This document shows positions 1 to 64,000 of a stretch of DNA of 64,000 nt, piece by piece (positions within the stretch are counted from its first letter, which is position 1; every line of letters starts with the position of its first letter). Below the pieces are notes generated by a model. That model saw only the letters and a program-made list of their open reading frames with translations, did not search any database and was not told the origin of the DNA. A program made the position numbers and the translations under genes. This DNA comes from Devosia sp. (lineage in GTDB: Bacteria; Pseudomonadota; Alphaproteobacteria; Rhizobiales; Devosiaceae). Location: assembly GCA_017794705.1 (NCBI GenBank), contig CP051235.1, positions 993,010 to 1,057,009 on the forward strand. Reading direction: 5' to 3'.

Positions 1-480
1 CCAGTCACGCAGTTCGCTGACGCGGTCGAAGGTGGGTGGTTTGGCCACATATTCGGCGATGCGGCGCGAGCCCTCCGCCGGGATTTCCGGTCCGACGTCA
101 TTGATCACGAGATGGGAAATGCGACCCTTGAGGGTCGTTGCCGCCATGATGATGCCGAGCAGGCCGCCCATCGAGGTGCCGACCCAGCGCAAATTGTCGA
201 ACGCGTAGTGCTCGATCATTGCCAGCGCTGTCTGGGCGTAAGTGGGGAACGAATAGCCGGTTTCGTGGTCGTGGACCCAGCTTGAGAGTCCGCGCCCGAG
301 CGTATCGGGGCAAGTGACGAAAAATTGGTCGCTGAGGGCCGAGGCGGCTTCGTCAAAGTCGCGGCCGGTTCGGGCCAGGCCATGCCACATGATCAGCGGC
401 GGGTTTGAAGGATCACCCCATTCGCTGACGTGCATCTCATGGCCAGCGGCCTCGATGTAAGCGGAACGCCGTTCACTCAT
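1..480 (-). CDS. Alpha/beta hydrolase, C-terminus beyond the window
   Basis: The gene starts at the ATG ending at 480 and runs off the left edge, so about 160 N-terminal residues are visible. They show the alpha/beta-hydrolase core: an oxyanion-side HG motif near residue 33 (WHGLART) and a nucleophile elbow G-T-S-M-G-G with Ser about 103. The Asp and His of the triad would lie outside the window. Its ATG overlaps the stop of the livM-like gene by four bases (ATGA), so it is the last visible gene of the Liv-type transporter operon and is probably translationally coupled. Inference: it hydrolyses an ester, lactone or amide related to the imported solute. The fold is well supported; the substrate is unknown. 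Confidence 0.85.
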   Translation of the reverse strand, partial: MSERRSAYIEAAGHEMHVSEWGDPSNPPLIMWHGLARTGRDFDEAASALSDQFFVTCPDTLGRGLSSWVHDHETGYSFPTYAQTALAMIEHYAFDNLRWVGTSMGGLLGIIMAATTLKGRISHLVINDVGPEIPAEGSRRIAEYVAKPPTFDRVSELRDW

Positions 481-1583
481 TTGCCCGCCCTCGCGTCACG
501 ATCCATCAGCGTGCCGACCAGCCCGGACGGGAAGAAATAAACCAGCAAGATGAACCCGACGCCCAGCCAGAGCAGCCAGCGGTCGGGATTGAGCAAGTCA
601 GGCAGCAGCGGGATGCTGGCGGTGGCTTCGGCACCGAGCGCCATCAGGTCCTTGAGGTAGTAAGAGGCGAGAGTCATCAGGACGACGCCGATGACTGCGC
701 CCCACATGGTGCCCATGCCGCCAATGACCACGATCAAAAGAATGTCGATCATGATGTCGAAAGAAAGCGCCACTTCCGGGCCGGTGTATTTGAGCCAGAC
801 GGCGCGCAGGATACCGGCCAGCGCCGCGATGACCGCGGCGATGCAGAAAACCGCTGTGCGATAACCGACCACACGATAGCCGATGGCCTCGGCGCGCATT
901 TCATTCTCGCGGATCGCCTTGAGCACCCGACCGAGGGGAGAGGCGACGATGCGCAACATGACCGCGAAAAGCGCCAGCGAGGAGGAGAAAACGAAATAGT
1001 AGAGCGCAATCTTGCCGTTGAGGGCTACACCGAAGAGTTTCACCGCCTTGCCTTCGGCGTCGGCGATCAATTCGGTGGCGGGGGAAAACAGGCGCGGAAT
1101 GGAGTATGTGAGCCCGTCCTCTCCGCCAGTGAACTCGGACAATTGGCTGGCCAGCACAAGCATGACGGAGGCGGCGGCCAACGTGACCATGGCGAAAAAG
1201 ATCGCTTTCACGCGTAGCGACAAAAGCCCGATGAGCGCGGCAAGGACCAGGGCCGCAAGAACGCCTGCCCCACCTCCAAGCGCGATGGAGGTGAAGGAGG
1301 CGCCGAACTGCTTTAGCGCAATGGCTGTGCCGTAGGCGCCGAGGCCAAAAAACATGGTGTGGGCGAAGGAAACGATGCCCGTGTAGCCGATCAGCAGGTC
1401 GAAACTGGCAGCCAGGACGATAAAGACGCAAATGCGCGCTGCCACTTCCTGGGAGCGCACATCGGGGAACAGGAAGGGCGCAAACAGCAGCGCCAGTGCG
1501 ATCAGTCCGACCGTGCCGTATACCAGGAGGCGGCCCATGGGCAATTGGCGCGGGGCACCTGTTTGTTCGACGGCGAGGCTCAT
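477..1583 (-). CDS. livM: Branched-chain amino acid-type ABC permease, LivM family
   Basis: A 368-residue integral membrane protein of the LivM family, one of two permeases of a Liv-type (HAAT) importer. An N-terminal hydrophobic segment (VYGTVGLIALALLFAPFLF) is followed by the LivM hallmark region (AASFDLLIGYTGIVSFAHTMFFGLGAYGTA) and by further membrane helices ending in a hydrophobic tail. The start is the ATG at 1583, which overlaps the stop of livH by four bases; a longer upstream reading in this frame only shadows livH. Solutes of this class include branched-chain amino acids, urea, short amides and aromatic acids, so the family assignment does not fix the substrate. It would pair with the LivH-like protein to form the channel. 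Confidence 0.92.
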   Translation of the reverse strand: MSLAVEQTGAPRQLPMGRLLVYGTVGLIALALLFAPFLFPDVRSQEVAARICVFIVLAASFDLLIGYTGIVSFAHTMFFGLGAYGTAIALKQFGASFTSIALGGGAGVLAALVLAALIGLLSLRVKAIFFAMVTLAAASVMLVLASQLSEFTGGEDGLTYSIPRLFSPATELIADAEGKAVKLFGVALNGKIALYYFVFSSSLALFAVMLRIVASPLGRVLKAIRENEMRAEAIGYRVVGYRTAVFCIAAVIAALAGILRAVWLKYTGPEVALSFDIMIDILLIVVIGGMGTMWGAVIGVVLMTLASYYLKDLMALGAEATASIPLLPDLLNPDRWLLWLGVGFILLVYFFPSGLVGTLMDRDARAGK

Positions 1584-2575
1584 CGTTTCACCGCCGGAAG
1601 CAAGCCCCAGGGCCGCCACAAGAGGATGGCCATCATCAGGATCATGTTGGACAGGAGCGCGACTTTCGGGCTGAGGAAGCCGACATAATTGGCCATGAGT
1701 CCAACGAGGACGGCACCCAAAAGCGAGCCACGGATTGAGCCCAGCCCGCCGATGATAACGACTATGAAGACAAGGATCATCATTTCTGCGCCGAGCGAGG
1801 CGGTGATCAGGCCCTGATAACCGGCCCACATGGCGCCACCCATGGCCGCCAGCGCCGAACCGGCCATGAAGACGCCGATGAACAGGCGGTCAATCCTGAA
1901 ACCGAGTGCCTCGACCATTTCGCGGTTTTCCACCCCGGCGCGGATCAACAGGCCCACACGGGTGCGATCGAGCACGAGGTAGAGCCCGAGATAGACGAGC
2001 GCACCAAGACCGAAGGCGAAGACGCGGTAAACCTCGATGGAGACTTCACCGATGATGAACGACCCGGTGAGGACTTCAGGGCGCGGCACCGGCAACGGGG
2101 CACCACCCCAGATCATCAGGATGAGTTCCTCGGCGACGATGAGACCGCCCACGGTGATGAGGATCTGGCGCAGGTGGTCGCCGTAGACCGGCTTGATGAT
2201 GACCCGTTCAAAGAACCAGCCGATCAGCCCGCCCACGACGGCAGCAACTGCGATCGCCATCAGCAGCCCGACGATATTGAGCACCGGATTGGAGCCGGCG
2301 ATCCACAGCGTTAGCCAGCCAAGCACTGTGGCACCGACGAAGGCGCCGGCGGTGACGAAGGCGGAGTGCGAGAAGTTGAGCACGTCCATCAGCCCGAAGA
2401 TTAGCGACAGGCCGGAGGCCATCAGGAAGATCATCATACCCATGGCGAGGCCTGCGGCGGTGAGGGTGATCCAGGTGGCCGGGCGGCCGATGAGGACAAA
2501 GGCAATGATCGCGAGGATCACCGGCAACAACATGACGCCGCCGAAGCGTTCGAAGGTGGCGTTGAGGTCCTTCAT
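1580..2575 (-). CDS. livH: Branched-chain amino acid-type ABC permease, LivH family
   Basis: A 331-residue permease of the LivH family. The sequence is mostly hydrophobic helices with the typical central motif GLSLIFGLMDVLNFSHSAF, and it ends in a conserved region (GGLGSIRGSLLGAVLVGL) resembling the EAA loop seen in LivH proteins. It starts at the ATG at 2575, which overlaps the livF stop by four bases, and its own stop overlaps the livM start. This unbroken overlap chain indicates one transcript with balanced translation of both permeases. Nothing in the protein itself identifies the solute. Confidence 0.93.
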   Translation of the reverse strand: MKDLNATFERFGGVMLLPVILAIIAFVLIGRPATWITLTAAGLAMGMMIFLMASGLSLIFGLMDVLNFSHSAFVTAGAFVGATVLGWLTLWIAGSNPVLNIVGLLMAIAVAAVVGGLIGWFFERVIIKPVYGDHLRQILITVGGLIVAEELILMIWGGAPLPVPRPEVLTGSFIIGEVSIEVYRVFAFGLGALVYLGLYLVLDRTRVGLLIRAGVENREMVEALGFRIDRLFIGVFMAGSALAAMGGAMWAGYQGLITASLGAEMMILVFIVVIIGGLGSIRGSLLGAVLVGLMANYVGFLSPKVALLSNMILMMAILLWRPWGLLPAVKR

Positions 2576-3294
2576 TCCGCCGCCGCCATGGAGAGGCCCA
2601 AGTAGCGGTCCTGCAATTTCTGGCTTTCGACCAGTTCGGCCATCTGGCCGTGATGGACCATGCGGCCGTCGTCAATGACGGCCACGGTCTGTCCAAGGGC
2701 GCCGGCGAAGCGGAAGTTCTGCTCGACCAGCAGCACCGTGGTTTCGGCGGCGATCTCGCGGAAGGCGACAATCATGTCGCGGATGATTGCCGGGGCAAGG
2801 CCCTTGGTCGGCTCGTCGATGAGGATCAGCTCACGCCGTTCAATGATGGCGCGGGCGATGGCCAGCATCTGTTTCTGGCCGCCGGACAAGGCGTGCGCCT
2901 GCTTGTCCCAGAAGGTCTTGAGCGGCGGGAAAAGCGTCTGCACGCGGTCAAGACGTGCAGTATCGAAACTGCCGTCACGGGTGGCGAGCCGCATGTTTTC
3001 AGCAACGGTCAACCCACCAAAAACACCCATGTTCTCGGGCACGAAGGCGACGCCGAGCCGGGCAATGTCGGAGACGTGCATGCGGGTGATGTCGTGATGC
3101 TTGAAGATGACTGCGCCCTTTCGGGCGCGCCACAGGCCCATAATGGTGCGCAGGGTAGTGGTCTTGCCGGCACCGTTGCGCCCAAGGATGACATGGACTC
3201 CACCTTCGGGCACGTCGAGATGGACGCCATGCAGGATGTGATACTGGGCGATGTCGGTGTGCACATCATCGAGCCGGAGGATCATGCCGCTCAT
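2572..3294 (-). CDS. livF: ABC transporter ATP-binding protein, LivF family
   Basis: A 240-residue ATPase of the LivF family. Walker A is GRNGAGKTT near residue 38, the ABC signature is LSGGQKQ near 138, and Walker B with catalytic glutamate is LILIDEPTKGLAPAI. The length is normal for LivF, which lacks the longer C-terminal tail of many sugar ATPases. The ATG at 3294 overlaps the livG stop by four bases. It would form a heterodimeric motor with the LivG-like protein on the cytoplasmic face of the LivH/LivM pair. Confidence 0.94.
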   Translation of the reverse strand: MSGMILRLDDVHTDIAQYHILHGVHLDVPEGGVHVILGRNGAGKTTTLRTIMGLWRARKGAVIFKHHDITRMHVSDIARLGVAFVPENMGVFGGLTVAENMRLATRDGSFDTARLDRVQTLFPPLKTFWDKQAHALSGGQKQMLAIARAIIERRELILIDEPTKGLAPAIIRDMIVAFREIAAETTVLLVEQNFRFAGALGQTVAVIDDGRMVHHGQMAELVESQKLQDRYLGLSMAAAE

Positions 3295-4061
3295 GCCACC
3301 TCCTCCGCGCCGGTGCCCAAATAGATTTCGCGGACCAGTTCGAGCTTCATGACGTCTGCGGGCGCACCGTCAGCGACGAGCTGGCCGTTGTGCAGGACGA
3401 CAATCCGATCAGCCAGGGCGCGCACCACATCCATCTTGTGTTCGACCAGCAGAACGGTGCGCGAGGTGTCCTTCTTGATCTCGCCGATCAGTTCGAGAAT
3501 GACCGGCGCCTCATCCAGCGACATGCCGGCGGTCGGCTCGTCGAACATGAAGATTTTCGGTTCCATGGCGAGCAGCAGCGCAACTTCCAGCTTGCGCTGG
3601 TCGCCGTGCGGCAAGGCGGCCGCGGGCAGGTGAGCGACAGCACCAAGTCGCGCCGCCTCGAGATAGGACATGGCTTCGTCGGTGAGATGACTGAGCGCCG
3701 ATGCCTTTACAAATAGGCGCGGTCCCTGCCCTTCGCGCGCCTGCACGGCCAGCCGGACGTTCTCAAGGACAGTGAGGCGCGGAAACAGGTTGGTGAGTTG
3801 GAAGGCGCGACCGATGCCGGCCTTGGCGCGGGCTGACGGCGACAGTCGGGTGATCTCCCGATCACCGAGCAGGATGCGGCCGGTGGTGGGGGTCAACTGT
3901 CCGGAAATCAGATTGAACCAGGTGGTCTTGCCGGCGCCGTTAGGCCCCACGACCACAGTCAATTCTCCAGCGTGGAACGCGCAGCTGACATCATCGACGG
4001 CCTTGTGACCGCCAAAGCTGATGCCGAGATGTTCGCTGGTAAGGGAAGCCGCTGAAGACAC
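3291..4061 (-). CDS. livG: ABC transporter ATP-binding protein, LivG family
   Basis: A 256-residue ATPase. Walker A is GPNGAGKTT near residue 39, Walker B is IFMFDEPTAGMS, and the C-terminal end (ELVREIYLG) is characteristic of the LivG family. The signature motif reads LPHGDQRKLE instead of the common LSYGQQRRLE, a tolerated LivG variation. It starts at the ATG at 4061, 142 bases after the binding-protein gene, and that gap holds a stable hairpin. The order binding protein, livG, livF, livH, livM, hydrolase is a complete importer operon. Confidence 0.94.
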   Translation of the reverse strand: MSSAASLTSEHLGISFGGHKAVDDVSCAFHAGELTVVVGPNGAGKTTWFNLISGQLTPTTGRILLGDREITRLSPSARAKAGIGRAFQLTNLFPRLTVLENVRLAVQAREGQGPRLFVKASALSHLTDEAMSYLEAARLGAVAHLPAAALPHGDQRKLEVALLLAMEPKIFMFDEPTAGMSLDEAPVILELIGEIKKDTSRTVLLVEHKMDVVRALADRIVVLHNGQLVADGAPADVMKLELVREIYLGTGAEEVA

Positions 4062-4162
4062 GATAACCTGGTTCCTTTGTCCGCCGTTGTGTGTGGCGGG
4101 CGACGGGCGCCCGGCAATTCACGAAGGGGAGGATATCCCCGTTTGCCGGACGCCGTCTTGAT

Positions 4163-4190
4163 TGTCACCCGCTTGAACACACGGGTGACA
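4163..4190 (-). other. Intercistronic hairpin after the binding-protein gene
   Basis: A perfect 9-bp inverted repeat, TGTCACCCG and CGGGTGACA, is separated by a 10-base loop and sits 14 bases beyond the binding-protein stop on the minus strand. No T-run follows, so it is not a classical terminator. Inference: it protects the 3' end of the binding-protein message or partly terminates it, giving more binding protein than membrane components. Confidence 0.6.
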
Positions 4191-4203
4191 GGTGCAACCG
4201 AGC

Positions 4204-5400
4204 CTATTCCTGGTTATTGCGACCGACGGGGATGTCCATGTCTCCTGCCGAAATCACTCTGACCAGTTCGGGGATGGCCCACTCGACTTCATCATCGACC
4301 CGGATCTTAAAGTGATACATGTCCTGAAGGGCTTGATGATCTTCCGGACGGAAGGTCATTTCGCCTTTGGGCGTGTCGAACGACATGCCTTCCATGGTCG
4401 CGATCAGGGATTCGGTGCTCCAGTCATCTGTGCTTTCGAGCGCTGTGACAATAGCCATGGCTGCTGCCATTCCGCCGGCGGTGAAGAAGTCAGGTGGAGT
4501 GCCGAAGCGTTCCTGATGCTCGGCGACCAGCCAGTCGTTCATCTCATTGTCGGGGGCTTCGTAGTAGTAGTAGATCGCCCCTTCCATTCCTGGCACCTGT
4601 TTGTATGCGGTGAGCGCGGGCAGGATGTTGCCCCCGGTCGACAGTTCGATATCGAAGCGGCCCGGATCGGCGGCGACCAGCGGGGTCATCGCGTCGATAC
4701 CGGCTACGTAGATCATGATGACCTTGCGGCCCGGCTGATCCTTGAGCGCATTGAACAGGCGTTCAATCGTAGCGGTAAAATCGGTGGTCTGTTGCGGCAC
4801 ATATTCTTCGGCAACGATATTGGCGCCGGTGCCTTCGAGCGCTGACTTGAAGGCGGCAACACCGTCACGACCGAAGGCGTAATCCTGAGCCAGCGTGGCG
4901 ACGTAAAGATTCTCATCGGGCTGCAGGGCCAGCGCCTGGGCCTGCATGTCCATGGAGGAATTGCGTGAGGTCTTGAAGACGTAGCGGTTGGAATCCGGAC
5001 CCGTCAGACCGTCGGCTACGGCCGGTTCGACCAGCAGGATCTTTTCATATTCCTCGGCTATGGGCAGCATGGAGAGCGCCACGCCGGAGGACGTATCGCC
5101 GACGGCAAGCAGCACATCGTCGTCGCCATAGGCCTCAGCCAGAAGGGCGCGGGCGATATCGGGCTTGAACTGGGTATCCTTGATGATCAGTTCGATGGGC
5201 ATGCCGTTGATCTGGTTGGTGCCATCGGTGGCATATTCGAGACCCATCTCGAAGCCGGTATGCATCTGTTCGGAATAGACCGACAGCGGCGAGCCGCTGA
5301 GGCCATGGATCAGCGCGATCTTGACCGCATCCTGGGCCTGGGCTGCGACGCCGCCCAGTAAAATGCCGCCCGCGGCTACAGCCGCCAGAATTTTCTTCAT
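4204..5400 (-). CDS. Periplasmic substrate-binding protein of a Liv-type ABC importer
   Basis: A 398-residue binding protein of the Peripla_BP_6 (Leu/Ile/Val-binding-like) family. The start at 5400 is chosen because a strong ribosome site (GGGAGGAG) precedes it and because it opens with a Sec signal peptide (MKKILAAVAAGGILLGGVAAQAQ) with probable cleavage after AQA. The mature part begins with the family pattern AVKIALIHGLSG and contains the linker region DFTATIERLFNALKDQPGRKVI. There is no lipobox. It is first in the transporter operon and diverges from the PAS-LuxR gene across about 225 bases, which should hold both promoters. The substrate is not deducible; the hydrolase at the far end of the operon argues against a plain amino acid. 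Confidence 0.9.
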   Translation of the reverse strand: MKKILAAVAAGGILLGGVAAQAQDAVKIALIHGLSGSPLSVYSEQMHTGFEMGLEYATDGTNQINGMPIELIIKDTQFKPDIARALLAEAYGDDDVLLAVGDTSSGVALSMLPIAEEYEKILLVEPAVADGLTGPDSNRYVFKTSRNSSMDMQAQALALQPDENLYVATLAQDYAFGRDGVAAFKSALEGTGANIVAEEYVPQQTTDFTATIERLFNALKDQPGRKVIMIYVAGIDAMTPLVAADPGRFDIELSTGGNILPALTAYKQVPGMEGAIYYYYEAPDNEMNDWLVAEHQERFGTPPDFFTAGGMAAAMAIVTALESTDDWSTESLIATMEGMSFDTPKGEMTFRPEDHQALQDMYHFKIRVDDEVEWAIPELVRVISAGDMDIPVGRNNQE

Positions 5401-5625
5401 CGGATCATCTCCTCCCGTTGGCCGAAATCCGCGAAATGCAGACGACGGCGAATAAGCTGAAGGGAGGCGAAAGGTGTCGTGACCGGTGTCCGACGCCGTG
5501 ATTGTCATCCTCCCCAATCTCCGGATCGCCACGGCGGGTTGGCCGCGCATTGATGGCAAAGCGGGATTTGGCGTGTATTATCCGGTTCTGTCGAGAAACC
5601 GCGCAATACCGTAGAAACACACCAT

Positions 5626-6183
5626 ATGAACGGAATCCCCGACCTCAGCAGTCTGGCGTTCGAGCATGCACCCATCGGTCTGGTGGTGACCGAAAGCCGG
5701 GTGATCAGGGGGTGCAACCCCGCGTTTGCCGAGATGTTCGGCTATGAACGCGAAGAGTTGATCGACCAGTCTTTCGCCATGCTCTACCCCTCGATGAAGG
5801 AGTTCGTGTCGATCCGGGATGTCGGGGTCGAACCTTTGAAACGCGACAATCGCTATTCAGACGAGCGCATCATGGCGCGCAAGAACAATTCGCTGTTCTG
5901 GTGCCGGGTTCGCGGCCATTCGCTGACCCGCGACGATGACCCGCTGCGCCGGGCTGTGTGGAGTTTCGCCGACCTTTCAGAATCCCGGCAGGTGATCCCT
6001 TTAAGCACCCGCGAACGCCAGATCATCATGCATCTGGGTGAAGGACGGACCTCGAAAGAGATCGCCCGGATATTGGCGATTTCGCCAAGGACGATCGAGT
6101 CCTATCGGGCGCGTCTTTTGAAGAAGTGCAACGCACATAATGTGGCGGAACTGCTGTCGAATTTGAGTTCTATGCCGGAGTGA
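5626..6183 (+). CDS. PAS-domain LuxR-type transcriptional regulator
   Basis: A 185-residue protein with an N-terminal PAS domain (about residues 8-120, with N-P-A-F-A-E-M-F-G-Y-E typical of the PAS core) and a C-terminal LuxR/GerE helix-turn-helix (about 127-183: STRERQIIMHLGEGRTSKEIARILAISPRTIESYRARLLKK). It has no response-regulator receiver domain, so it probably senses a small ligand directly through PAS. It is divergent from the Liv-type transporter operon and the nearest candidate regulator for it. I did not find a convincing palindromic operator in the shared intergenic region. Confidence 0.88.
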   Translation: MNGIPDLSSLAFEHAPIGLVVTESRVIRGCNPAFAEMFGYEREELIDQSFAMLYPSMKEFVSIRDVGVEPLKRDNRYSDERIMARKNNSLFWCRVRGHSLTRDDDPLRRAVWSFADLSESRQVIPLSTRERQIIMHLGEGRTSKEIARILAISPRTIESYRARLLKKCNAHNVAELLSNLSSMPE

Positions 6184-6610
6184 GTGTTTGCTGGGCGCGT
6201 CGTTCAGCGCACCCGGTTTTCGGTAACCTCAAACACGCATACTGCGCCGACATCCGCGGTGAAGCGGAACCGGGTTGGATGGGTTCATCGCCGCCGAGGA
6301 CGGCCAACCAGGCGCAGCCGTCGGAGAACAAGAAGTCCGGCTGGGTGGGCGTCGTGTGGAACTAGCGAGGTCATTGAAAGTCAGAGAGTTGCAGTCGTTA
6401 TGCAATCCGCCCCTGGCACGGAGCCCTTCGTCAATATGACGAAGTTTGTCGGTCCTTGGATCACCTCGGACGCAACCATTCGATCTGTCCAGCCATCGGA
6501 GAGCTTCTAGTTTGTTTATTTATGAATAGAACTTTTATTGACAAATGCAACGGAGGTTGATGAGTTGTGACTTGTTGGCGACGTGTCGCTAAACTGAAGG
6601 AGAAAACTCG
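6184..6610 (+). other. Intergenic region, no gene recognised; promoter at its right end
   Basis: About 430 bases without a gene I can support. A frame from 6184 to 6510 is open, but its product is Arg/Ser-rich early on and resembles nothing familiar; minus-strand frames are no better. The right end becomes AT-rich and contains TTGACA at 6538-6543, a good -35 element, with only a weak -10 (TGAGTT) 17 bases later. That plausibly drives the genes at 6611 and 7009. A decayed gene cannot be excluded. Confidence 0.4.
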
Positions 6611-6973
6611 ATGTCGTCACCAATGACACCGCGGCAGATCGCGCAATCCTATTGGGATGCTGAAATGCGCCGGGACACCGATGCGGTGCTGGAACATTTC
6701 CATCCTGACGCTGTGCTTGAAACGCCAAACGGCGTATTGCGCGGTCGGGACGAAATTCGCACCTTCTACGCGCCGATGTTTGAGGAATATCCCACGCTTG
6801 CGGTTCGGATCGTGCGCGACATTACCAACGGGGATTGGGCCATGCTTGAATACGATGCTGTGCTCACCCGCGCGGACGGCAAGGTGGCTCCGCTTCAGGG
6901 CTGCAATGTCGTCAACTTTCGGGATGAGATGTTTTACTATTTGCGTGGCTATTTCGATCCCAGCGCCTTGTGA
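6611..6973 (+). CDS. SnoaL-like / NTF2-fold protein
   Basis: A 120-residue protein with the NTF2/SnoaL cone-fold pattern: an N-terminal helix (RQIAQSYWDAEMRRDTDAVLEHFHPDAVLETP) followed by a G-R-D-E-I-R-T-F-Y segment and alternating beta strands. Members are small-molecule isomerases, hydratases or ligand-binding proteins, so no reaction can be given. A ribosome site (GAAGGAG) lies just upstream. The next frame opens at a GTG overlapping this stop, and the DUF718 mutarotase-like gene follows, suggesting a two-gene unit in the sugar-oxidation locus. Confidence 0.75.
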   Translation: MSSPMTPRQIAQSYWDAEMRRDTDAVLEHFHPDAVLETPNGVLRGRDEIRTFYAPMFEEYPTLAVRIVRDITNGDWAMLEYDAVLTRADGKVAPLQGCNVVNFRDEMFYYLRGYFDPSAL

Positions 6974-7008
6974 CGCTGGGTCGGCGGCGATCGGATAAAT
7001 GCAGCAAA

Positions 7009-7338
7009 ATGAAACGTTTTGGCACCGTCATCGGCATCCGGCCAGAGAAGATTACGGAATACAAGGAGCTGCATCGCAACGCCTGGCCGGCGGTATTGGC
7101 GAAAATGACCGAATGCAATTTTCGCAATTTCTCGATCTATCTGAAGGAACCGGAAAACCTGCTCTTTGGCTATTTTGAGTATGTCGGAGATGATTTTGCG
7201 GTCGATGCGGCGCGGATGGCTCAGGATCCGGAAACGCAAAAATGGTGGGCGCTGACCGACCCGTGTCAGGAGCCGCTGACGAACCGCAAAGTGGGAGAGT
7301 GGTGGGCTGAGATGGAAGAAGTGTTCCATCTCGACTGA
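7009..7338 (+). CDS. Sugar mutarotase of the L-rhamnose/L-fucose mutarotase family (DUF718)
   Basis: A 109-residue protein matching the RhaM/DUF718 family: an N-terminal M-K-R-F-G-T-V-I-G-I, a conserved H-R-N-A-W-P-A-V-L motif, N-F-S-I-Y-L, and a W-W-A-L-T-D-P-C-Q-E-P-L near the C-terminus. These enzymes interconvert anomers of 6-deoxyhexoses before oxidation or isomerisation. I chose the ATG at 7009 because the family begins there; a GTG at 6970 overlapping the previous stop would add 13 residues and is possible. The neighbouring aldose dehydrogenase-type reductase, lactonase and enolase-superfamily genes fit a non-phosphorylative L-fucose/L-rhamnose-like pathway (inference). Confidence 0.85.
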   Translation: MKRFGTVIGIRPEKITEYKELHRNAWPAVLAKMTECNFRNFSIYLKEPENLLFGYFEYVGDDFAVDAARMAQDPETQKWWALTDPCQEPLTNRKVGEWWAEMEEVFHLD

Positions 7339-7345
7339 CATCGGC

Positions 7346-8350
7346 TCAGATGGGCGCAACCTCTGCGATCAACCCTTTGGCCCTCAGTGCAACCCACAAG
7401 TCGTTCGGGATATCCAGATGCCACCAGTCCCAGATCTGGTCAAACTCTTTGGCGGTCCGTGGGCCCGGCAAGACTGAGCAGATAGCCGGATGTTTGATTG
7501 GAAACTGCAGCGCGGCAGCTGAAAGCGGCACTCCGTGCGCCTCGCATTCGAGAGCTATGCCACGCACCCGTTCTATGACCTCTTCTGGTGCCTTGTAGTA
7601 GTTCCATGTATCACCGCCGGCGAGAATGCCAGAGTTGAAGGGTCCGCCGCACACCACGGATGCGTTTCGCTCCAAGCATCGCTCAAGGAAAGGACTCAGG
7701 CTTTCTTGTTCAAGGAGCGTATAGCGACCCGCTAGCAGGAACACATCCCAGTCACCCAGGTCCAGCGCGTCCATCAGGATCTGCCACTCATTCACACCGA
7801 GCCCGATGGCTGAGACCTGACCGCTCTCCCTCAGTTCACACATGGCGCGATAGCCACCATCCACCAGGTCCTGCCAGTGCCGTGCGTTCTCGTCACCATG
7901 AGTCATCGTCCCGATGTCATGAGCGAACAGAATATCGATATGGTTGAGGCCCAACCGATGCAGTGACGCCTCATGTGAGCGCATGATGCCATCGTAGGAA
8001 TAGTCATAGGTTTCGATGAATGGCAAAGGTTCGATCCAACCAAGAATATCCTTGGGATCACCGAAATAGGGTGTGAGCAGCCTGCCCGCCTTCGAAGAGA
8101 GGACAATGTCCTTGCGGTTCGCCCGCACGGCGTCACCGGCCAACCGCTCGGCTTTGCCCAAACCGTAGTAGGGCGCAGTATCCACATAAGTCACACCCTT
8201 GGAGAGCGCAGATTCGATGGCACAACGTGCATCAGCGAGTGACACTTTGCCGAAAAGGCCCGCAAGACTGGCCGTGCCGACACCCAGCGTCGAAACTTCC
8301 AGGTCGGTTTCCCCAATTTGCCGCCGCGCGAGTTCTCGACCTTGTTTCAT
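7346..8350 (-). CDS. Aldo/keto reductase, D-threo-aldose 1-dehydrogenase type
   Basis: A 334-residue NAD(P)-dependent aldo/keto reductase. The catalytic tetrad is visible: Asp57 and Tyr62 in VDTAPYYG, Lys87 in SSKAGR, and His144 in LFAHDIG. The sequence style (RQIGETDLEVSTLGVGTASLAGL) is that of D-threo-aldose 1-dehydrogenase/L-fucose dehydrogenase proteins, which oxidise the anomeric carbon of L-fucose or D-arabinose to a lactone. It lies 20 bases downstream of the GntR gene on the same strand and tail-to-tail with the mutarotase gene. Together with the lactonase at 14780 and the dehydratase-type enolases it gives a plausible aldose-to-ketoacid route. Pyridoxal 4-dehydrogenase is an alternative in the same family. 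Confidence 0.88.
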   Translation of the reverse strand: MKQGRELARRQIGETDLEVSTLGVGTASLAGLFGKVSLADARCAIESALSKGVTYVDTAPYYGLGKAERLAGDAVRANRKDIVLSSKAGRLLTPYFGDPKDILGWIEPLPFIETYDYSYDGIMRSHEASLHRLGLNHIDILFAHDIGTMTHGDENARHWQDLVDGGYRAMCELRESGQVSAIGLGVNEWQILMDALDLGDWDVFLLAGRYTLLEQESLSPFLERCLERNASVVCGGPFNSGILAGGDTWNYYKAPEEVIERVRGIALECEAHGVPLSAAALQFPIKHPAICSVLPGPRTAKEFDQIWDWWHLDIPNDLWVALRAKGLIAEVAPI

Positions 8351-8370
8351 CTTTTGCGCCTTGCGTGTCG

Positions 8371-9084
8371 TCAGCTGCCAAAAACGCGATGGGTCGCTCC
8401 GCGGAAGTGCCGCTCCAGAGCTTCGTCAGCCAGATCGGAATCGCCCTTTTCGAGTGCCGCGATCACTTCCATATGCTCATCCAGCGTTTCGAGAATGTGC
8501 TTCCTCACGGTGGGCCGTTGATGCACTCGACGTGCCATGAAGATGTTCTCGAACTGATTGCGGTGCGCGAGGGTTATTGAGCGATTGCCGAGAGCGCGGA
8601 CAATGTCATAGTGAAAATCCCGGTCGAGTATCTCGATGCCGGCCACACCTTCTTCCAGGGAACCTCCGGAAACGATCCCCGCGAGGTCTTCGTGTCGTTT
8701 GCGCATTGTTCCAATCCATTCTGCAGTCACGGAATCCGCAAAGGCACGCACCGCAGGCAGTTCAATGATCTTGCGGAACTGGAAGTTCTCGCGGATGAAC
8801 TCGACCTCCGGATAAACGATCTGGATGCCCGACCTCGGCTTGGTTTCGACGAGGCCATGTTCCTCGAGCAAAACCAACGTCTCCCGCAAGGGCGTGAGTG
8901 ACAAGCCCAGTATTTTGCACAGTTCGTTCTGAGTCACCGTCATGCCGGCTATCAGAGTTCCGTCATGAATCGCCTTGCGAAACCGCTCATAGCCCGAATT
9001 GCCTTCCGGGAGGTCGGCCGACCTGGCCTCTGAGGATTCAGATCTTTGCGCATCGGCGCGGGGCGGCAAGGTTTTAGCAGGCAT
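8371..9084 (-). CDS. GntR-family regulator with FCD domain
   Basis: A 237-residue FadR-type regulator. An N-terminal winged helix (about residues 30-90: YERFRKAIHDGTLIAGMTVTQNELCKILGLSLTPLRETLVLLEEHGLV) precedes an all-helical FCD domain with the usual metal-ligand pattern D-x-x-F-H. The start at 9084 has AGGA at correct spacing; an ATG at 9105 lacks one. It is divergent from the enolase/ABC operon and co-directional with the aldo/keto reductase. Repeated TGG-A/T-ATATCATA elements just upstream and a palindrome at the opposite promoter are good operator candidates, so it probably represses both directions until a sugar acid binds. Confidence 0.9.
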   Translation of the reverse strand: MPAKTLPPRADAQRSESSEARSADLPEGNSGYERFRKAIHDGTLIAGMTVTQNELCKILGLSLTPLRETLVLLEEHGLVETKPRSGIQIVYPEVEFIRENFQFRKIIELPAVRAFADSVTAEWIGTMRKRHEDLAGIVSGGSLEEGVAGIEILDRDFHYDIVRALGNRSITLAHRNQFENIFMARRVHQRPTVRKHILETLDEHMEVIAALEKGDSDLADEALERHFRGATHRVFGS

Positions 9085-9107
9085 GGCGAATCCTGATTTG
9101 ATCAATC

Positions 9108-9140
9108 TGGAATATCATATAGCGGTTTTGGTATATCATA
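9108..9140. promoter_or_regulatory. Paired operator candidate for the GntR regulator
   Basis: Two near-identical 12-mers, TGGAATATCATA (9108-9119) and TGGTATATCATA (9129-9140), are spaced 21 bp start to start, two helical turns, directly upstream of the GntR gene. Each core is an imperfect palindrome of the TGRTATAYCA type used by FadR-family regulators. They overlap AT-rich sequence that would form the regulator's own promoter, suggesting autoregulation. Confidence 0.6.
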
Positions 9141-9234
9141 ACAAGCACGGATTGGCGCCATTGGGCGCGGATTTCAGCGATCATGCTATTCACTGTTCGC
9201 GACTTTGGCGCAGTCCTCGCGGTAAAATCGACTA

Positions 9235-9263
9235 TTGACATATCAAAATGGCTATTCAAATAT
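9235..9263 (+). promoter_or_regulatory. Promoter with overlapping operator for the enolase/ABC operon
   Basis: TTGACA at 9235-9240 is followed after 17 bases by AAATAT at 9258-9263, a plausible sigma-70 promoter 28 bases before the GTG of the enolase-superfamily gene. The -35 lies inside the palindrome TTGACATATCAA (9235-9246; 10 of 12 positions symmetric), whose ATATCA core matches the repeats at 9108-9140. Repression by the divergent GntR protein is inferred. Confidence 0.6.
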
Positions 9264-9290
9264 CTCAATCTCACTTTTGGGAGGTAGTAA

Positions 9291-10433
9291 GTGAAGATCA
9301 CCGGTTTTGTGGCGTGGCTTTACGAGTCCAAGCGCGGGCCCAGCTTCTACTGGCGAAAGGGCTTGCCGCATTCACATGACGACCTCCCGCGCGGCTCGGG
9401 TCCGCGTAACTGCGTCATTCGCATGGAAACGGATGAAGGGCTGTTTGGCGCGCTGGACTTTTATCGCGGTGAAGTCGCGTTTGACCTGGTGCGCCGGCGC
9501 TATTCCGCATTCATCGGAGAGAATCCCATTCACACGGAGCGCATGTGGCACCTCATGTGGGAAGTCGACCGTATGGAAGAAATCCAGATGCGGTGCTTTG
9601 GCTTGCTCGACACATTGTGCTGGGATGTGAAATCACAGCTTGCCAAAATGCCCATTCACGAATTGCTGGGTGGCAACAAGACGAAGGTTCCTGCCTATGC
9701 CTCGACCGTAACCTGGAACACGCTTGATGAGTATGAGCGCTATATCAAGATGTGCCAGGACTTGGGGTTCAAAGCGTTCAAACTGCACGCCTGGGGCGAC
9801 GTCAAACGCGACATAGAACTCTCCGCGGCACTCAGGAAATGGGTGGGGCCGGATGCCGATTTGATGTTCGACGGTTCGGCTGGCTGGGATTATGTGGATT
9901 CACTGGAGGTTGGTCGTGCGCTCGAGGACCTCGGCTACCTCTGGTATGAGGAGCCAATGCGCGAGTTCTATCTCGGCGCCTACTCCAAGCTTTGTGACAA
10001 GCTGAAAATCCCGGTCTGTGCGGCCGAGACCTCAGACGGCATTCATTGGAACATGGCCACCTGGATCGAGAACCGGGCGCTCGACATGACCCGAATTTCT
10101 TCCCACTACAAAGGCGGATTCACGGGGTCGATGAAGATCGCCCAGACTTCAGACAGTTTCGGAATGCGCGCGCAGGTCCACGGCATGAGCCTTGAGAACG
10201 CACAATTGTGCGGAGCGATTTCCAACAATGACTACTATGAGCAAATCGTCATCGACGAGGAGCACATCAAGGGTCTCGACAAGTTGGGAAAACTTGCCGT
10301 CAAGGACGGTTTCCTTGAGGTCAGCACCGAGCCGGGCCTCGGCTACGAGATCGATTTCGAAAAACTCGACGAAATCTGCATTGAAAAGGTCGTCGTGACT
10401 GAACGCCCGGGGGGCGGTCTGTCGGATGGCTAA
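9291..10433 (+). CDS. Enolase-superfamily (mandelate racemase/muconate lactonizing-like) sugar-acid dehydratase
   Basis: A 380-residue member of the enolase superfamily. It starts at GTG 9291 after GGGAGGTAG. Candidate residues are Lys164-x-His166 on the second barrel strand (KLH, not the commoner KxK), metal ligands Asp194, Glu220/221 and Glu246, and His297 (QVHGM) as the opposite base. Such proteins dehydrate aldonates (mannonate, fuconate, rhamnonate and others) to 2-keto-3-deoxy acids. It is first in an operon with a CUT1 sugar importer, a lactonase-type amidohydrolase, an oxidoreductase and a second enolase. The exact acid sugar is unknown; an L-fuconate-like substrate is an inference from context. 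Its stop overlaps the ATPase start by eight bases. Confidence 0.85.
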   Translation: MKITGFVAWLYESKRGPSFYWRKGLPHSHDDLPRGSGPRNCVIRMETDEGLFGALDFYRGEVAFDLVRRRYSAFIGENPIHTERMWHLMWEVDRMEEIQMRCFGLLDTLCWDVKSQLAKMPIHELLGGNKTKVPAYASTVTWNTLDEYERYIKMCQDLGFKAFKLHAWGDVKRDIELSAALRKWVGPDADLMFDGSAGWDYVDSLEVGRALEDLGYLWYEEPMREFYLGAYSKLCDKLKIPVCAAETSDGIHWNMATWIENRALDMTRISSHYKGGFTGSMKIAQTSDSFGMRAQVHGMSLENAQLCGAISNNDYYEQIVIDEEHIKGLDKLGKLAVKDGFLEVSTEPGLGYEIDFEKLDEICIEKVVVTERPGGGLSDG

Positions 10434-11553
10434 GGTTGAGCTGAAAGGCGTCGCGAAGTCTTTCGGCGCCGTGCGCGTGCTCGATCCCATCGACCTGTGC
10501 GTCGAGCCGGGGGAGTTCGTAGCCTTTGTTGGGCCGTCCGGTTCAGGCAAATCGACGCTGCTGCGCATGATTGCCGGGCTGGAAAGCGTGTCGGAGGGTG
10601 ATGTTCTGATAGGTGGCGAAGAGGTGACTTTTGCCGAGCCGTCAGAACGGGGCACAGCCATGGTCTTTCAGTCCTACGCGCTCTACCCCCATATGAATGT
10701 TTATGACAATATCGCGTTCAACCTTCGGCTCGCGAAACGCCCGAAATCCGAGATTGACGCTCAAGTGCGAGAGGCCGCGAGGACGCTGCGTCTCGAGGAC
10801 TTGCTAGAGCGGTCGCCCGCCCAACTGTCCGGTGGACAGCGGCAACGCGTCGCCATTGGACGCGCTATTGTCCGGCACCCCAAAGTTTTTCTATTCGATG
10901 AGCCTCTGTCCAATCTCGATGCGGCACTGCGCGTGCAGATGCGTCTGGAGATCGCGCGGTTGCACCGCGAAATCGGGGCCACCATGATTTACGTCACTCA
11001 CGATCAGGTTGAGGCCATGACCTTGGCCGACCGGATCGTCGCACTTGACGATGGTGCCATTCAGCAGACCGGTGCCCCGCTCGATCTCTATGCCCGGCCT
11101 TCCAACAGGTTCGTGGCAGGCTTTATCGGTTCGCCCAAAATGAACTTCATTCCTGCCGAAGTCATTGACGGGACTCGTGCCGGTGTCGGCCTCAGACTGC
11201 ACGCAGGTGACGGAACGTCATTCGGACTTGGAGCACTTAAAAGTGCAAAGGCGGGCCCCGTGTCTGTCGGCGTCCGTCCAGAAGCCATTCGACTGCACAT
11301 TGCCGGTGGGACGCCTCCAGCCGGCACCCTGGAGATCCCGGCACGCGTCGACTCCGTCGAACGCCTCGGGAATGTGACCTACACCTACATTGACGTCGGG
11401 TCTGACGAGCTTCTGACCGTTCAATCCGGCGGCGATGTTCAGCTGAAATCTGGAGATCAGGCTCTCGCGGCGATTCAACCGGAGAGCTTTCACGTGTTCG
11501 ATGCTGCAGGAAAGACAATCCTTTCAGCATCGGCAGCGCCGGCGCGCACATAG
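10426..11553 (+). CDS. Sugar ABC transporter ATP-binding protein (UgpC/MsmK type)
   Basis: A 375-residue ATPase of the CUT1 class. Walker A is GPSGSGKST near residue 38, the signature is LSGGQRQRVAIGRAI, and Walker B is VFLFDEPLSNLDA. A C-terminal regulatory TOBE/OB region occupies roughly residues 235-370 (PVSVGVRPEAIRLH). Its length and tail are those of UgpC/MalK-type motors. The ATG lies inside the end of the enolase gene, implying translational coupling. It would energise the permease pair at 12907 and 13853. Confidence 0.93.
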   Translation: MAKVELKGVAKSFGAVRVLDPIDLCVEPGEFVAFVGPSGSGKSTLLRMIAGLESVSEGDVLIGGEEVTFAEPSERGTAMVFQSYALYPHMNVYDNIAFNLRLAKRPKSEIDAQVREAARTLRLEDLLERSPAQLSGGQRQRVAIGRAIVRHPKVFLFDEPLSNLDAALRVQMRLEIARLHREIGATMIYVTHDQVEAMTLADRIVALDDGAIQQTGAPLDLYARPSNRFVAGFIGSPKMNFIPAEVIDGTRAGVGLRLHAGDGTSFGLGALKSAKAGPVSVGVRPEAIRLHIAGGTPPAGTLEIPARVDSVERLGNVTYTYIDVGSDELLTVQSGGDVQLKSGDQALAAIQPESFHVFDAAGKTILSASAAPART

Positions 11554-11577
11554 CCGGCAATAACAGGAGGAAAAACC

Positions 11578-12858
11578 ATGCAGTTTTTGACTAGACGCTG
11601 GGCTTTGCTGGCTGCGGCCACTGCCCTGCTCGCTCCGGGTCTGACCGTGCCGGTCATCGCTCAGGACGAAGTCTCACTTACAGTCTGGACGGACACGCCT
11701 CGCCAGTCGATGTTTGAGGAATATGACCGCCAGCACGACAATGTCAGCCTCGATATTTCCGTTCAGGGCGCGGACATTGTCCAGAAGATCCAGTTGGCCC
11801 TTCGGTCCGGCTCCGGCATTCCTGACGTCATTTTCATGGCGGACGTTTCTTGGGGCGCCCAGCTGAAAACCCGCCGCACTGACTATCTTTTGACACTGGA
11901 TGATCTGGTGCCACAGGAAGTGCGGGACGAGTTTTATCCCAATTCAAACTCGCCGTGCCTGCTGAATGGCGAACTTGTCTGCCTGCGCAACGACATGGCG
12001 CATTTCATTGTCTGGTATGATGCGCCGCTCATGGAAGAACTGGGTGTCGAGGTGCCGACGACCTGGGAAGAATTCGAGGCCCTTGGTGCCGAGCTCGCAC
12101 CACAAGGGTATATTCTGGGTTCAGGTGTCGAATCTTATCCGCTGGTGAATTACCTGACATCTGCGGGCTGCGAGATGGCTCTGCCTGATCCTGAAATTGC
12201 TGACGCCCTGCACATCAACCTGTCGACCGAAGCTTGCACCAAGCCGGCCGGAATGGTTGACCGGATGCTGGCCAATGGGTCGCTGTCGCGACTTGGCACC
12301 TTTGAGCCCGACTTGATAAATCTGGCCAAGGAGCGGAGGATCCCGCTACTTATTGGCCCGACCTGGTTCGGCGAATATGTGATCAAACCGAGCTATGAAG
12401 TGCCGGCGGGTCGACTGGCCGCCGCCACCTCCTTGCGGTGGGAAGATCAGGAACAGCCGCTGGCGTGGAGCTGGGGCGGTGGCACGTATGGCGGCTATCA
12501 GGGCACAGCGCACCCTGAAATTGTTGCTGACATCCTGATGTGGATGTCCACCGACGTCGGCATTCAAACCGATGCCATAACGCTGCCCGCGCACCGTCCT
12601 TCGTCCCTTGCGTGGGGCGAAAAGCTCAAGACCGACGAGTATTATGCCAATGACGACGTCTTCGACATTCAGGTCGAAGCGGCGCAATACAGCAACCCCG
12701 GCTACTCCAGCCTGCGTCTGCTGGTTGATCAAGCCGTAGCAAAGATCGTTGGACAAGCTCTTGGTTCAGGCGGCACGATCGAGGGTGCCCTCCCGGCTCT
12801 GGAAGCCGAGCTGGTCAATCTTGCCCAGCTTAACGGCTATCAGGTTATCTCCGATTGA
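11578..12858 (+). CDS. Extracellular sugar-binding protein of a CUT1 ABC importer
   Basis: A 426-residue family-1 solute-binding protein. A Sec signal peptide (MQFLTRRWALLAAATALLAPGLTVPVIAQ) gives a mature protein starting at DEVSLTVW, the usual first strand of this fold. Later regions (RSGSGIPDVIFM; WYDAPLMEELGVEVPTTWEEFEAL; GVESYPLVNYL) are typical carbohydrate-binding-protein landmarks. The start is preceded by AGGAGG. A strong hairpin follows the stop. It would deliver an oligosaccharide or monosaccharide/sugar acid to the two permeases downstream. Confidence 0.92.
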   Translation: MQFLTRRWALLAAATALLAPGLTVPVIAQDEVSLTVWTDTPRQSMFEEYDRQHDNVSLDISVQGADIVQKIQLALRSGSGIPDVIFMADVSWGAQLKTRRTDYLLTLDDLVPQEVRDEFYPNSNSPCLLNGELVCLRNDMAHFIVWYDAPLMEELGVEVPTTWEEFEALGAELAPQGYILGSGVESYPLVNYLTSAGCEMALPDPEIADALHINLSTEACTKPAGMVDRMLANGSLSRLGTFEPDLINLAKERRIPLLIGPTWFGEYVIKPSYEVPAGRLAAATSLRWEDQEQPLAWSWGGGTYGGYQGTAHPEIVADILMWMSTDVGIQTDAITLPAHRPSSLAWGEKLKTDEYYANDDVFDIQVEAAQYSNPGYSSLRLLVDQAVAKIVGQALGSGGTIEGALPALEAELVNLAQLNGYQVISD

Positions 12859-12862
12859 CGCA

Positions 12863-12891
12863 AAGGCCGGGCGGGTCACTCGCCCGGCCTT
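12863..12891 (+). other. Intercistronic hairpin after the sugar-binding-protein gene
   Basis: A perfect 11-bp stem, AAGGCCGGGCG pairing with CGCCCGGCCTT across a 7-base loop, begins five bases after the binding-protein stop. The sequence after it (CAACTC) lacks a T-run. Inference: it is an mRNA-stabilising or attenuating stem raising binding-protein output relative to the permeases. Confidence 0.65.
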
Positions 12892-12906
12892 CAACTCAGC
12901 AGGCGC

Positions 12907-13848
12907 ATGAAGATGACGGACCAGATCGAAAAACCGAGCACCGCGACAGTTGATGCAAAGCGTGCTCGTCTGGCGGCCCGTTCATCCCGGCGCGACACAA
13001 TCGCCGCCTATGTGTTTCTGACCCCTTATCTCATCCTTTTAGCCATGTTCGGTATCATCCCGATCTCTTACGCGTTCGGTCTCAGTTTCATGGATACGAT
13101 AACCATGGAATTCTGGGGGCTCGCCAACTACGAGTTCGTCTTTAGTGATTTTCGGATCCCTTCAAGCATCAGCAATGTCCTGAGCTACGTCGGTGTGTGG
13201 CTGGCCATGACCCTTCTGCTTGTGGTCGCGCTTTCGCTCATGCTCGACAACATCAACCGGCGCTCGGCCACGATCTTTCGGTCGATCTATTTTTTGCCTG
13301 GCGCTGTCACCTCATCGGCTGTGGTAGTTTTGTGGCTGTTCATACTCGACCCGTCGGTCAGCCCGTTCCAGCCGTTATTGCATCTTGTCGGTTGGGAAAT
13401 CCGCGCGGATGTGATCACCGGGCTCACTCTGCCCGTGGTCTTTGCAATCATGACCTATTTTTCGCAGTCCGGCGGCTGGATCGTGGTCTTGGGTGGATCG
13501 CTGTCCACAGTCCCGTCAGAGGTGATTGAGGCTGCGCGCATTGACGGCGCCAATCGTTTCCAACTGGCGACACGGATCAAGCTACCAATGATCTGGCGAA
13601 GTGTTGTGCTGATGGGGATCCTTTGCTTCGCGCAAGGCTTGCAGATCTTTGTTGAGCCCCAACTGATGATGCTGGCTGGCCCGCAGTTTGCCCAAAACGA
13701 CTGGTCGCTCAATCAGATGGTCTTCCAATACGCGTTCCTGATGGGTGACTTTGGTGCCTCTGCGGCACTGTCGGTCATGTTGATTGGCGTCTCAATCTCC
13801 ATCGCGCTGATTGTCATCTTCGCCACCCGCTTTTACAAACTGGACTAA
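12907..13848 (+). CDS. Sugar ABC transporter permease, MalF/UgpA type
   Basis: A 313-residue permease with a hydrophilic N-terminus followed by several membrane helices. The cytoplasmic EAA loop (EVIEAARIDGANRFQLATRIKLPMIWR) is the BPD_transp_1 hallmark that contacts the ATPase. The usual first CUT1 helix reads AYVFLTPYLILLAMFGIIPISYAFGLSF. The ATG at 12907 is the likely start, with ATG 12913 as an alternative. It is paired with the gene at 13853, four bases downstream. Confidence 0.92.
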   Translation: MKMTDQIEKPSTATVDAKRARLAARSSRRDTIAAYVFLTPYLILLAMFGIIPISYAFGLSFMDTITMEFWGLANYEFVFSDFRIPSSISNVLSYVGVWLAMTLLLVVALSLMLDNINRRSATIFRSIYFLPGAVTSSAVVVLWLFILDPSVSPFQPLLHLVGWEIRADVITGLTLPVVFAIMTYFSQSGGWIVVLGGSLSTVPSEVIEAARIDGANRFQLATRIKLPMIWRSVVLMGILCFAQGLQIFVEPQLMMLAGPQFAQNDWSLNQMVFQYAFLMGDFGASAALSVMLIGVSISIALIVIFATRFYKLD

Positions 13849-13852
13849 CTTG

Positions 13853-14749
13853 ATGGCCACAACTGCTCGTATTTTCGGCAACAAACGCGTTGGTTTCGGC
13901 CAGTGGGTGATCTACGCGCTCATCGGTATCGCGGGATTGTTCTACGGGACGCCGCTTGCCTGGTTGTTCCTGGCTGGGACGAGATCGGGTTCATCGCTTG
14001 ATTCAGATCCGCCGTTCACTTTCGGCAGCTTTGAGCAGATGGCACAAAGTTGGGCGAACCTTGCCAGTTTCAATGATTTTCAAATTCTGAATTGGGCACT
14101 CAACTCGCTGATCTACTCGGTCGGAGGGGTCACGCTTTCGCTGATTGCCTGCATTCCGGCTGGCTATGCCCTCGCAACAAGCGACTTTCCGGGTCGAAGG
14201 GTGATCCTGATTCTGACACTCGTCGCGATGATCACTCCCAGCCAGTCCATTGTGCTGCCAATCTTTCTGGAAATGAACTTGATCGGTCTCAACAACACCT
14301 ATCTGGGCCTCATTCTCGCAACCGGGTTTTTCCCGTTTGGCGTCTATCTTGCCTATATTCATTTCTCGGACTCACCGCCAAAGGGGGTCCTGGATTCCGC
14401 GCGGATCGACGGGTGCTCGCGCTACCAACTTTTCACGCATATCGCCTTGCCGCTGGCACGGCCGATCGTTTCGCTCGTGGCTTTCTTCAGCTTTCTGGCA
14501 AACTGGTCGAACTACTATCTCGCCGTTGTGCTTTTATCCGATGACAAGATCTACAATCTGCCGGTCGGCCTGACGGCGCTGGTCAGCGGTTCCGGCGCAC
14601 TGACCAACCTGGCGGCCACCGGCATGCCAATAAAAAAACCTGAAGTCATTCTGGCCGCCATTCTGGTCATCTTGCCCGTGCTTGTCGTCTTCCTGATCGC
14701 CCAGCGCTTCGTCCGCTCCGGCATGCTGTCGGGCGCCGAGAAAGGCTGA
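13853..14749 (+). CDS. Sugar ABC transporter permease, MalG/UgpE type
   Basis: A 298-residue second permease. The EAA loop is ARIDGCSRYQLFTHIALPLARP; the region before it (SQSIVLPIFLEMNLIGLNNTYLGLIL) is characteristic of MalG-like subunits. I start it at the ATG at 13853, just after the first permease's stop, because an upstream start in the same frame would only add residues overlapping that gene. It completes the importer with the genes at 10426, 11578 and 12907. Confidence 0.92.
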   Translation: MATTARIFGNKRVGFGQWVIYALIGIAGLFYGTPLAWLFLAGTRSGSSLDSDPPFTFGSFEQMAQSWANLASFNDFQILNWALNSLIYSVGGVTLSLIACIPAGYALATSDFPGRRVILILTLVAMITPSQSIVLPIFLEMNLIGLNNTYLGLILATGFFPFGVYLAYIHFSDSPPKGVLDSARIDGCSRYQLFTHIALPLARPIVSLVAFFSFLANWSNYYLAVVLLSDDKIYNLPVGLTALVSGSGALTNLAATGMPIKKPEVILAAILVILPVLVVFLIAQRFVRSGMLSGAEKG

Positions 14750-14779
14750 CCCGTTCCACCGCATCGGAGAGGAGCCGCT

Positions 14780-15604
14780 ATGCGTATTCTGGATACTCAC
14801 CTGCACCTGATTTATCCCGACCGGTTTTCCTATCCTTGGCTTGAGGGCTTTGACGCAATCAACAAGCCATGGCGCGTCGAAGATTACTTCCAAGAAGCCT
14901 TGGCTCTGGGCATCGAGTCAGCGCTCCACATGGAAGTCGACGCCGCTGAAAGGGACATGTTCGCTGAGTCCGAGTTCATGGCGAGCATCCATCCGCGTGT
15001 TGCCGGCGTGATCGCCGCCTGTCGGCCGGAGAAGGAAGATTTTGAACGGCAACTGGAGATGTTCACCCAAATCCCTAACATTCGAGGACTTCGCCGGGTC
15101 TTGCATCAGTCGCCGGATGAGTTGTCGCAAACTGAGGTGTTTCGCGACAATCTTGGGCTTTTGGCGAAGCACGGACTAAGCTTCGATCTTTGCCTTCGCG
15201 GTGATCAATTGGCCCTTGCCCGCCCGCTGGTCGACGCAGCGCCGGACACGCAATTCATCCTCGACCATTGCGGCGTGCCCGATATGACCACCGAGAACTT
15301 TGCAACGTGGCAAGCCGACATTTCCGAACTGGCCAAACGCCCGAATGTTGCAGGCAAGATTTCCGGGATCATTGCCTACGGCGGTCCGGATTGGAGCATT
15401 CAGTCTCTCAAGCCCACCTTCGAGCACATGATCGACAGCTTTGGCTGGAACCGGGTTGTCTGGGGATCGGACCACCCAGTGTGCACACTTACGGCTTCAC
15501 TCACCCAGTGGGTGAAGACAACCCATTCGCTTCTGACGGGCGCAAGCGAAACGGAGATCGCCTCACTTCTACATAGAAACGCCGAGCGCATCTATCTCAG
15601 TTGA
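14780..15604 (+). CDS. Amidohydrolase-superfamily sugar lactonase (COG3618-like)
   Basis: A 274-residue TIM-barrel metal-dependent hydrolase. The first-strand metal motif is Asp5-Thr-His7-Leu-His9; further ligands are probably the His of FILDHCG and the Asp of WGSDHP near the C-terminus. This compact form is typical of COG3618 proteins such as L-fucono-1,5-lactonase, L-rhamnono-lactonase and 2-pyrone-4,6-dicarboxylate lactonase. In this operon a sugar lactonase fits best: it would open the lactone made by the aldo/keto reductase and pass an aldonate to the enolase-superfamily dehydratase. A GAGGAG ribosome site lies 8 bases before the ATG. Confidence 0.82.
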   Translation: MRILDTHLHLIYPDRFSYPWLEGFDAINKPWRVEDYFQEALALGIESALHMEVDAAERDMFAESEFMASIHPRVAGVIAACRPEKEDFERQLEMFTQIPNIRGLRRVLHQSPDELSQTEVFRDNLGLLAKHGLSFDLCLRGDQLALARPLVDAAPDTQFILDHCGVPDMTTENFATWQADISELAKRPNVAGKISGIIAYGGPDWSIQSLKPTFEHMIDSFGWNRVVWGSDHPVCTLTASLTQWVKTTHSLLTGASETEIASLLHRNAERIYLS

Positions 15605-15651
15605 ACGCATCAACAAACGTGACAACACCCGGGAGAGTGAGAGGAGCTCAC

Positions 15652-16737
15652 ATGTCTGAAATTCGGCTCAAACAGTCTTGGGAACTGCCATCTGAACCGA
15701 AGCCGATCGTCATCATTGGCTGCGGCGGGATCGTAGATGATGCCCATCTGCCAGCCTATGAATTGGCCGGGTTCAAGGTGGCCGGCCTGTTCGATGTCAA
15801 TCCAGAAAAGTCGCGTCGTTTGGCCGACAAGTGGGGTGTGGGCGTGTTCGACAGCCTGGATGAGGCGGTGGCCAACCGCGATGTGGTGTTCGATCTGGCC
15901 TTGCCGCCTGCAGTTCACACTTCGGTGCTGCCTGCGCTGCCTGAAGGAAGCACTGTTCTCATTCAGAAACCGATGGGCCAAGATCTGGAACAGGCAAGTT
16001 CGATTGCGCAAATTTGCCGCGAACGAAAGCTGACCGCAGCGGTCAATTTCCAGCTTCGCTTCGCACCCATGATGCTGGCGGTGCGTGATGCTCTCGACAA
16101 GGACATGCTCGGCGAATTGCTCGATGTGGAAGTTCATCTTAACCTTCTGACCCCGTGGCACCTGTTTCCGTTCTTGATCGGTGCCTCCCGTGTCGAGATT
16201 TCAGTTCATTCCATCCACTATCTTGATCTGATCCGTTCGCTGCTTGGTAATCCAAGCAGTGTGCAGGCGCGCACAATGGGACATCCAGCAACTGAGCTGG
16301 CACAAACGCGAACCTCGGCCAATCTGGTCTATACCGGCGACAAACGGGCCACGATGAGCATCAACCACAACCACAGTTTCGGCCGCAAGTTTCAGACGGC
16401 GCAGATTCGCTTTGAAGGGACGAAAGGTTGTGCCGTCGTCAAGCTCGGACTGCTGCTGAACTATCCAACGGGCGAGCCTGACGAATTCTGGATCAGCAGC
16501 GGGGATGTCGACTGGCAGCAGGTGCCCCTCACCGGTTCGTGGTTCCCGCACGCTTTCATTGGAACCATGAGCAATCTTCAGCGATTTGCTTCCGGCGAGG
16601 ATCAGTCCCTCGAGACTTCAGTTGAGGATGCGTGGCACACGATGGCGCTTGTGGAGGCGGCTTTTCAATCTGCGGCACAGCCGGGGACACCAGTGCTTGA
16701 TGCACCGCCACAAGCGCAAACCTTCGCTTCGTTCTGA
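15652..16737 (+). CDS. Gfo/Idh/MocA-family oxidoreductase
   Basis: A 361-residue NAD(P)-dependent oxidoreductase. The N-terminal Rossmann nucleotide site is I-V-I-I-G-C-G-G-I with an acidic end of strand 2 at LFDVNPEKS. A V-L-I-Q-K-P-M-G motif matches the conserved E/Q-K-P signature whose Lys is catalytic, and an H-S-I-H-Y-L-D region supplies the D-x-x-x-H-like part. The ATG at 15652 has AGAGGAG upstream and is preferred to a start at 15601. It probably oxidises or reduces a sugar, inositol or sugar-acid intermediate; the substrate is unknown. It is third from last in the operon. Confidence 0.88.
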   Translation: MSEIRLKQSWELPSEPKPIVIIGCGGIVDDAHLPAYELAGFKVAGLFDVNPEKSRRLADKWGVGVFDSLDEAVANRDVVFDLALPPAVHTSVLPALPEGSTVLIQKPMGQDLEQASSIAQICRERKLTAAVNFQLRFAPMMLAVRDALDKDMLGELLDVEVHLNLLTPWHLFPFLIGASRVEISVHSIHYLDLIRSLLGNPSSVQARTMGHPATELAQTRTSANLVYTGDKRATMSINHNHSFGRKFQTAQIRFEGTKGCAVVKLGLLLNYPTGEPDEFWISSGDVDWQQVPLTGSWFPHAFIGTMSNLQRFASGEDQSLETSVEDAWHTMALVEAAFQSAAQPGTPVLDAPPQAQTFASF

Positions 16738-16754
16738 AGGGATCGCGTGCGCTC

Positions 16755-17900
16755 ATGAGCAAAGATTTCATCATCGACCGCGCTGAATTGCGTCTGTTCC
16801 GGATCGCGCCGCCAATTCCGCTTGAAGACGCCACCCATAGAGTCAATCGCGTCGAGATCATGCTGCTTGAAATCGGCTTCGGCGGAGAAAAGGCGCTTGG
16901 CTTTAGTTATACGGCCGGAGTGGGTGCCACCGGTGTATGCGCGCTGTTGCAGGACTATTGTCTGCCACTTCTGTTGGGTCGCGACGTGCGCATGGTCAAT
17001 GACTGCTGGTCAGCCATGTTCGAGCATCTTTATCGCACCGGTCTTGGTGCGCAGACCACATTGGCACTCGCGGCCATGGATACCGCCCTGTGGGATGCGC
17101 GAGCAAAGGTGATGGATCAAACACTTGCGATGGCTCTTGGCGGCGCGCGCACCCAGATCCCGGCCTATTGGAGCAGCATCGACATCAGCAGTTCGCCGGG
17201 TGCGTTGTTCAAGATTTTCAAGGCGAAGAAGGATGAAGGTTATGCTGCCTTCAAGCTAAAAGTCGGGCGCCCGCAACTCCACGAGGACGTGGCGAGGATC
17301 AGCGCTGTCCGGGAGGCGATCGGCTCAGAAAGCCGTTTGGCTGTGGACGCCAACATGGGATGGGATCTGGATGAGAGCCTTCGACGGGTCAACGCGTTCG
17401 ATGACTTTGATCTGGCCTGGCTGGAAGAACCCTTGCCCGCTCATGACGTGTCGGGGCACGTTGAGTTGCGGCGCAAGAGCGGCATTCCGATTGCTGTGGG
17501 TGAAAGCCTTTATGGACTCCACGAATTCCAGAACTATCTGGCCTCGGGGGCCGTTGATATCGTTCAACCTGATGTGGCCCGTATCGGTGGTTTGACGCCA
17601 TGGCTCAAGGTCGCTCACCTCGCCTCCGGCTATGAACGTAAGGTCGCCCCCCATTACATGGCCGAAATGTCTGGGCACGCACTGTGCGCGATCGACAACG
17701 CGTTGATCCTAGAAAATGTTTCCGGCGCCTCGTTCAATGAATTGGGTCTCTGCGCAGATCCACTTGCGATCTCCAACGGAACCATGCACATCGGCGAAGC
17801 CCCGGGTCACGGTATCGGCGTGACGCTGACCGACGTGCTGTTACGCGACGAGGTGCCGATACGCGGAAATGATCTCACCGACATCAAGAGCCATCACTAG
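16755..17900 (+). CDS. Enolase-superfamily enzyme, muconate-lactonizing/mandelate racemase subgroup
   Basis: A 381-residue enolase-superfamily protein distinct from the one at 9291. It carries Lys167-Leu-Lys169 (KxK), metal ligands Asp198 (DAN), Glu224 and Glu250, and His300 in APHYM. KxK on one face plus a His base on the other is the mandelate racemase-like arrangement, so a racemase/epimerase or a sugar-acid dehydratase is possible. Two different enolase-superfamily enzymes in one operon suggest either successive steps or two stereoisomers of one acid sugar. It is the last gene before the IclR regulator, 88 bases downstream. Confidence 0.87.
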   Translation: MSKDFIIDRAELRLFRIAPPIPLEDATHRVNRVEIMLLEIGFGGEKALGFSYTAGVGATGVCALLQDYCLPLLLGRDVRMVNDCWSAMFEHLYRTGLGAQTTLALAAMDTALWDARAKVMDQTLAMALGGARTQIPAYWSSIDISSSPGALFKIFKAKKDEGYAAFKLKVGRPQLHEDVARISAVREAIGSESRLAVDANMGWDLDESLRRVNAFDDFDLAWLEEPLPAHDVSGHVELRRKSGIPIAVGESLYGLHEFQNYLASGAVDIVQPDVARIGGLTPWLKVAHLASGYERKVAPHYMAEMSGHALCAIDNALILENVSGASFNELGLCADPLAISNGTMHIGEAPGHGIGVTLTDVLLRDEVPIRGNDLTDIKSHH

Positions 17901-17988
17901 TTGGGACTGTGAGCATCTGGATTTCTGTCTTCGCTTGGCCTAGGAGGGTCCCTGGTTTGCCGGGATCCGGGTCACGCGGGGACGAGAA

Positions 17989-18750
17989 TTGGCTGCAGAA
18001 GAAGATGGCAAATATCGCGCGCCAGCGTTGGACAAGGGTCTCGATATTCTTGAATATCTAGCTGCTGCGCCGGAATCGAGGAGCCAGGCAGAGATATCAA
18101 AAGCCCTCGAACGCTCGCCGAGCGAAATCTACCGCATGCTGGACCGGTTGGTTAGGCGAAACTATGTGCGCCGCACCTCCGAAGACAGGTATGAGCTTAC
18201 GCTCAAACTTTTCGAAATAGCTTACCAGCATCCTCCGCTTCGGCGACTGGCCAAACATGCAACTGCTGTCCTGTTGGACTTCGCAGAAACTGCCTCTCAG
18301 GCAGCTCATCTCGCCGTCTATGATCGCGGCGCGCTGGTGGTAATAGCGCAGGTGGATGCGCCGGGATACTGGAGCATGGCGATACGCGTGGGCGCAAGGG
18401 TGAACCTCGTTGATACCGGCTCCGGCCATGTGCTCCTGGCCCATTCAACTAAGCAACAGCGCAGGCGCATGTTGGGGATTGTTTCAAAATCGCCGTTTCC
18501 AGCTGAGTTGGAAAGCCATTTGGACAAGGTGCGGGTTCAAGGGCATGAACATATGGCCAGCAAACAGATCGCCGGGGTGACCAATCTGGCCGTGCCGGTT
18601 TTTGGACCGCAGCGCTCGATCCTCGGTGCCCTCTCCTGCCCTTACGTTGGGCGATTGGACCGTGAGGACGCGCCGGACGTTGAACAAACTCTGCGCTTGC
18701 TGAAACTGGCTGCAGAGCAGCTCTCCGGAGTTACCTACAACACAGACTGA
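17989..18750 (+). CDS. IclR-family transcriptional regulator
   Basis: A 253-residue IclR protein: a winged helix (about residues 10-70, [48 protein letters not shown]) followed by a GAF-like effector domain. The most natural start is a TTG at 17989; an upstream ribosome site is weak. It precedes the MaoC/CaiB operon on the same strand with a 92-base gap holding a palindrome, so it most likely controls that operon. The effector could be an organic acid, as usual for the family. Confidence 0.88.
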
Positions 18751-18797
18751 CTGACACAATCATCAACGAACAGCTTCCACTCGGCTTGCAATGTGTA

Positions 18798-18826
18798 TTC
18801 ATAGATGAAATAAGAATTCATATAAG
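18798..18826 (+). promoter_or_regulatory. Promoter and IclR operator candidate
   Basis: TTCATAGATGAA (18798-18809) has 5-bp arms TTCAT/ATGAA and overlaps a possible -35 (TTCATA) placed 17 bases before TATAAG (18821-18826). It lies between the IclR gene and the MaoC-like start at 18843. The overlap of palindrome and -35 suits an IclR-type repressor or activator; this is inference. Confidence 0.5.
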
Positions 18827-18842
18827 AACTTTGGAGATTCTG

Positions 18843-19397
18843 ATGCCTATTTCAGTCTCAACGGTTGGCGTGTCCTCGACCTTTCCGAAAACCATGCCCG
18901 AAGACCATGCCGCCCTGCCCGTCTGGAATGCGGAAAACTGGTTCTACGAAGACTGGCCCGAAGGACAAAAGATCCGGTCACTACGGCGAACGATCTCGGA
19001 AGGGGAAAGCCATCAGTTCAACATGCTGGTCACCGACATTCACCCCTATGTGCAGGACCAGATTTTCGCCGAGACAGAAGGTGTTTTTGACCGCAGGCTC
19101 GTGGCCGGCGCCTTCGTCTTTTCGGCGGGTCTGGGGCTTGTCGCGACAAATTGCGTCAACGCGTTTTCCTATGGTTACGACAAGTTGCGTTTCATCAAGC
19201 CAACCTTCATTGGAGACACGATCTACACAATCCGGACCAACCTCGAAAAGCGACCGAAGTATCCAGAAATGGGTCTCATCCGGGCCAGCTATGAGGTATT
19301 CAAGGGCGAGGGCGAACTGGTGCTGTATTGTGAGCACCTGCAGACAGTAAAATATCGAAACCCGAAAGCCCTAGCGTCGCGGGATCCCGAAAGTTAA
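18843..19397 (+). CDS. MaoC-like hotdog-fold dehydratase/hydratase
   Basis: A 184-residue MaoC-type hydratase-dehydratase. The region around residues 35-180 ([30 protein letters not shown] and [25 protein letters not shown]) matches the hotdog fold, including the F-I-K-P-x-F-x-G-D-T-I signature. The usual hydratase Asp/His dyad is suggested by D-I-H-P but I cannot confirm it. The ATG at 18843 has GGAG upstream; a longer frame exists but overlaps the promoter. Beside two CoA-transferases it probably hydrates or dehydrates an acyl-CoA such as a mesaconyl/citramalyl- or crotonyl-like thioester (inference). Confidence 0.84.
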
Positions 19398-19401
19398 TTT
19401 G

Positions 19402-20559
19402 ATGTCCGGGTCCGCATCAGCGCCGCTGGCCGGAACGCTGGTCCTCGACATGAGCCAGTTTTTGTCCGGACCCTTTGCGGCCCTGCGCCTTGCCGACCTA
19501 GGGGCGCGGGTGATCAAGATAGAACGACCGGACGGAGGCGATTTGGCGCGCCGGCTCTATCTTTCCGACACGGACATCGGTGGAGACTCGACGATCTTTC
19601 ACGCCATCAACCGGTCGAAGGAAAGTCTGGTGCTCAACCTTAAGCGACCTGAAGATGTGAAGTGCCTGATGACGCTCGTCGGCAATGCGGATGCGGTCGT
19701 TCAGAATTTCAGGCCAGGTGTGGCGACCCGACTGGGTGTGGGCTACGAGGCGCTCAGACGCGCCAACCCTCGCATCGTGTGCGCCTCGATTAGCGGCTAT
19801 GGCAGTGATGGGCCCTGGGCGCAGTTTCCAGGACAGGACCTTTTGGCCCAAGCGCGTTCCGGCGTGACCTGGCTCAATGGGGACGCAGGTCAAGGACCTG
19901 TGCCTTTCGGGCTCGCCATCGCAGATATGCTGGCCGGCGCCACCGCCGCGCAGTCAATCATGGCGGGCCTAATCAGGCGGGATGCAACCGGAGAAGGCGT
20001 GCATATCGAGACTTCGCTTCTGGAAGCGCTGATCGACTATCAGTTTGAAGTTCTGACCACCTATCTCAATGACGGGAACCGTCCTCCACATCGCGCCGCT
20101 GTGCGATCTGCCAATGCCTATGTGGCAGCACCCTATGGCGTTTATGACACCGCTGACGGGTATCTGGCGCTGGCCATGACGCCTATCGCCCGACTAGCTG
20201 AACTGCTTGACCTGCCAGAGCTCCAAGAATTCACCGATCCAAAGAGCGCGTTTACACACCGGGATGCCATCAAGGCGATACTGGCTGAACTCTTCGCATC
20301 AGATACGACGGCACACTGGCTGGACATTTTAGAACCTGCGGATATCTGGTGCGCCGAAGTTCTGGACTGGCCTTCCATGATGGCCAGTGACGGATTTCGC
20401 TGCCTGGATATGTTTCAGACCGTGTCACGTCAGCCGGGCATTTCCCTGAAAACAACCCGGACGCCCTTAAGAGTCGATGGCGTGCGAGCCCTTTGCGAAC
20501 GGGCAGCGCCCCAAATCGGCGAACATTCTATAAAGATCAGGCAGGAGTTCGGATTGTGA
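19402..20559 (+). CDS. CaiB/BaiF-type (class III) CoA-transferase, first copy
   Basis: A 385-residue family III CoA-transferase. It has the N-terminal L-D-M-S-Q-F-L-S-G-P block, the V-Q-N-F-R-P-G motif, and the putative catalytic Asp175 in F-G-L-A-I-A-D-M, corresponding to the Asp that forms aspartyl-CoA anhydride in formyl-CoA transferase. The ATG at 19402 follows a TTG codon and the MaoC-like stop by four bases. It is closely similar to the second copy at 21683. Its length is normal. The CoA acceptor acid is unknown. Confidence 0.92.
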   Translation: MSGSASAPLAGTLVLDMSQFLSGPFAALRLADLGARVIKIERPDGGDLARRLYLSDTDIGGDSTIFHAINRSKESLVLNLKRPEDVKCLMTLVGNADAVVQNFRPGVATRLGVGYEALRRANPRIVCASISGYGSDGPWAQFPGQDLLAQARSGVTWLNGDAGQGPVPFGLAIADMLAGATAAQSIMAGLIRRDATGEGVHIETSLLEALIDYQFEVLTTYLNDGNRPPHRAAVRSANAYVAAPYGVYDTADGYLALAMTPIARLAELLDLPELQEFTDPKSAFTHRDAIKAILAELFASDTTAHWLDILEPADIWCAEVLDWPSMMASDGFRCLDMFQTVSRQPGISLKTTRTPLRVDGVRALCERAAPQIGEHSIKIRQEFGL

Positions 20560-21686
20560 TCCAGTTGCGTGGCATGACCTGGAATCATCCGCGTGGGTAT
20601 GATCCCATGATTGCCTGTTCCCGAATCTGGCAGCAAGAAACAGGCGTTGCGATAGAATGGGACCGGCGCAGCCTGCAGGATTTCGAATCCTATCCCGTTG
20701 ACGAGTTGGCAACGGAATATGACCTGATCGTTATCGATCATCCACATATGGGACAGGTTGTGGCGAAGTCTTGTCTGGTGCCGCTGGACACGACGGACCA
20801 CTCTACGGCGTTATTGGAGTTGGCCCGAAGCAGTGTCGGCCCCTCGTTTGCCAGCTACACCTTTGACGCACACCAGTGGGCTCTCCCAATCGATGCCGCG
20901 GCACAGGTGCAGGCCTTCCGGCCCGACCGAGTGGCAGCGCCGGTGAAGACCTGGCAGAATTTGCTTGACGCGGCGCACAACAGAAGAGTCCTTCTGCCCT
21001 TACGTCCGCCGCACAGTCTTCTGACTTTCATGAGCCTGACGGCCAATCTCGGCGCTGATGAAAACTTCACGCAGGACCGACACTTCATCAGCCTCGAAGC
21101 CGGATGCGACGTTTTTGAAAGGCTTGCCGAACTGGCGGCTCTTGGCGATCCCCAGCAGTTCGAAATGGACCCTATCGCGGCGCTTGAGACCTTGAGCCGC
21201 ACCGACAGCCCCTTCGACCTTATCCCGTTTGTTTATGGATATGTCAGCTATGCGACTGAGGGCTTTCGTCCAGCCCGTTTAGGCTTCGCCGACATTCCCT
21301 CGCTTGGCGAAAAGGGACCACTCGGATCCACCTTGGGCGGCACAGGCATTGCAATCTCAATCCGCTCGGACCACGTCGATGAGGCGGCGGAATTCGCCTT
21401 CTGGGTAGCCTCGGAACATGTTCAGTCGGGGCCCTTTGCAGGCGCCGGAGGACAACCCGGGCATAATCGGGCGTGGACCAGCGGAGACGTCAACGCGACG
21501 GCAAACGGCTTCTACCGTGACACAAGCTCGACGCTTGAACTGGCCTTCGTGCGGCCTCGCCACAATGGCTACATGGCCTTTCAGCAACGCGGTTCGGAGC
21601 TCATCAATTCTGCGCTGGTCTCCGGCCTGAGGACGGAGATCTTAGTCAGTTTGCTGAATGATGAGTTCGAGGCGAGTTTCAAATGA
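20556..21686 (+). CDS. Solute-binding-protein-like protein without a signal peptide
   Basis: A 376-residue protein that resembles family-1 extracellular solute-binding proteins throughout (YDLIVIDHPHMGQVV; ALPIDAAAQVQAFRPD; TWQNLLDAAHNR; GTGIAISIRSDHVDEAAEFAFWVAS). The GTG at 20556 overlaps the preceding CoA-transferase stop, and its own stop overlaps the next CoA-transferase. The visible N-terminus (VIQLRGMTWNHPRGYDPM) starts directly in the first beta strand, with no Sec or Tat signal in this frame or immediately upstream. No permease or ATPase accompanies it. It may be a cytoplasmic ligand-binding or scaffold protein recruited to the CoA-transferase pathway, or an SBP that lost export. Confidence 0.8.
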   Translation: MIQLRGMTWNHPRGYDPMIACSRIWQQETGVAIEWDRRSLQDFESYPVDELATEYDLIVIDHPHMGQVVAKSCLVPLDTTDHSTALLELARSSVGPSFASYTFDAHQWALPIDAAAQVQAFRPDRVAAPVKTWQNLLDAAHNRRVLLPLRPPHSLLTFMSLTANLGADENFTQDRHFISLEAGCDVFERLAELAALGDPQQFEMDPIAALETLSRTDSPFDLIPFVYGYVSYATEGFRPARLGFADIPSLGEKGPLGSTLGGTGIAISIRSDHVDEAAEFAFWVASEHVQSGPFAGAGGQPGHNRAWTSGDVNATANGFYRDTSSTLELAFVRPRHNGYMAFQQRGSELINSALVSGLRTEILVSLLNDEFEASFK

Positions 21687-22861
21687 TGGCGGGTGTGTCT
21701 CAATTCGGCGCCTCGGAGCGCTCTCTTCTGGAAAGCTTGCTTGTGCTGGATTTCAGCCAGTTCCTGTCGGGCCCCTATGCCGCCCTTCGCCTGTCCGACT
21801 TCGGGGCACGGATTATCAAAATTGAACGTGCTGCCGGAGGCGATCTGTGCAGGCAGCTGCACCTGTCCGACACTGACGATCTGACCCAAGACTCGACACT
21901 CTTTCATGCGATCAATCGCGGCAAGCAAAGTCTGGCTGTGGATCTAAAGTCGCCTTCCGACCTTGAGCTGGTCATGTCGCTTATTGCTCAGGCTGACGTG
22001 CTCATTCAGAATTTCAGGCCCGGCGTAATCGATCGACTGGGACTGGGCTATGCGGCAGTGAGGACGATCAATCCACGTCTTATTTACGCATCGATCTCCG
22101 GATTTGGCGGAGAAGGGCCCTGGGTCGACCGCCCAGGTCAGGATTTGCTGGCACAGGCGCGGTCGGGATTGATGTGGTTGAACGGCGACGCCGACCAAGG
22201 GCCTTTGCCTTTCGGACTGGCCATCGCTGATGTGCTGGCCGGCAGCGCGATCGTCCAGGGCGTATTAGCGCTTCTGCTTAGGCGCGGACGAACAGGGCTC
22301 GGCGGACACGTTGAAACCAGCCTGCTTGAGGTCCTGATAGATTTCCAGTTTGAAGTTCTGACTACCCATCTGAACGACGGTGGGCGTTTGCCGGAGAGGG
22401 CAGCATTCCGCAACGCGCACGCTTATCTGGCCGCACCATACGGGGTATACCCGACTGCTGACGGCTACCTGGCACTTGCCATGATGCCGCTCAGCAAACT
22501 GGCGCCACTCGTCGATTTGCCCAAGCTTTCGGAACTGCCCCAAGAATCGCAATTCAGTGACCGAGACAAGATCAAGCACGCGATCGCGGCAAGACTCTTG
22601 CACAAGACCACGCAAGCGTGGCTCGATATCCTGCAACCTGAAGATGTCTGGTGCGCCGGCGTGCTCGATTGGGCCACCCTTCTGAAAGAACAGGCATTTC
22701 GCCGCCTGGACATGCTGCAAACACTGCCGCGCGAAGGCGGACCGCCCGTTCTCACGACGCGGGCACCCTTCAGTATCAATGGCAAACGACCCAATTCACA
22801 TCAGGCAGGACCAATGCTCGGAGCCCACAATGAACTCATCCGTCGCGAATTCGGTCAATGA
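21683..22861 (+). CDS. CaiB/BaiF-type (class III) CoA-transferase, second copy
   Basis: A 392-residue paralogue of the CoA-transferase at 19402. By eye, 36 of 46 residues match in the N-terminal block from LVLD to LSDTD. The catalytic Asp183 sits in F-G-L-A-I-A-D-V. The ATGATG start overlaps the SBP-like stop. The two genes may encode a heteromeric transferase like BbsE/BbsF of anaerobic toluene metabolism or SmtA/SmtB of Chloroflexus, or two separate homodimers; this is inference. The same block carries a MaoC hydratase and a lactonase-like protein. Confidence 0.92.
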   Translation: MMAGVSQFGASERSLLESLLVLDFSQFLSGPYAALRLSDFGARIIKIERAAGGDLCRQLHLSDTDDLTQDSTLFHAINRGKQSLAVDLKSPSDLELVMSLIAQADVLIQNFRPGVIDRLGLGYAAVRTINPRLIYASISGFGGEGPWVDRPGQDLLAQARSGLMWLNGDADQGPLPFGLAIADVLAGSAIVQGVLALLLRRGRTGLGGHVETSLLEVLIDFQFEVLTTHLNDGGRLPERAAFRNAHAYLAAPYGVYPTADGYLALAMMPLSKLAPLVDLPKLSELPQESQFSDRDKIKHAIAARLLHKTTQAWLDILQPEDVWCAGVLDWATLLKEQAFRRLDMLQTLPREGGPPVLTTRAPFSINGKRPNSHQAGPMLGAHNELIRREFGQ

Positions 22862-22900
22862 ATCCGAACATTGAGTGTCTTTCAAACTGACAGGTGCCCT

Positions 22901-23992
22901 GTGAAATCCAAAATCTTCGTTGGCTGCTGCAACCGCGCACTGCCCTATTTTCCGCATGCAAACGGTGGAGGCATCCGGTCATTTGAACTGGATGAAGAAC
23001 AGGGAACGCTCACGCCAATCGCGGAGATGGGTGGGATCGACAATCCGTCATTTCTGGTCTTGACCAGCGATGGGTCAAAGCTGCTGGCCACTACGGAAAT
23101 GCTGGACTGGCAGGAAGGCACCGTCACCGTCTATGCGGTCGCCGATGGAAGGCTTACTTATGTCAACAAGCAGGCGGCTCGCGGCGACATCACCGCCCAC
23201 CTGGCGGTCGACAGGACCGACCGCTTCGCAACCTGCTGCAATTACTCGATAGCGACAGCGGAAGCGCGACCCAATGCATCGGTCGCCCTGTTTCAACTGC
23301 AACCGGACGGTGAACTCAGTCCAGCTATTCAGGATATCAAGTTACAGGGATCGGGCACCGATCCCGAAAGACAGGAGCGTTCCCATGCGCACTGTAGTGT
23401 GTTCACCGCCAACAATCTCTTCGCGCTCGTGGCTGATTTGGGGTCAGACCGCATCGAGGTGTTCAGGTTTGACGCAACAACTGGTTGGCTTGCGCACTTC
23501 TCCCAGATACCGCTCCCTCGTGGTTCTGGGCCCCGACATATCGCGCTGCACCCCAAGCTGGCGGTGATCTACTGCTCGAACGAACTCTCAGGTAGCGTTG
23601 CCACCATCAGTTTTGATGAGGACACGGGATTGGGGAAGTGCATTGCTGTTACGCCAACTTCAACTGCCCGGCAAAACCACTGTTCTGCCATCAAAATCTC
23701 ACCAGACGGTCGGCACCTCTATGTCGGAAACCGCGGCGAAGACACAATCACGCTTTTTGGCATAGATCAGGTTTCAGGACATATCGAGTTTATGGAAGCA
23801 ACAGCGTCAGGCGGACAGACTCCCCGCGATTTTGCGTTTTCAGCAACTGGCAAATGCGTTGTAGTCGCAAACCAAGACAGCGACTTGGTTTGCTTGTTCC
23901 GTCGCGATCCCCAAACCGGTCTACTGAAACGATTTGGACAAAATCTCCGAACGGGATCCCCAATGTGCATAGCGTTTGAGCCGCAAGATTGA
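22901..23992 (+). CDS. Beta-propeller lactonase (YbhE/6-phosphogluconolactonase-like)
   Basis: A 363-residue seven-bladed beta-propeller of the lactonase (PF10282) family, with repeated blade motifs such as NPSFLVLTSDGSKLL, GPRHIALHPKLAVIYC and SAIKISPDGRHLYVGNRG. The start is a GTG at 22901; a TTG at 22871 would add ten residues. The family includes 6-phosphogluconolactonase and muconolactone-type hydrolases. It closes the IclR/MaoC/CaiB block and is convergent with the ROK gene. Its job could be to open a lactone formed from the CoA-pathway intermediate; no direct evidence. Confidence 0.82.
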   Translation: MKSKIFVGCCNRALPYFPHANGGGIRSFELDEEQGTLTPIAEMGGIDNPSFLVLTSDGSKLLATTEMLDWQEGTVTVYAVADGRLTYVNKQAARGDITAHLAVDRTDRFATCCNYSIATAEARPNASVALFQLQPDGELSPAIQDIKLQGSGTDPERQERSHAHCSVFTANNLFALVADLGSDRIEVFRFDATTGWLAHFSQIPLPRGSGPRHIALHPKLAVIYCSNELSGSVATISFDEDTGLGKCIAVTPTSTARQNHCSAIKISPDGRHLYVGNRGEDTITLFGIDQVSGHIEFMEATASGGQTPRDFAFSATGKCVVVANQDSDLVCLFRRDPQTGLLKRFGQNLRTGSPMCIAFEPQD

Positions 23993-24174
23993 TGGGGTTA
24001 TGTGAAACAAATACAAGTCGCCTTTCCGGGGGTCGCCGACTTAGTGTTCACTGTTGCGAACGGCTCATCTATGCTGTGGATGTTTGTCGATACCGTCTCA
24101 GAGGATATTACGTGCTGGATATTACCTTGCAGGCTGGCAAGGGATTCCAATCGACCCGCACTTGAAATACGGCC

Positions 24175-25338
24175 TTAGGGCTGCATCGTTGAGATCAACA
24201 GAGCAACAGCACCTAGAGCTGTCGCGCCGATTTCAGGAAGATTGGTTGCAGCTGCAAATCGCACTTCTCCGGCCGCAGGGTTGATTGAATGAAGCTGGTC
24301 GCTTGCGGCGCGGCGATAGATCTCACCAAGGCGGGTAAGCGGGCCGCCCACCACAAAGGCGGGTGGATCGATAGAGCGGGAAAGGTTGGCGAGTAGTGAG
24401 CCAAGGATCGCACCCGACTCTTGAACAACGCGCTCCACCGAATGATCCTGCTGTTCGATCAGAGCTAGGATCTCATCCAGCGACTTCTCGCCGTAGAGCG
24501 GTGTCACTCTTCCAAGAAAGGCTGGAAGCGAAAGGTATTTCTCATAACACCCACGGCCTCCGCACCGACAATACTCGCCTTCAGGGTCAAACGAAATGTG
24601 CCCGAAATTTCCTGCGCGACCGGTATGTCCTTGCCAGATACGACCTTCAAGCACCACTGCACCTCCAACACCAACGTCGAGGTGGACATAGGCGCAACTT
24701 TCCCCCGGCTTCAGTCCGCCGGACGCGAATAGGAACATGGCAGAACAGTTGGAATCGTTGCTGAACTCCACGGGCACTCCCAATCGTGCAGCAAGCTCTA
24801 CGGAAATGTCAGGCCTGTCCCACTCGGGTAATCGCACGGCTGGGCCGAGTGCGTGCGTTACTGGATGGACGGGCGTCGCAATTGCGACACCTACGCCCCT
24901 GAGCCTTGTCCGAGACCGGTTGGCGCGGTTGAGCGCCTCCGCAATTGCATCTTCCAGTAGTTGCAGCCGTGCCTCACGGTCGGCGCGATGCTCAACCGCC
25001 TTGCTGAACGCAGTGATAATGTCCTGGGCGCCATCAGCCAAAACACATTCGACCCGACCCGTTCGAATGTGCAGTCCCACGTAGAGTTCGGCTTCAGGCC
25101 TCACTCGAAGCCCAGTCCCCGCGCGACCTCTGCCCTGTCGTTCCGAGAGCTGCGCACATTCCTCCACATGATTGTCCGCCCTCAGACGGGCCACTACGCG
25201 GGAAACAGTGGCTTTTCCGAGGTTGGAAGCTCTTGCCAGATCAGAAATCGTCAGGCCCGGCTGCGTGCGCAAGAGCTGCAGCACCTGCTGCTCCGATTTC
25301 AACATTGTATCGAAGCGGTTGACGCTTAAATGTTCCAT
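24175..25338 (-). CDS. ROK-family transcriptional regulator
   Basis: A 387-residue NagC/XylR-type regulator. An N-terminal helix-turn-helix (about residues 15-70, LTISDLARASNLGKATVSRVVARLRADN) precedes a ROK sugar-kinase-like domain with N-D-S-N-C-S-A and the zinc motif C-R-C-G-G-R-G-C-Y-E-K-Y. I start it at the ATG at 25338; an ATG at 25404 would place coding sequence over the likely promoter. It is divergent from the esterase/ribose-type ABC operon, which it probably represses in the absence of a sugar ligand. Confidence 0.9.
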   Translation of the reverse strand: MEHLSVNRFDTMLKSEQQVLQLLRTQPGLTISDLARASNLGKATVSRVVARLRADNHVEECAQLSERQGRGRAGTGLRVRPEAELYVGLHIRTGRVECVLADGAQDIITAFSKAVEHRADREARLQLLEDAIAEALNRANRSRTRLRGVGVAIATPVHPVTHALGPAVRLPEWDRPDISVELAARLGVPVEFSNDSNCSAMFLFASGGLKPGESCAYVHLDVGVGGAVVLEGRIWQGHTGRAGNFGHISFDPEGEYCRCGGRGCYEKYLSLPAFLGRVTPLYGEKSLDEILALIEQQDHSVERVVQESGAILGSLLANLSRSIDPPAFVVGGPLTRLGEIYRRAASDQLHSINPAAGEVRFAAATNLPEIGATALGAVALLISTMQP

Positions 25339-25355
25339 GTGAACGTAAAAACCTG

Positions 25356-25412
25356 TTGACAGTGGCCATAATATAGTAATTTGATCCGTATGAAACGAAA
25401 TCACTAGATCAA
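25356..25412. promoter_or_regulatory. Divergent promoter region with inverted repeat (ROK operator candidate)
   Basis: The ROK/esterase intergenic region holds an AT-rich core (ATAATATAGTAAT) with TTGACA at 25356-25361 and an inverted repeat TTGATC (25381-25386) and GATCAA (25407-25412) spaced by 20 bases. The symmetry and position fit a regulator site between two divergent promoters. I could not assign a clean -35/-10 pair for either strand. Confidence 0.4.
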
Positions 25413-25651
25413 GATTTCAGATGTTGCTGGCAATCGCAAGCACCTTCGCGCTGAAGCGGTTGCACGGCGAACGGCAGAACTGAAACGGGGCGAACCAACA
25501 AACCGCCACAACAAGCGGTGCCCATCGGGGGAGGAATTGAGTTGAGGTCTGTCATGTGCCTCGGCCCGACCTGGGTCGGCGCAGGTTCTTGTCAGAAGCA
25601 GGACGGTCACGTGACCACCGGATGTGCAGTTGCTCTGTCAGGCGCGCATTC

Positions 25652-26485
25652 ATGATCAAGAGCTCTGTTTCTGATCTCATCTACTCGCATGCTTCCTCAA
25701 GAAACCTCTTGGACCTCGTGGTTCCCAGTGGGGTCGATCGTCCACCGCTGATCGTTTTCATCCACGGTGGTGCCTTTCACCTTGGCGACAAAACGGATGC
25801 CGCCGTAGAAAGGCAGGCACTGGTTGAGGCCGGATTCGCCGTGTCCTCCGTCAACTACAGGTTCTCTACAGACGCGATCTGGCCGGCGCAGCTCGAAGAT
25901 TTGAGCTGTGCTTTCGACTTCCTTCGAGCCAACGCGGACGAATTTGGTTACGATGCGTCACGTCTTGCAAGTTTTGGACCCTCCGCCGGCGGACACCTGT
26001 CTGCATCGTGCGGTATCGCTTTCTCCGCAAATCCATCGACTCGCCTGATCGCCAGCGTTGTCTGGTATCCCCCGATCGACTTCCCAAACATGGACGCCGA
26101 TATCGAAGCAACAACGGTCGTTCGTGCAACCGGCAGGAACGACGCTCCAGACAGTCCCGAAAGCATGTTGATCGGCGCGACGGTTTCAGAGAACCGCGAA
26201 CGCGCGCGTTTGGCCGGCCCATTGGGGTTGCTGGGGCAACTTGAACCGGGAACAGCCTTGCCGCGGTTCCTCATCATGCACGGGGCAAAGGATCCATATA
26301 TCGCCGCAAAGCAATCGTGGCGACTTCACAATGCGATCAAAGCTTTCGGCACCTGCCCGGAGCTACAAATCGATATCCTTCCTGAAGGCACTCACGGCGG
26401 CGGACAGTTTGAAGAGCCCGGCGCTATCGGGCGGGTCATCGATTTTCTCAAGCAAAGCTTCGCAGCTCAGCCCGGCAATGTGTAG
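25652..26485 (+). CDS. Alpha/beta-hydrolase esterase (HGG/GxSxG type)
   Basis: A 277-residue hydrolase with the HGGAF oxyanion motif near residue 30, nucleophile elbow F-G-P-S-A-G-G, and a late H-G-G-G that may hold the catalytic His; an Asp in the M-H-G-A-K-D-P segment completes the set. This is the BD-FAE/NlhH-like carboxylesterase group, which often deacetylates or de-esterifies sugars and aromatic esters. The ATG at 25652 has AGG upstream and lies inside the stop of a possible 33-codon leader. It is the first clear gene of the ribose-type transporter operon, so a sugar ester is a likely substrate. Confidence 0.85.
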   Translation: MIKSSVSDLIYSHASSRNLLDLVVPSGVDRPPLIVFIHGGAFHLGDKTDAAVERQALVEAGFAVSSVNYRFSTDAIWPAQLEDLSCAFDFLRANADEFGYDASRLASFGPSAGGHLSASCGIAFSANPSTRLIASVVWYPPIDFPNMDADIEATTVVRATGRNDAPDSPESMLIGATVSENRERARLAGPLGLLGQLEPGTALPRFLIMHGAKDPYIAAKQSWRLHNAIKAFGTCPELQIDILPEGTHGGGQFEEPGAIGRVIDFLKQSFAAQPGNV

Positions 26486-26496
26486 CGGAGCCGACA

Positions 26497-27552
26497 ATGA
26501 CGACCAACTCAGAGCAAAAACAAATGACACCAAGTTCTCCCAGCAAGCCAGAATCACGAAAGGATCTGACCAGGAACGAGAGTTGGTCAGTCCGTCGGCT
26601 GGCCACCGCGGACTGGTCAAGCGCCGTCTTCGCCCTGATCGTGGTTCTCGCGGTTGTGGGATTTTTCCACCCAAACTTTCTCGCTCCGGGGCAACTGATC
26701 AATGTGCTTCAGAACTCGGTCTATGCAGCGCTAATTGCCGCCGGACTGGTGTTCCTGATCCCGCAGAACGAGATCGACCTGTCAGTCGGAGGCAACTACA
26801 TACTGACCGGTGTGCTTGCCGCCCTCATGATGCGGGCGGGCATGAATCCCATGCTTGCCGCAGCAATCGCCCTATGTGCTGCTATGTCGGTGGGCCTTTT
26901 GAACGCGTTCACCAGTCAGTTGATTGGAATCCCTTCCCTTATTGGCACCCTTGCCATGGGATGGATGCTCCGCGGGCTTGCGCTTGCTCTGGCAAATGGC
27001 ACCCAAGTAACGGGCCTGCCTATGTTTGATCCGCTGTTCAACATCCTTGGCGGCGGAAAGGTCGCAAGCGTCCCGGTCTCAGTCATCCTACTTGTAGTGG
27101 TGGGCATCGTCCTGACGATTGTTATGCGCAATACCCCATTCGGATACAGGGTGCGCCAGATTGGGTCGAACGCCGACGCTGCCGAATTTTCTGGCATCCC
27201 AATCAAGGCGACGCGGACCGCGGGATTTGTGCTTGCAGCTTTCATGGCAGGACTCGCCGGGATAGTTGCACTGACCTTCTTCACCATCGGCGACCCTCAA
27301 AGCGGGGGTGGAATAGAGCTATTTGCCGTCGCTGGCGCCGTCATTGGCGGCACGCCACTCGCCGGCGGCAGGGCCACTGTATTCGGTGCGATCGTCGGCG
27401 CGGTGCTTCTTACGGCGGTCGCGGTAGGACTTGTTTATTTCCAGATTCCAGCAACCTGGGCGCAGTTCGCCACCGGGGCAGTCATTCTTGGCGCGGTATC
27501 GGTCGACGGGCTGGTGCAAAGACAAAGGCGAATTTCGTCCGAAGGTGAGTGA
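26497..27552 (+). CDS. Sugar ABC transporter permease, RbsC type
   Basis: A 351-residue CUT2-type permease. A polar N-terminus of about 40 residues is followed by multiple helices; the family marker region reads I-P-Q-N-E-I-D-L-S-V-G-G-N-Y, and the EAA-like loop lies in RQIGSNADAAEFSGIPIKATRTAGF. The start has CGGAG upstream, 11 bases after the esterase stop. CUT2 importers usually use a single permease gene as a homodimer, consistent with no second permease here. Confidence 0.92.
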   Translation: MTTNSEQKQMTPSSPSKPESRKDLTRNESWSVRRLATADWSSAVFALIVVLAVVGFFHPNFLAPGQLINVLQNSVYAALIAAGLVFLIPQNEIDLSVGGNYILTGVLAALMMRAGMNPMLAAAIALCAAMSVGLLNAFTSQLIGIPSLIGTLAMGWMLRGLALALANGTQVTGLPMFDPLFNILGGGKVASVPVSVILLVVVGIVLTIVMRNTPFGYRVRQIGSNADAAEFSGIPIKATRTAGFVLAAFMAGLAGIVALTFFTIGDPQSGGGIELFAVAGAVIGGTPLAGGRATVFGAIVGAVLLTAVAVGLVYFQIPATWAQFATGAVILGAVSVDGLVQRQRRISSEGE

Positions 27553-27627
27553 CCTCGGACTTCAAAGCCCGGCGGCTCGTCCTTCTCGGGCATCCGCGGC
27601 AACGCAAGTCAACAGAAGGAGGAGAAT

Positions 27628-28725
27628 ATGATGAAGAACATTGCTCAACGAACACCAGGCCGATCGTGCTTCAGGCCCTCGCGGCTACTGCTCGCCGGTG
27701 CAGGGCTGATGCTCAGCATGACCGCCGTAACACCGGCCCTTTCTCAAGAAGACGTAGCCCAGTTGGGGTTTGTCTATTGGGAGACGAAAACCGACGCGTT
27801 CGTGCAGATGGCTAATGGTGGCAGGGCGGTAGGCATGCTTGATCCGCAGGTCAACGTGCTGACTGCCGCGCCAGATACCGGCGATCCGCAGCGACAAGCT
27901 GCGCTCTTCGGGCCTATTGCACAAACACAGACAGACGGGATTGTGTTGCAGAGTCTGGTGCCTGGTCCCATCACGCGTCCTGTTGTCGAAGCAACTGGGG
28001 CCGGAATTCCAATGGCGGCCATTGACGCACCTCCGCCGGAGGGAACCAACGTCGGACTCTTTATCACGGCAGACAACGTCGGGATTGGAGCGCAATTGGC
28101 CGAACAGGTTTTGGCCCTTGTGCCAGCCGACGCCACCGGCTCAGTGCTGATCGGAAACACCGGCGTGGGCATTCCTCCGCTCGATATGCGCGTTCAGGGC
28201 ATGATCGGCAAGATCGAGGAACTTCGCCCCGACCTTACCATCGTCGGTCCGGTAGCAACAAACGGCGTCAGTGCCTCCTCAGCGGAAGTCTACGCAGCTT
28301 GGGAGGCTCTCCTGCGCAACAATTCTGATGCCGTTGCGGTGCTGGCACCGAGCGCACAGGATGCAACGGCTTGGGGGCTGCTCGCGCAGCGCACAGACTT
28401 CGATCTACCCTCGGGCGGGTTCGATTTGGAAGCCGGCAACCTGCAAGCGGTGAAGAATGGTTTCGTCGACTACATCATGTCGCCAGGGCACTGGCTGAGT
28501 GGCTATCTGGCAACAAGGGCATTGGCCAATGCGGCTCTTGGTGAAGCTGATCTGATTCAAGGTCTACTTCTGGTTCCTGGAGAGCTCGTCAGCTCCGAAA
28601 ATATTGACGAGATCATCGCGCGCCAGTCGAGCGAGGAGACTGTGGCTGCCGCGCTAGCTCCGGTTGGCGACGACATTCTCGCCAATGCCGATCAATACAT
28701 CGTCGGTCCCTGGCCGCCACAATAG
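27628..28725 (+). CDS. Periplasmic sugar-binding protein, RbsB type
   Basis: A 365-residue Peripla_BP_4-type protein. The ribosome site AAGGAGGAG precedes ATG-ATG at 27628. A basic, 40-residue signal peptide ends near ALSQ, giving a mature protein starting EDVAQLGFVYWETKTDAFVQMANGG, the usual first strand and helix. The lobe (FGPIAQTQTDGIVLQSLVP and GPITRPVVEATGAGIPMAAIDAP) matches ribose/galactose-binding proteins. It lies between permease and ATPase, a less common but recurrent CUT2 order. Confidence 0.9.
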   Translation: MMKNIAQRTPGRSCFRPSRLLLAGAGLMLSMTAVTPALSQEDVAQLGFVYWETKTDAFVQMANGGRAVGMLDPQVNVLTAAPDTGDPQRQAALFGPIAQTQTDGIVLQSLVPGPITRPVVEATGAGIPMAAIDAPPPEGTNVGLFITADNVGIGAQLAEQVLALVPADATGSVLIGNTGVGIPPLDMRVQGMIGKIEELRPDLTIVGPVATNGVSASSAEVYAAWEALLRNNSDAVAVLAPSAQDATAWGLLAQRTDFDLPSGGFDLEAGNLQAVKNGFVDYIMSPGHWLSGYLATRALANAALGEADLIQGLLLVPGELVSSENIDEIIARQSSEETVAAALAPVGDDILANADQYIVGPWPPQ

Positions 28726-28742
28726 GGACTGGAGTAACGGGA

Positions 28743-30290
28743 ATGGCGTCGCTGGAAGCTCGCGGCATCCGCAAAGCATACGGTGGAGTTGTGGCACTGA
28801 AAGGTGTCGACTTCGAAGTGCAACCGGGAAGCGTTCATGCTTTGTTGGGCGAGAACGGAGCGGGCAAGTCTACTCTGGTCAAGATCATGACTGGCGCGGT
28901 GCGGGCCGACAGCGGCACTTTGAAGCTTGACGGAACTGAGGCGTCCTTCGTCAACACTGCCAACGCCGTGAAACATGGCGTTGCAGTGGTGGCGCAGGAA
29001 CTTAGCCTGTTTCCGCATCTCGACATTCTCGACAACATGTTCCCCATGCGCGAACCGCGCATGGGGCCGCTCATCAATAGGCAGACGATGCGTGAACTTG
29101 CGACCCCGATTTTGGAAGAACTCGGTATCGATCGTCCGATCACCACCATGGTTTCCGAGCTTTCACTCGCCGAAAGGCAACTGGTCGAGATTGCCAAGGC
29201 TCTTGTGGCGAGTCCGAGAGTTCTGCTGCTGGATGAACCTACCTCGGCGTTGGAGACGGGTGCCGCCGACAGACTGCTCAAGATCTTGCGGATCCTTCGG
29301 GACCGAAACGTCGCAGTTGTCTTCGTCTCCCACATCCTCGAAGAGGTAATGAGCCTTTGCGATCAAGTTACAGTGCTTAGAGACGGAAGCGTGGTGCTCG
29401 CAGGAGCCGACGTATCCAAGCTTTCGATCCACGAGATAGTCGATGCGATGTTGGGCAAGACCCTCGAAGCGGATTGTCAGCGAAGAGAGCCCGAAACGCC
29501 AGCGACTGACCTCAATCTGCCGAGCTCAGTTGTAGCACCTGTCGCACACGACAGCGGCCTCAACGTTTCCAATGTCTCTTCCGCCGCGGGTCTTCATGCC
29601 GTCAGCTTGAAGGTGAAGCGAGGCGAAGTCATTGGCCTTTCAGGGTTGGACGGTTCTGGAGCCAATGCGCTGTTGAGAGCCGTAGCGGGACTGGCGCCAA
29701 TCAATGCTGGACAGATTACACTGCCTGGTGGTCGGCCCCGGCCAAGGAATTTCAGGCAGGCTATAGCCAGTGGAGTGGCATTTGTTTCAGGTGATCGCCG
29801 CAAGCTTGGACTGATGCTGGACAAGCCCATCTGGGAAAACATCGTTCAGGTGACGGCCATGGGACTTGCACGGGAAGGGTGGTTCCTCCGAGCCGAGCAC
29901 CTGAAAAAGGCCGCTGGCGCGCTCGCAAATATGTTGGGAGTGCGAGCAGCCTCGGTCAACGCGCCGGCCGGTTCGCTTTCCGGAGGCAATCAACAAAAGG
30001 TTGTCGTTGCCAAATGGCTGAACGCGCGGCCGAGCGTCATACTTCTCGACGACCCTACCCGCGGTGTCGACGTTGGCGCCAGGGCAGAGATTAACGGGCT
30101 GCTGCGTAAGGTCGCCGAAGAAGGTGCAGTGGTCATCTATTCGTCTACTGACCTTGAGGAACTCGCTAATAGCTGTGATCGTGTCTACGTTTTCTTTCGT
30201 GGCGAGGTCTGCGCTGAGCTGACAGGGGCCTCGCTAACACCTAGTGCCTTGCTCGAAGTGATGAACACCGGTGCGCCAATTCTGAATTAG
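28743..30290 (+). CDS. Sugar ABC transporter ATP-binding protein, RbsA type (duplicated NBD)
   Basis: A 515-residue ATPase with two fused nucleotide-binding domains. NBD1 is complete: Walker [10 protein letters not shown], signature LSLAERQ, Walker B VLLLDEPTSALE. NBD2 has a degenerate Walker A (GLDGSGANAL, no GK-S/T), a normal signature LSGGNQQK and Walker B VILLDDPTRGVD, the typical RbsA asymmetry. It is last in the ROK-controlled operon. The 17-base gap to the binding protein has GGAG as ribosome site. Confidence 0.94.
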   Translation: MASLEARGIRKAYGGVVALKGVDFEVQPGSVHALLGENGAGKSTLVKIMTGAVRADSGTLKLDGTEASFVNTANAVKHGVAVVAQELSLFPHLDILDNMFPMREPRMGPLINRQTMRELATPILEELGIDRPITTMVSELSLAERQLVEIAKALVASPRVLLLDEPTSALETGAADRLLKILRILRDRNVAVVFVSHILEEVMSLCDQVTVLRDGSVVLAGADVSKLSIHEIVDAMLGKTLEADCQRREPETPATDLNLPSSVVAPVAHDSGLNVSNVSSAAGLHAVSLKVKRGEVIGLSGLDGSGANALLRAVAGLAPINAGQITLPGGRPRPRNFRQAIASGVAFVSGDRRKLGLMLDKPIWENIVQVTAMGLAREGWFLRAEHLKKAAGALANMLGVRAASVNAPAGSLSGGNQQKVVVAKWLNARPSVILLDDPTRGVDVGARAEINGLLRKVAEEGAVVIYSSTDLEELANSCDRVYVFFRGEVCAELTGASLTPSALLEVMNTGAPILN

Positions 30291-30373
30291 CTGGTCTGCG
30301 GTGGAGGAAAACCAAGCGGGACATAATGACGAATTAACTTCCCACCGAGACCCATCAGGGGATCGCTATGAAT

Positions 30374-30396
30374 TACTCATCTTCAACTGATGAGTA
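30374..30396. promoter_or_regulatory. Perfect inverted repeat before the small HTH gene
   Basis: TACTCATC (30374-30381) and GATGAGTA (30389-30396) form a perfect 8-bp inverted repeat with a 7-base spacer, seven bases before the ATG at 30403. It could be an operator for the HTH protein or an RNA hairpin over its ribosome-binding region; no clear AGGAG is present between it and the start. Confidence 0.5.
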
Positions 30397-30402
30397 TCTC
30401 CT

Positions 30403-30600
30403 ATGTCAAAACCGACTTCAGAACTGGCTGACTTCAGCGCTACGAGGATCGCCAAGATCCGCCACCTCAAATCTCAAAAACAGGTCGCCCAAGAGGCCGG
30501 GTTCGACAGCGTCAACTTCGTGTCGATGTTGAAGCGGGGTGACGCTAAGTTACCAATCGACCGCGTTCCCTCGTTCTCGGCCGCTCTCCAAAGTCTCTGA
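30403..30600 (+). CDS. Small XRE-like helix-turn-helix protein, probably C-terminally truncated
   Basis: A 65-residue protein. The segment I-A-K-I-R-H-L-K-S-Q-K-Q-V-A-Q-E-A-G-F and V-S-M-L-K-R-G-D-A-K-L-P-I-D-R-V-P matches small Rhizobiales helix-turn-helix proteins, which normally continue 20 or more residues after a P-x-L-A-K-A-L segment. Here the frame stops at A-L-Q-S-L, and downstream frames show no recognisable remainder, so it may be a shortened or decaying copy. The perfect palindrome just upstream suggests self-regulation. It has no obvious tie to the flanking transporter operons. Confidence 0.55.
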   Translation: MSKPTSELADFSATRIAKIRHLKSQKQVAQEAGFDSVNFVSMLKRGDAKLPIDRVPSFSAALQSL

Positions 30601-31104
30601 AGGTTACAGGGCGATGGATGAACGTCGGGCTATCAAGACCTTGCTGACTGTTTAGGGCAAGCCGCTGGCCAAGAAGTTGGGTGGCTGATTCATTTAGCCT
30701 GCCGTAGCGTCGGTCCGATTTCGTATGGAAGCATCGAAGTTTCGCTAGATAGCAGAATATCAGCTGGGGGTCTCGCACGGTCCTCTAAGGGCACCCAGAA
30801 ATATAATACGCAGACGACGGCAACTGCCCCGTTGGAACGAAATGTATGCACCTTCTGAACCGGAAGCGTGGTCAATCCGGTTGCACAAAAGATTCTTGTG
30901 CGCGTGAAACTGGCAAATCGGCCGTTTGTCTGTTGATGGGAAATTCGGATCCGAATTGCGGCGGTTCGTAGCATCCGCAGTCCGCTTGTGCACCAGTCAG
31001 TTGGCTGATTAGTCTGTTGAGCGGCGCGTCTGCGGCCGCTCAGCAGTAGATTCCGGACGCGACCCCGATTGCACTCTTTCGTTCACACCACACTAGGCCA
31101 AGTC
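30601..31104 (+). other. Intergenic region, no gene recognised
   Basis: About 500 bases with no convincing gene. A minus-strand open frame from 30974 to 30690 has a product with a short hydrophobic run but no family resemblance and no good ribosome site. Base composition is less GC-rich than the neighbours. It may hold remains of the HTH protein's lost C-terminus and the promoter of the oxygenase at 31105. Confidence 0.4.
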
Positions 31105-32073
31105 ATGACCGAAATAGAAATTCCCCTAATCGACGTTTCCGCGCTGAGAGACGGTGACAGTGTGGCGCTCTCCCGTCTTGCATCTCAAATCGGCAAAGCC
31201 TGCCGCACGGTGGGCTTTTTTTATGTGGCCAATCATGGCGTGCCCCAGGAACTGGTCGATCGCGCATTTGCGATCGCCGAAGACTTTTTTGCTGCAGAAG
31301 AGGACATCAAGCTTGGGGCGCTCTACTCCGGCACATCCGGAAACAGGGGCTACATCCCGATGAAAGGTGAGTCCCTGGATCCTGGAAAGCCGGCCGACTT
31401 GAAGGAAGCCTTCAACATTGGTCTCGAACTCGAGAAGGACGATCCTGAATTGCTATCCGGCGCAATGTTTCGGGCGCGCAACCTTTGGCCGAATGTGGAA
31501 GGATTCAAGGAGACCATGTTGTCCTATTTTCGTGCCTGCCATCAGTTAGGCGTCAGCTTGCACCGGGCGTTTGCAGTCGACCTCGACCTCGATCCGGACT
31601 ACTTCTCATCGCAATTGGATAAGCCCATGGCGATCCTGCGCTTGCTTCACTATCCCCCTGCGCCGGACCACCTGGAACTAGGGCAACTTGGTGCCGGCGA
31701 GCACACCGATTATGGATGCGTCACCTTGCTTGCCACAGACGACGTGGGCGGGCTGGAAGTTCGCACACGCCAAGGCGAGTGGCTGAAGGCACCCCACGTG
31801 CCGGGCACCTTTGTCTGCAACATTGGCGATTGCCTGATGCGTTGGACCAACGACACGTATGTGTCCACGCCGCATCGGGTCGTTAGCCCTCCGGGCAAGG
31901 AGCGGTTTTCGATCGCCTTTTTTCTTGACCCCAATCCGGACGCAGAAGTTGCCTGCCTGCCGACCTGTCGGTCAGAGGAGAACCCGGCAAGATACACGCC
32001 CATAAGAGGTGACGAATTCCTGCTAAGCCGCCTCCAGCCTACCTATGAAGCAGCGGGCCTCGTCAAATCCTAA
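31105..32073 (+). CDS. Fe(II)/2-oxoglutarate-type dioxygenase, isopenicillin N synthase-like family
   Basis: A 322-residue protein with the N-terminal DIOX_N region (IPLIDVSALRDGD; CRTVGFFYVANHGVP) and the double-stranded beta-helix core. Metal ligands are His200 and Asp202 (GEHTDYG) and His257, and the 2-oxoglutarate-binding Arg267-x-Ser pattern follows (STPHRVVSPPGKERFSIAFF). The start at 31105 has AGG nearby; an ATG at 31069 would add twelve residues. It is upstream of, but apparently separate from, the biuret operon, whose regulatory region lies between. Substrates in this family include amino acids, flavonoids, ethylene precursors and pyrimidines. Confidence 0.88.
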   Translation: MTEIEIPLIDVSALRDGDSVALSRLASQIGKACRTVGFFYVANHGVPQELVDRAFAIAEDFFAAEEDIKLGALYSGTSGNRGYIPMKGESLDPGKPADLKEAFNIGLELEKDDPELLSGAMFRARNLWPNVEGFKETMLSYFRACHQLGVSLHRAFAVDLDLDPDYFSSQLDKPMAILRLLHYPPAPDHLELGQLGAGEHTDYGCVTLLATDDVGGLEVRTRQGEWLKAPHVPGTFVCNIGDCLMRWTNDTYVSTPHRVVSPPGKERFSIAFFLDPNPDAEVACLPTCRSEENPARYTPIRGDEFLLSRLQPTYEAAGLVKS

Positions 32074-32085
32074 CCCGCGTTCATA

Positions 32086-32100
32086 AATTGTATGCAATAG
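32086..32100 (+). promoter_or_regulatory. GntR operator candidate, biuret transporter operon
   Basis: AATTGTATGCAATAG occurs here and, in inverted orientation, at 42102-42116 before the allophanate hydrolase gene, with all 15 bases identical. The core TTGTATGCAA is a near palindrome of the FCD-type GntR class (TTGTATACAA-like). The FCD regulator encoded at 39662 lies between the two target operons. Binding is inferred. Confidence 0.65.
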
Positions 32101-32197
32101 CTGCAAAAATGCTTAATTTCTAATCGATGTTCTAGGTCGCGATGAAATATTAGGCAGAAACGCAATGCGGCGGTTTACTCTGGCCATGTAAGTGAAA

Positions 32198-32229
32198 AAA
32201 CTAACTTATTGAAATATAACGGTTAGTTT
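32198..32229. promoter_or_regulatory. AT-rich inverted repeat upstream of the sigma-54 promoter
   Basis: AAACTAAC (32198-32205) and GTTAGTTT (32222-32229) form a perfect 8-bp inverted repeat around a 16-base AT-rich spacer. It ends 25 bases before the sigma-54 element. It may be a binding site for an activator or repressor of the biuret transporter operon. No family match is apparent. Confidence 0.45.
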
Positions 32230-32253
32230 CCGCAAAACCCCTATTCGGCGAAT

Positions 32254-32269
32254 TGGCATGGCGCTTGCA
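32254..32269 (+). promoter_or_regulatory. Sigma-54 (RpoN) promoter of the biuret/BMP operon
   Basis: TGGCATG-GCGC-TTGCA matches the -24/-12 consensus TGGCACG-N4-TTGCW at every position but one, with GG and GC ten bases apart as required. The expected start is near 32281, about 50 bases before the ATG of the binding-protein gene. RpoN control would link the operon to nitrogen limitation, which fits its predicted role. Confidence 0.72.
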
Positions 32270-32330
32270 GTCTTTCTGGCAAGCGCGATCACAGACATCG
32301 CGCGTGGACAAGCGCACACGGAGATCGTCT

Positions 32331-33434
32331 ATGTCAGCCAATTCTTTCAACCGCCGCGCCTTTTTGAAGGCCGGTGCCGCGGGTGTTGCCGCCAGCGCCC
32401 TTCCGTTGAACTTTGCCAAAGCCCAAACCCCCGTAGTGCTCGGGGCGGTCTATGTTGGCCCTCGGGACGATTTCGGCTGGAACCAGGCACACGCTGTTTC
32501 CATGGAAATCCTCAAGAGCCTGCCGAATGTCAGCGTTATTGAGGAAGAAAACGTTCCGGAGACCGATGCTGTCTCGCAATCCATGGAGTCCATGATCAAT
32601 CTTGACGGCGCAAACCTGATCCTTGCGACGTCCTTCGGCTACTACAATCCATTTGTGGTGGACCTCGCCAAGAAGTATCCGGACGTGCAGTTTCGCCACG
32701 CGGCCCCGTTGTGGAACGAGGCCTCCGACCCCGCCAACGCTGGCTCCTACTTTCCCTATCTCAACCAGGCCCACTACGTGAATGGTGTCGCTGCCGGTCT
32801 GTCCTCTTCTGGCAAGATCGGATTCGTGGCTGCCAAACCCATCCCATCGGTCCTTTCGAACATCAATTCGGTTCTACTTGGCGCGAAGTCTGTCAATCCG
32901 GATGCGACCGTTCAGGTGATCTTTACGGGTGAATGGAGTTTGCCGGTGCGAGAGGCCGAGGCCACCAATGCCCTGGTCGACGCCGGCGCTGAAGTCATCA
33001 CCTGCCATGTTGATAGCCCCAAGGTGGTCATAGAAACGGCCGAGGGCCGCGGCGTAAAGACTTGCGGTCACAATGCCAGCCAGGCTCCCCTCGCCCCTAC
33101 CGGTTTCATCACCGGGGCGGAATACAAGTGGGAAACCATCTACGCAGGTTATGCCTCGGCGCTGGCGGCCGGCGAACCGCTGCCCAACTTCATGATCGGC
33201 GGCTACAACAACGATATGTTGCGGAACACCGCCTACGGAGCAGGCGCAACCACCGAGGCGATCGCCGCAGCCGATGCCGCCATCGCGGCAATGGTTGCCG
33301 GCGAACCCATCTACAAGGGCATGCTGAAGGACAACCAGGGCAACGTTGTGGTCGACAAGGACTACGACAACTATGATCCCTACCTTGACGGCATGAACTG
33401 GCTTCTCGAAGGCGTTCAAGGCTCAATCACCTGA
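32331..33434 (+). CDS. BMP-family ABC substrate-binding protein with Tat signal
   Basis: A 367-residue Bmp/Med-family periplasmic binding protein. The start at 32331 follows GGAG. The N-terminus carries a Tat signal (N-R-R-A-F-L-K-A-G-A-A-G-V-A-A-S-A-L-P) with probable cleavage after AKA. The mature domain has the family landmarks GAVYVGPRDDFGWNQAH and FGYYNPFVVDLAKKYPDVQF. Related systems import nucleosides, purines and ureides. Here the operon encodes biuret-type hydrolases, so biuret or a similar small ureide is the inferred ligand. Confidence 0.9.
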   Translation: MSANSFNRRAFLKAGAAGVAASALPLNFAKAQTPVVLGAVYVGPRDDFGWNQAHAVSMEILKSLPNVSVIEEENVPETDAVSQSMESMINLDGANLILATSFGYYNPFVVDLAKKYPDVQFRHAAPLWNEASDPANAGSYFPYLNQAHYVNGVAAGLSSSGKIGFVAAKPIPSVLSNINSVLLGAKSVNPDATVQVIFTGEWSLPVREAEATNALVDAGAEVITCHVDSPKVVIETAEGRGVKTCGHNASQAPLAPTGFITGAEYKWETIYAGYASALAAGEPLPNFMIGGYNNDMLRNTAYGAGATTEAIAAADAAIAAMVAGEPIYKGMLKDNQGNVVVDKDYDNYDPYLDGMNWLLEGVQGSIT

Positions 33435-33445
33435 TTGAGTGCAAC

Positions 33446-33479
33446 AGGAACCGGTCATCCGAAAGAATGATCGGTTCCT
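33446..33479 (+). other. Intercistronic hairpin after the BMP binding-protein gene
   Basis: AGGAACCG-G-TCAT pairs with ATGA-T-CGGTTCCT: a 13-bp stem with one G-T wobble and an 8-base loop, 11 bases after the stop. CTCCC follows, not a T-run. It parallels stems after three other binding-protein genes in the window and probably stabilises or attenuates the transcript. Confidence 0.6.
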
Positions 33480-33513
33480 CTCCCATCCGCCTGCAATGCA
33501 AGGTAGATCGTCG

Positions 33514-34632
33514 ATGGCAGTAGACACCGCACCCACCCCGGCGCCCGTCAAACTCTCCGGACGGCCAAGTGTTCGAACACTAAAGTTGGCCGAGGCAATC
33601 TTCATTCCGGTCTTCGCACTAGTTATCTCGGCGCTGGTCTTCTCCGTCTTTCTGCTGTTTCTGGGTCAGTCTCCAATCGACTTCTTTTCTTTGATCTGGA
33701 TAGGCGGTTTCGGCTCATCTTTTTCATGGCAGCAATCGCTGCAACGTGCAGCGCCTCTCATTCTTGCCGGCCTGGCGTTCGCCATTCCAGCCCGTATCGG
33801 CCTCACCATGATCGGCGCCGAAGGGGCGCTGGTCCTTGGAGGGTTCGGCGCTGCCGCCATTGCAATTCCGCTCGTCACCTATGCCGTCCCGCCACTGCTC
33901 ACACTGCCGTTGATGGCTTTGACGGCAATGGCGGTGGGCGGGGTGTGGATCGGCATAACGGGCTGGTTGAAGCACTACCGGGGTGTGAACGAAACCATCG
34001 CCTCGCTGCTGCTCAGCTATATCGCCATCGCCATCATGAATTTCTTCGTCGAGGGGCTGCTGCGCGACCCTGCCTCAGCCAACAAGCCGTCGACCTTGCC
34101 GATAGGTGAAGCCTATCGAATTGGCGCGATGCCGGGCACCAGCGTGCATTGGGGATTGGCTGCTGGAATAGTCCTCGCCATCGTTCTGCACATCCTGATG
34201 ACCCGCACGACCTTTGGGTTTGCAGCCCGGATGACGGGTGGAAATGCAAGAGCCTCCCAGGCCCAGGGGCTCCCGGTTGGATATCTGGTTGTCACTTGCT
34301 GTGTTGTTGCAGGAGCCTGTGCCGGTCTCGCAGGTTTCTTCGAAGTCGCGGCGATCCACGGTCAGGCTAACGCATCCTTGGTTGCCGGCTACGGGTTCAC
34401 CGGCATCCTGATTTCTTTCCTTGCCCGACACAATGCCCTGGCAGTCGTGCCGGTTGCCATCCTGTTCGGCGCCATCGCGGCGGCAGGTGGCCTGATCCAG
34501 CGCCGCATGGGCATGCCCGATGCCACGGTGCTGGTGCTTCAAGGCATCATCTTCGTCGTGCTGCTTACCAGTGAGAGCCTCTACGGCCGAATCAAGTTCT
34601 TCCAACCTGGTCCAGTGGGAGAGCGAACATGA
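33514..34632 (+). CDS. BMP-type ABC transporter permease, first subunit
   Basis: A 372-residue permease of the BPD_transp_2 class (YufP-like). A 45-residue polar N-terminus precedes membrane helices with family landmarks RIGLTMIGAEGALVLGGFGAA and YRGVNETIASLLLSYIAIAIMNFFVEG. The start at 33514 has AAGG upstream and lies beyond the hairpin; longer starts at 33439 or 33496 would overlap it. Its stop overlaps the second permease start by four bases. Confidence 0.9.
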   Translation: MAVDTAPTPAPVKLSGRPSVRTLKLAEAIFIPVFALVISALVFSVFLLFLGQSPIDFFSLIWIGGFGSSFSWQQSLQRAAPLILAGLAFAIPARIGLTMIGAEGALVLGGFGAAAIAIPLVTYAVPPLLTLPLMALTAMAVGGVWIGITGWLKHYRGVNETIASLLLSYIAIAIMNFFVEGLLRDPASANKPSTLPIGEAYRIGAMPGTSVHWGLAAGIVLAIVLHILMTRTTFGFAARMTGGNARASQAQGLPVGYLVVTCCVVAGACAGLAGFFEVAAIHGQANASLVAGYGFTGILISFLARHNALAVVPVAILFGAIAAAGGLIQRRMGMPDATVLVLQGIIFVVLLTSESLYGRIKFFQPGPVGERT

Positions 34633-35549
34633 ACGAAGGCGCATTGGTCACGGTTCTGATCGCCATGCTGGGCGGCGCCATTCGTGTTTCGACGCCATTC
34701 ATGTTCGTGGCACTCGGTGAATGTCTTACGGAAAAGTCGGGCCGGATCAATCTGGGGCTCGAAGGAAATCTCGTGTTGGGCGCTATGGTTGCCTACGGCG
34801 TGTCCTACCTGTCCGGAAACCCGTGGCTCGGTGTGCTGGCCGCCGGCAGCTCGGGACTGATCCTGGGCGCGATGCATGGCTATATCTGCAAGCTGCCCAA
34901 GGTGAACGATATTGCCGTCGGCATTGCGATGATGAGTTTCGGCACGGGAATCGCCTTCTTCTTTGGCAAACCCTACATCCAGCCGACCGCGCCGCGTCTT
35001 GACTCCATTCCACTGGGTGATTGGACCGGCAACTCCGCCCTTGCCCAAGCGCTGCAGGTAAATCCTCTTTTCTTTGTCGGCATTGCGCTTGCCCTTGCCA
35101 TGAGTTGGGCCTTCGCCAACACGAAATGGGGTTTGATCGTCAGGATGACTGGCGACAGCGCGGCTTCGGCTCGCGCCATGGGCGTTTCGGTGGATCTCGT
35201 CCGGTTTCTTGCCACCTCGGCTGGCGGATTCCTGGCCGGTATCGGCGGCGCATTCCTTTCCCTTTATTATCCGGGAAGCTGGAATGAAGGCCTGAGTTCT
35301 GGTCAGGGTCTGATGGCAGTCGCCCTGGTGATTTTTGCCCGTTGGGACCCCATCCGCTGCATCTGGGCCGCACTGTTGTTTGGTGCTGCCGGGGCCATCG
35401 GACCCGCCTTGCAGTCTGTTGGCATCACATCGGGCTACTACTTCTTCAACGCAGCGCCCTACATCCTGACCCTTTTCATCATGATTGCCTCGGCGCGATC
35501 GAAGGCCGCCGCCCGTGACGTGCCTGGTGAACTCTCGATTACAAAGTAG
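34629..35549 (+). CDS. BMP-type ABC transporter permease, second subunit
   Basis: A 306-residue permease (YufQ-like). The N-terminal R-V-S-T-P-F-M-F-V-A-L-G-E-C-L-T-E-K-S-G-R-I-N-L-G-L-E-G block is the strongest marker of this subfamily. It is ATGA-coupled to the first permease and followed nine bases later by the biuret hydrolase gene. The two permeases would form a heterodimer served by the duplicated ATPase at 36278. Confidence 0.92.
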   Translation: MNEGALVTVLIAMLGGAIRVSTPFMFVALGECLTEKSGRINLGLEGNLVLGAMVAYGVSYLSGNPWLGVLAAGSSGLILGAMHGYICKLPKVNDIAVGIAMMSFGTGIAFFFGKPYIQPTAPRLDSIPLGDWTGNSALAQALQVNPLFFVGIALALAMSWAFANTKWGLIVRMTGDSAASARAMGVSVDLVRFLATSAGGFLAGIGGAFLSLYYPGSWNEGLSSGQGLMAVALVIFARWDPIRCIWAALLFGAAGAIGPALQSVGITSGYYFFNAAPYILTLFIMIASARSKAAARDVPGELSITK

Positions 35550-35558
35550 GAGGCAGGA

Positions 35559-36281
35559 ATGTCAGTCGGTGACGAACGAATAGCGGCGGCGATGGTGCCG
35601 GGCGGCACGAACATAGAATCGGACCCCTATCCATGGCCCTTTGACGGCGACTGGGGGCCGCACAACACGGCGCTTGTCGTCATCGACATGCAAACCGACT
35701 TCTGTGCGCCCGGGGGCTATGTCGATTCCATGGGGTATGACATTTCATTGACGCGCGCGCCCATTGAGCCAATTCAGCGAGTGCTCAAGGCCATGCGCTC
35801 CAAGGGCTATCCCATCATCCACACTCGCGAAGGGCACAAGCCCGACCTCAGCGACCTGCCGGCCAACAAGCGCTGGCGTTCGCAGCGAATTGGCGCCGGG
35901 ATTGGCGACCAGGGTCCCTGTGGACGCATCCTGGTGCGGGGAGAACCTGGATGGGAAATCATCCCCGAACTGCTGCCCGAACCCGGAGAAGCCATCATCG
36001 ACAAGCCAGGCAAAGGCACCTTCATCGCCACGGATTTTGAACTTGTCCTGAGAATGAAGAATATCCGCAACATCATTTTCACTGGCGTGACAACTGACGT
36101 GTGCGTGCACACCACAATGCGCGATGCCAATGACCGGGGATACGAATGCCTGCTCCTTGAGGACTGTTGCGCGGCCACCAAGCAGTCCAACCATGATGCT
36201 GCGGTGGACATGATCAAGATGCAGGGTGGAGTGTTTGGTGCGGTGTCCAACTCTACGGTCCTGGTGGAGAGCTTGCCATGA
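35559..36281 (+). CDS. biuH: Biuret hydrolase-type isochorismatase-fold cysteine hydrolase
   Basis: A 240-residue isochorismatase-like hydrolase. The catalytic triad is Asp43 (VVIDMQTDF), Lys149 (IIDKPGKG) and Cys182 (TTDVCV), with Gln222 in MQGGVFG. These are offset by a constant +7 from the Asp36, Lys142, Cys175 and Gln215 that I recall for Rhizobium leguminosarum BiuH, and the surrounding blocks ([43 protein letters not shown]) are those of that enzyme. The reaction would be biuret to allophanate plus ammonia in the cytoplasm. It is embedded among transporter genes and ATGA-coupled to the ATPase. Triuret hydrolase (TrtA) is a close alternative. Confidence 0.85.
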
Positions 36282-37819
36282 ACGCTCTGAGCCCAATTGC
36301 CGAAACGTCAATACGAGCACCGTCCCTAGAGGCGATCGGAATGACCAAAATCTTCGGACCCCTGGTCGCGCTCGACGATGTCTCGATCAAAGTGGAAGCG
36401 GGGTCGTTTCACGCCTTGCTGGGCGAGAACGGGGCGGGCAAGTCGACCTTGGTCAAGTCGATCATGGGCTTTTATCGCGCAGACCAGGGCCAGATCCTGC
36501 TTGACGAGGAAGAAGTCTCGATCAGGACACCCAGGGACGCACGCGATCTGGGTATCGGCATGGTCTATCAGCACTTCACGCTGGTGCCTTGCCTGACCGC
36601 TGCAGAAAACCTCGTCATATCTAGGGCCGATGCGCCGACGGTCTTTGACTGGCGCAAGGAAAAGAACCGGCTGGAGGAATTCATGGACCGCATGCCGTTC
36701 AAGGTTCACTTGAATGCGCAGGTCTCATCGCTATCAGCAGGAGAGAAACAGAAACTGGAAATACTGAAGCTGCTCTATCTTGATCAGCGATTCATGATCC
36801 TCGACGAACCGACCTCGGTGCTTACCCCGGGCGAAGCGGACGAAATGCTTGGCCTGTTGGGTGAGATGGCGGCGAAAAAGGAGATCACCGTTCTGATGAT
36901 CTCGCACAAGTTTCGCGAGGTCAAAGCCTTCTGCGACAGTTTTACAGTGCTGCGCAGGGGCAAGTTCACGGGCTCAGGCGACGCGCAGGCGGCAAGCGTT
37001 GAAGAGATGAGCAAGATGATGATCGGCGATACGCAGATTCGCGAACGCGCCGAAAGAACCCAGCACAACCGGCAGGAAGTAGTGCTGGATCTGGCGGGCC
37101 TCTGCGCTGTGGATGGTGAAGGATTGCCCGCCATTGATGCGCTCAATCTCAAGGTTCGTGCCGGCGAGATCGTCGGCGTGGCAGGTGTATCCGGCAACGG
37201 TCAAAGCGCTCTTGTTGAGTGCCTCGCCGGGCAGCGCCCGTTAAGTGACGGTGAAGTGCAAATCCATGGCAAACCGTTTGAACCGAAGCGAGCGGATTTT
37301 GACAAATTCAAGGTCTTTGGACTCCCTGAGGAACCATTGAAGAATGCCACCGTCCCACGCATGAGCGTATCCGAGAACATAGCATTCCGATCCTTCGACA
37401 AACCCCCAGTGGCGAGTTTGGGTTGGTGGATGCGTCCGGGCCCGATGCGTGAGCGTGCCAAGGAACTGATCGCAGCCTATCGCGTCAAAACGACATCTCC
37501 GGAAGCGCCGATCGAAGACCTCTCAGGTGGCAACGTCCAGCGTGCAGTGCTGGCGCGCGAGCTGAGCGGAGATGTCGACGTGCTGATCGTTGCGAACCCT
37601 TGCTTCGGGCTTGATTTCGCCTCCGTCGCAGAGATCCGCTCACAGATTATGGAACAGCGCAATCGCGGTGCTGCAGTTCTGCTGGTATCCGAAGACCTGG
37701 ACGAAATCCTTGAACTTGCCGATCGCGTGGCAGTGATGTCCGGCGGCACCATCACATACGTGTCCCCAATTGAGGACACCGACCGCAACACAATCGGTCA
37801 ACACATGGCGGGACACTGA
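36278..37819 (+). CDS. BMP-type ABC transporter ATP-binding protein (duplicated NBD, degenerate second site)
   Basis: A 513-residue YufO-like ATPase with two NBDs. NBD1 is complete: GENGAGKST, signature LSAGEKQK, Walker [16 protein letters not shown]2 has P-loop [10 protein letters not shown], signature LSGGNVQR and a Walker B reading [12 protein letters not shown], where the acidic residues after the hydrophobic run are missing (A-N instead of D-E). NBD2 is therefore probably catalytically weak, as in related BMP systems but more extreme. It is coupled to biuH by ATGA overlap. Confidence 0.93.
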
Positions 37820-37821
37820 CC

Positions 37822-38502
37822 ATGATCGAAGTCGCTGCCCGACCTTATGCCTTTCAGCTCGATCCCGGTCACACCGCGCTTGTTGTCATCGATATGCAGC
37901 GCGACTTCATAGAACCGGGTGGCTTTGGCGACAGTCTGGGCAATGACGTCAGTCTTCTTGAAGCGATCATACCCACTACGGCCGAATTGATCAGCCTGTT
38001 CCGCAGAATGGGCTGGCCCATTGTGCACACGAGGGAGGCTCACAAGGCGGACCTGAGCGACTGCCCACCGGGGAAGCGAAGCCGGGGGGCGCCGGGGCTG
38101 AAGATCGGCGACGAAGGTGCGATGGGGCGCATCCTGATTTCCGGGGAACCGGGAAATCAAATCGTCGCCGATCTTGCCCCGCTGCCGGGCGAAATCGAAA
38201 TGGACAAGCCGGGCAAGGGAATGTTTTGGGCGACAGGTCTTCACGAAAGGCTGAAGGCATTGGGGATCACCCACCTGGTGTTTGCAGGCGTGACGACGGA
38301 GGTCTGTGTTCAGACTTCGATGCGCGAGGCCAATGACCGCGGATACGAGTGCTTGTTGATCGAAGATGCAACCGAAAGCTACTTTCCCGAATTCAAAAGG
38401 GCCGCCATTGAAATGATCGTGGCACAGGGCGGTATCGTAGGCTGGGCCACGCCTTTTGCTGCTCTTGAGGCGGCTCTGGCACCCGAGAAGGTTCATGCCT
38501 GA
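37822..38502 (+). CDS. Second isochorismatase-fold cysteine hydrolase (triuret/ureide hydrolase candidate)
   Basis: A 226-residue paralogue of the biuret hydrolase. The active-site set is intact: Asp24 (VVIDMQRDF), Lys129 (EMDKPGKG), Cys162 (TTEVCV) and Gln202 (AQGGIVG). It diverges in substrate-facing regions: the block after [12 protein letters not shown] reads [16 protein letters not shown], and the lid after [11 protein letters not shown] differs. Known relatives with this fold act on biuret, triuret, guanylurea and N-carbamoyl compounds. In an operon that already has biuH, a role on triuret, guanylurea or another ureide is the most economical idea; the substrate cannot be read from sequence. 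Confidence 0.82.
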
Positions 38503-39268
38503 ACAAGGTCGCTGGGCTGGTCGCAATCCTGAAAAGGACTTGATCCGTCACCACGTCTGGTCGTCCCTTGAAGCAGATGGCGTTGCGGTTGGACCGGCCT
38601 GGAGCATGATCCCGAATTTCGTCGGTGCCGATCTCGCCGCGTGGCACCTCGCACAAACGGATGAGTGGAAATCAGCGCGAACCGTCAAGACAAACCCGGA
38701 TCACCCTCAAATTCCCATACGCATTCGGGCGCTTTACGAGGGCAAAACGGTCTACACGCCCGTTCCCTATTTGACGCGCGAATTTCCCTATCTGAAGCTC
38801 GACCCGGTGGCCCTGAACCGGAAAGGCGTGTCGTTTGAACTGGCAGCCACGGCTGAAGGGTTCATGGAACATGGTGAGCGAGTCGAGTTTGAACAGGTCG
38901 AACCGCTCGACTTCTGCGTCGTAGGGTCCGTCGCCGTCAGTCGCCGGGGCGGGCGAACCGGCAAGGGCGCGGGATTCGCGGACCTCGAAACGGCAATTTT
39001 TCGGGAACTGCAGATCGTTTCCGATTTCACGCCCATGGCAACGAGCATTCATTCGAGCCAGCTTGTCGACGACGCGCGTATTGTGATCGAGAGCCACGAT
39101 TCCCCGCTCGACTTCATTGCGACCGAAAGGGAACTGATCCGCTCTGGGAACCGCAGTCCGCGCCCCAACGGAGTGGAGTGGGACAAGGTGCGCGAAGATC
39201 AGTTCGAAAACATTCCGTTCCTAACCGAGCTCCGCGACCGAATGCTCTTGCGAAGGAACGAGGCATGA
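38495..39268 (+). CDS. 5-formyltetrahydrofolate cyclo-ligase-like protein
   Basis: A 257-residue protein resembling the 5-formyl-THF cyclo-ligase/NagB-like fold: an early R-H-H-V-W-S-S-L segment, an I-P-N-F-V-G-A-D-L block, [19 protein letters not shown] and a [13 protein letters not shown] motif like the P-loop-equivalent of MTHFS. The ATG at 38495 lies inside the end of the preceding hydrolase. Homologues of this larger type are associated with ureide/purine catabolism rather than housekeeping folate repair, so it may act on a one-carbon or carboxyl adduct. Function in this operon is unknown. Confidence 0.72.
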
Positions 39269-39645
39269 TTTTCAACGATCCTCAAGTAATCGCAGAAGTC
39301 AGAGCTGCTTTTGTTGCCTACGAAGCCGACCTGCTGGCGGGCCGGTCCGAAGCGCTGGATGGATACTTCCTGCAAACAGCCGACCTCGTGCGCTATGGCG
39401 TGGCCGACATGCAGCATGGAATCGAAGAGCTCAGCGCTTGGCGTTCCACGCAAGGACCGTTTCAACGCCAACTCGAACGCCTGGTGATCTCGACATTCGG
39501 CGACAGTTTCGCTACTGCCTCAACCTTGTTCCGTCGCCCTGACTTGCCCGGTGAACTGGGGCGGCAGATGCAGACTTGGGTAAAAACGCCAGATGGCTGG
39601 AGAATTGCGGCGGCCCACGTCAGCATGATGGCAGAGACCGGATAG
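39265..39645 (+). CDS. AtzH/HpxZ-like protein (DUF3225, NTF2 fold)
   Basis: A 126-residue AtzH-like protein. The block L-V-R-Y-G-V-A-D-M-Q-H-G-I-E-E-L-S-A-W-R, the strand F-A-T-A-S-T-L-F-R-R and the C-terminal Q-T-W-V-K-T-P-D-G-W-R-I-A-A-A-H-V-S-M-M are the family signature. AtzH accompanies AtzE/AtzF in cyanuric acid degradation and HpxZ accompanies oxamate/ureide genes; AtzH is reported to act on 1,3-dicarboxyurea. Its ATG overlaps the previous stop. It supports the ureide assignment of the operon and may clear a dead-end carboxylated urea. Confidence 0.85.
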   Translation: MIFNDPQVIAEVRAAFVAYEADLLAGRSEALDGYFLQTADLVRYGVADMQHGIEELSAWRSTQGPFQRQLERLVISTFGDSFATASTLFRRPDLPGELGRQMQTWVKTPDGWRIAAAHVSMMAETG

Positions 39646-39661
39646 AAAGAGGCAGAACAGC

Positions 39662-40321
39662 GTGCTCAAGCGCTCGGCCCGGACGTCGGCGGAGGATATC
39701 AGACAGCAACTTGCGGCGCGGATCATATCAGGTGCGCTTGAGCCTGGCATGCCGCTAGATGAGTCCGAACTCGCACGAGAATTCGAAGTCTCGCGAACAC
39801 CGATCCGTGAGGCGCTGCGGCTGTTGGGCGCAAGCGGGCTGGTCGACCAGCGGCCGCACGCCAAGGCCATCGTTGCCAAACCGGACGAACAGACACTCAC
39901 GGGCATGTTCGAAGTGATGGGCTATCTTGAAGGCCTTTGTTCAGGGCTTAGCGCCGTGTCGATGACGAGCAGTGAGCGCCAGTCACTCGACAACCTTCAC
40001 ACGCGGATGGCGGCCATTGTCCGATCGGGCGACCTCAAAGCCTATACGCTGGCCAACGAAGAGTTTCACAACGTCATCTACGACGGTTCACACAATCCAT
40101 ATCTGGCGGAAATCACCTATAGCACGCGCCAGCGTGTGCAACCTTTCAGGCGGGCGCAGTTCGCTCATCCCGGTCGACTGGCTCGCTCACACGCTGAACA
40201 CGGCCTTATTGTTGACGCCATCTTACAGGGCAAGCGCGAGGACGCGGAGGCCCACATGCGGAGCCATATCTCAATAGTGGAAGGTGCCTACCAGAGACTG
40301 ACGCAAAGGATCAGTCCCTAG
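39662..40321 (+). CDS. GntR-family regulator with FCD domain, biuret/ureide locus
   Basis: A 219-residue FadR-type regulator starting at GTG 39662. The winged helix spans about residues 10-70 (AEDIRQQLAARIISGALEPGMPLDESELAREFEVSRTPIREALRLLGASGLV); the FCD domain has E-E-F-H-N-V-I-Y and later H-A-E-H-G-L-I metal-site residues. It is the last gene of the transporter operon and overlaps the allophanate hydrolase gene tail-to-tail by 11 bases. The shared 15-mer at 32086 and 42102 is its most likely operator, so it would control both halves of the pathway. Confidence 0.88.
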   Translation: MLKRSARTSAEDIRQQLAARIISGALEPGMPLDESELAREFEVSRTPIREALRLLGASGLVDQRPHAKAIVAKPDEQTLTGMFEVMGYLEGLCSGLSAVSMTSSERQSLDNLHTRMAAIVRSGDLKAYTLANEEFHNVIYDGSHNPYLAEITYSTRQRVQPFRRAQFAHPGRLARSHAEHGLIVDAILQGKREDAEAHMRSHISIVEGAYQRLTQRISP

Positions 40322-42044
40322 GTGAATCGAGAAAGGCACGCCAGCCGCCGAACTGGCTGATGTCCCGAGCCCGTTTCACCGCCTCGGCCTCGACCAGAAA
40401 CCCTTTGACGGTAACACCGCTCGAGAGTTGAACGGAACCAATGCCCAGTGGCGAAGGAATGTCAGCCACAAACCGCCCGAAACCTTGTGTGGGTAGGGAC
40501 CAAATCTCCAAGGCTATCGAGGACCCGGCCCCTGTCGCGACCCTCAAGAGACCTGGCTTGGCGGGCTTTGTTCCCTCCAGCGCGAATAATGCATAGTCTG
40601 CGCTGGTTCGCGCTTCCGACACAAAAACGCCACCGGCATCAACAAGCTGCCCGTTAAGCGGCAGGCCCGACAAGTGGGCGCCAACGACAGCAATATTGAT
40701 CCGGTCTGCCACACTAGGCGTCGGCCCGCCCATTGGGCGTCCTTCAGCCGCGGCTGCCACCGAGGCTAGGTAAGCATCCGTGCCGGCTTTGCCGATCAAA
40801 GTTATGCTGGATGGCAACCCGTCGTCCCGTTCTCCAACCGGCACGGAGATTGCACAAAGGTCGAGCAAATTCACAAAATTCGTATAGCTGCCCAGGTTGG
40901 AGTTGAGCTGGATCGGTTCAGCTTCGACCTCTTTGGTCGTGTAGAATCGAGGAACTGTTGGCACCAGCAGCATGTCGACCCGATCCAAAATGCGGCTGGC
41001 GGTGCGCCGAAAGTCAGCAAGCCTGTATGTCGCTTCGAACGCAGATACGGCCGTCAGCCCTCGAGCACCAGAAATGATCTTGAAGGTGATCGGATGGAAA
41101 ACATCGGGCGATCCTTCCACTAGGGCCTTTGTAGCCGCATATCGCTCGGCAACCCAAGGGCCCTCATAGAGAAGGCGAGCGACGGCGTGCAGTGGCTCGA
41201 AATCCACCTCGATCACTTCCGCCCCAATCTGTTCGAGCCGGCCAATATCCGAAGCGAAAGCCTTCTCGGATGCCGAGTCCCCGAAGAACATACGCTGGTC
41301 GGCGCGCGGCACCCCGACACGAAAATGACCGGGGGGTGCCCCGGCAATCATTCTCGGAAACGGTTTCGAATAAGCATCTCTTGCATCATATGCCGCCGCT
41401 ATTGCTGCAACCTCGCAGGCGGATGCGACGTTTGGCGCAAAAACCGACACTGTGTCCAGGGTGCGGCAAGCAGGAACCATCCCGGTTGCGGACAGCATTC
41501 CAAGACTGGGTTTGAGACCTACTATGCCGTTCATTCCCGCGGGAATTCGCCCTGAACCGGCGGTATCAGTTCCGAGTGCAAAATCCACTACGCCGGCGGC
41601 GACAGCTACTGCAGATCCCGAGCTGGACCCGCCGGGAATGAGATCCTCGCGAAGCGCGTTTCTCGGCGTCCCGTATGGCGACCGAACGCCGACCAGCCCG
41701 GTTGCGAACTGATCCAGGTTCGTCTTTCCGATCGCGATTGCTCCAGCCGCTTCAAGAAGTTGCACGACAAAGGCCGATTCTTCTGGAGTGTAGGCAAACG
41801 CAGGACATGCGGCAGTCGTTGGGAGTCCTCGGACGTCAATATTGTCCTTGGCGGCAAACACCCGGCCAAACAGCGCCCCTCTTTCAGAGCGTCGCTCAAT
41901 TTGCTCGGCTTCTGCAATTGCCTCGTCTTCGCTCTTCAGCGAAATGAACAGGGCCGGATCGTCATACTCCTTTATGGCCCGATAGGTTCGCAGGACTGCA
42001 TCTTTCGGTGAAGTTGTCGTTGCGCTTCGTCCGTGCATGCCCAA
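40311..42044 (-). CDS. atzF: Allophanate hydrolase (AtzF type)
   Basis: A 577-residue amidase-signature enzyme. The Ser-cisSer-Lys triad is Lys66 (AAKDN), Ser140 (GGSSSGSA) and Ser164 (TAGSGRIPA); spacings 74 and 24 equal those of Lys91/Ser165/Ser189 in Pseudomonas AtzF. A C-terminal domain from about residue 455 (IAVVGAHLSGLPLNGQL to FLVEAEAVKRA) is the AtzF-specific domain that completes decarboxylation, so the enzyme is full length. It converts allophanate to ammonia and CO2, the step after biuret hydrolysis. It is convergent with the GntR gene and has the putative GntR site 58 bases upstream. Confidence 0.93.
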   Translation of the reverse strand: MGMHGRSATTTSPKDAVLRTYRAIKEYDDPALFISLKSEDEAIAEAEQIERRSERGALFGRVFAAKDNIDVRGLPTTAACPAFAYTPEESAFVVQLLEAAGAIAIGKTNLDQFATGLVGVRSPYGTPRNALREDLIPGGSSSGSAVAVAAGVVDFALGTDTAGSGRIPAGMNGIVGLKPSLGMLSATGMVPACRTLDTVSVFAPNVASACEVAAIAAAYDARDAYSKPFPRMIAGAPPGHFRVGVPRADQRMFFGDSASEKAFASDIGRLEQIGAEVIEVDFEPLHAVARLLYEGPWVAERYAATKALVEGSPDVFHPITFKIISGARGLTAVSAFEATYRLADFRRTASRILDRVDMLLVPTVPRFYTTKEVEAEPIQLNSNLGSYTNFVNLLDLCAISVPVGERDDGLPSSITLIGKAGTDAYLASVAAAAEGRPMGGPTPSVADRINIAVVGAHLSGLPLNGQLVDAGGVFVSEARTSADYALFALEGTKPAKPGLLRVATGAGSSIALEIWSLPTQGFGRFVADIPSPLGIGSVQLSSGVTVKGFLVEAEAVKRARDISQFGGWRAFLDSPRD

Positions 42045-42101
42045 TCTGCCTTTCTCTCGCTCGCAGACTGAGTGTTGCCCATAAATTTAGCAAAGAGAAG
42101 C

Positions 42102-42116
42102 CTATTGCATACAATT
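42102..42116 (-). promoter_or_regulatory. GntR operator candidate, allophanate hydrolase promoter
   Basis: On the minus strand this reads AATTGTATGCAATAG, identical over 15 bases to 32086-32100. A weaker relative (ATTGTTTGCAT in plus orientation, about 42123-42133) lies beside it, which may be a second half-occupied site. The element overlaps the region where the atzF promoter -35 is expected, consistent with repression. Confidence 0.65.
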
Positions 42117-42229
42117 CAGATGTGATTGTTTGCATGTGTTGCGAGAATCATTATTTCCAGGCCAACGCAATCGCGTCCAATCTGCTCCCATTGGTGCCGG
42201 CAATCGGTGCTGTGGAACGCTGAGGCGTC

Positions 42230-43849
42230 TTATCCCGCAAGATGTTCGAACAGGCGTGCAACGGCCTCGGCACCCGGATCTACATGGCCACTCAGTTGCT
42301 CCGGGTTTATGTAGGACGCCCGGCCGGCATTGGCCTTGCTGAGAGTTGCAGTGTGGTTGGCGCCCGCTCTTGCTGCCTTCGCGGCCGCTGGGAAACCAGC
42401 CTTCAGCGCTTCAAGAGCGGGAGCAAGCGCGTCGATCATAGTCCGGTCGCCCGGCTTTGCTCCGCCGATCTGCTGCATTCTTTCCAGTCCGATCTGCAGC
42501 GCGTCTCGCATCGGCATGCCCGACGACGACGCATCTCCTGCCGCGGCAAAGAATATGGCCAGCAGCACGCCGGATGAGCCGCCCATGGTTTGACTGAGCT
42601 CCAGCCCGATTGCCCTGTAGAGTTGGGTGTGATCGGCCAAAGGCAATCTGTCCATTGCCTTGATCAAGGCGCGCGCTGCAGTGGCAAGAGTTGAGCCGGT
42701 GTCTCCATCGCCGGATTTCGCGTCCAGCGCATTCAAATCATCCTCCGCTGAAATGAGAACCTTGCAGCATTCCGTCAGGAAACTCCTGGTCGCCTCGTGG
42801 GGAGAAGGCATGGCCTTGATCGGCGTCAAACCGTCGGGCAATGGCAACACATCGACCGATCCGATGGCCAAACAACCCGGCCATCCCGGGGCAGACGTTG
42901 CCGCAGAAAGAAGGACAGAGTCACCCTCGCCCAATTCGTGAACCGACACGGAGAAACCGCGCATATCCAGCGAAGTCATCATGGCTGCAGGTCCAATGAT
43001 CAGCTTGAGTCGATCACCTACACGGGAGTTTACCAGTTCGTGGGCCAGAACTGACATTTCGAGAACCGAGGCGCCGCCAAGGTTGTTCAACAAAACGACG
43101 TGCTCTGCTTCGGTCATTCCTGCGGCGAGCTTGTCGACAACAGCGGTCATCGCCTGGTTCGCATCGACAAAGTCAATCTGCTCGACCCCCGCTTCGCCGT
43201 GAATGCCGAGCCCGAGCTCGGCCATCTTTTCAGGAATGCGGAACTCCTTGGGTGAACCGGGAACGGTGCAGGTGTCCAGTGACATGCCGATGCTGCTGAT
43301 GCTCGAGATTACTCTCTTTGCCCGGTCTGTGACTGTGTCCAGGTCTGCTCCAGTTTCGGCGAGAGCACCTGCAATTTTGTGCACGAACAGTGTGCCAGCC
43401 ACGCCACGGGCCTGCGGTAGGTCCGGCAGGGCTATGTCGTCGTCGACCACGACCATGCTGACCTTGTGACCAAAACTGCGTGCCCGCTCGGCGGCGAGTC
43501 CGAAGTTCAGGCGATCGCCTGTGTAGTTCTTGACGATCAACAAACAGCCAGAGGGACCGGTTACCGCCAGAATGGCAGCCAACACCGCATCAACCGAAGG
43601 AGATGCAAAAATGTCGCCACAGACAGCGGCCGTCAGCATGCCTTTTCCGACAAATCCAACATGTGCCGGCTCATGTCCCGAGCCGCCCCCAGAAACCAAA
43701 GCCACTTTAGACTTATCCCAGTCCGATCGCACCACAACCCGGATGTGAGGATAGCCATCAAGCCTCGATAGCGCTCCGCCAGAAGTGGCGATCGCCCCGT
43801 CGATGGCCTCGGTGACCATATCGTCCTTGCTGTTCATGAACTGGGACAT
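42230..43849 (-). CDS. Fused dihydroxyacetone/erythrulose-type kinase (DhaK-DhaL)
   Basis: A 539-residue single-chain kinase. The DhaK half has G-G-G-S-G-H-E-P near residues 54-61 and His217 (GIHGEAG), the residue that binds the ketose covalently as a hemiaminal. The DhaL half, from about residue 350, has the ADP/Mg site S-G-D-G-D-T-G-S-T-L. It therefore uses ATP, not the PTS. The start at 43849 has AGGAG; an ATG at 43867 would overlap the ATPase gene further. Fused kinases of this kind phosphorylate dihydroxyacetone, D-/L-erythrulose or related ketoses. It is the last gene of a seven-gene transporter operon, so the import substrate is probably a short polyol or ketose. Confidence 0.9.
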   Translation of the reverse strand: MSQFMNSKDDMVTEAIDGAIATSGGALSRLDGYPHIRVVVRSDWDKSKVALVSGGGSGHEPAHVGFVGKGMLTAAVCGDIFASPSVDAVLAAILAVTGPSGCLLIVKNYTGDRLNFGLAAERARSFGHKVSMVVVDDDIALPDLPQARGVAGTLFVHKIAGALAETGADLDTVTDRAKRVISSISSIGMSLDTCTVPGSPKEFRIPEKMAELGLGIHGEAGVEQIDFVDANQAMTAVVDKLAAGMTEAEHVVLLNNLGGASVLEMSVLAHELVNSRVGDRLKLIIGPAAMMTSLDMRGFSVSVHELGEGDSVLLSAATSAPGWPGCLAIGSVDVLPLPDGLTPIKAMPSPHEATRSFLTECCKVLISAEDDLNALDAKSGDGDTGSTLATAARALIKAMDRLPLADHTQLYRAIGLELSQTMGGSSGVLLAIFFAAAGDASSSGMPMRDALQIGLERMQQIGGAKPGDRTMIDALAPALEALKAGFPAAAKAARAGANHTATLSKANAGRASYINPEQLSGHVDPGAEAVARLFEHLAG

Positions 43850-43859
43850 TGATTGCTCC

Positions 43860-44861
43860 TCAAACAAGCCTTGCGCCGGAGTCGTCGAAATAGAACGGGT
43901 TTCGCGGTGTGATCCTGACTATGTCACCGCTATCCAACTGGGTGTGGGGATCGGTCACCGTGATGAGGTCGTGGGTCTTGAAGGACAGGTGCAGCCGAGT
44001 CTGATCGCCCAGATGCTCAACCCGTTTGACAAAACTCTCCTCGCCCTCGCCCTGCTGGATCTGTTCTGGTCGAAGCCCGATGAAAGCCGCCGCCTTTGGT
44101 GCGCCGCCGAAACAGTCCGCAGGCAGTATGTTGATCCTGGGCTGACCAAGCCGGCTGGCTGCATAAATACTGACCGGATCTTCGTAGATCTCCCTCGGAG
44201 AACCGAACTGGACGAGGCGTCCATGATCGAGAACGCCTACGTGCGTTGCCATGGTCATGGCCTCGATCTGATCATGCGTCACGTAAAGCAACGTTGCGCC
44301 GGAGTTGGCCTGAATGTTCTTCAGTTCAATCCGCAGGTCGGCACGCAGCTTTGCGTCGAGGGAACTAAGCGGTTCATCCATCAGGTAAACGGCCGGATTT
44401 CTAACCAGTGCCCGACCGATGGACACCCGTTGCATTTCTCCGCCCGACAGTTCGGTGGCCTTGTTGTCGAGCTTGTGAGAGATTTGCAGGATCTCCGCCA
44501 CCTCCCCAACCTTGCGGTCAATCTCGGCCCTCGGCGTCTTGAGGATCGGCGACTTGAGCGGAAACTCGAGATTCTCGCGCACCGAAAGATGCGGATAGAG
44601 TGAATACTGCTGGAAGACCATCGCCACGTTGCGCTGGGCGGGGGTCAATGCAATCACCGACCGGCCCCCAATCGAAATGTCCCCGCTGTCCGGCCTGTCG
44701 AGACCGGAAACCATCCGAAGAGTGGTTGTCTTCCCTGCGCCCGTGGGACCCAAAAGCACCACGAAGGAGCCATGGGGAATGGTCATGGACACATCATCAA
44801 GCGCGTTGTCGGCACCAAAGCTTTTGCTCACGCCTCGAAGTGAAACCTCAGCCATGGCCAT
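43860..44861 (-). CDS. ABC transporter ATP-binding protein, second motor subunit of a polyol-type importer
   Basis: A 333-residue ATPase: Walker A GPTGAGKTT, signature LSGGEMQRV, Walker B VYLMDEPLSSLDA, with a C-terminal TOBE region from about 235 (AFIGLRPEQIQQG). ATG at 44861 or 44855 are both possible; the former overlaps the preceding ATPase gene. Two different ATPases in one operon is the arrangement of the rhizobial glycerol system (GlpS/GlpT), where they form a heterodimer. By analogy this is inferred here. Confidence 0.9.
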   Translation of the reverse strand: MAMAEVSLRGVSKSFGADNALDDVSMTIPHGSFVVLLGPTGAGKTTTLRMVSGLDRPDSGDISIGGRSVIALTPAQRNVAMVFQQYSLYPHLSVRENLEFPLKSPILKTPRAEIDRKVGEVAEILQISHKLDNKATELSGGEMQRVSIGRALVRNPAVYLMDEPLSSLDAKLRADLRIELKNIQANSGATLLYVTHDQIEAMTMATHVGVLDHGRLVQFGSPREIYEDPVSIYAASRLGQPRINILPADCFGGAPKAAAFIGLRPEQIQQGEGEESFVKRVEHLGDQTRLHLSFKTHDLITVTDPHTQLDSGDIVRITPRNPFYFDDSGARLV

Positions 44862-45945
44862 GCACCCCCTTGTTGGCGACGGACAACAGGGCCGCTTTTG
44901 TCTCGCTATCGAACACGGTCAAAGTTCTGGCGTCGAACTCCAGACCCGTCGTTTCGCCCGGCTTGACGATCACAGTCGACGGGATGCGCGCCTTGATCTG
45001 CCCGTTGACCGTTTCGACAGTTACAATCTGCGTCGTGCCCAGATACTCGCTTGCCAAGACCTGGCCACGGTAGGCCGCGTCTGGTGTCAACCGGATGTGC
45101 TCCGGGCGCACGCCAAGTGTCAGGGCGCCAGTAGCGCCTTCCAACTGCTGCGGAACCGCTATGACTGCCTCACCCAAGCGAATCTCTGATGCACCCTTGC
45201 CCACAGTGCCTTCAAACTCGAGGAAGTTCATGGGTGGCGACCCAATGAACTGTGCGACAAACTTGGTGGCCGGCCAGTCGTAGATTTGCTGAGGCACTCC
45301 AAACTGTTCGACCACTCCATGGTTCATGACCACGATCTTGTCGCCCATCTGCATGGCCTCCAGCTGATCATGGGTCACATAGACGGTAGTTGCACCCATA
45401 CGATCGTGCAGCGCCCTCAGTTCCTCGGCCATGTGCTCTCGAAACTCGGCATCAAGCGCGCCCAGCGGCTCATCCATAAGGAATGCCTTTGGTTCGCGGA
45501 CGATGGCGCGTCCCAGTGCAACCCTTTGTCGATCACCTCCTGACAAGCCGCCGACGGGTCGATCGAGGATGTGCTCGATGTCCAGAATCCGGGCCACCTC
45601 GGAGACTCTCGCCTTTACTTCGGCCCGCGGCATGCCCTGACTATGCAAGGGGTAACTGATGTTCCTGCGCACGTTGAGATGCGGGTAGAGCGCAAACATC
45701 TGGAAGACGAACGCGATATCCCTTTGGCTTGCCGGCCGCTGTCCAACTTCCTCGCCGTCGATGAATATCTGTCCGCTCGTCGGAAGTTCGAGGCCGGCCA
45801 TCATGCGGAGCGTGGTGGTCTTTCCGCAGCCGGAAGGCCCGAGCAACATAAAGAACTCACCGTCTTCGACAGTGAACGTCGACGATCTGACGGCGTTGAA
45901 GGTCCCGAAGTCCTTTCGCACATTCTGGATCTTGATCTGTGCCAT
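44848..45945 (-). CDS. ABC transporter ATP-binding protein, first motor subunit of a polyol-type importer
   Basis: A 365-residue UgpC-type ATPase: Walker A GPSGCGKTT, signature LSGGDRQRV, Walker B AFLMDEPLGALDA, and a full TOBE/OB tail (ALTLGVRPEHIRLTPD). It starts four bases after the small membrane protein gene and overlaps the next ATPase. Its longer regulatory tail differs from that of its partner, suggesting the two are not recent duplicates. Confidence 0.9.
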   Translation of the reverse strand: MAQIKIQNVRKDFGTFNAVRSSTFTVEDGEFFMLLGPSGCGKTTTLRMMAGLELPTSGQIFIDGEEVGQRPASQRDIAFVFQMFALYPHLNVRRNISYPLHSQGMPRAEVKARVSEVARILDIEHILDRPVGGLSGGDRQRVALGRAIVREPKAFLMDEPLGALDAEFREHMAEELRALHDRMGATTVYVTHDQLEAMQMGDKIVVMNHGVVEQFGVPQQIYDWPATKFVAQFIGSPPMNFLEFEGTVGKGASEIRLGEAVIAVPQQLEGATGALTLGVRPEHIRLTPDAAYRGQVLASEYLGTTQIVTVETVNGQIKARIPSTVIVKPGETTGLEFDARTLTVFDSETKAALLSVANKGVHGHG

Positions 45946-45948
45946 CGT

Positions 45949-46137
45949 CTACTCCGGGAAGTGGCTGACGATGATGAACATGATCGTGCCCACCAACGTG
46001 ACAACGAACGAGTAGGTGTAGAGCCAGATCGCAACCGGCTGCATGAGCATCACAACACCCAGAGCAATAAGGACAGATGCCAGCATCTCCCAAGGGCCAC
46101 GGCGGAGGCGCAAGATGCCATTGATGAATTCACTCAT
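45949..46137 (-). CDS. Small two-helix membrane protein of the transporter operon
   Basis: A 62-residue protein with two predicted membrane helices (WEMLASVLIALGVVMLM and YSFVVTLVGTIMFIIVSHF) and a short basic N-terminus (INGILRLRRG). Its ATG overlaps the stop of the permease gene (ATGA) and the next ATPase starts three bases after its stop, so it belongs to the operon. Small membrane proteins in the same place occur in glycerol-type ABC operons (GlpU/DUF2160-like), although this one is shorter; that assignment is an inference. Confidence 0.75.
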   Translation of the reverse strand: MSEFINGILRLRRGPWEMLASVLIALGVVMLMQPVAIWLYTYSFVVTLVGTIMFIIVSHFPE

Positions 46138-47072
46138 TTGCGCACTGCCCCGAAGGTGATGCCACGCAACAGATGTTTGCGAAGCAGAATCGTGAAGACC
46201 ATGACGGGCAACAGAAACAGAGTCGCGCCTGCCGCAATCGCCGGCCAGTCCTGCCCACCGACCCCAAGGATCGTCGGAATGAATGGCGGTGCGGTCTGGG
46301 CAGTGCCAGAGGTCAATAGAACGGCGAAGGCGTATTCGTTCCAGGCGAAGATCAGGCAGAAGATGGCAGTCGACGCGATGCCCGTCGCAGCCTGAGGGAG
46401 CACAACCTTGTAAAAGGCCTGGAACCGCGTGTAGCCGTCAATCAGCGCCGCTTCTTCATACTCAACCGGGATTTCATCGATAAATCCCTTGAGCAGCCAA
46501 ACAGACAGGGAAAGATTTACCGCCGTATAGAGCAGGATCATTCCGGCGTGGGTATCGTTCAAACCGAGATTCTTGAACATCAGGAAGATCGGGATGGCCA
46601 CTGCAATGGGTGGCATCATCCTGGTCGACAGAATGAAGAACAACAGATCGTCTTTGATCGGAACGCGGAACCTTGAAAAGGCGTAGGCGGCCGCGGTGCC
46701 GAGGATCATGCAAAGAAATGTGGATCCAAAGCCGATGATCAAGGAGTTGGCAAAGCGTGCGCCGTAGCGTGATGGACCGGCAATCACGAGCCCGGAATCC
46801 CTGACGATTTGCTCATACCAGCTTGACGGTGGTGGCAGCGCCGCGAAGTCCTCTTCGGAAACCCGAGTGCGGGTCGTGAACAGATTGACGTAGCCTTCAA
46901 GTGTTGGTTCGAACACTACTTTGGGCGGATAAGCGATAGCATCGGAAGGAGATTTGAACCCGGTCGCAATGATCCACACAAGCGGCAGGATCGTTACAAG
47001 AGCATAGACCACTACGAGGGTGCCGGCGACCCACTTCTGGCGTCTTGAAGGTTCGGTGGGCGAAAAGCTCAT
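46134..47072 (-). CDS. ABC transporter permease, MalG-like, polyol-type importer
   Basis: A 312-residue permease. The EAA loop is VEYEEAALIDGYTRFQAFYKVVLPQAATG. A long periplasmic insertion (about residues 45-95, YVNLFTTRTRVSEEDFAALPPPSSWYEQ) separates the first and second helices, which is unusual for standard CUT1 MalG subunits but known in glycerol/polyol systems. The start at 47072 overlaps the first permease stop by four bases. Confidence 0.9.
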   Translation of the reverse strand: MSFSPTEPSRRQKWVAGTLVVVYALVTILPLVWIIATGFKSPSDAIAYPPKVVFEPTLEGYVNLFTTRTRVSEEDFAALPPPSSWYEQIVRDSGLVIAGPSRYGARFANSLIIGFGSTFLCMILGTAAAYAFSRFRVPIKDDLLFFILSTRMMPPIAVAIPIFLMFKNLGLNDTHAGMILLYTAVNLSLSVWLLKGFIDEIPVEYEEAALIDGYTRFQAFYKVVLPQAATGIASTAIFCLIFAWNEYAFAVLLTSGTAQTAPPFIPTILGVGGQDWPAIAAGATLFLLPVMVFTILLRKHLLRGITFGAVRK

Positions 47073-48016
47073 CGGTTTTTCACCCTGTTCAGCGCCTTGA
47101 CGTAAATCGAAGCGAGCCCAAAAACAGTCACGAAAAGGATCACCGCGTAGGCCGAGGCGTAGCCCGTTCGCCACTTCTCGAAGGCCTCACGCTTGAGGTT
47201 GATGGAACTTAGTTCTGTGAGCGATCCGGGCCCCCCGCCGGTCAGCTGAACCACGAGGTCGAACATCTTGAAGTTTTCAATTCCGCGGAACAAAACCGCC
47301 AGCATCAGAAATGGGAGCACCATCGGAATCGTGATGGTCCAGAACTGCCGCCACTTGCTTGCGCGGTCGCACTCCGCCGCCTCATAAATGCTGTCTGGTA
47401 TGGACCGAAGTCCGGCCAGACAGATCAGCATCACAAATGGACTCCACATCCAGGTGTCGACAATGACAATTGACCAGGGAGCGAGATTGACGTCTCCAAT
47501 CATTGAAAAGCTTGAGGGATCGATACCCGTAAAGAAGCTAACGGCGTAGTTGAAGAGACCGATTTGGGGCTGGTAGAGGAAGGTCCAGAAATTTCCTACC
47601 ACTGCAGGTGACAACATCATCGGCAGCACAATGATGGTGGTCCAGAGATCATTTCCTCTGAACTTCTTGTTGATGAGGTAGGCCAGGGTGAATCCGATCA
47701 AAACCTGCAGAACGATCGTCCAGATGAGGAAGTGGGCCGTTGCCTGCATGGCGGTCCAGATGTCAGGATCGGTCAGCACTCGCTCGTAGTTTCGGAGTCC
47801 AACCCACGAGACTTCAGCATTTGGCCGATTGACTCGGAAATCTGTGAAGCTGAGCCGGATAGTCCAGATCAGCGGGAATATGTTGATCGCGAGCAGGATC
47901 AGAATGGTCGGCGTCACGAAGATCCACGCAATGGCGCGATCAGACAGACCTTTGATCTTTGTCGCCATTTGCACCGGTGTTGCGGCTGCGACCTGATCAA
48001 GTGGTGATGCGGACAT
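47069..48016 (-). CDS. ABC transporter permease, MalF-like, polyol-type importer
   Basis: A 315-residue permease. A hydrophilic N-terminus (about 35 residues) is followed by the first helix (AWIFVTPTILILLAINIFPLIWTIRLSF) and an EAA loop (DSIYEAAECDRASKWRQFWTITIPMVLPF). The start at 48016 is chosen because upstream sequence forms a hairpin rather than coding sequence. It precedes the second permease by overlap. Confidence 0.9.
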   Translation of the reverse strand: MSASPLDQVAAATPVQMATKIKGLSDRAIAWIFVTPTILILLAINIFPLIWTIRLSFTDFRVNRPNAEVSWVGLRNYERVLTDPDIWTAMQATAHFLIWTIVLQVLIGFTLAYLINKKFRGNDLWTTIIVLPMMLSPAVVGNFWTFLYQPQIGLFNYAVSFFTGIDPSSFSMIGDVNLAPWSIVIVDTWMWSPFVMLICLAGLRSIPDSIYEAAECDRASKWRQFWTITIPMVLPFLMLAVLFRGIENFKMFDLVVQLTGGGPGSLTELSSINLKREAFEKWRTGYASAYAVILFVTVFGLASIYVKALNRVKNR

Positions 48017-48049
48017 GGTAAGACCCTGTGATTGTAGCTGAGCGGAACA

Positions 48050-48078
48050 CGGGGGCGGGCACAAAGGGCTCGCCCCCG
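48050..48078 (-). other. Intercistronic hairpin after the polyol-binding-protein gene
   Basis: CGGGGGCGGGC pairs with GCTCGCCCCCG across a 7-base loop: an 11-bp GC-rich stem with one G-T pair. It lies between the binding-protein stop (48128) and the permease start (48016) on the minus strand, without a T-run. It is a probable mRNA-stability or attenuation element. Confidence 0.62.
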
Positions 48079-48127
48079 CGTTCTCAGTCTAGGACGTCAA
48101 GGGAGCACGGCGAAAGCTCTTGGAGGA

Positions 48128-49453
48128 TTAGAGCTTGCCTTCGTCCTCGAAGACCTCAACCCAGTCTTCCACTAGTCCGTCCAGGGCCTCCTGTGCCGTG
48201 CCGTTGCCGGCAATCACGTAGTCATGGAACCGCCTTTGCGTGGCCTGAAGCAGCGAGGCGTAGCTCGGCTCAGCCCAGAAATCCTTCACGATAGCCATGC
48301 TGTCGAGAAAGGTCTGTGCGTAAGGCTGGCTGGTTGCGAACCCGGGATCTTCGACCACCGCACGCAGAGCCGAATAGCCGCCAAGCTCCCACCATTTGGC
48401 CTGCACCTCGGGCTGTGCGAACCACTTGATATATTCAAGTGCCGCGTCGACGCTGTCCGAATTGGCAACAACCGAGATTCCCTGCCCACCCAACTGTGCA
48501 AACTGGTCGCCGTTCGGTCCGGCCGGGTTCGGGAAGTAGCCCGACCGATCTCCACCAACATTGGCATCAGTGTGGATGCCGGGCCAGATGAATGCGAAGT
48601 TCATCTGCAGGGCGACCTGGCCGGACGTGTAGGCGTCGATATTCTCCGTCATGTAGGCATTCGAAGAGCCTGGAGGCGAACAGCAGTCGTAAAGTGTCTT
48701 GTAGAATTCGAGCCCTGCTACTGACTCAGGCGAGTTCACAAATCCGTCGAGAGAGTATGGGTTTTCTGGGTCCTCATACTGGAACCCGAAACTGTAGAGG
48801 ACGTCCATCGCGCCCATCGTGATGCCTTCCGAACCGCGTTCGGTATAGATTGCGGCACCATAGACCGTGTTGCCGTCGATCTCGCGACCCTGGAAGAACT
48901 CTGCGATCTGCTGGAGCTGCTCGAAAGTCTCGGGCACATCCAGATCCCAGCCGTAGGTGGATTTGAATTCCTCCTGCAATTCCGGTCTTGAGAACCAGTC
49001 TTTGCGATAGGTCCATCCCACCACGTCGCCAAAGGCAGGCAGTGCCCAATAGTTCGGCGAATTTTTGGGCCATTCGGCGTAGCCCACCACTGTCGCAGGA
49101 ATGAAGTCATCCATGGTGATGCCCTCGGCATCAAAGAAGTCGTTCAATTTGATATATTGGCCACTCTCGGCGGCACCACCGATCCACTGGCTGTCACCGA
49201 TCATCAGGTCGCAAAGATTGCCACCAGAGTTCAGTTCGTTCAGCATACGGTCGGCAAAGCTGGTCCAAGGCACAAACTCAAAACTCATTGTGTGCCCGGA
49301 TTCTTCTTCAAAGCCCTTGCTGAGCTCCACGAGTGCGTTCGCCGGATCCCAAGCCGCCCAACAAAGAGTAAGGTTATCTGCCTGTGCAGCCGGTGCATGG
49401 CCAAGCGACAACATTGCACCTGCTATTACTGTCGTCAGAATCTTGTGTTTCAT
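48128..49453 (-). CDS. Periplasmic binding protein of a polyol-type ABC importer
   Basis: A 441-residue family-1 solute-binding protein. GGGAGGA precedes the ATG at 49453. The signal peptide (MKHKILTTVIAGAMLSLGHAPAAQA) gives a mature N-terminus DNLTLCWAAWDPANALVELS, and the protein contains WTSFADRMLNELNSGGNLCDLMIGDSQWIGG, matching sorbitol/mannitol- or glycerol-type binding proteins. A cysteine pair CCSPPG near the middle is noteworthy. It heads the operon controlled by the divergent LacI protein and, with the DhaK-DhaL kinase, suggests a small polyol or ketose ligand. Confidence 0.9.
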   Translation of the reverse strand: MKHKILTTVIAGAMLSLGHAPAAQADNLTLCWAAWDPANALVELSKGFEEESGHTMSFEFVPWTSFADRMLNELNSGGNLCDLMIGDSQWIGGAAESGQYIKLNDFFDAEGITMDDFIPATVVGYAEWPKNSPNYWALPAFGDVVGWTYRKDWFSRPELQEEFKSTYGWDLDVPETFEQLQQIAEFFQGREIDGNTVYGAAIYTERGSEGITMGAMDVLYSFGFQYEDPENPYSLDGFVNSPESVAGLEFYKTLYDCCSPPGSSNAYMTENIDAYTSGQVALQMNFAFIWPGIHTDANVGGDRSGYFPNPAGPNGDQFAQLGGQGISVVANSDSVDAALEYIKWFAQPEVQAKWWELGGYSALRAVVEDPGFATSQPYAQTFLDSMAIVKDFWAEPSYASLLQATQRRFHDYVIAGNGTAQEALDGLVEDWVEVFEDEGKL

Positions 49454-49520
49454 AGGAAATCCTCCCTGGATTGCATCGACCACAACTCCCCCATGGGGAC
49501 TTCCGGCAGTTCAGGAATAA

Positions 49521-49562
49521 TGTGACACGTGCACCATTTCAAGCAAAATATGTGACACGTGC
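49521..49562. promoter_or_regulatory. Twin LacI-type operators at the polyol operon promoter
   Basis: TGTGACACGTGC occurs twice, at 49521-49532 and 49551-49562, exactly 30 bp apart. Each has a central CACGTG, the CG-centred palindrome expected for many LacI-family operators. They lie 68 to 109 bases upstream of the binding-protein start, suitable for repression of the minus-strand operon promoter. Confidence 0.6.
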
Positions 49563-49745
49563 GTCATTTTTGAGGGCATCGTGTGAAGACTTGTGGAAAC
49601 TGCGTTGCTTGGTCGGGAATGTCTCCTACACTCAAATTATTGATTTTGAAGCGTAAATAGTATTAAGGTTCATGCGGTTGCTCGCCGTTGAGGCAAGTTG
49701 ACTTTGAGATGGTTCTCGTCGTATTTGGCGGGTGCAAAAAATTGC

Positions 49746-49755
49746 TGCACGTGCA
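49746..49755. promoter_or_regulatory. Third CACGTG operator, upstream of the LacI gene
   Basis: TGCACGTGCA is a perfect 10-bp palindrome sharing the CACGTG centre with the twin sites about 200 bp away. It lies about 50 bases before the LacI-gene start, suggesting autoregulation and possible looping between the three sites. Confidence 0.55.
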
Positions 49756-49805
49756 TCAGATTGGCTATCTATTTGGATATGCAGCAGAAACTCGCTGAGA
49801 ACTAA

Positions 49806-50897
49806 ATGCCTGTTGAACGTCCGCATGTTGTTGATAAGGTTGAGAAAAAGCTTGGCATGACCGGCCGGGAACCTCACATGCGCCCGACAACTAAGGATTT
49901 GGCAAAGGCAGTAGGCGTGAGCCGCACGACTGTTGATCGTGTGCTTAACGGCCGCGAAGGCGTTCACCAGAAGACTATCGACAAGGTGAATGCGGCCATC
50001 GCCGAGCTGGGGTTCGTGCGAAACATCTCGGCTGCCAATCTCGCCAAAGGCAAAAGCTATCGGTTCCTATTCGTGCTGCCACAGTCAGGAGACCTGTTTC
50101 TCGCGGAAATCCTTAGACACATCAAGGAGGCAGAGTCTGTCTTTTCGGCGGACCAAGTTTGGGCAGACGTGCACCACATCGACGAGAATGATCCAAACAA
50201 GATCGCTGCGTATCTCGCCACACTCTCTCCCGCCGAATTTGACGGTGTCGCCATCATGGCACCCGAAACACCTCAGGTGCGAGACGCCATTCTTCGCCTC
50301 CAGGAACGCGGCGTTCGCGCGCTCCCTTTTATTTCCAACCAGCCGCTCACAGGCGAGCATTGGGTCGGCATCGACAACAATGCCGCTGGTGCAACCGCCG
50401 CAATCCTCCTGGGCCGGTTCATCCACGCCACTTCAGGAAACTTGCTGATCGTCGCGGAAAGCATGTTGTCACGCGACAGCCTGGAACGTCGGCTGGGATT
50501 TGACGAGGTGATCAACTCCAAGTTTCCGCATCTCCACGCACTGCCGTCCCTTGAGACCTATGGATCTCCGGAAAGGGCACGCACAATTCTTTCGGAAACC
50601 ATCAAGCGTCAAGAAAACATCGTCGGCGCCTATATCCTTTCTTCAGAGGCACGTGTGCCTCTCGCGGTGCTGGAAGAACTGGCTCTGCCGTCGCACGTGA
50701 TAACTGTCGCACATGAACGCACCCCTTATACCGAAAAGGCACTTAGAAGCGGTGCTCTGGACGCATTGGTAACGCAGGATGCGGGTCACTTGGTGCGCAG
50801 CGCAATTCGCAAACTGAGAGCCCTTACGGACATGCGAAACACGCTGGAGTCCCAAGAAAAAATCCGCATCGAAATCCTTTTGGCCACCAACCTTTAG
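49806..50897 (+). CDS. LacI-family transcriptional regulator
   Basis: A LacI protein of up to 363 residues. The helix-turn-helix and hinge read M-R-P-T-T-K-D-L-A-K-A-V-G-V-S-R-T-T-V-D-R-V-L-N-G, followed by a periplasmic-binding-protein-like effector domain (YRFLFVLPQSGDLFLAEILRHI onwards). The start is uncertain: ATG at 49806, 49857 or 49878 all precede the HTH and none has a strong ribosome site. It is divergent from the polyol ABC/DhaKL operon and three CACGTG palindromes lie between, so it is almost certainly that operon's repressor. Confidence 0.88.
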   Translation: MPVERPHVVDKVEKKLGMTGREPHMRPTTKDLAKAVGVSRTTVDRVLNGREGVHQKTIDKVNAAIAELGFVRNISAANLAKGKSYRFLFVLPQSGDLFLAEILRHIKEAESVFSADQVWADVHHIDENDPNKIAAYLATLSPAEFDGVAIMAPETPQVRDAILRLQERGVRALPFISNQPLTGEHWVGIDNNAAGATAAILLGRFIHATSGNLLIVAESMLSRDSLERRLGFDEVINSKFPHLHALPSLETYGSPERARTILSETIKRQENIVGAYILSSEARVPLAVLEELALPSHVITVAHERTPYTEKALRSGALDALVTQDAGHLVRSAIRKLRALTDMRNTLESQEKIRIEILLATNL

Positions 50898-51089
50898 CCT
50901 CGGTCCCCGCCATATCCCGGGTCGGGCGTCCGGTTACCAGGCCGATCGTGTCAGCCAAATCTCCATGAAAAGTCGACCAATCGTCCAAATTCTCGGCACC
51001 GACGCTATTGGCAGGTTGAATTCCTTGAAGACGCATGGGTAAATCCTTGAAAGACTTACCACCGGAACGGGCAGGCTCGATTCTGCATT

Positions 51090-54000
51090 ATGGCAATCAT
51101 CGCGAGTATCCGCCACGTTACCCACTATCGCTATGACCAGCCCGTTTCGCTTGATCCGCAAATCATCCGGCTGCGTCCGGCGCCGCACAGCCGCACACGG
51201 GTCATTTCACATTCGCTGAAAGTCACGCCGGCAAAACACTTCGTCAATCACCAGCAGGATCCTTACGGCAACTGGCAGTCGCGCTTCGTGTTTCCGGAGA
51301 GCGTCAAAGAATTCAAGATCGAAGTCGACCTCGTTGCCGACATGACGGTCTACAACCCATTCGATTTCTTCGTCGAAGAAAGCGCCGAACACTGGCCGTT
51401 CGACTACCCGGAAGAGTTGCGGGACGATCTTTCGATCTACAGGAATGCGGCGCCGGCAGGCCCCCTTCTCACCGAGCTCCTGGCCTCCATCTCTCGCGAA
51501 AAGGCGCACACGGTCACGTTCTTGGTCGCACTCAACCAGCAGATTTCCGAGGCGATCGAATACCTGATCCGCATGGAACCGGGGGTCCAATCTGCGGCAG
51601 AGACGCTTGCTGCCCGCTCAGGCTCATGCCGGGACTCGAGCTGGCTGCTCGTGCAGATCTTGCGCAATCTCGGCTTCGCGGCGCGTTTTGTGTCGGGCTA
51701 TCTTATCCAACTCAAACCAGATCTCGAGGCGCTCGACGGACCATCGGGAACGAAGCAAGATTTCACCGATCTGCATGCCTGGGCGGAAGTCTACTTACCC
51801 GGTGCGGGCTGGATCGGTCTCGATCCTACATCGGGCCTTTTGACCGGCGAGAGCCACATTCCACTCGCCGCAACGCCTCACTATGCAAACGCGGCACCTA
51901 TTGTTGGTGGCTATCGCGCTGCGGCCGACACCAAAACTGATTTCGACTTCGAGATGCAGGTTGTGCGACTGGCCGAACAGCCTCGCATCACGAAGCCCTT
52001 CCCCGAAGAGTCCTGGGTTGCTCTCGACCGATTGGGGCAGCGGATCGATGAGAAACTGGCTCAAGGCGACGTCCGACTGACCATGGGCGGAGAGCCCACC
52101 TTTGTCTCCATCGATGATTTCGAGTCCGATGAATGGAATATTTCCGCTGTTGGACCCACAAAACGGGCACGCGCTGACACGCTCATCCAGCGTTTGCGCG
52201 ACCGGTTTGCGCCTGGCGGCTTCCTTCATCATGGGCAAGGCAAATGGTATCCTGGCGAAACCCTGCCGAGATGGACCTTTTCGCTTTATTGGCGAAAGGA
52301 TGACAAACCAATCTGGCGTGACCAGAAACTGATTGCAGGGGAATCTGAAGGCACCAGTCCCTCTCCGGAAAAGGCAAATGCATTTTTGGGGCAAATGGCA
52401 GCAAACCTTGGCATTGCCCCCGAACTGGTGCAGCCGGTCTATGAAGACCCCGGCGAGTGGTTGCTGAAGGAAGCCAATCTTCCCGAGAACGTAAGCCCTT
52501 CGGATTCCAAACTGAAGGACCCGGAGGAACGCCAGAGATTTGCTCGGGTGTTTTCCCGCGGACTGACTGAACCTTCAGGCTTCGTGCTACCCATACAGCG
52601 ATGGCAGGCCAAGGCCAGCGGTCCGCGTTGGCGGTCAGAAAAATGGACTTCGCGTCGCGGCTACCTATTCCTTGTGCCCGGAGACAGTCCTGCCGGGTTC
52701 CGTCTGCCCTTGGGCACCCTGCCCTATGTGCCCCCTTCCGAGTATCCCTACGTGGAGCCGGCGGACCCCACCGTGGATCGTGGCGCGCTACCGGACTTTG
52801 ACGCGGAGGTGGCGCCGGACACAGAAGCGCGCCAACAGCCGGTTGCCTCCTTTGAGGCCGCAGAAGGTGAACAGCAGGCGCTCATCGAACAAGAACTTGG
52901 AACCGGAGCCGTGCGCACCGCGCTTTCGGTTGAACCTCGTGATGGGCGGCTGTGCGTGTTCATGCCACCGGTCGAACAACTCGAAGATTATCTTGAACTG
53001 GTTGCGGCTGCCGAGGCCGCGGCAAAGTCGCTCAAGCTCGCTGTGCACATCGAAGGCTACACGCCGCCCCGCGACCCGCGACTAAACGCTATTCACGTGG
53101 CTCCAGATCCGGGAGTTATCGAAGTCAACGTGCATCCGGCTTCGAACTGGCAGGAATGCGTCAACATCACCACAAGCATCTACGAAGAAGCCCGTCAAAG
53201 CCGTTTGGGTGCTGACAAGTTCATGGTCGATGGGCGTCACACCGGAACAGGTGGCGGCAATCATGTCGTGGTGGGCAGCGCGACTCCGCTTGATTCACCC
53301 TTCCTCCGGCGGCCTGATCTTCTCAAAAGCCTCATCCTGCATTGGCAGCGACATCCGTCGATGTCCTATCTGTTTTCCGGTCTTTTCATCGGACCCACTA
53401 GCCAGGCGCCCCGCATCGACGAGGCGCGGCACGATACGCTCTACGAACTTGAAATCGCCCTCGATCAGATTTCCGGACCCGAGGCGGGCCCACCCGTATC
53501 CCCCTGGCTCGTCGACCGGTTGTTGCGCAACATGTTGATCGACGTCACAGGTAACACGCATCGAGCCGAAATCTGTATCGACAAGCTCTATTCTCCTGAT
53601 GGCACGACCGGCCGGCTGGGCCTGGTCGAATTTCGCGGGTTTGAAATGCCACCGGACGCCAAAATGAGCCTCGCGCAGCAGGTGCTGATCCGCGGCTTGA
53701 TTGCCGGTTTCTGGGAACAACCGCTTACCAGCAAACCTGTCAGGTGGGGCACCTCATTGCATGACAGGTTTATGTTGCCGCATTTCGTCTGGCAGGACTT
53801 CCTCGAGGTATTGCGAGAACTGGGCCGCAAGGGCTTCGAGTTCCGTCCGGAATGGTATGAGGCACAAGCGGAATTCAGATTTCCGTTTTGCGGTGAAGTG
53901 GAATACGAAGGCGTGCATTTGGAATTGCGTCAGGCGCTTGAGCCCTGGCACGTTTTGGGTGAGCGGGGAGCTATTGGTGGCACCGTGCGATACACGGACA

Positions 54001-54428
54001 GCTCCGTCGAACGATTGCAGGTAAAGCTGAGTGCTCCAGTGCCGGACCGCTTCATTGTGACATGCAACAAGCGCAAAGTCCCCTTGGTCGCAACCGAGAC
54101 AAACGGTGTATTTGTGGGAGGTGTGAGATTCAAGGCCTGGCAGCCCGCCGAGGCCCTGCATCCAGTTCTTCCAGTCAATGCGCCGTTGACGCTGGACATT
54201 TTCGATACATGGACCGGGCGCGCATTGGGCGGATGCACCTATCATGTTGCACATCCAGGCGGGCGCAACTACGACACGTTCCCGGTAAACGGCAACGAAG
54301 CGGAAGCGCGCCGGCTGGCACGCTTTGAAAAGATGGGACACCAACCCGGAACCTATTGGCCAGCTGCGGAGTTCCCAAGTCCGGAGTTTCCTTCCACGCT
54401 TGATTTGCGACGCGCCCCGGGGATCTGA
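51090..54428 (+). CDS. Large transglutaminase-like protein with DUF2126 domain
   Basis: A 1112-residue protein. An N-terminal bacterial transglutaminase region (about 1-110) precedes a transglutaminase/protease core with catalytic Cys180 (SGSCRDSSW), His229 (DLHAWAEV) and Asp245 (GLDPTSGL). The rest, from about residue 320 ([15 protein letters not shown]), is DUF2126, including the [16 protein letters not shown] and IDLY-like blocks. No signal peptide, so it is probably cytoplasmic. It begins a trio with the ATP-grasp/alpha-E and second transglutaminase genes, a set widely conserved in proteobacteria whose biochemical role is still unclear. Peptide or cell-wall-linked amide chemistry is a reasonable guess. 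Confidence 0.9.
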
Positions 54429-54431
54429 TCT

Positions 54432-56831
54432 TTGAACGCTTCTGCCATGGCATCGGTAAAGACCAGCACATTGCTCAAGTCCTACGCACCGCCTCGCGGC
54501 GTCGCCGATGAGCTGCTGGATATGGACGGCAAGCTTCGACCCGTCTGGTGGCCGCTTATCGATCTTTTGTCGCGTCAGACGCCGGAGGCCCTGGCCGCCA
54601 GGACTGCGGCAGGTGACCAATATCTCAACGACGCCGGTGTATATTTCAGGCAGCTTGGAGACGGCAACTCGTCAGAGCGGACCTGGCCGCTTAGCCACAT
54701 TCCAGTAATGCTCGATCAGGCCGAATGGAAACAGGTTTCGCAAGGCATTGTTCAGCGCGCCGAGTTGCTTGAAATGGTCATGGCCGACCTTTATGGCCCG
54801 GCCAGTCTTGTCCACGAAGGATTGCTCCCTCCCGATCTTATTGCGCGTAACCCTGAGTGGCTGCGCCCGATGGTCAACGTTGCGCCCCGCTCGGGTCACT
54901 ATCTTCATTTCCTTGCATTCGAGATCGGCCGTTCTCCAGACGGCACCTGGTTCGTGCTCGGGGACCGGACTCAGGCGCCCTCGGGCTCAGGCTTCGCACT
55001 TGAAAATCGCGTGGCAACGTCACGCGTTTTTTCCGACCTTTATCCCAATGCAAATGTCGAGCGACTGGCGGGGTTCTTCCGCGCTTTTCGCGATGCCCTG
55101 AATGGGCTGCGCGTCAGCGATGACCAACGTGTGGGCATTCTCACACCCGGCCCGCAGACCGATACCTATTTTGAGCACGCCTATATCGCCCGTTATCTCG
55201 GATTTGCCCTTCTTGAGAGTGGCGACCTGAAGGCAGAGGCGGGAAACGTCAGTATTCGCACCATCGCCGGTCAGCAGCCTGTCAGCGTGCTGTGGAGGCG
55301 GCTGGATGCCCGCTTCGCTGACCCGCTCGAGCTCGACGAGGGCTCGGCCCTGGGCACTCCGGGGCTTGTATCCGCCCTGCGGGAGGGAGCTCTGACCATG
55401 GTCAATGCGCTAGGGTCAGGTGTTCTGGAATCTCGCGCTCTGCTGGCATTTATGCCGCGCATCGCCGAAAAGCTGCTCAGGCAACCTTTGTTGTTACCGA
55501 ACATTGCAACCTGGTGGTGCGGACAAGCCCAGGAGCGTGCTTACGTGCGCGAGAACCTCGACCGCATGATGATCGGGCCGGCCCTCTCGCAGCGTCAGCC
55601 TTTCGATCTTGAGCCTAGCTCCTGGTTCGGGCGGTCATTTCTTGAAGAATCTGACAAGAACGTTGACGACTGGCTCGAACGAGAAGGTGACCGGCTGGTC
55701 GCGCAAGAGGCCGTCACACTATCAACAACACCTGCCCTGTCCGAGGGTCGGCTGGTGCCACGCCCCATGACGGTCCGTGTGTTTGCCGCCAGGACGCCGG
55801 ATGGCTGGACGGTAATGCCGGGAGGCTATGCCCGCATCGGAAAGAGCGAGGATCCCAGAGCATTGTCGATGCAAAGTGGCGGTTCGGTAGCGGACGTTTG
55901 GGTGGTTGGGCAAAAACCGGTCCAAGTGGACAGTCTTGCACCTCCGGCAACGGGACCGTTTACACGCCGCATGCCAGGATTCCTGCCCAGTCGGGCTGCT
56001 GACAATCTGTTCTGGCTTGGCCGCTATGTCGAACGGGCTGAATTCGTGATCCGTGAAATCCGCGCATATCACAAGCGATTGTCCGAGAGTGGTGGCACCG
56101 ATCTGCAACTGCTTGAGGACCTCGCCGTATTTCTGGAAGCCTATGGCACCGAGGTAACCGAACCCGTGCCACAGAATTTGCGGGATCTCATTCAATCGGC
56201 AAAAAACTGTGCTGCGCGGATTCGTGATCGGTTCTCAATTGACGGTTGGTCAGCGCTATCCGACCTATCGCGAAGCGTTGAGGCTATGTCGGGCAACGCC
56301 CTGCCCGGGGAAGAGGTAGCGCGCAGCATGACGCTGCTGCTGCGAAAGCTCGCGGGCTTTTCCGGTTTGGTGCACGAAAACATGTTCCGCTTCATGGGGT
56401 GGCGCTTTTTGACCATTGGCCGCGCACTGGAACGAGCGGACAGCATGGCCGCCTTGTTGGAAACCTTCGCAACTGAGGAAGGAACCTCAGGCGGGTTCGA
56501 TTTGGCCGTTGAAGTGGGCGACAGCGTCATGACGCACCAGCGCCGCTATTCAATTCAGACGAACCGAAACACCGTCATCGACCTATTGGTCCTAGATCAT
56601 CTCAACCCACGTTCAATTCTGTTTCAGATCGAACAAATCAAGACCCAGAACGAAGCATTGCCCTTGTCGGAGCATCACGGCCGAGTTTCGCAACTGACAC
56701 GATTGGTTGTGCAGCTTCACTCCGACCTAACGACGGCCACACCGGAGGAAATCGATACGGCGGCGCTGCGAGACATCCGAAGCCAGATTGCTGCAATGTC
56801 GGATGCCCTCGACCAGCAGTATCTGTCTTAA
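54432..56831 (+). CDS. Fused circularly permuted ATP-grasp and alpha-E domain protein
   Basis: A 799-residue fusion. About residues 1-470 form a circularly permuted ATP-grasp (type 2) domain, with GILTPGPQTDTYFEHAYIARYLG and SVLWRRLDARFADPLELDEGS as family blocks. From about 510 (GFLPSRAADNLFWLGRYVERAEFVIREIRAYHKRL) an alpha-E helical domain follows, ending with HLNPRSILFQIEQIKTQNEALP. In many genomes these are separate genes. I give the TTG at 54432, three bases after the previous stop; an ATG at 54447 is an alternative. ATP-grasp enzymes make amide bonds and its transglutaminase neighbours could process them. Confidence 0.87.
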   Translation: MNASAMASVKTSTLLKSYAPPRGVADELLDMDGKLRPVWWPLIDLLSRQTPEALAARTAAGDQYLNDAGVYFRQLGDGNSSERTWPLSHIPVMLDQAEWKQVSQGIVQRAELLEMVMADLYGPASLVHEGLLPPDLIARNPEWLRPMVNVAPRSGHYLHFLAFEIGRSPDGTWFVLGDRTQAPSGSGFALENRVATSRVFSDLYPNANVERLAGFFRAFRDALNGLRVSDDQRVGILTPGPQTDTYFEHAYIARYLGFALLESGDLKAEAGNVSIRTIAGQQPVSVLWRRLDARFADPLELDEGSALGTPGLVSALREGALTMVNALGSGVLESRALLAFMPRIAEKLLRQPLLLPNIATWWCGQAQERAYVRENLDRMMIGPALSQRQPFDLEPSSWFGRSFLEESDKNVDDWLEREGDRLVAQEAVTLSTTPALSEGRLVPRPMTVRVFAARTPDGWTVMPGGYARIGKSEDPRALSMQSGGSVADVWVVGQKPVQVDSLAPPATGPFTRRMPGFLPSRAADNLFWLGRYVERAEFVIREIRAYHKRLSESGGTDLQLLEDLAVFLEAYGTEVTEPVPQNLRDLIQSAKNCAARIRDRFSIDGWSALSDLSRSVEAMSGNALPGEEVARSMTLLLRKLAGFSGLVHENMFRFMGWRFLTIGRALERADSMAALLETFATEEGTSGGFDLAVEVGDSVMTHQRRYSIQTNRNTVIDLLVLDHLNPRSILFQIEQIKTQNEALPLSEHHGRVSQLTRLVVQLHSDLTTATPEEIDTAALRDIRSQIAAMSDALDQQYLS

Positions 56832-56832
56832 C

Positions 56833-57723
56833 ATGCTGACCACTTACGACATCCGCCTGACGCTCGAGTATGAGTATGAAAAAGCGGCGGTCGACAGCCA
56901 TCACATCCTGCGCATCATGCCGAGGGACCTGCCGGATCAAAGATTGATCTCCGGCTTGGTCAGCAGTGCACCTCCACCAGACTTCAGACGTGACGCGTCA
57001 GACTTTTTTGGCAACTCCATCACCGAGATTGGCTTTGGCCGACACCTTCAAGCCGCCAGCTTCACTTTTGCAGGTCGAGTGGCAAGAAGCCATGAAGCCC
57101 CAAACCTCGATCTCTCTCCGGCACTGACAAAGCTGCAGGAAGAGGTTAGGTCTCGACGTGATCTCGGCCCGGAATCCCCGCATCACTTTTCCGGGCCGTC
57201 TCCCCGCGTCCCCATGGACATGGAAATAGCAGAGTTTTCGCGCAGCCTTTTCGCACCGGAAAGGTCAACACTGGAGTTTGTTAAGACAATCAGCGCGGCG
57301 CTGCATTCGGAAATGACCTTCGATCCAGAGGCAACCAACGTTGCGACCCGTCCCATTGAGGCGTTCACAAGCCGCCGCGGGGTTTGCCAGGACTTCACAC
57401 ACATCATGATATCGTCGTTGCGGAGCGCCGGAATACCCGCTGCATATGTGAGCGGCTACCTGCGCACATCACCCCCGCCAGGACAAGAGCGGCTGGAAGG
57501 AGCTGACGCAATGCACGCCTGGGTCCGAGCCTGGTGCGGCAATGAAATGGGCTGGGTCGAAATCGACCCGACCAACGACGTCATGGTCGGCAGGGACCAC
57601 ATTCTTGTGGCAATCGGACAGGACTATTTCGACGTGGCACCAATCAAGGGCTCCCTCAGAGGTTCCGGAGACCACGCGACCCGCCAAAGGGTGGATGTCA
57701 TACCGGTGCCCTCAGGTATCTGA
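56833..57723 (+). CDS. Transglutaminase-like cysteine peptidase/amidase
   Basis: A 296-residue transglutaminase-family protein. The N-terminal region (YDIRLTLEYEYEKAAVDSHHILRIMPRD) is followed by a complete triad: Cys185 (RRGVCQDFTH), His228 (DAMHAW) and Asp245 (WVEIDPTND). The ATG at 56833 follows the ATP-grasp stop immediately. It closes the trio. Two transglutaminase folds with an ATP-grasp ligase suggest building and trimming of an amide-linked molecule, but no substrate is known. Confidence 0.88.
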   Translation: MLTTYDIRLTLEYEYEKAAVDSHHILRIMPRDLPDQRLISGLVSSAPPPDFRRDASDFFGNSITEIGFGRHLQAASFTFAGRVARSHEAPNLDLSPALTKLQEEVRSRRDLGPESPHHFSGPSPRVPMDMEIAEFSRSLFAPERSTLEFVKTISAALHSEMTFDPEATNVATRPIEAFTSRRGVCQDFTHIMISSLRSAGIPAAYVSGYLRTSPPPGQERLEGADAMHAWVRAWCGNEMGWVEIDPTNDVMVGRDHILVAIGQDYFDVAPIKGSLRGSGDHATRQRVDVIPVPSGI

Positions 57724-57866
57724 TGACCTAGCGCAAAGGCCCCACTCCGGAAGAATTGAATTTCCGACAAATGATCTTGCAGTCTGAATCAGGGCACTGA
57801 TCTGTTGAGGACGATCAGGCCAGAGTCTGACGACCATCGGCGCCGACGTCTACAAAGCGCAGCACA

Positions 57867-58319
57867 CTAGTCTGGCGTGCGTTCTGCCAAGAGCTCGACC
57901 AGATCAAGGTCTTGTCGCGTGGTCAGCGACACGTAAGTAAATGTCATGGTCTCACGGCTTGTCACCATATCGCCCGGGAACGGCATGTAGGCCAACTCCC
58001 GACTGGCAAATGCGGGCGATGCAGTGCCGATTTGCCAGTTTGCCACAATCGATGTGTCCACTAGATGCTGGATCAACCCATCACTTCCCTTGCGGTTGAA
58101 CGGAATGCCCGCCAGCCTCAAATAGCTGGTCTTGTCCTCGGCTGCCCGAAAGCCGTCCACAAAAGCAGCGGTCAGGACTTTGAGTTCCTCGGCGTCGGAG
58201 TGCGGATGAAAGTGCGAGTGTAGGTGCTCGGTTGGTGTGTGATTATGACCATGGTCATGACCGTGATTATGTTTGTGGTGATGATGGTGGTGCCCGGCAG
58301 AGTAACTGGGATCATGCAT
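57867..58319 (-). CDS. Histidine-rich small protein, putative metal-delivery factor of the guanidine operon
   Basis: A 150-residue protein with 18 histidines in its first 40 residues, including a natural run of six (H10-H15) and H-x-H alternations. After that tract an ordinary globular region of about 105 residues (ELKVLTAAFVDGFRAAEDKTSYLRLAG onward) resembles no family I recognise. AGGAG lies before the ATG at 58319, nine bases after the guanidine hydrolase stop, so it belongs to the operon. Such histidine tracts bind Ni/Co/Zn. The metal-dependent enzyme beside it and the absence of GhaA/GhaB-like Ni chaperones suggest it stores or delivers that metal. Confidence 0.75.
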   Translation of the reverse strand: MHDPSYSAGHHHHHHKHNHGHDHGHNHTPTEHLHSHFHPHSDAEELKVLTAAFVDGFRAAEDKTSYLRLAGIPFNRKGSDGLIQHLVDTSIVANWQIGTASPAFASRELAYMPFPGDMVTSRETMTFTYVSLTTRQDLDLVELLAERTPD

Positions 58320-58328
58320 GGCTTTCTC

Positions 58329-59561
58329 CTAGTAGTCAGGGCCAGGGGGGATACTTACTGGCTTGTCAATGATGGACTTATGGCTGCCCAATTTGCCGTG
58401 GCTAACCATTGATCCCAGCACGTCGACAATGACGCGGGTCGCAAGAAGCGCCGTGATATCCGACGTGTCGTAGGGTGGAGACACTTCGACAACCTCAAGC
58501 CCGCAAATGCCCTCGGCAGCAACCCGCGACACCAGTTCCAGTGCCTCACGAGGCAAGAAGCCACCCGGTTCTGGCCAACCGGTGCCCGGCACAAAGCCGC
58601 AGTCAACGGAGTCGATGTCGAAGGAAATGTAAACTGCGTCCGCGTCCTTCCACGCCATCTCAAGCGCTCGAGTCGCGGTTTCCTCCAAACCCAGTTCCTC
58701 CACGTCGCGCATAGTCATTATGTTCGTGTTGCGCTTGCGCGCCTCCTGCACGCCTTCACGCGGCACCTGCCATCCGCCGATGCCAACCTGAACCAGATTG
58801 ACCGCCGGCACATTGATCAAATCAGTCGCATGGAACCAGGGTGTGGTATGCATGCGTTCGTCGAGATCTTTTTCTTGGATGTCGATGTGCCGGTCGAAAT
58901 GAACGATGCCAATTCGTTTCGAAGTGCAGTTGGCGATGCCGCGCACGCAAGGGAAACCGATAGAGTGATCGCCACCGATCATGATGGGCAGGGCACCTGA
59001 CGAGGCCACGTGGCTGACTGCGCGGGTGATCTGGTCGAAGGTCTTTTCGATGTTCGCAGGGATGGTGAATACGTCGCCGACGTCGCAAAGCGTCATTTGC
59101 TCTCGAAGGTCGATACCCATTTCATAATTGTAAGGCGTGTAAAGCGCAGAGATTTTCCGGACTCCCTGCGGGCCGAAGCGGGTGCCGGGACGATATGTAG
59201 TTCCGCCATCGAATGGAATGCCGATGATCGCCGCGTCAAAATTGCCAACCTGCGTGACATCTTCGATATACGGTGCCTTCAGGAAAGTGTTGATCCCGGC
59301 ATAGTGAGGCAACTCGCCCCGCGCGAAGGTGGGAATGTTCTTGTCTTCAAGAGAATCCGATCCAGTCAGTCCCATCTTGAGCGCCCACGCGCGTTCTTTT
59401 TTCCAGGCGTCCTGTGGGATTTCCGCCTCCGCGAGCGCCGCCTTCCAACCTCGCATGTTGAGCTTGTCGAAGTCCGGATGGTGGTAACGCGCCAGCTCGC
59501 GCTCGGAAAATGCGCCAAGACGCGTGCGCGTCTGGCGCGTGAATTCAAGATGATCGCGCAT
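58329..59561 (-). CDS. gdmH: Guanidine hydrolase-like ureohydrolase (GdmH type, arginase superfamily)
   Basis: A 410-residue arginase-superfamily metallohydrolase. Metal-site motifs are GGDHS (His199), D223-R-H225-I-D227 and S-F-D315-I-D317-S-V-D320. The DRHID in place of arginase-type DAHxD, the following IQEKDLDERMHTTPWFHAT block and a long N-terminal extension of about 100 residues match what I recall of Synechocystis Sll1077/GdmH, a Ni-dependent guanidine hydrolase (guanidine to urea plus ammonia). The start at 59561 has GGAGGAG. The guanidine-I riboswitch and TIGR03427-type ABC importer in the same operon strongly support guanidine as substrate. Agmatinase or guanidinobutyrase remain formal alternatives. 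Confidence 0.88.
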   Translation of the reverse strand: MRDHLEFTRQTRTRLGAFSERELARYHHPDFDKLNMRGWKAALAEAEIPQDAWKKERAWALKMGLTGSDSLEDKNIPTFARGELPHYAGINTFLKAPYIEDVTQVGNFDAAIIGIPFDGGTTYRPGTRFGPQGVRKISALYTPYNYEMGIDLREQMTLCDVGDVFTIPANIEKTFDQITRAVSHVASSGALPIMIGGDHSIGFPCVRGIANCTSKRIGIVHFDRHIDIQEKDLDERMHTTPWFHATDLINVPAVNLVQVGIGGWQVPREGVQEARKRNTNIMTMRDVEELGLEETATRALEMAWKDADAVYISFDIDSVDCGFVPGTGWPEPGGFLPREALELVSRVAAEGICGLEVVEVSPPYDTSDITALLATRVIVDVLGSMVSHGKLGSHKSIIDKPVSIPPGPDY

Positions 59562-60345
59562 CTGTAGTCTCCTCCGGTCTGGGATAGATGATATCGGCAA
59601 TCTCGGTCGGGGGTTCGGTCACCGGCCCTGATTTGAGGTCGAGGTCATAGGTGACGGTCGCACCAAAGGCCTCTGGACTATCAGGGTCGTGACGGACCTT
59701 GTCGAAGACCAGCAGCCTTGTGCCGAGCTTGAAGGCCTCGTGAATGTCGTGGGTAACCATGAAGACGGTCATTTCCATCTCGCGCCAAAGGCGGAGCAAC
59801 AGATCATGCATGTCAACGCGGATTCCTGGGTCGAGGGCGCCGAAAGGCTCGTCGAGCAACAGGATCTTGGGGCGCATGAGCAGCGCTTGAGCAATGGCCA
59901 ACCGCTGCTGCATGCCGCCGGACAATTGTGCCGGATAGCGATCCTTGGCGGCCATCAAGCCGATATTGGAGAGCGTTTCCGCCACGGCTTGCTTGGCCGA
60001 GGAGCGCGCCGACCCGAAAAGGCGACCCGTCCATCTAGCAGTGGCGAACTCCTCAGCTAGAACGAGATTGTCCTCAACCGTCAACTGCGGGAACACGGAA
60101 TAGCGCTGAAAAACGATGCCGCGGTCTGGAGTCGGCTCGGGTGGCAGGGCTGTGCCGTCTACCGAAACGGTGCCGCTCGACTGCACTTCTTGCGATAAAA
60201 GTATGCGCAAGAAGGTTGACTTGCCGCAGCCCGACGCCCCGACAATCGTGCAAAATGTGCCTTTGGCGACGCTGAGGTTGACCCGTTCGAGCACCTGCGT
60301 GTCACCATAACGTTTAGTGAGGCGCGAGACTTCGACAAAACTCAT
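59545..60345 (-). CDS. ABC transporter ATP-binding protein of the guanidine importer
   Basis: A 266-residue nitrate/taurine-type (NrtD/SsuB/TauB) ATPase: Walker A GASGCGKST, signature LSGGMQQRL, Walker B ILLLDEPFGALDP, H-loop VTHDIHEA. It overlaps the gdmH start by 17 bases and its own start overlaps the permease stop by four, so translation is coupled. In cyanobacterial guanidine loci the same transporter type accompanies gdmH, which supports a guanidine import role. Confidence 0.92.
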   Translation of the reverse strand: MSFVEVSRLTKRYGDTQVLERVNLSVAKGTFCTIVGASGCGKSTFLRILLSQEVQSSGTVSVDGTALPPEPTPDRGIVFQRYSVFPQLTVEDNLVLAEEFATARWTGRLFGSARSSAKQAVAETLSNIGLMAAKDRYPAQLSGGMQQRLAIAQALLMRPKILLLDEPFGALDPGIRVDMHDLLLRLWREMEMTVFMVTHDIHEAFKLGTRLLVFDKVRHDPDSPEAFGATVTYDLDLKSGPVTEPPTEIADIIYPRPEETTDARSS

Positions 60346-61163
60346 AACGCCTCACCCTCCAGAAACGCCCAGCGGAAGATCCGCCGGGAGAATAGAAGCA
60401 AGGCACGGTCGATGAGAAAGGCCAAAAGAGTGATCCAGGCGACGTAAGGAAGAATGACATCCATCGCCAAGTAACGACGCACCAAGAAGATGCGGTAGCC
60501 AAGCCCCGTGGTTGAGGCGATGGCTTCGGCCGAAATCAGAAAGATGAAAGCGGGGATCAACCCCAGCCGCAGCGCGGTGATCAAACGCGGCCAGACCTGC
60601 GGCAACACCACCCGTGTCACCATCTGCCAAACTGACGCTCCAAGGGTCTGCACTTTAACGATTTGCTCGCGCGGAATGTCGAGCACCGCCTGGGCCACTG
60701 AGCGGATCATCACTGGGGCCGTGCCGACTGCAATCAATGCAACCTTGGCCGTCTCACCCAGGCCGAAGGTGATGAAAAGGATGGGCAGAACAGTGATTGG
60801 CGGAATGAGCGAGATGGCGGCCAAGAAAGGCGCCAGCGCCGACCGGACGTGCGGCACGAAACCAATGGCGATACCAAATGTCAAAGCAAGGAGCACCGAA
60901 ACGCCCAGCCCAAGCCCGAGGCGCTGCAAACTATCGAACGTATCGACCCAAAGCGTCAGGTCACCTGTCCTGACTTCCGGCACGGTAGCCATGCGCCAGA
61001 ACGTCGTGCCCATTTGTTCAAACGAGGGCAGCAACTTGTCGGCCGGATTGGCCGACAGCCGTGCGCTGCTTGCTGCGGCGTAAACGCCCGCCAGCCCTAG
61101 AAAGGGGATGGCCCCCAAAAACAGGGCCATCCGCCGGCTAACAGTTTGGTTGATGATACGCAC
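60342..61163 (-). CDS. ABC transporter permease of the guanidine importer
   Basis: A 273-residue SsuC/TauC-like permease (BPD_transp_1). After an N-terminal helix (RRMALFLGAIPFLGLAGVYAAA), the C-terminal half carries the family EAA region DIPREQIVKVQTLGASVWQMVTRVVLPQVWPRL and then I-S-A-E-A-I-A-S-T-T-G-L-G-Y-R-I-F, typical of nitrate/sulfonate/urea-type importers. It lies 23 bases after the binding-protein stop. Confidence 0.92.
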   Translation of the reverse strand: MRIINQTVSRRMALFLGAIPFLGLAGVYAAASSARLSANPADKLLPSFEQMGTTFWRMATVPEVRTGDLTLWVDTFDSLQRLGLGLGVSVLLALTFGIAIGFVPHVRSALAPFLAAISLIPPITVLPILFITFGLGETAKVALIAVGTAPVMIRSVAQAVLDIPREQIVKVQTLGASVWQMVTRVVLPQVWPRLITALRLGLIPAFIFLISAEAIASTTGLGYRIFLVRRYLAMDVILPYVAWITLLAFLIDRALLLFSRRIFRWAFLEGEAL

Positions 61164-61186
61164 AGCTGTTCGAAGAGATCGGTTCG

Positions 61187-62251
61187 CTAGAGCGCTCCGT
61201 CCGCAGCCATTTGCATGTAGGTTGTGTCGAACCTCAATTTGACATTGGCTTCGTCGCCATAGACCGATCCGTCGGGGAAGGCGACGCCGACAAATTCAGA
61301 GCTTGGCGCACCTTCGCCCAGAATACCGTGGTCAAATAGGAAGGTGGCCACAAACTCCATGGTCTGCGGCAGATCGGCGCTCTCCGTGAACGCGACCGCG
61401 GTCGCGGGGTCGAAGAACATTTCCGTGGAATCGAGTTGGGCGTTGTAACCAGCAAGGTCGGTTCCTGACGCTTCGGCCATCGCCGTCAATGCGGCTTCAT
61501 CGCCCGAAGCCATCAGTGCCATGGTTTCATACCAAGCTCCGACCAGCGCCTTGCCGAAATCCGGATTGTCAGCCAGCACATCGGTATTGACCATCATGAT
61601 GTCGATGATCTCTCCGGGAATATCGGAACTGTCCGCGACCAGAGATGTCCCGGGCATGGCCAGAATTTCGCTCAACAGCGGGTTCCATGTGACTAGCGCC
61701 GTGACGTCATCTGTCGCTGCTGCCGCGACCATGTCGGCATCGGATGTGCTCACTACTGTCAGGTCAGGCTCGCTCAAGCCGACGGTTTCCAGCGCCCGTG
61801 CCAGCAGATAGTGCGACACCGACAATTCGACCAGATTGACATTCTGGCCGGCGATGTCGGCCAGCGTCTCACCCTGTTTGAGGATGATTCCGTCATTGCC
61901 GTTGGAATAGTCACCAACGATCAGGGCTGTAGTGTCGACGCCACCTCCGGACGGAATGGACAGCGCATCCATATTGGTCATGGAACAGCCGTCATATTCG
62001 CCGATCGTATACTGGTTGATGCTCTCGATATAATCGTTGATCTGCACGATCTCGACATCAATGCCGTATTTTTCAGCCCAGGCATCCATGATACCGCTCG
62101 TTTCCATATACCCCCATGGCATCCAGCCGACATAGATCGACCAGCAAACCTTGAACGAGGTCTTTTCCTGGGCCTGAGCAGGCGTGGCTATGGCAGCCCC
62201 GGCCAGCAGCATGGCCGCCAAGGCGGTTGTCTTGAGCAAGTTGGAATTCAT
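61187..62251 (-). CDS. Periplasmic binding protein of the guanidine importer (TIGR03427-like)
   Basis: A 354-residue NMT1/SsuA-like binding protein. The start at 62251 opens a Sec signal peptide (MNSNLLKTTALAAMLLAGAAIATPAQAQ); a longer in-frame reading overlaps the riboswitch and is rejected. The mature N-terminus F-K-V-C-W-S-I-Y-V-G-W-M-P-W-G-Y and C-S-M-T-N-M-D match the binding proteins once called putative urea transport proteins (TIGR03427), now linked to guanidine. It is the first gene after the guanidine-I riboswitch. Confidence 0.9.
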   Translation of the reverse strand: MNSNLLKTTALAAMLLAGAAIATPAQAQEKTSFKVCWSIYVGWMPWGYMETSGIMDAWAEKYGIDVEIVQINDYIESINQYTIGEYDGCSMTNMDALSIPSGGGVDTTALIVGDYSNGNDGIILKQGETLADIAGQNVNLVELSVSHYLLARALETVGLSEPDLTVVSTSDADMVAAAATDDVTALVTWNPLLSEILAMPGTSLVADSSDIPGEIIDIMMVNTDVLADNPDFGKALVGAWYETMALMASGDEAALTAMAEASGTDLAGYNAQLDSTEMFFDPATAVAFTESADLPQTMEFVATFLFDHGILGEGAPSSEFVGVAFPDGSVYGDEANVKLRFDTTYMQMAADGAL

Positions 62252-62316
62252 CAGACGCGTCTCCTTGTGTCGCCCGTCAGACCTTTGTGGTCGGCGGTTG
62301 CGTTTCTGGAGGCTTC

Positions 62317-62356
62317 TTGCGCACGCCCGGAAGACAGGTTTGTGCGCAACAAACCT
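62317..62356 (-). promoter_or_regulatory. Alternative hairpins: riboswitch expression platform candidate
   Basis: Directly 3' of the aptamer, in transcript orientation, AGGTTTGT-loop-ACAAACCT (62336-62356) can pair. Its 3' half overlaps sequence that could instead pair as TTGCGCAC with GTGCGCAA (62342-62349 with 62317-62324). The two stems cannot coexist. No T-run follows either, so control of translation or of Rho access, rather than intrinsic termination, is more likely. The gene's ribosome site lies in AAGGAGACGCGTCT, itself partly self-complementary. Confidence 0.5.
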
Positions 62357-62499
62357 CGTGCAGTTGTCTCCCGGGATTTTGTCCCGCCGTGTCACCGGCC
62401 CTTGTCGCGGCTTCGCGCCTGACCGGCTTGCATCTCTTGGACCAGACACCCCGAATGTCGTTGGGAGGAGCGGGGCCGGAACCCTAGATGCGCTGCACG
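62357..62499 (-). promoter_or_regulatory. Guanidine-I (ykkC) riboswitch
   Basis: Reading down the minus strand, the conserved guanidine-I blocks occur in order: CTAGGGTTCCGG (62487-62476), GGTCCAAGAG (62443-62434), ACACGG (62392-62387), then GGGACAAAATCCCGGGAGA (62385-62367). A perfect 7-bp P1 closes the element: CGTGCAG (62499-62493) with CTGCACG (62363-62357). These match the ykkC subtype 1 consensus that senses guanidinium. It precedes the predicted guanidine importer and guanidine hydrolase, its typical partners. Activation by guanidine is the expected mode. Confidence 0.92.
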
Positions 62500-62510
62500 C
62501 CGGACGACTC

Positions 62511-62525
62511 GCAACAATCGTGCCA
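62511..62525 (-). promoter_or_regulatory. Sigma-54 (RpoN) promoter of the guanidine operon
   Basis: On the minus strand TGGCACG-ATTG-TTGC matches all fixed positions of the -24/-12 consensus TGGCACG-N4-TTGC. With the GC at 62512-62511 at -13/-12, transcription would begin at about 62499, the first base of riboswitch stem P1. This implies control by nitrogen status plus guanidine. Confidence 0.75.
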
Positions 62526-63123
62526 AAGCGACGGATTGTCTAAGTTCACCTTAATTATCAACATATTGGATAGCTCTTGGGATTTGCATAGCCAATGAGC
62601 AGCTTTCCGATTTGCTGGTTTATTGGGCATTTTTGGATTTGCAGCTTAAGTTTTGTGCGGACCCGCTCTGCTTTTGATTTGCGTTGGAGGTCGAACAAGC
62701 GTCTCAGGACGTCAGCAGCCGCTCGGCCGGATACATTGTCAAAGATCCGCAGCAAGCCGTTGCCCCACAGCTCGGAGACCTATTGCAGTTCAATCCAGAT
62801 CAACAACTTGCCCAGCAGGATCGAAAAGGTGGGCTCAAATCCGCCATTTCATGGCACCGTGGCACAATGCGGATCGCACTTGCTCAAAAAAGCGCACGCG
62901 AAATCACCCCCTATGCGTCTGAAAATGCGTCCCAATTTGAGCTCTCAGACTGGCACAATTCTGGCACAATACTGGCACAGTGAGGGTCAAAATTGCCTGT
63001 TTTGGGCCTAATCTAGCGCTCGGGCTTGCGCTCGGCAGCTGCATTGTGTATTTCTCGTTAAGTGATTGTTTTTGATGAAAGTTTTTGGGCCGTCACTGGC
63101 AAAAAAGAGGGCCGAAATCGTGA
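62526..63123. other. Intergenic region between the guanidine promoter and tRNA-Pro
   Basis: About 600 bases. The first part upstream of the sigma-54 element is AT-rich (62540-62580) and could hold activator sites; no clear NtrC half-site pair is visible. Open frames from 62595 and 62684 and a minus-strand frame from 62755 have no good ribosome site or family resemblance. Short TGGCACA repeats occur at its right side. I see no integrase, transposase or second tRNA fragment. Confidence 0.45.
62951..62981 (+). repeat. Short tandem TGGCACA repeats
   Basis: TGGCACAAT begins at 62951 and 62962, and TGGCACAG at 62973: three copies with an 11-bp period. Two further copies, TGGCACC (62852) and TGGCACAAT (62860), lie about 90 bases upstream. 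They may be slippage products or protein-binding repeats; the role is unknown. Confidence 0.5.
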
Positions 63124-63200
63124 CGGAGTATAGCGCAGCCTGGTAGCGCACCTCGTTCGGGACGAGGGGGTCGGGTGTTCGAATCACCCTACTCCGACCA
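63124..63200 (+). tRNA. tRNA-Pro (anticodon CGG), CCA encoded
   Basis: A 77-base tRNA cloverleaf ending in genomic CCA (63198-63200). The acceptor CGGAGTA pairs with TACTCCG. The D arm is GCGCAGCCTGGTAGCGC; the anticodon stem CCTCG/CGAGG holds loop TTCGGGA, giving anticodon CGG at 63158-63160; the T arm is GGGTGTTCGAATCACCC. An intrinsic terminator follows seven bases later. Confidence 0.97.
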
Positions 63201-63206
63201 AAACAA

Positions 63207-63235
63207 AGGCCGGTCCTTGGGGACCGGCCTTTTTC
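63207..63235 (+). terminator. Intrinsic terminator after tRNA-Pro
   Basis: AAGGCCGGTCC pairs with GGACCGGCC plus TT across a TTGG loop, and five T residues end at 63235. It can also act from the other side for bioY, whose stop is 15 bases away, because the stem is preceded by AAAACAA. Confidence 0.9.
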
Positions 63236-63250
63236 GTTTGACGCTGGACC

Positions 63251-63874
63251 TTATTGTTCGGTCTGGCGCGATTTCAGCAGTGCCCAGCCCCCGGCGACGG
63301 TCAGCGCCGCAAGGGCCATCTTCAAGCCGTCCCAAATCAGGAAGGGCTTGACGGCAATATCAAAGGCCGAGCCGAGAACATTGGCCTGATCGATCCAGGC
63401 GGCGCCACCGGACATGGCCACCAGCCAGCCATAACCGAGGACAAAGGAAATCGCGTCACCGGCGACCATCAGCGCGAACAGGGGCAGAATGGACTTCGAC
63501 AGCCCGCGGTCCGCGCCCCAGCCGATGACAAGGGCCATCAAAAGCCAGCCCACTATGAAGCCGAAGGTTGGCGAGAAGACGTAGGCCGCGCCGCCGCCGG
63601 AGGCGAAGACAGGCAAGCCGGAAAGCCCCTCGACGATGTAGAGCGCCACCGTGGCGACAGCAATGCGCCAGCCAAAGGCTGCTGCAAGAATGGCCACAAC
63701 CATGGACTGGAATGTCGCCGGGACCGGAATGAACGGGATGGCGATCTTGGCGGAAATGGTGAGAGCGATCGTGCCCAGAACGACCACGGCAATGTTCGTC
63801 AGGGTCTGCGCGCTGCGTCCCGCGGGAAGTAGACTGCCCAGCAAGGTGTTGGGGGTAGCGAAAAGGGTGCCCAT
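63251..63874 (-). CDS. bioY: Biotin transporter S-component BioY
   Basis: A 207-residue membrane protein of the BioY family, the substrate-binding S component of ECF biotin transporters. Landmarks are the early P-V-P-A-T-F-Q-S-M-V motif, the segment G-L-P-V-F-A-S-G-G-G-A-A-Y-V-F-S-P-T-F-G-F-I-V-G, and D-A-I-S-F-V-L-G-Y in the later helices. No BioM/BioN genes are visible in the window, as for solitary BioY of many alphaproteobacteria. It is convergent with the tRNA transcript and is unrelated to the guanidine operon. Confidence 0.93.
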   Translation of the reverse strand: MGTLFATPNTLLGSLLPAGRSAQTLTNIAVVVLGTIALTISAKIAIPFIPVPATFQSMVVAILAAAFGWRIAVATVALYIVEGLSGLPVFASGGGAAYVFSPTFGFIVGWLLMALVIGWGADRGLSKSILPLFALMVAGDAISFVLGYGWLVAMSGGAAWIDQANVLGSAFDIAVKPFLIWDGLKMALAALTVAGGWALLKSRQTEQ

Positions 63875-63938
63875 GGCGATACGGTCCTTTAACCAGAAAT
63901 CTCAATTCTTTGAATATCGCCCCACCCCCCGGAGTGCA

Positions 63939-64000
63939 ATGGCCGACGACAAGAATGCCCAGTTGAGCGACCAGACGCACCCCGCATCTGAATTGCGTTT
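63939..64000 (+). CDS. Start of an unidentified gene, truncated by the window end
   Basis: An ATG at 63939 is preceded by GGAG and opens a frame continuing past the window; the first 20 residues (MADDKNAQLSDQTHPASELR) are hydrophilic and give no family clue. It is divergent from bioY. The start is plausible because of the ribosome site, but the product cannot be named. Confidence 0.45.
   Translation, partial: MADDKNAQLSDQTHPASELR

Follow-up and report, generated by a model that had tools for sequence, protein, structure and literature searches.

Guanidine hydrolases of the GdmH type are nickel enzymes, and in Synechocystis two nickel-delivery proteins, GhaA and GhaB, are encoded in the operon of the enzyme (PMC12186494, PMC10094980). 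Genes hypA and hypB are often present in such operons (PMC8390497), and metformin hydrolase, a relative of GdmH, requires HypA/HypB (PMC11399263). For the most part, the relatives that have been characterised make use of chaperones of this type. The guanidinase of Nitrospira inopinata was described as active though no nickel chaperone was found in the genome, and for this reason its nickel loading was called unclear by the authors (PMC11410670). The same report attributes guanidine specificity to a Thr and a Trp, at positions 97 and 305 of Synechocystis Sll1077 (PMC11410670). The preliminary description of the present locus had held the experimentally studied GdmH systems to be cyanobacterial, which is true only in part, as the N. 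inopinata enzyme has also been characterised and its structure solved (PMC11410670; 9fek). The steady partner gene of gdmH in Alphaproteobacteria that is described here bears on how guanidinases acquire nickel.

The DNA analysed (the window, 64,000 nucleotides of Devosia sp.) carries a guanidine-I aptamer followed by five genes of the same strand, occupying positions 62498 to 57867 of the minus strand. In the 5' to 3' direction, the genes encode a TIGR03427 binding protein, a permease, an ATPase, a guanidine hydrolase and a His-rich protein. The features are as follows:

62366 to 62498, minus strand: guanidine-I riboswitch aptamer (RF00442, 76.5 bits, E 7.5e-12)
62252 to 62365, minus strand: leader from the aptamer to the first gene, with GTCTTCCGG able to pair with the aptamer 3' strand CCGGGAGAC
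61187 to 62251, minus strand: ABC transporter substrate-binding protein of the TIGR03427 type, 354 aa (TIGR03427 533 bits, cut-off 334)
60342 to 61163, minus strand: ABC transporter permease, 273 aa (PF00528; top NCBIfam model TauC, under cut-off)
59545 to 60345, minus strand: ABC transporter ATPase, 266 aa (PF00005)
58329 to 59561, minus strand: guanidine hydrolase, GdmH type, 410 aa (PF00491, 260 bits)
57867 to 58319, minus strand: His-rich protein, 150 aa, whose C-terminal domain is unrecognised; candidate nickel donor of GdmH

The aptamer lies 114 nt ahead of the binding-protein gene, which is separated from the permease gene by 23 nt. The permease and ATPase genes overlap by 4 nt and the ATPase and hydrolase genes by 17 nt, while a gap of 9 nt separates the hydrolase gene from that of the His-rich protein, with an AGGAG stretch ahead of the start of the latter. 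The operon ends after the His-rich gene, because a long open frame of the plus strand further downstream (56788-57723), presumably encoding a transglutaminase-like protein, converges on it. The preliminary description of the operon as one minus-strand unit was borne out, its limits being correct and its five genes packed or overlapping, and the assignment of the first gene product to the TIGR03427 type holds at the score listed above. The roles proposed there, namely guanidine sensing, import and hydrolysis, are supported both by the families matched and by the conservation of catalytic and specificity residues. The operon as a whole is a further member of the known guanidine operon type, and its last gene is the new part.

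A search with the Rfam guanidine-I model, as had been suggested for the aptamer, matched all of the model (positions 1-107 of 107) and exceeded its gathering score of 63; the 3.3 Mb genome gave no other match to this model. The P1 helix had been called perfect, which is true of the five inner pairs, whereas the outermost pair of the model is C-A here; cmscan also flagged further non-standard pairs in the helix that follows P1. Among 80 relative loci, a motif scan detected the aptamer core in 46 and missed it in 34. Sixteen of these 34 were re-examined with the Rfam model, several of the other 18 being cut by contig ends, and an aptamer was recovered in 12 of the 16, with no match at the gathering score in the remainder (L013, L015, L016 and L018).

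In the leader of the window, the duplex of GTCTTCCGG with CCGGGAGAC has a predicted energy of -15.7 kcal/mol, where shuffled sequences average -10.5 (z -2.3). Folded without ligand to its minimum energy, the leader omits this pairing (-109.0 kcal/mol, versus -102.3 when it is forced), and no U-run was seen behind the GTCTTCCGG stretch. Among 25 leaders of nearer relatives, 23 have their best complement site at 28-33 nt, which is not so in the Rhodobacterales. An expression platform common to all leaders was rejected, as no more than 19 of 59 leaders had a complement to the aptamer with z < -1.64 and the pairing lies outside the minimum-energy fold of the window leader. For the window itself, we infer from the sequence that the pairing stretch may act as an expression platform, conceivably that of a translational or Rho-dependent ON switch.

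The hydrolase shares 63.4% identity with Sll1077 over 352 aligned residues and 61.1% with the N. inopinata enzyme over 355 aligned residues. Sll1077 (7esr, 7oi1) is also its top relative of solved structure (538.7 bits, E 8e-161), followed by the comammox guanidinase (9fek; 525.8 bits, E 6.7e-157), with the next solved ureohydrolase, a guanidinobutyrase, reaching only 177.2 bits (E 4.3e-51). The motifs GGDHS, HFDRHID and SFDID, at residues 196, 221 and 313, are taken by us to be those holding the ureohydrolase metal ligands (GGDH, DxHxD and DxD). Alignment showed both specificity residues, T and W, to be conserved, where the chain numbering of the Sll1077 structure is taken as offset by two from the published positions 97 and 305. 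Relatives of the hydrolase bear the annotation 'agmatinase family protein', and the agmatinase equivalog TIGR01230 was missed only narrowly (168.7 versus 174.3 bits), which could suggest an agmatinase or other guanidino-acid hydrolase in an operon for another substrate. The enzyme passed the cut-off of no NCBIfam model, however, and its identity to Sll1077, the two specificity residues and the guanidine-I aptamer upstream make such a reading extremely improbable; agmatinase as such was rejected on the far higher guanidinase scores. The earlier GdmH-like designation is thus upheld, the protein being far nearer to guanidinases than to agmatinases as judged by bit scores and identity rather than by phylogeny, and on its sequence it is almost certainly a guanidinase.

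As GhaA and GhaB are not in the operon, the His-rich protein is the part most in need of explanation. No HypA match was obtained in the genome of the window (one contig, 93% complete), nor was any HypB found above cut-off there, the best match (76.2 versus 121.2 bits) adjoining UreE. A urease alpha match of 191.8 bits lies outside the operon, near position 2.89 Mb of this genome. The urease region includes UreE, which has a His-rich tail of its own, beside the gene of a UreG-like GTPase that we take to be UreG, and urease therefore appears to be served by nickel helpers of its own. In a hand-picked sample of 50 of the 80 relative loci, no HypA match was obtained in 27 genomes (completeness not given) and a match in the other 23, and in the latter the His-rich protein may therefore supplement rather than replace HypA.

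Of 569 relatives, the closest 80 loci, all from named genomes, were inspected, and in 79 of them gdmH is followed by the His-rich gene; the sole miss (L079) ends at a contig end. Across the 79 loci the distance from the GdmH match to the start of the folded domain ranges from 23 to 602 nt. One 17-kb locus (L064) has gdmH and the His-rich gene without importer genes. By eye, the longest frame beyond the His-rich gene varies between loci (72 loci), so that the conserved unit ends with this gene. An order-wide search of 397 genomes gave 44 matches, and all 32 that were examined for context adjoin gdmH; five of the 12 outside this check match only the His run. A survey of the class (385 genomes; GdmH threshold E 1e-110 or better) identified GdmH in 11 genomes and the domain in 13, the two being adjacent in 11 of 11 (Fisher p 1e-19, kinship ignored), and in a survey of the phylum (349 genomes) GdmH and the domain occurred in the identical six genomes. 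Since the surveys share two genomes, they comprise 15 distinct GdmH genomes, and the pair is adjacent in every one. With regard to stops flagged in GdmH matches, that of genome G257 sits at the very end and none was seen in G596 on realignment.

Two genomes had the domain only. In one (L132, L154) its frame is fused to the truncated gene of a binding protein with a guanidine-I-like leader upstream, as judged by eye; in the other (L133, L155) a stop interrupts the frame, and the surrounding 9 kb contain no gdmH. Both look like remnants, and one could be an assembly fault. Beyond these groups, two Rubrobacter plasmid loci (L116, L117) have GdmH with no HypA/HypB annotated nearby and no match to the His-rich family on the plasmids, and no His-rich homologue was found in the 13-kb stretches surrounding two other actinobacterial genes (L118, L119). 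The two plasmid loci with neither partner, together with the active comammox guanidinase for which no chaperone was found, indicate that a dedicated helper is not universal. Where it occurs, the His-rich protein, regularly encoded beside gdmH, is the obvious candidate for a nickel helper.

The His-rich protein has 150 residues, 18 His among the first 43 and no Cys. It has many homologues and belongs to no recognised family: searches of Pfam, NCBIfam and PDB sequences gave nothing significant. Weak matches of the whole protein to DmeF (E 0.005) and to a nickel/cobalt efflux protein (E 0.0025), each in one of 57 members, look like artefacts of the His run and were rejected. Kinship to UreE was likewise dismissed, with no UreE_N or UreE_C match among the 57 members and an hhalign probability of 0.4%. 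The literature search returned no paper on the family; the founding GdmH paper (Nature 2022) and supplementary files lay outside this search and could describe it.

The C-terminal 107 residues form a conserved domain with a mean column identity of 51% and with D19, L24, L43, P59 and P72 invariant. These values come from an alignment of 57 of 91 non-redundant members, hand-picked for spread, six rows having been dropped for doubtful starts. AlphaFold2 predicts for the domain, with confidence, two helices, six strands and a final helix (pLDDT 92, pTM 0.76; whole-protein model, pLDDT 85.5). Two Foldseek searches of PDB folds gave no match at E 0.001 or better, the best being at 0.15 and 0.33 with low TM-scores. 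The gene is a maintained one, as dN/dS is 0.049-0.097 in the five pairs with dS between 0.15, the floor of the script used, and 0.3 (two of the five share values), pointing to purifying selection. Over all 1718 pairs used the median is 0.54, with values up to 1.7 that are higher in more distant pairs, which is probably due to saturation. Two sequence types of the protein are distinguished by an HLHSH and a QWQTPHL motif.

The tail contains 4 to 27 His (median 17) in the aligned members. Because this number varies and the alignment shows neither His nor Cys at the invariant and nearly invariant positions of the folded domain, there is no clear sign of a strict metal site. Hpn is an example of a His-rich protein acting as a nickel store or buffer. 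A similar part could be envisaged here, with GdmH loaded spontaneously or by other chaperones such as UreE, whose own His-rich tail is encoded in this genome; the variable tail would suit it, as would the comammox enzyme for which no chaperone was found (PMC11410670). Even so, the pairing with gdmH in all 15 surveyed GdmH genomes and the conserved 107-residue fold with its invariant D, L and P residues seem more than a buffer would need, and we regard a store that is not specific for GdmH as unlikely. The domain is also retained in members with 4 His before it (L046) or with few His (L129), and across 73 loci the pairwise distances of the His-rich protein track those of GdmH best among the operon proteins (r 0.88 versus 0.73-0.86). 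Both observations would fit a structural or regulatory subunit of GdmH, be it a stabiliser, an inhibitor or a sensor, in which the His tail is secondary. Against this, long His tails prevail among the aligned members and the enzyme of N. inopinata forms a homohexamer (PMC11410670), so a subunit role seems quite improbable.

What we regard as probable is a guanidine-induced nitrogen-scavenging operon in which the His-rich protein acts as dedicated nickel donor to GdmH. Free guanidine would bind the leader aptamer and switch expression on, and the TIGR03427-type ABC importer, to judge from its family and context, would take up guanidine. Nickel-dependent GdmH would split this into urea and ammonia, a step for which homology and conserved residues argue strongly, and the urease encoded elsewhere would complete the breakdown of urea. 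The His-rich N-terminal tail of the last protein would hold nickel; its folded domain may dock on GdmH and hand the nickel over, in which case the protein would do the job of Synechocystis GhaA/GhaB without a GTPase. The wider proposal, that these proteins are a new metallochaperone family in which a His reservoir and a new fold load only GdmH without a GTPase and replace HypA/HypB across guanidine use in the Alphaproteobacteria, we consider evenly balanced between true and false. From the distribution of the gene pair, Alphaproteobacteria of sea and soil (Roseibium, Thalassospira, Rhodobacterales and Sinorhizobium fredii) are probable guanidine users.

Comparison with the sll1077-sll1082 operon of Synechocystis PCC 6803 shows that riboswitch class, importer type, GdmH and the arrangement in a single operon are shared (PMC8390497, PMC12186494, PMC10094980). 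Unlike in Synechocystis, gdmH of the window follows the importer genes, and in place of GhaA/GhaB a His-rich protein of another family adjoins it. The N. inopinata locus has in common with the window a guanidine-I riboswitch, a GdmH-type enzyme and the same T and W residues; it differs in encoding an APC permease where the window has an ABC importer, and no nickel chaperone was found for it (PMC11410670). The metformin hydrolase operon (MefH, HypA, HypB and HupE) likewise places dedicated chaperones beside a nickel ureohydrolase, although its substrate is another one, its enzyme is heteromeric and its chaperones are HypA/HypB (PMC11399263). UreE and HypB share a His-rich stretch with the window protein. 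SlyD and Hpn also belong to the His-rich nickel proteins; together with HypB, they were compared with the folded domain only by way of the Pfam and PDB sequence and fold libraries, which gave no significant relation. HypA has a nickel site at its N-terminus. The window family begins with Met-His or Met-small residue-His in 80 of 103 distinct members, a count that rests on chosen starts, the choice favouring those near His. This start recalls the nickel site of HypA, and the likeness would represent convergence on one ligand set.

At L132:860-1890 (also L154), a locus of a surveyed genome, gdmH is missing, and the start of the binding-protein gene is fused directly to the 3' part of the His-rich gene. 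The truncated binding-protein gene is preceded by a leader that, judged by eye, is guanidine-I-like. This locus is read as a decayed operon, produced either by a real deletion or by collapse of the sequence during assembly.

A second, distant ureohydrolase (33% identity) is encoded on the opposite strand directly behind the operon at L010:10137-11150 and L087:2322-3335. At L064:7905-9653 gdmH is paired with the His-rich gene, and importer genes are absent from the 17-kb locus. On a plasmid of Rubrobacter indicoceani (L116:5995-12723), a GdmH-type gene has a sodium:solute symporter gene nearby, together with genes for formamidase and urease. Except for a urease accessory gene, the annotation of this stretch lists neither a nickel chaperone nor an ABC importer.

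UreE of the source genome (L149/L151, at approximately 2.897 Mb) possesses a long His-rich tail, and the organism therefore carries two unrelated His-rich proteins, UreE and the gdmH partner. Each has as its neighbour either one of the pathway's nickel enzymes or the helpers of that enzyme. In the window, two further genes lie near each other:

63124-63197, tRNA gene
63251-63874, gene for what we take to be a BioY-like membrane protein

Several of the Rhodobacterales leaders (among L053-L085) contain an inverted repeat, TTCCGCC ... GGCGGAAC, between the aptamer and the first gene. This arrangement differs from the leader type found in the window and perhaps represents a different expression platform.
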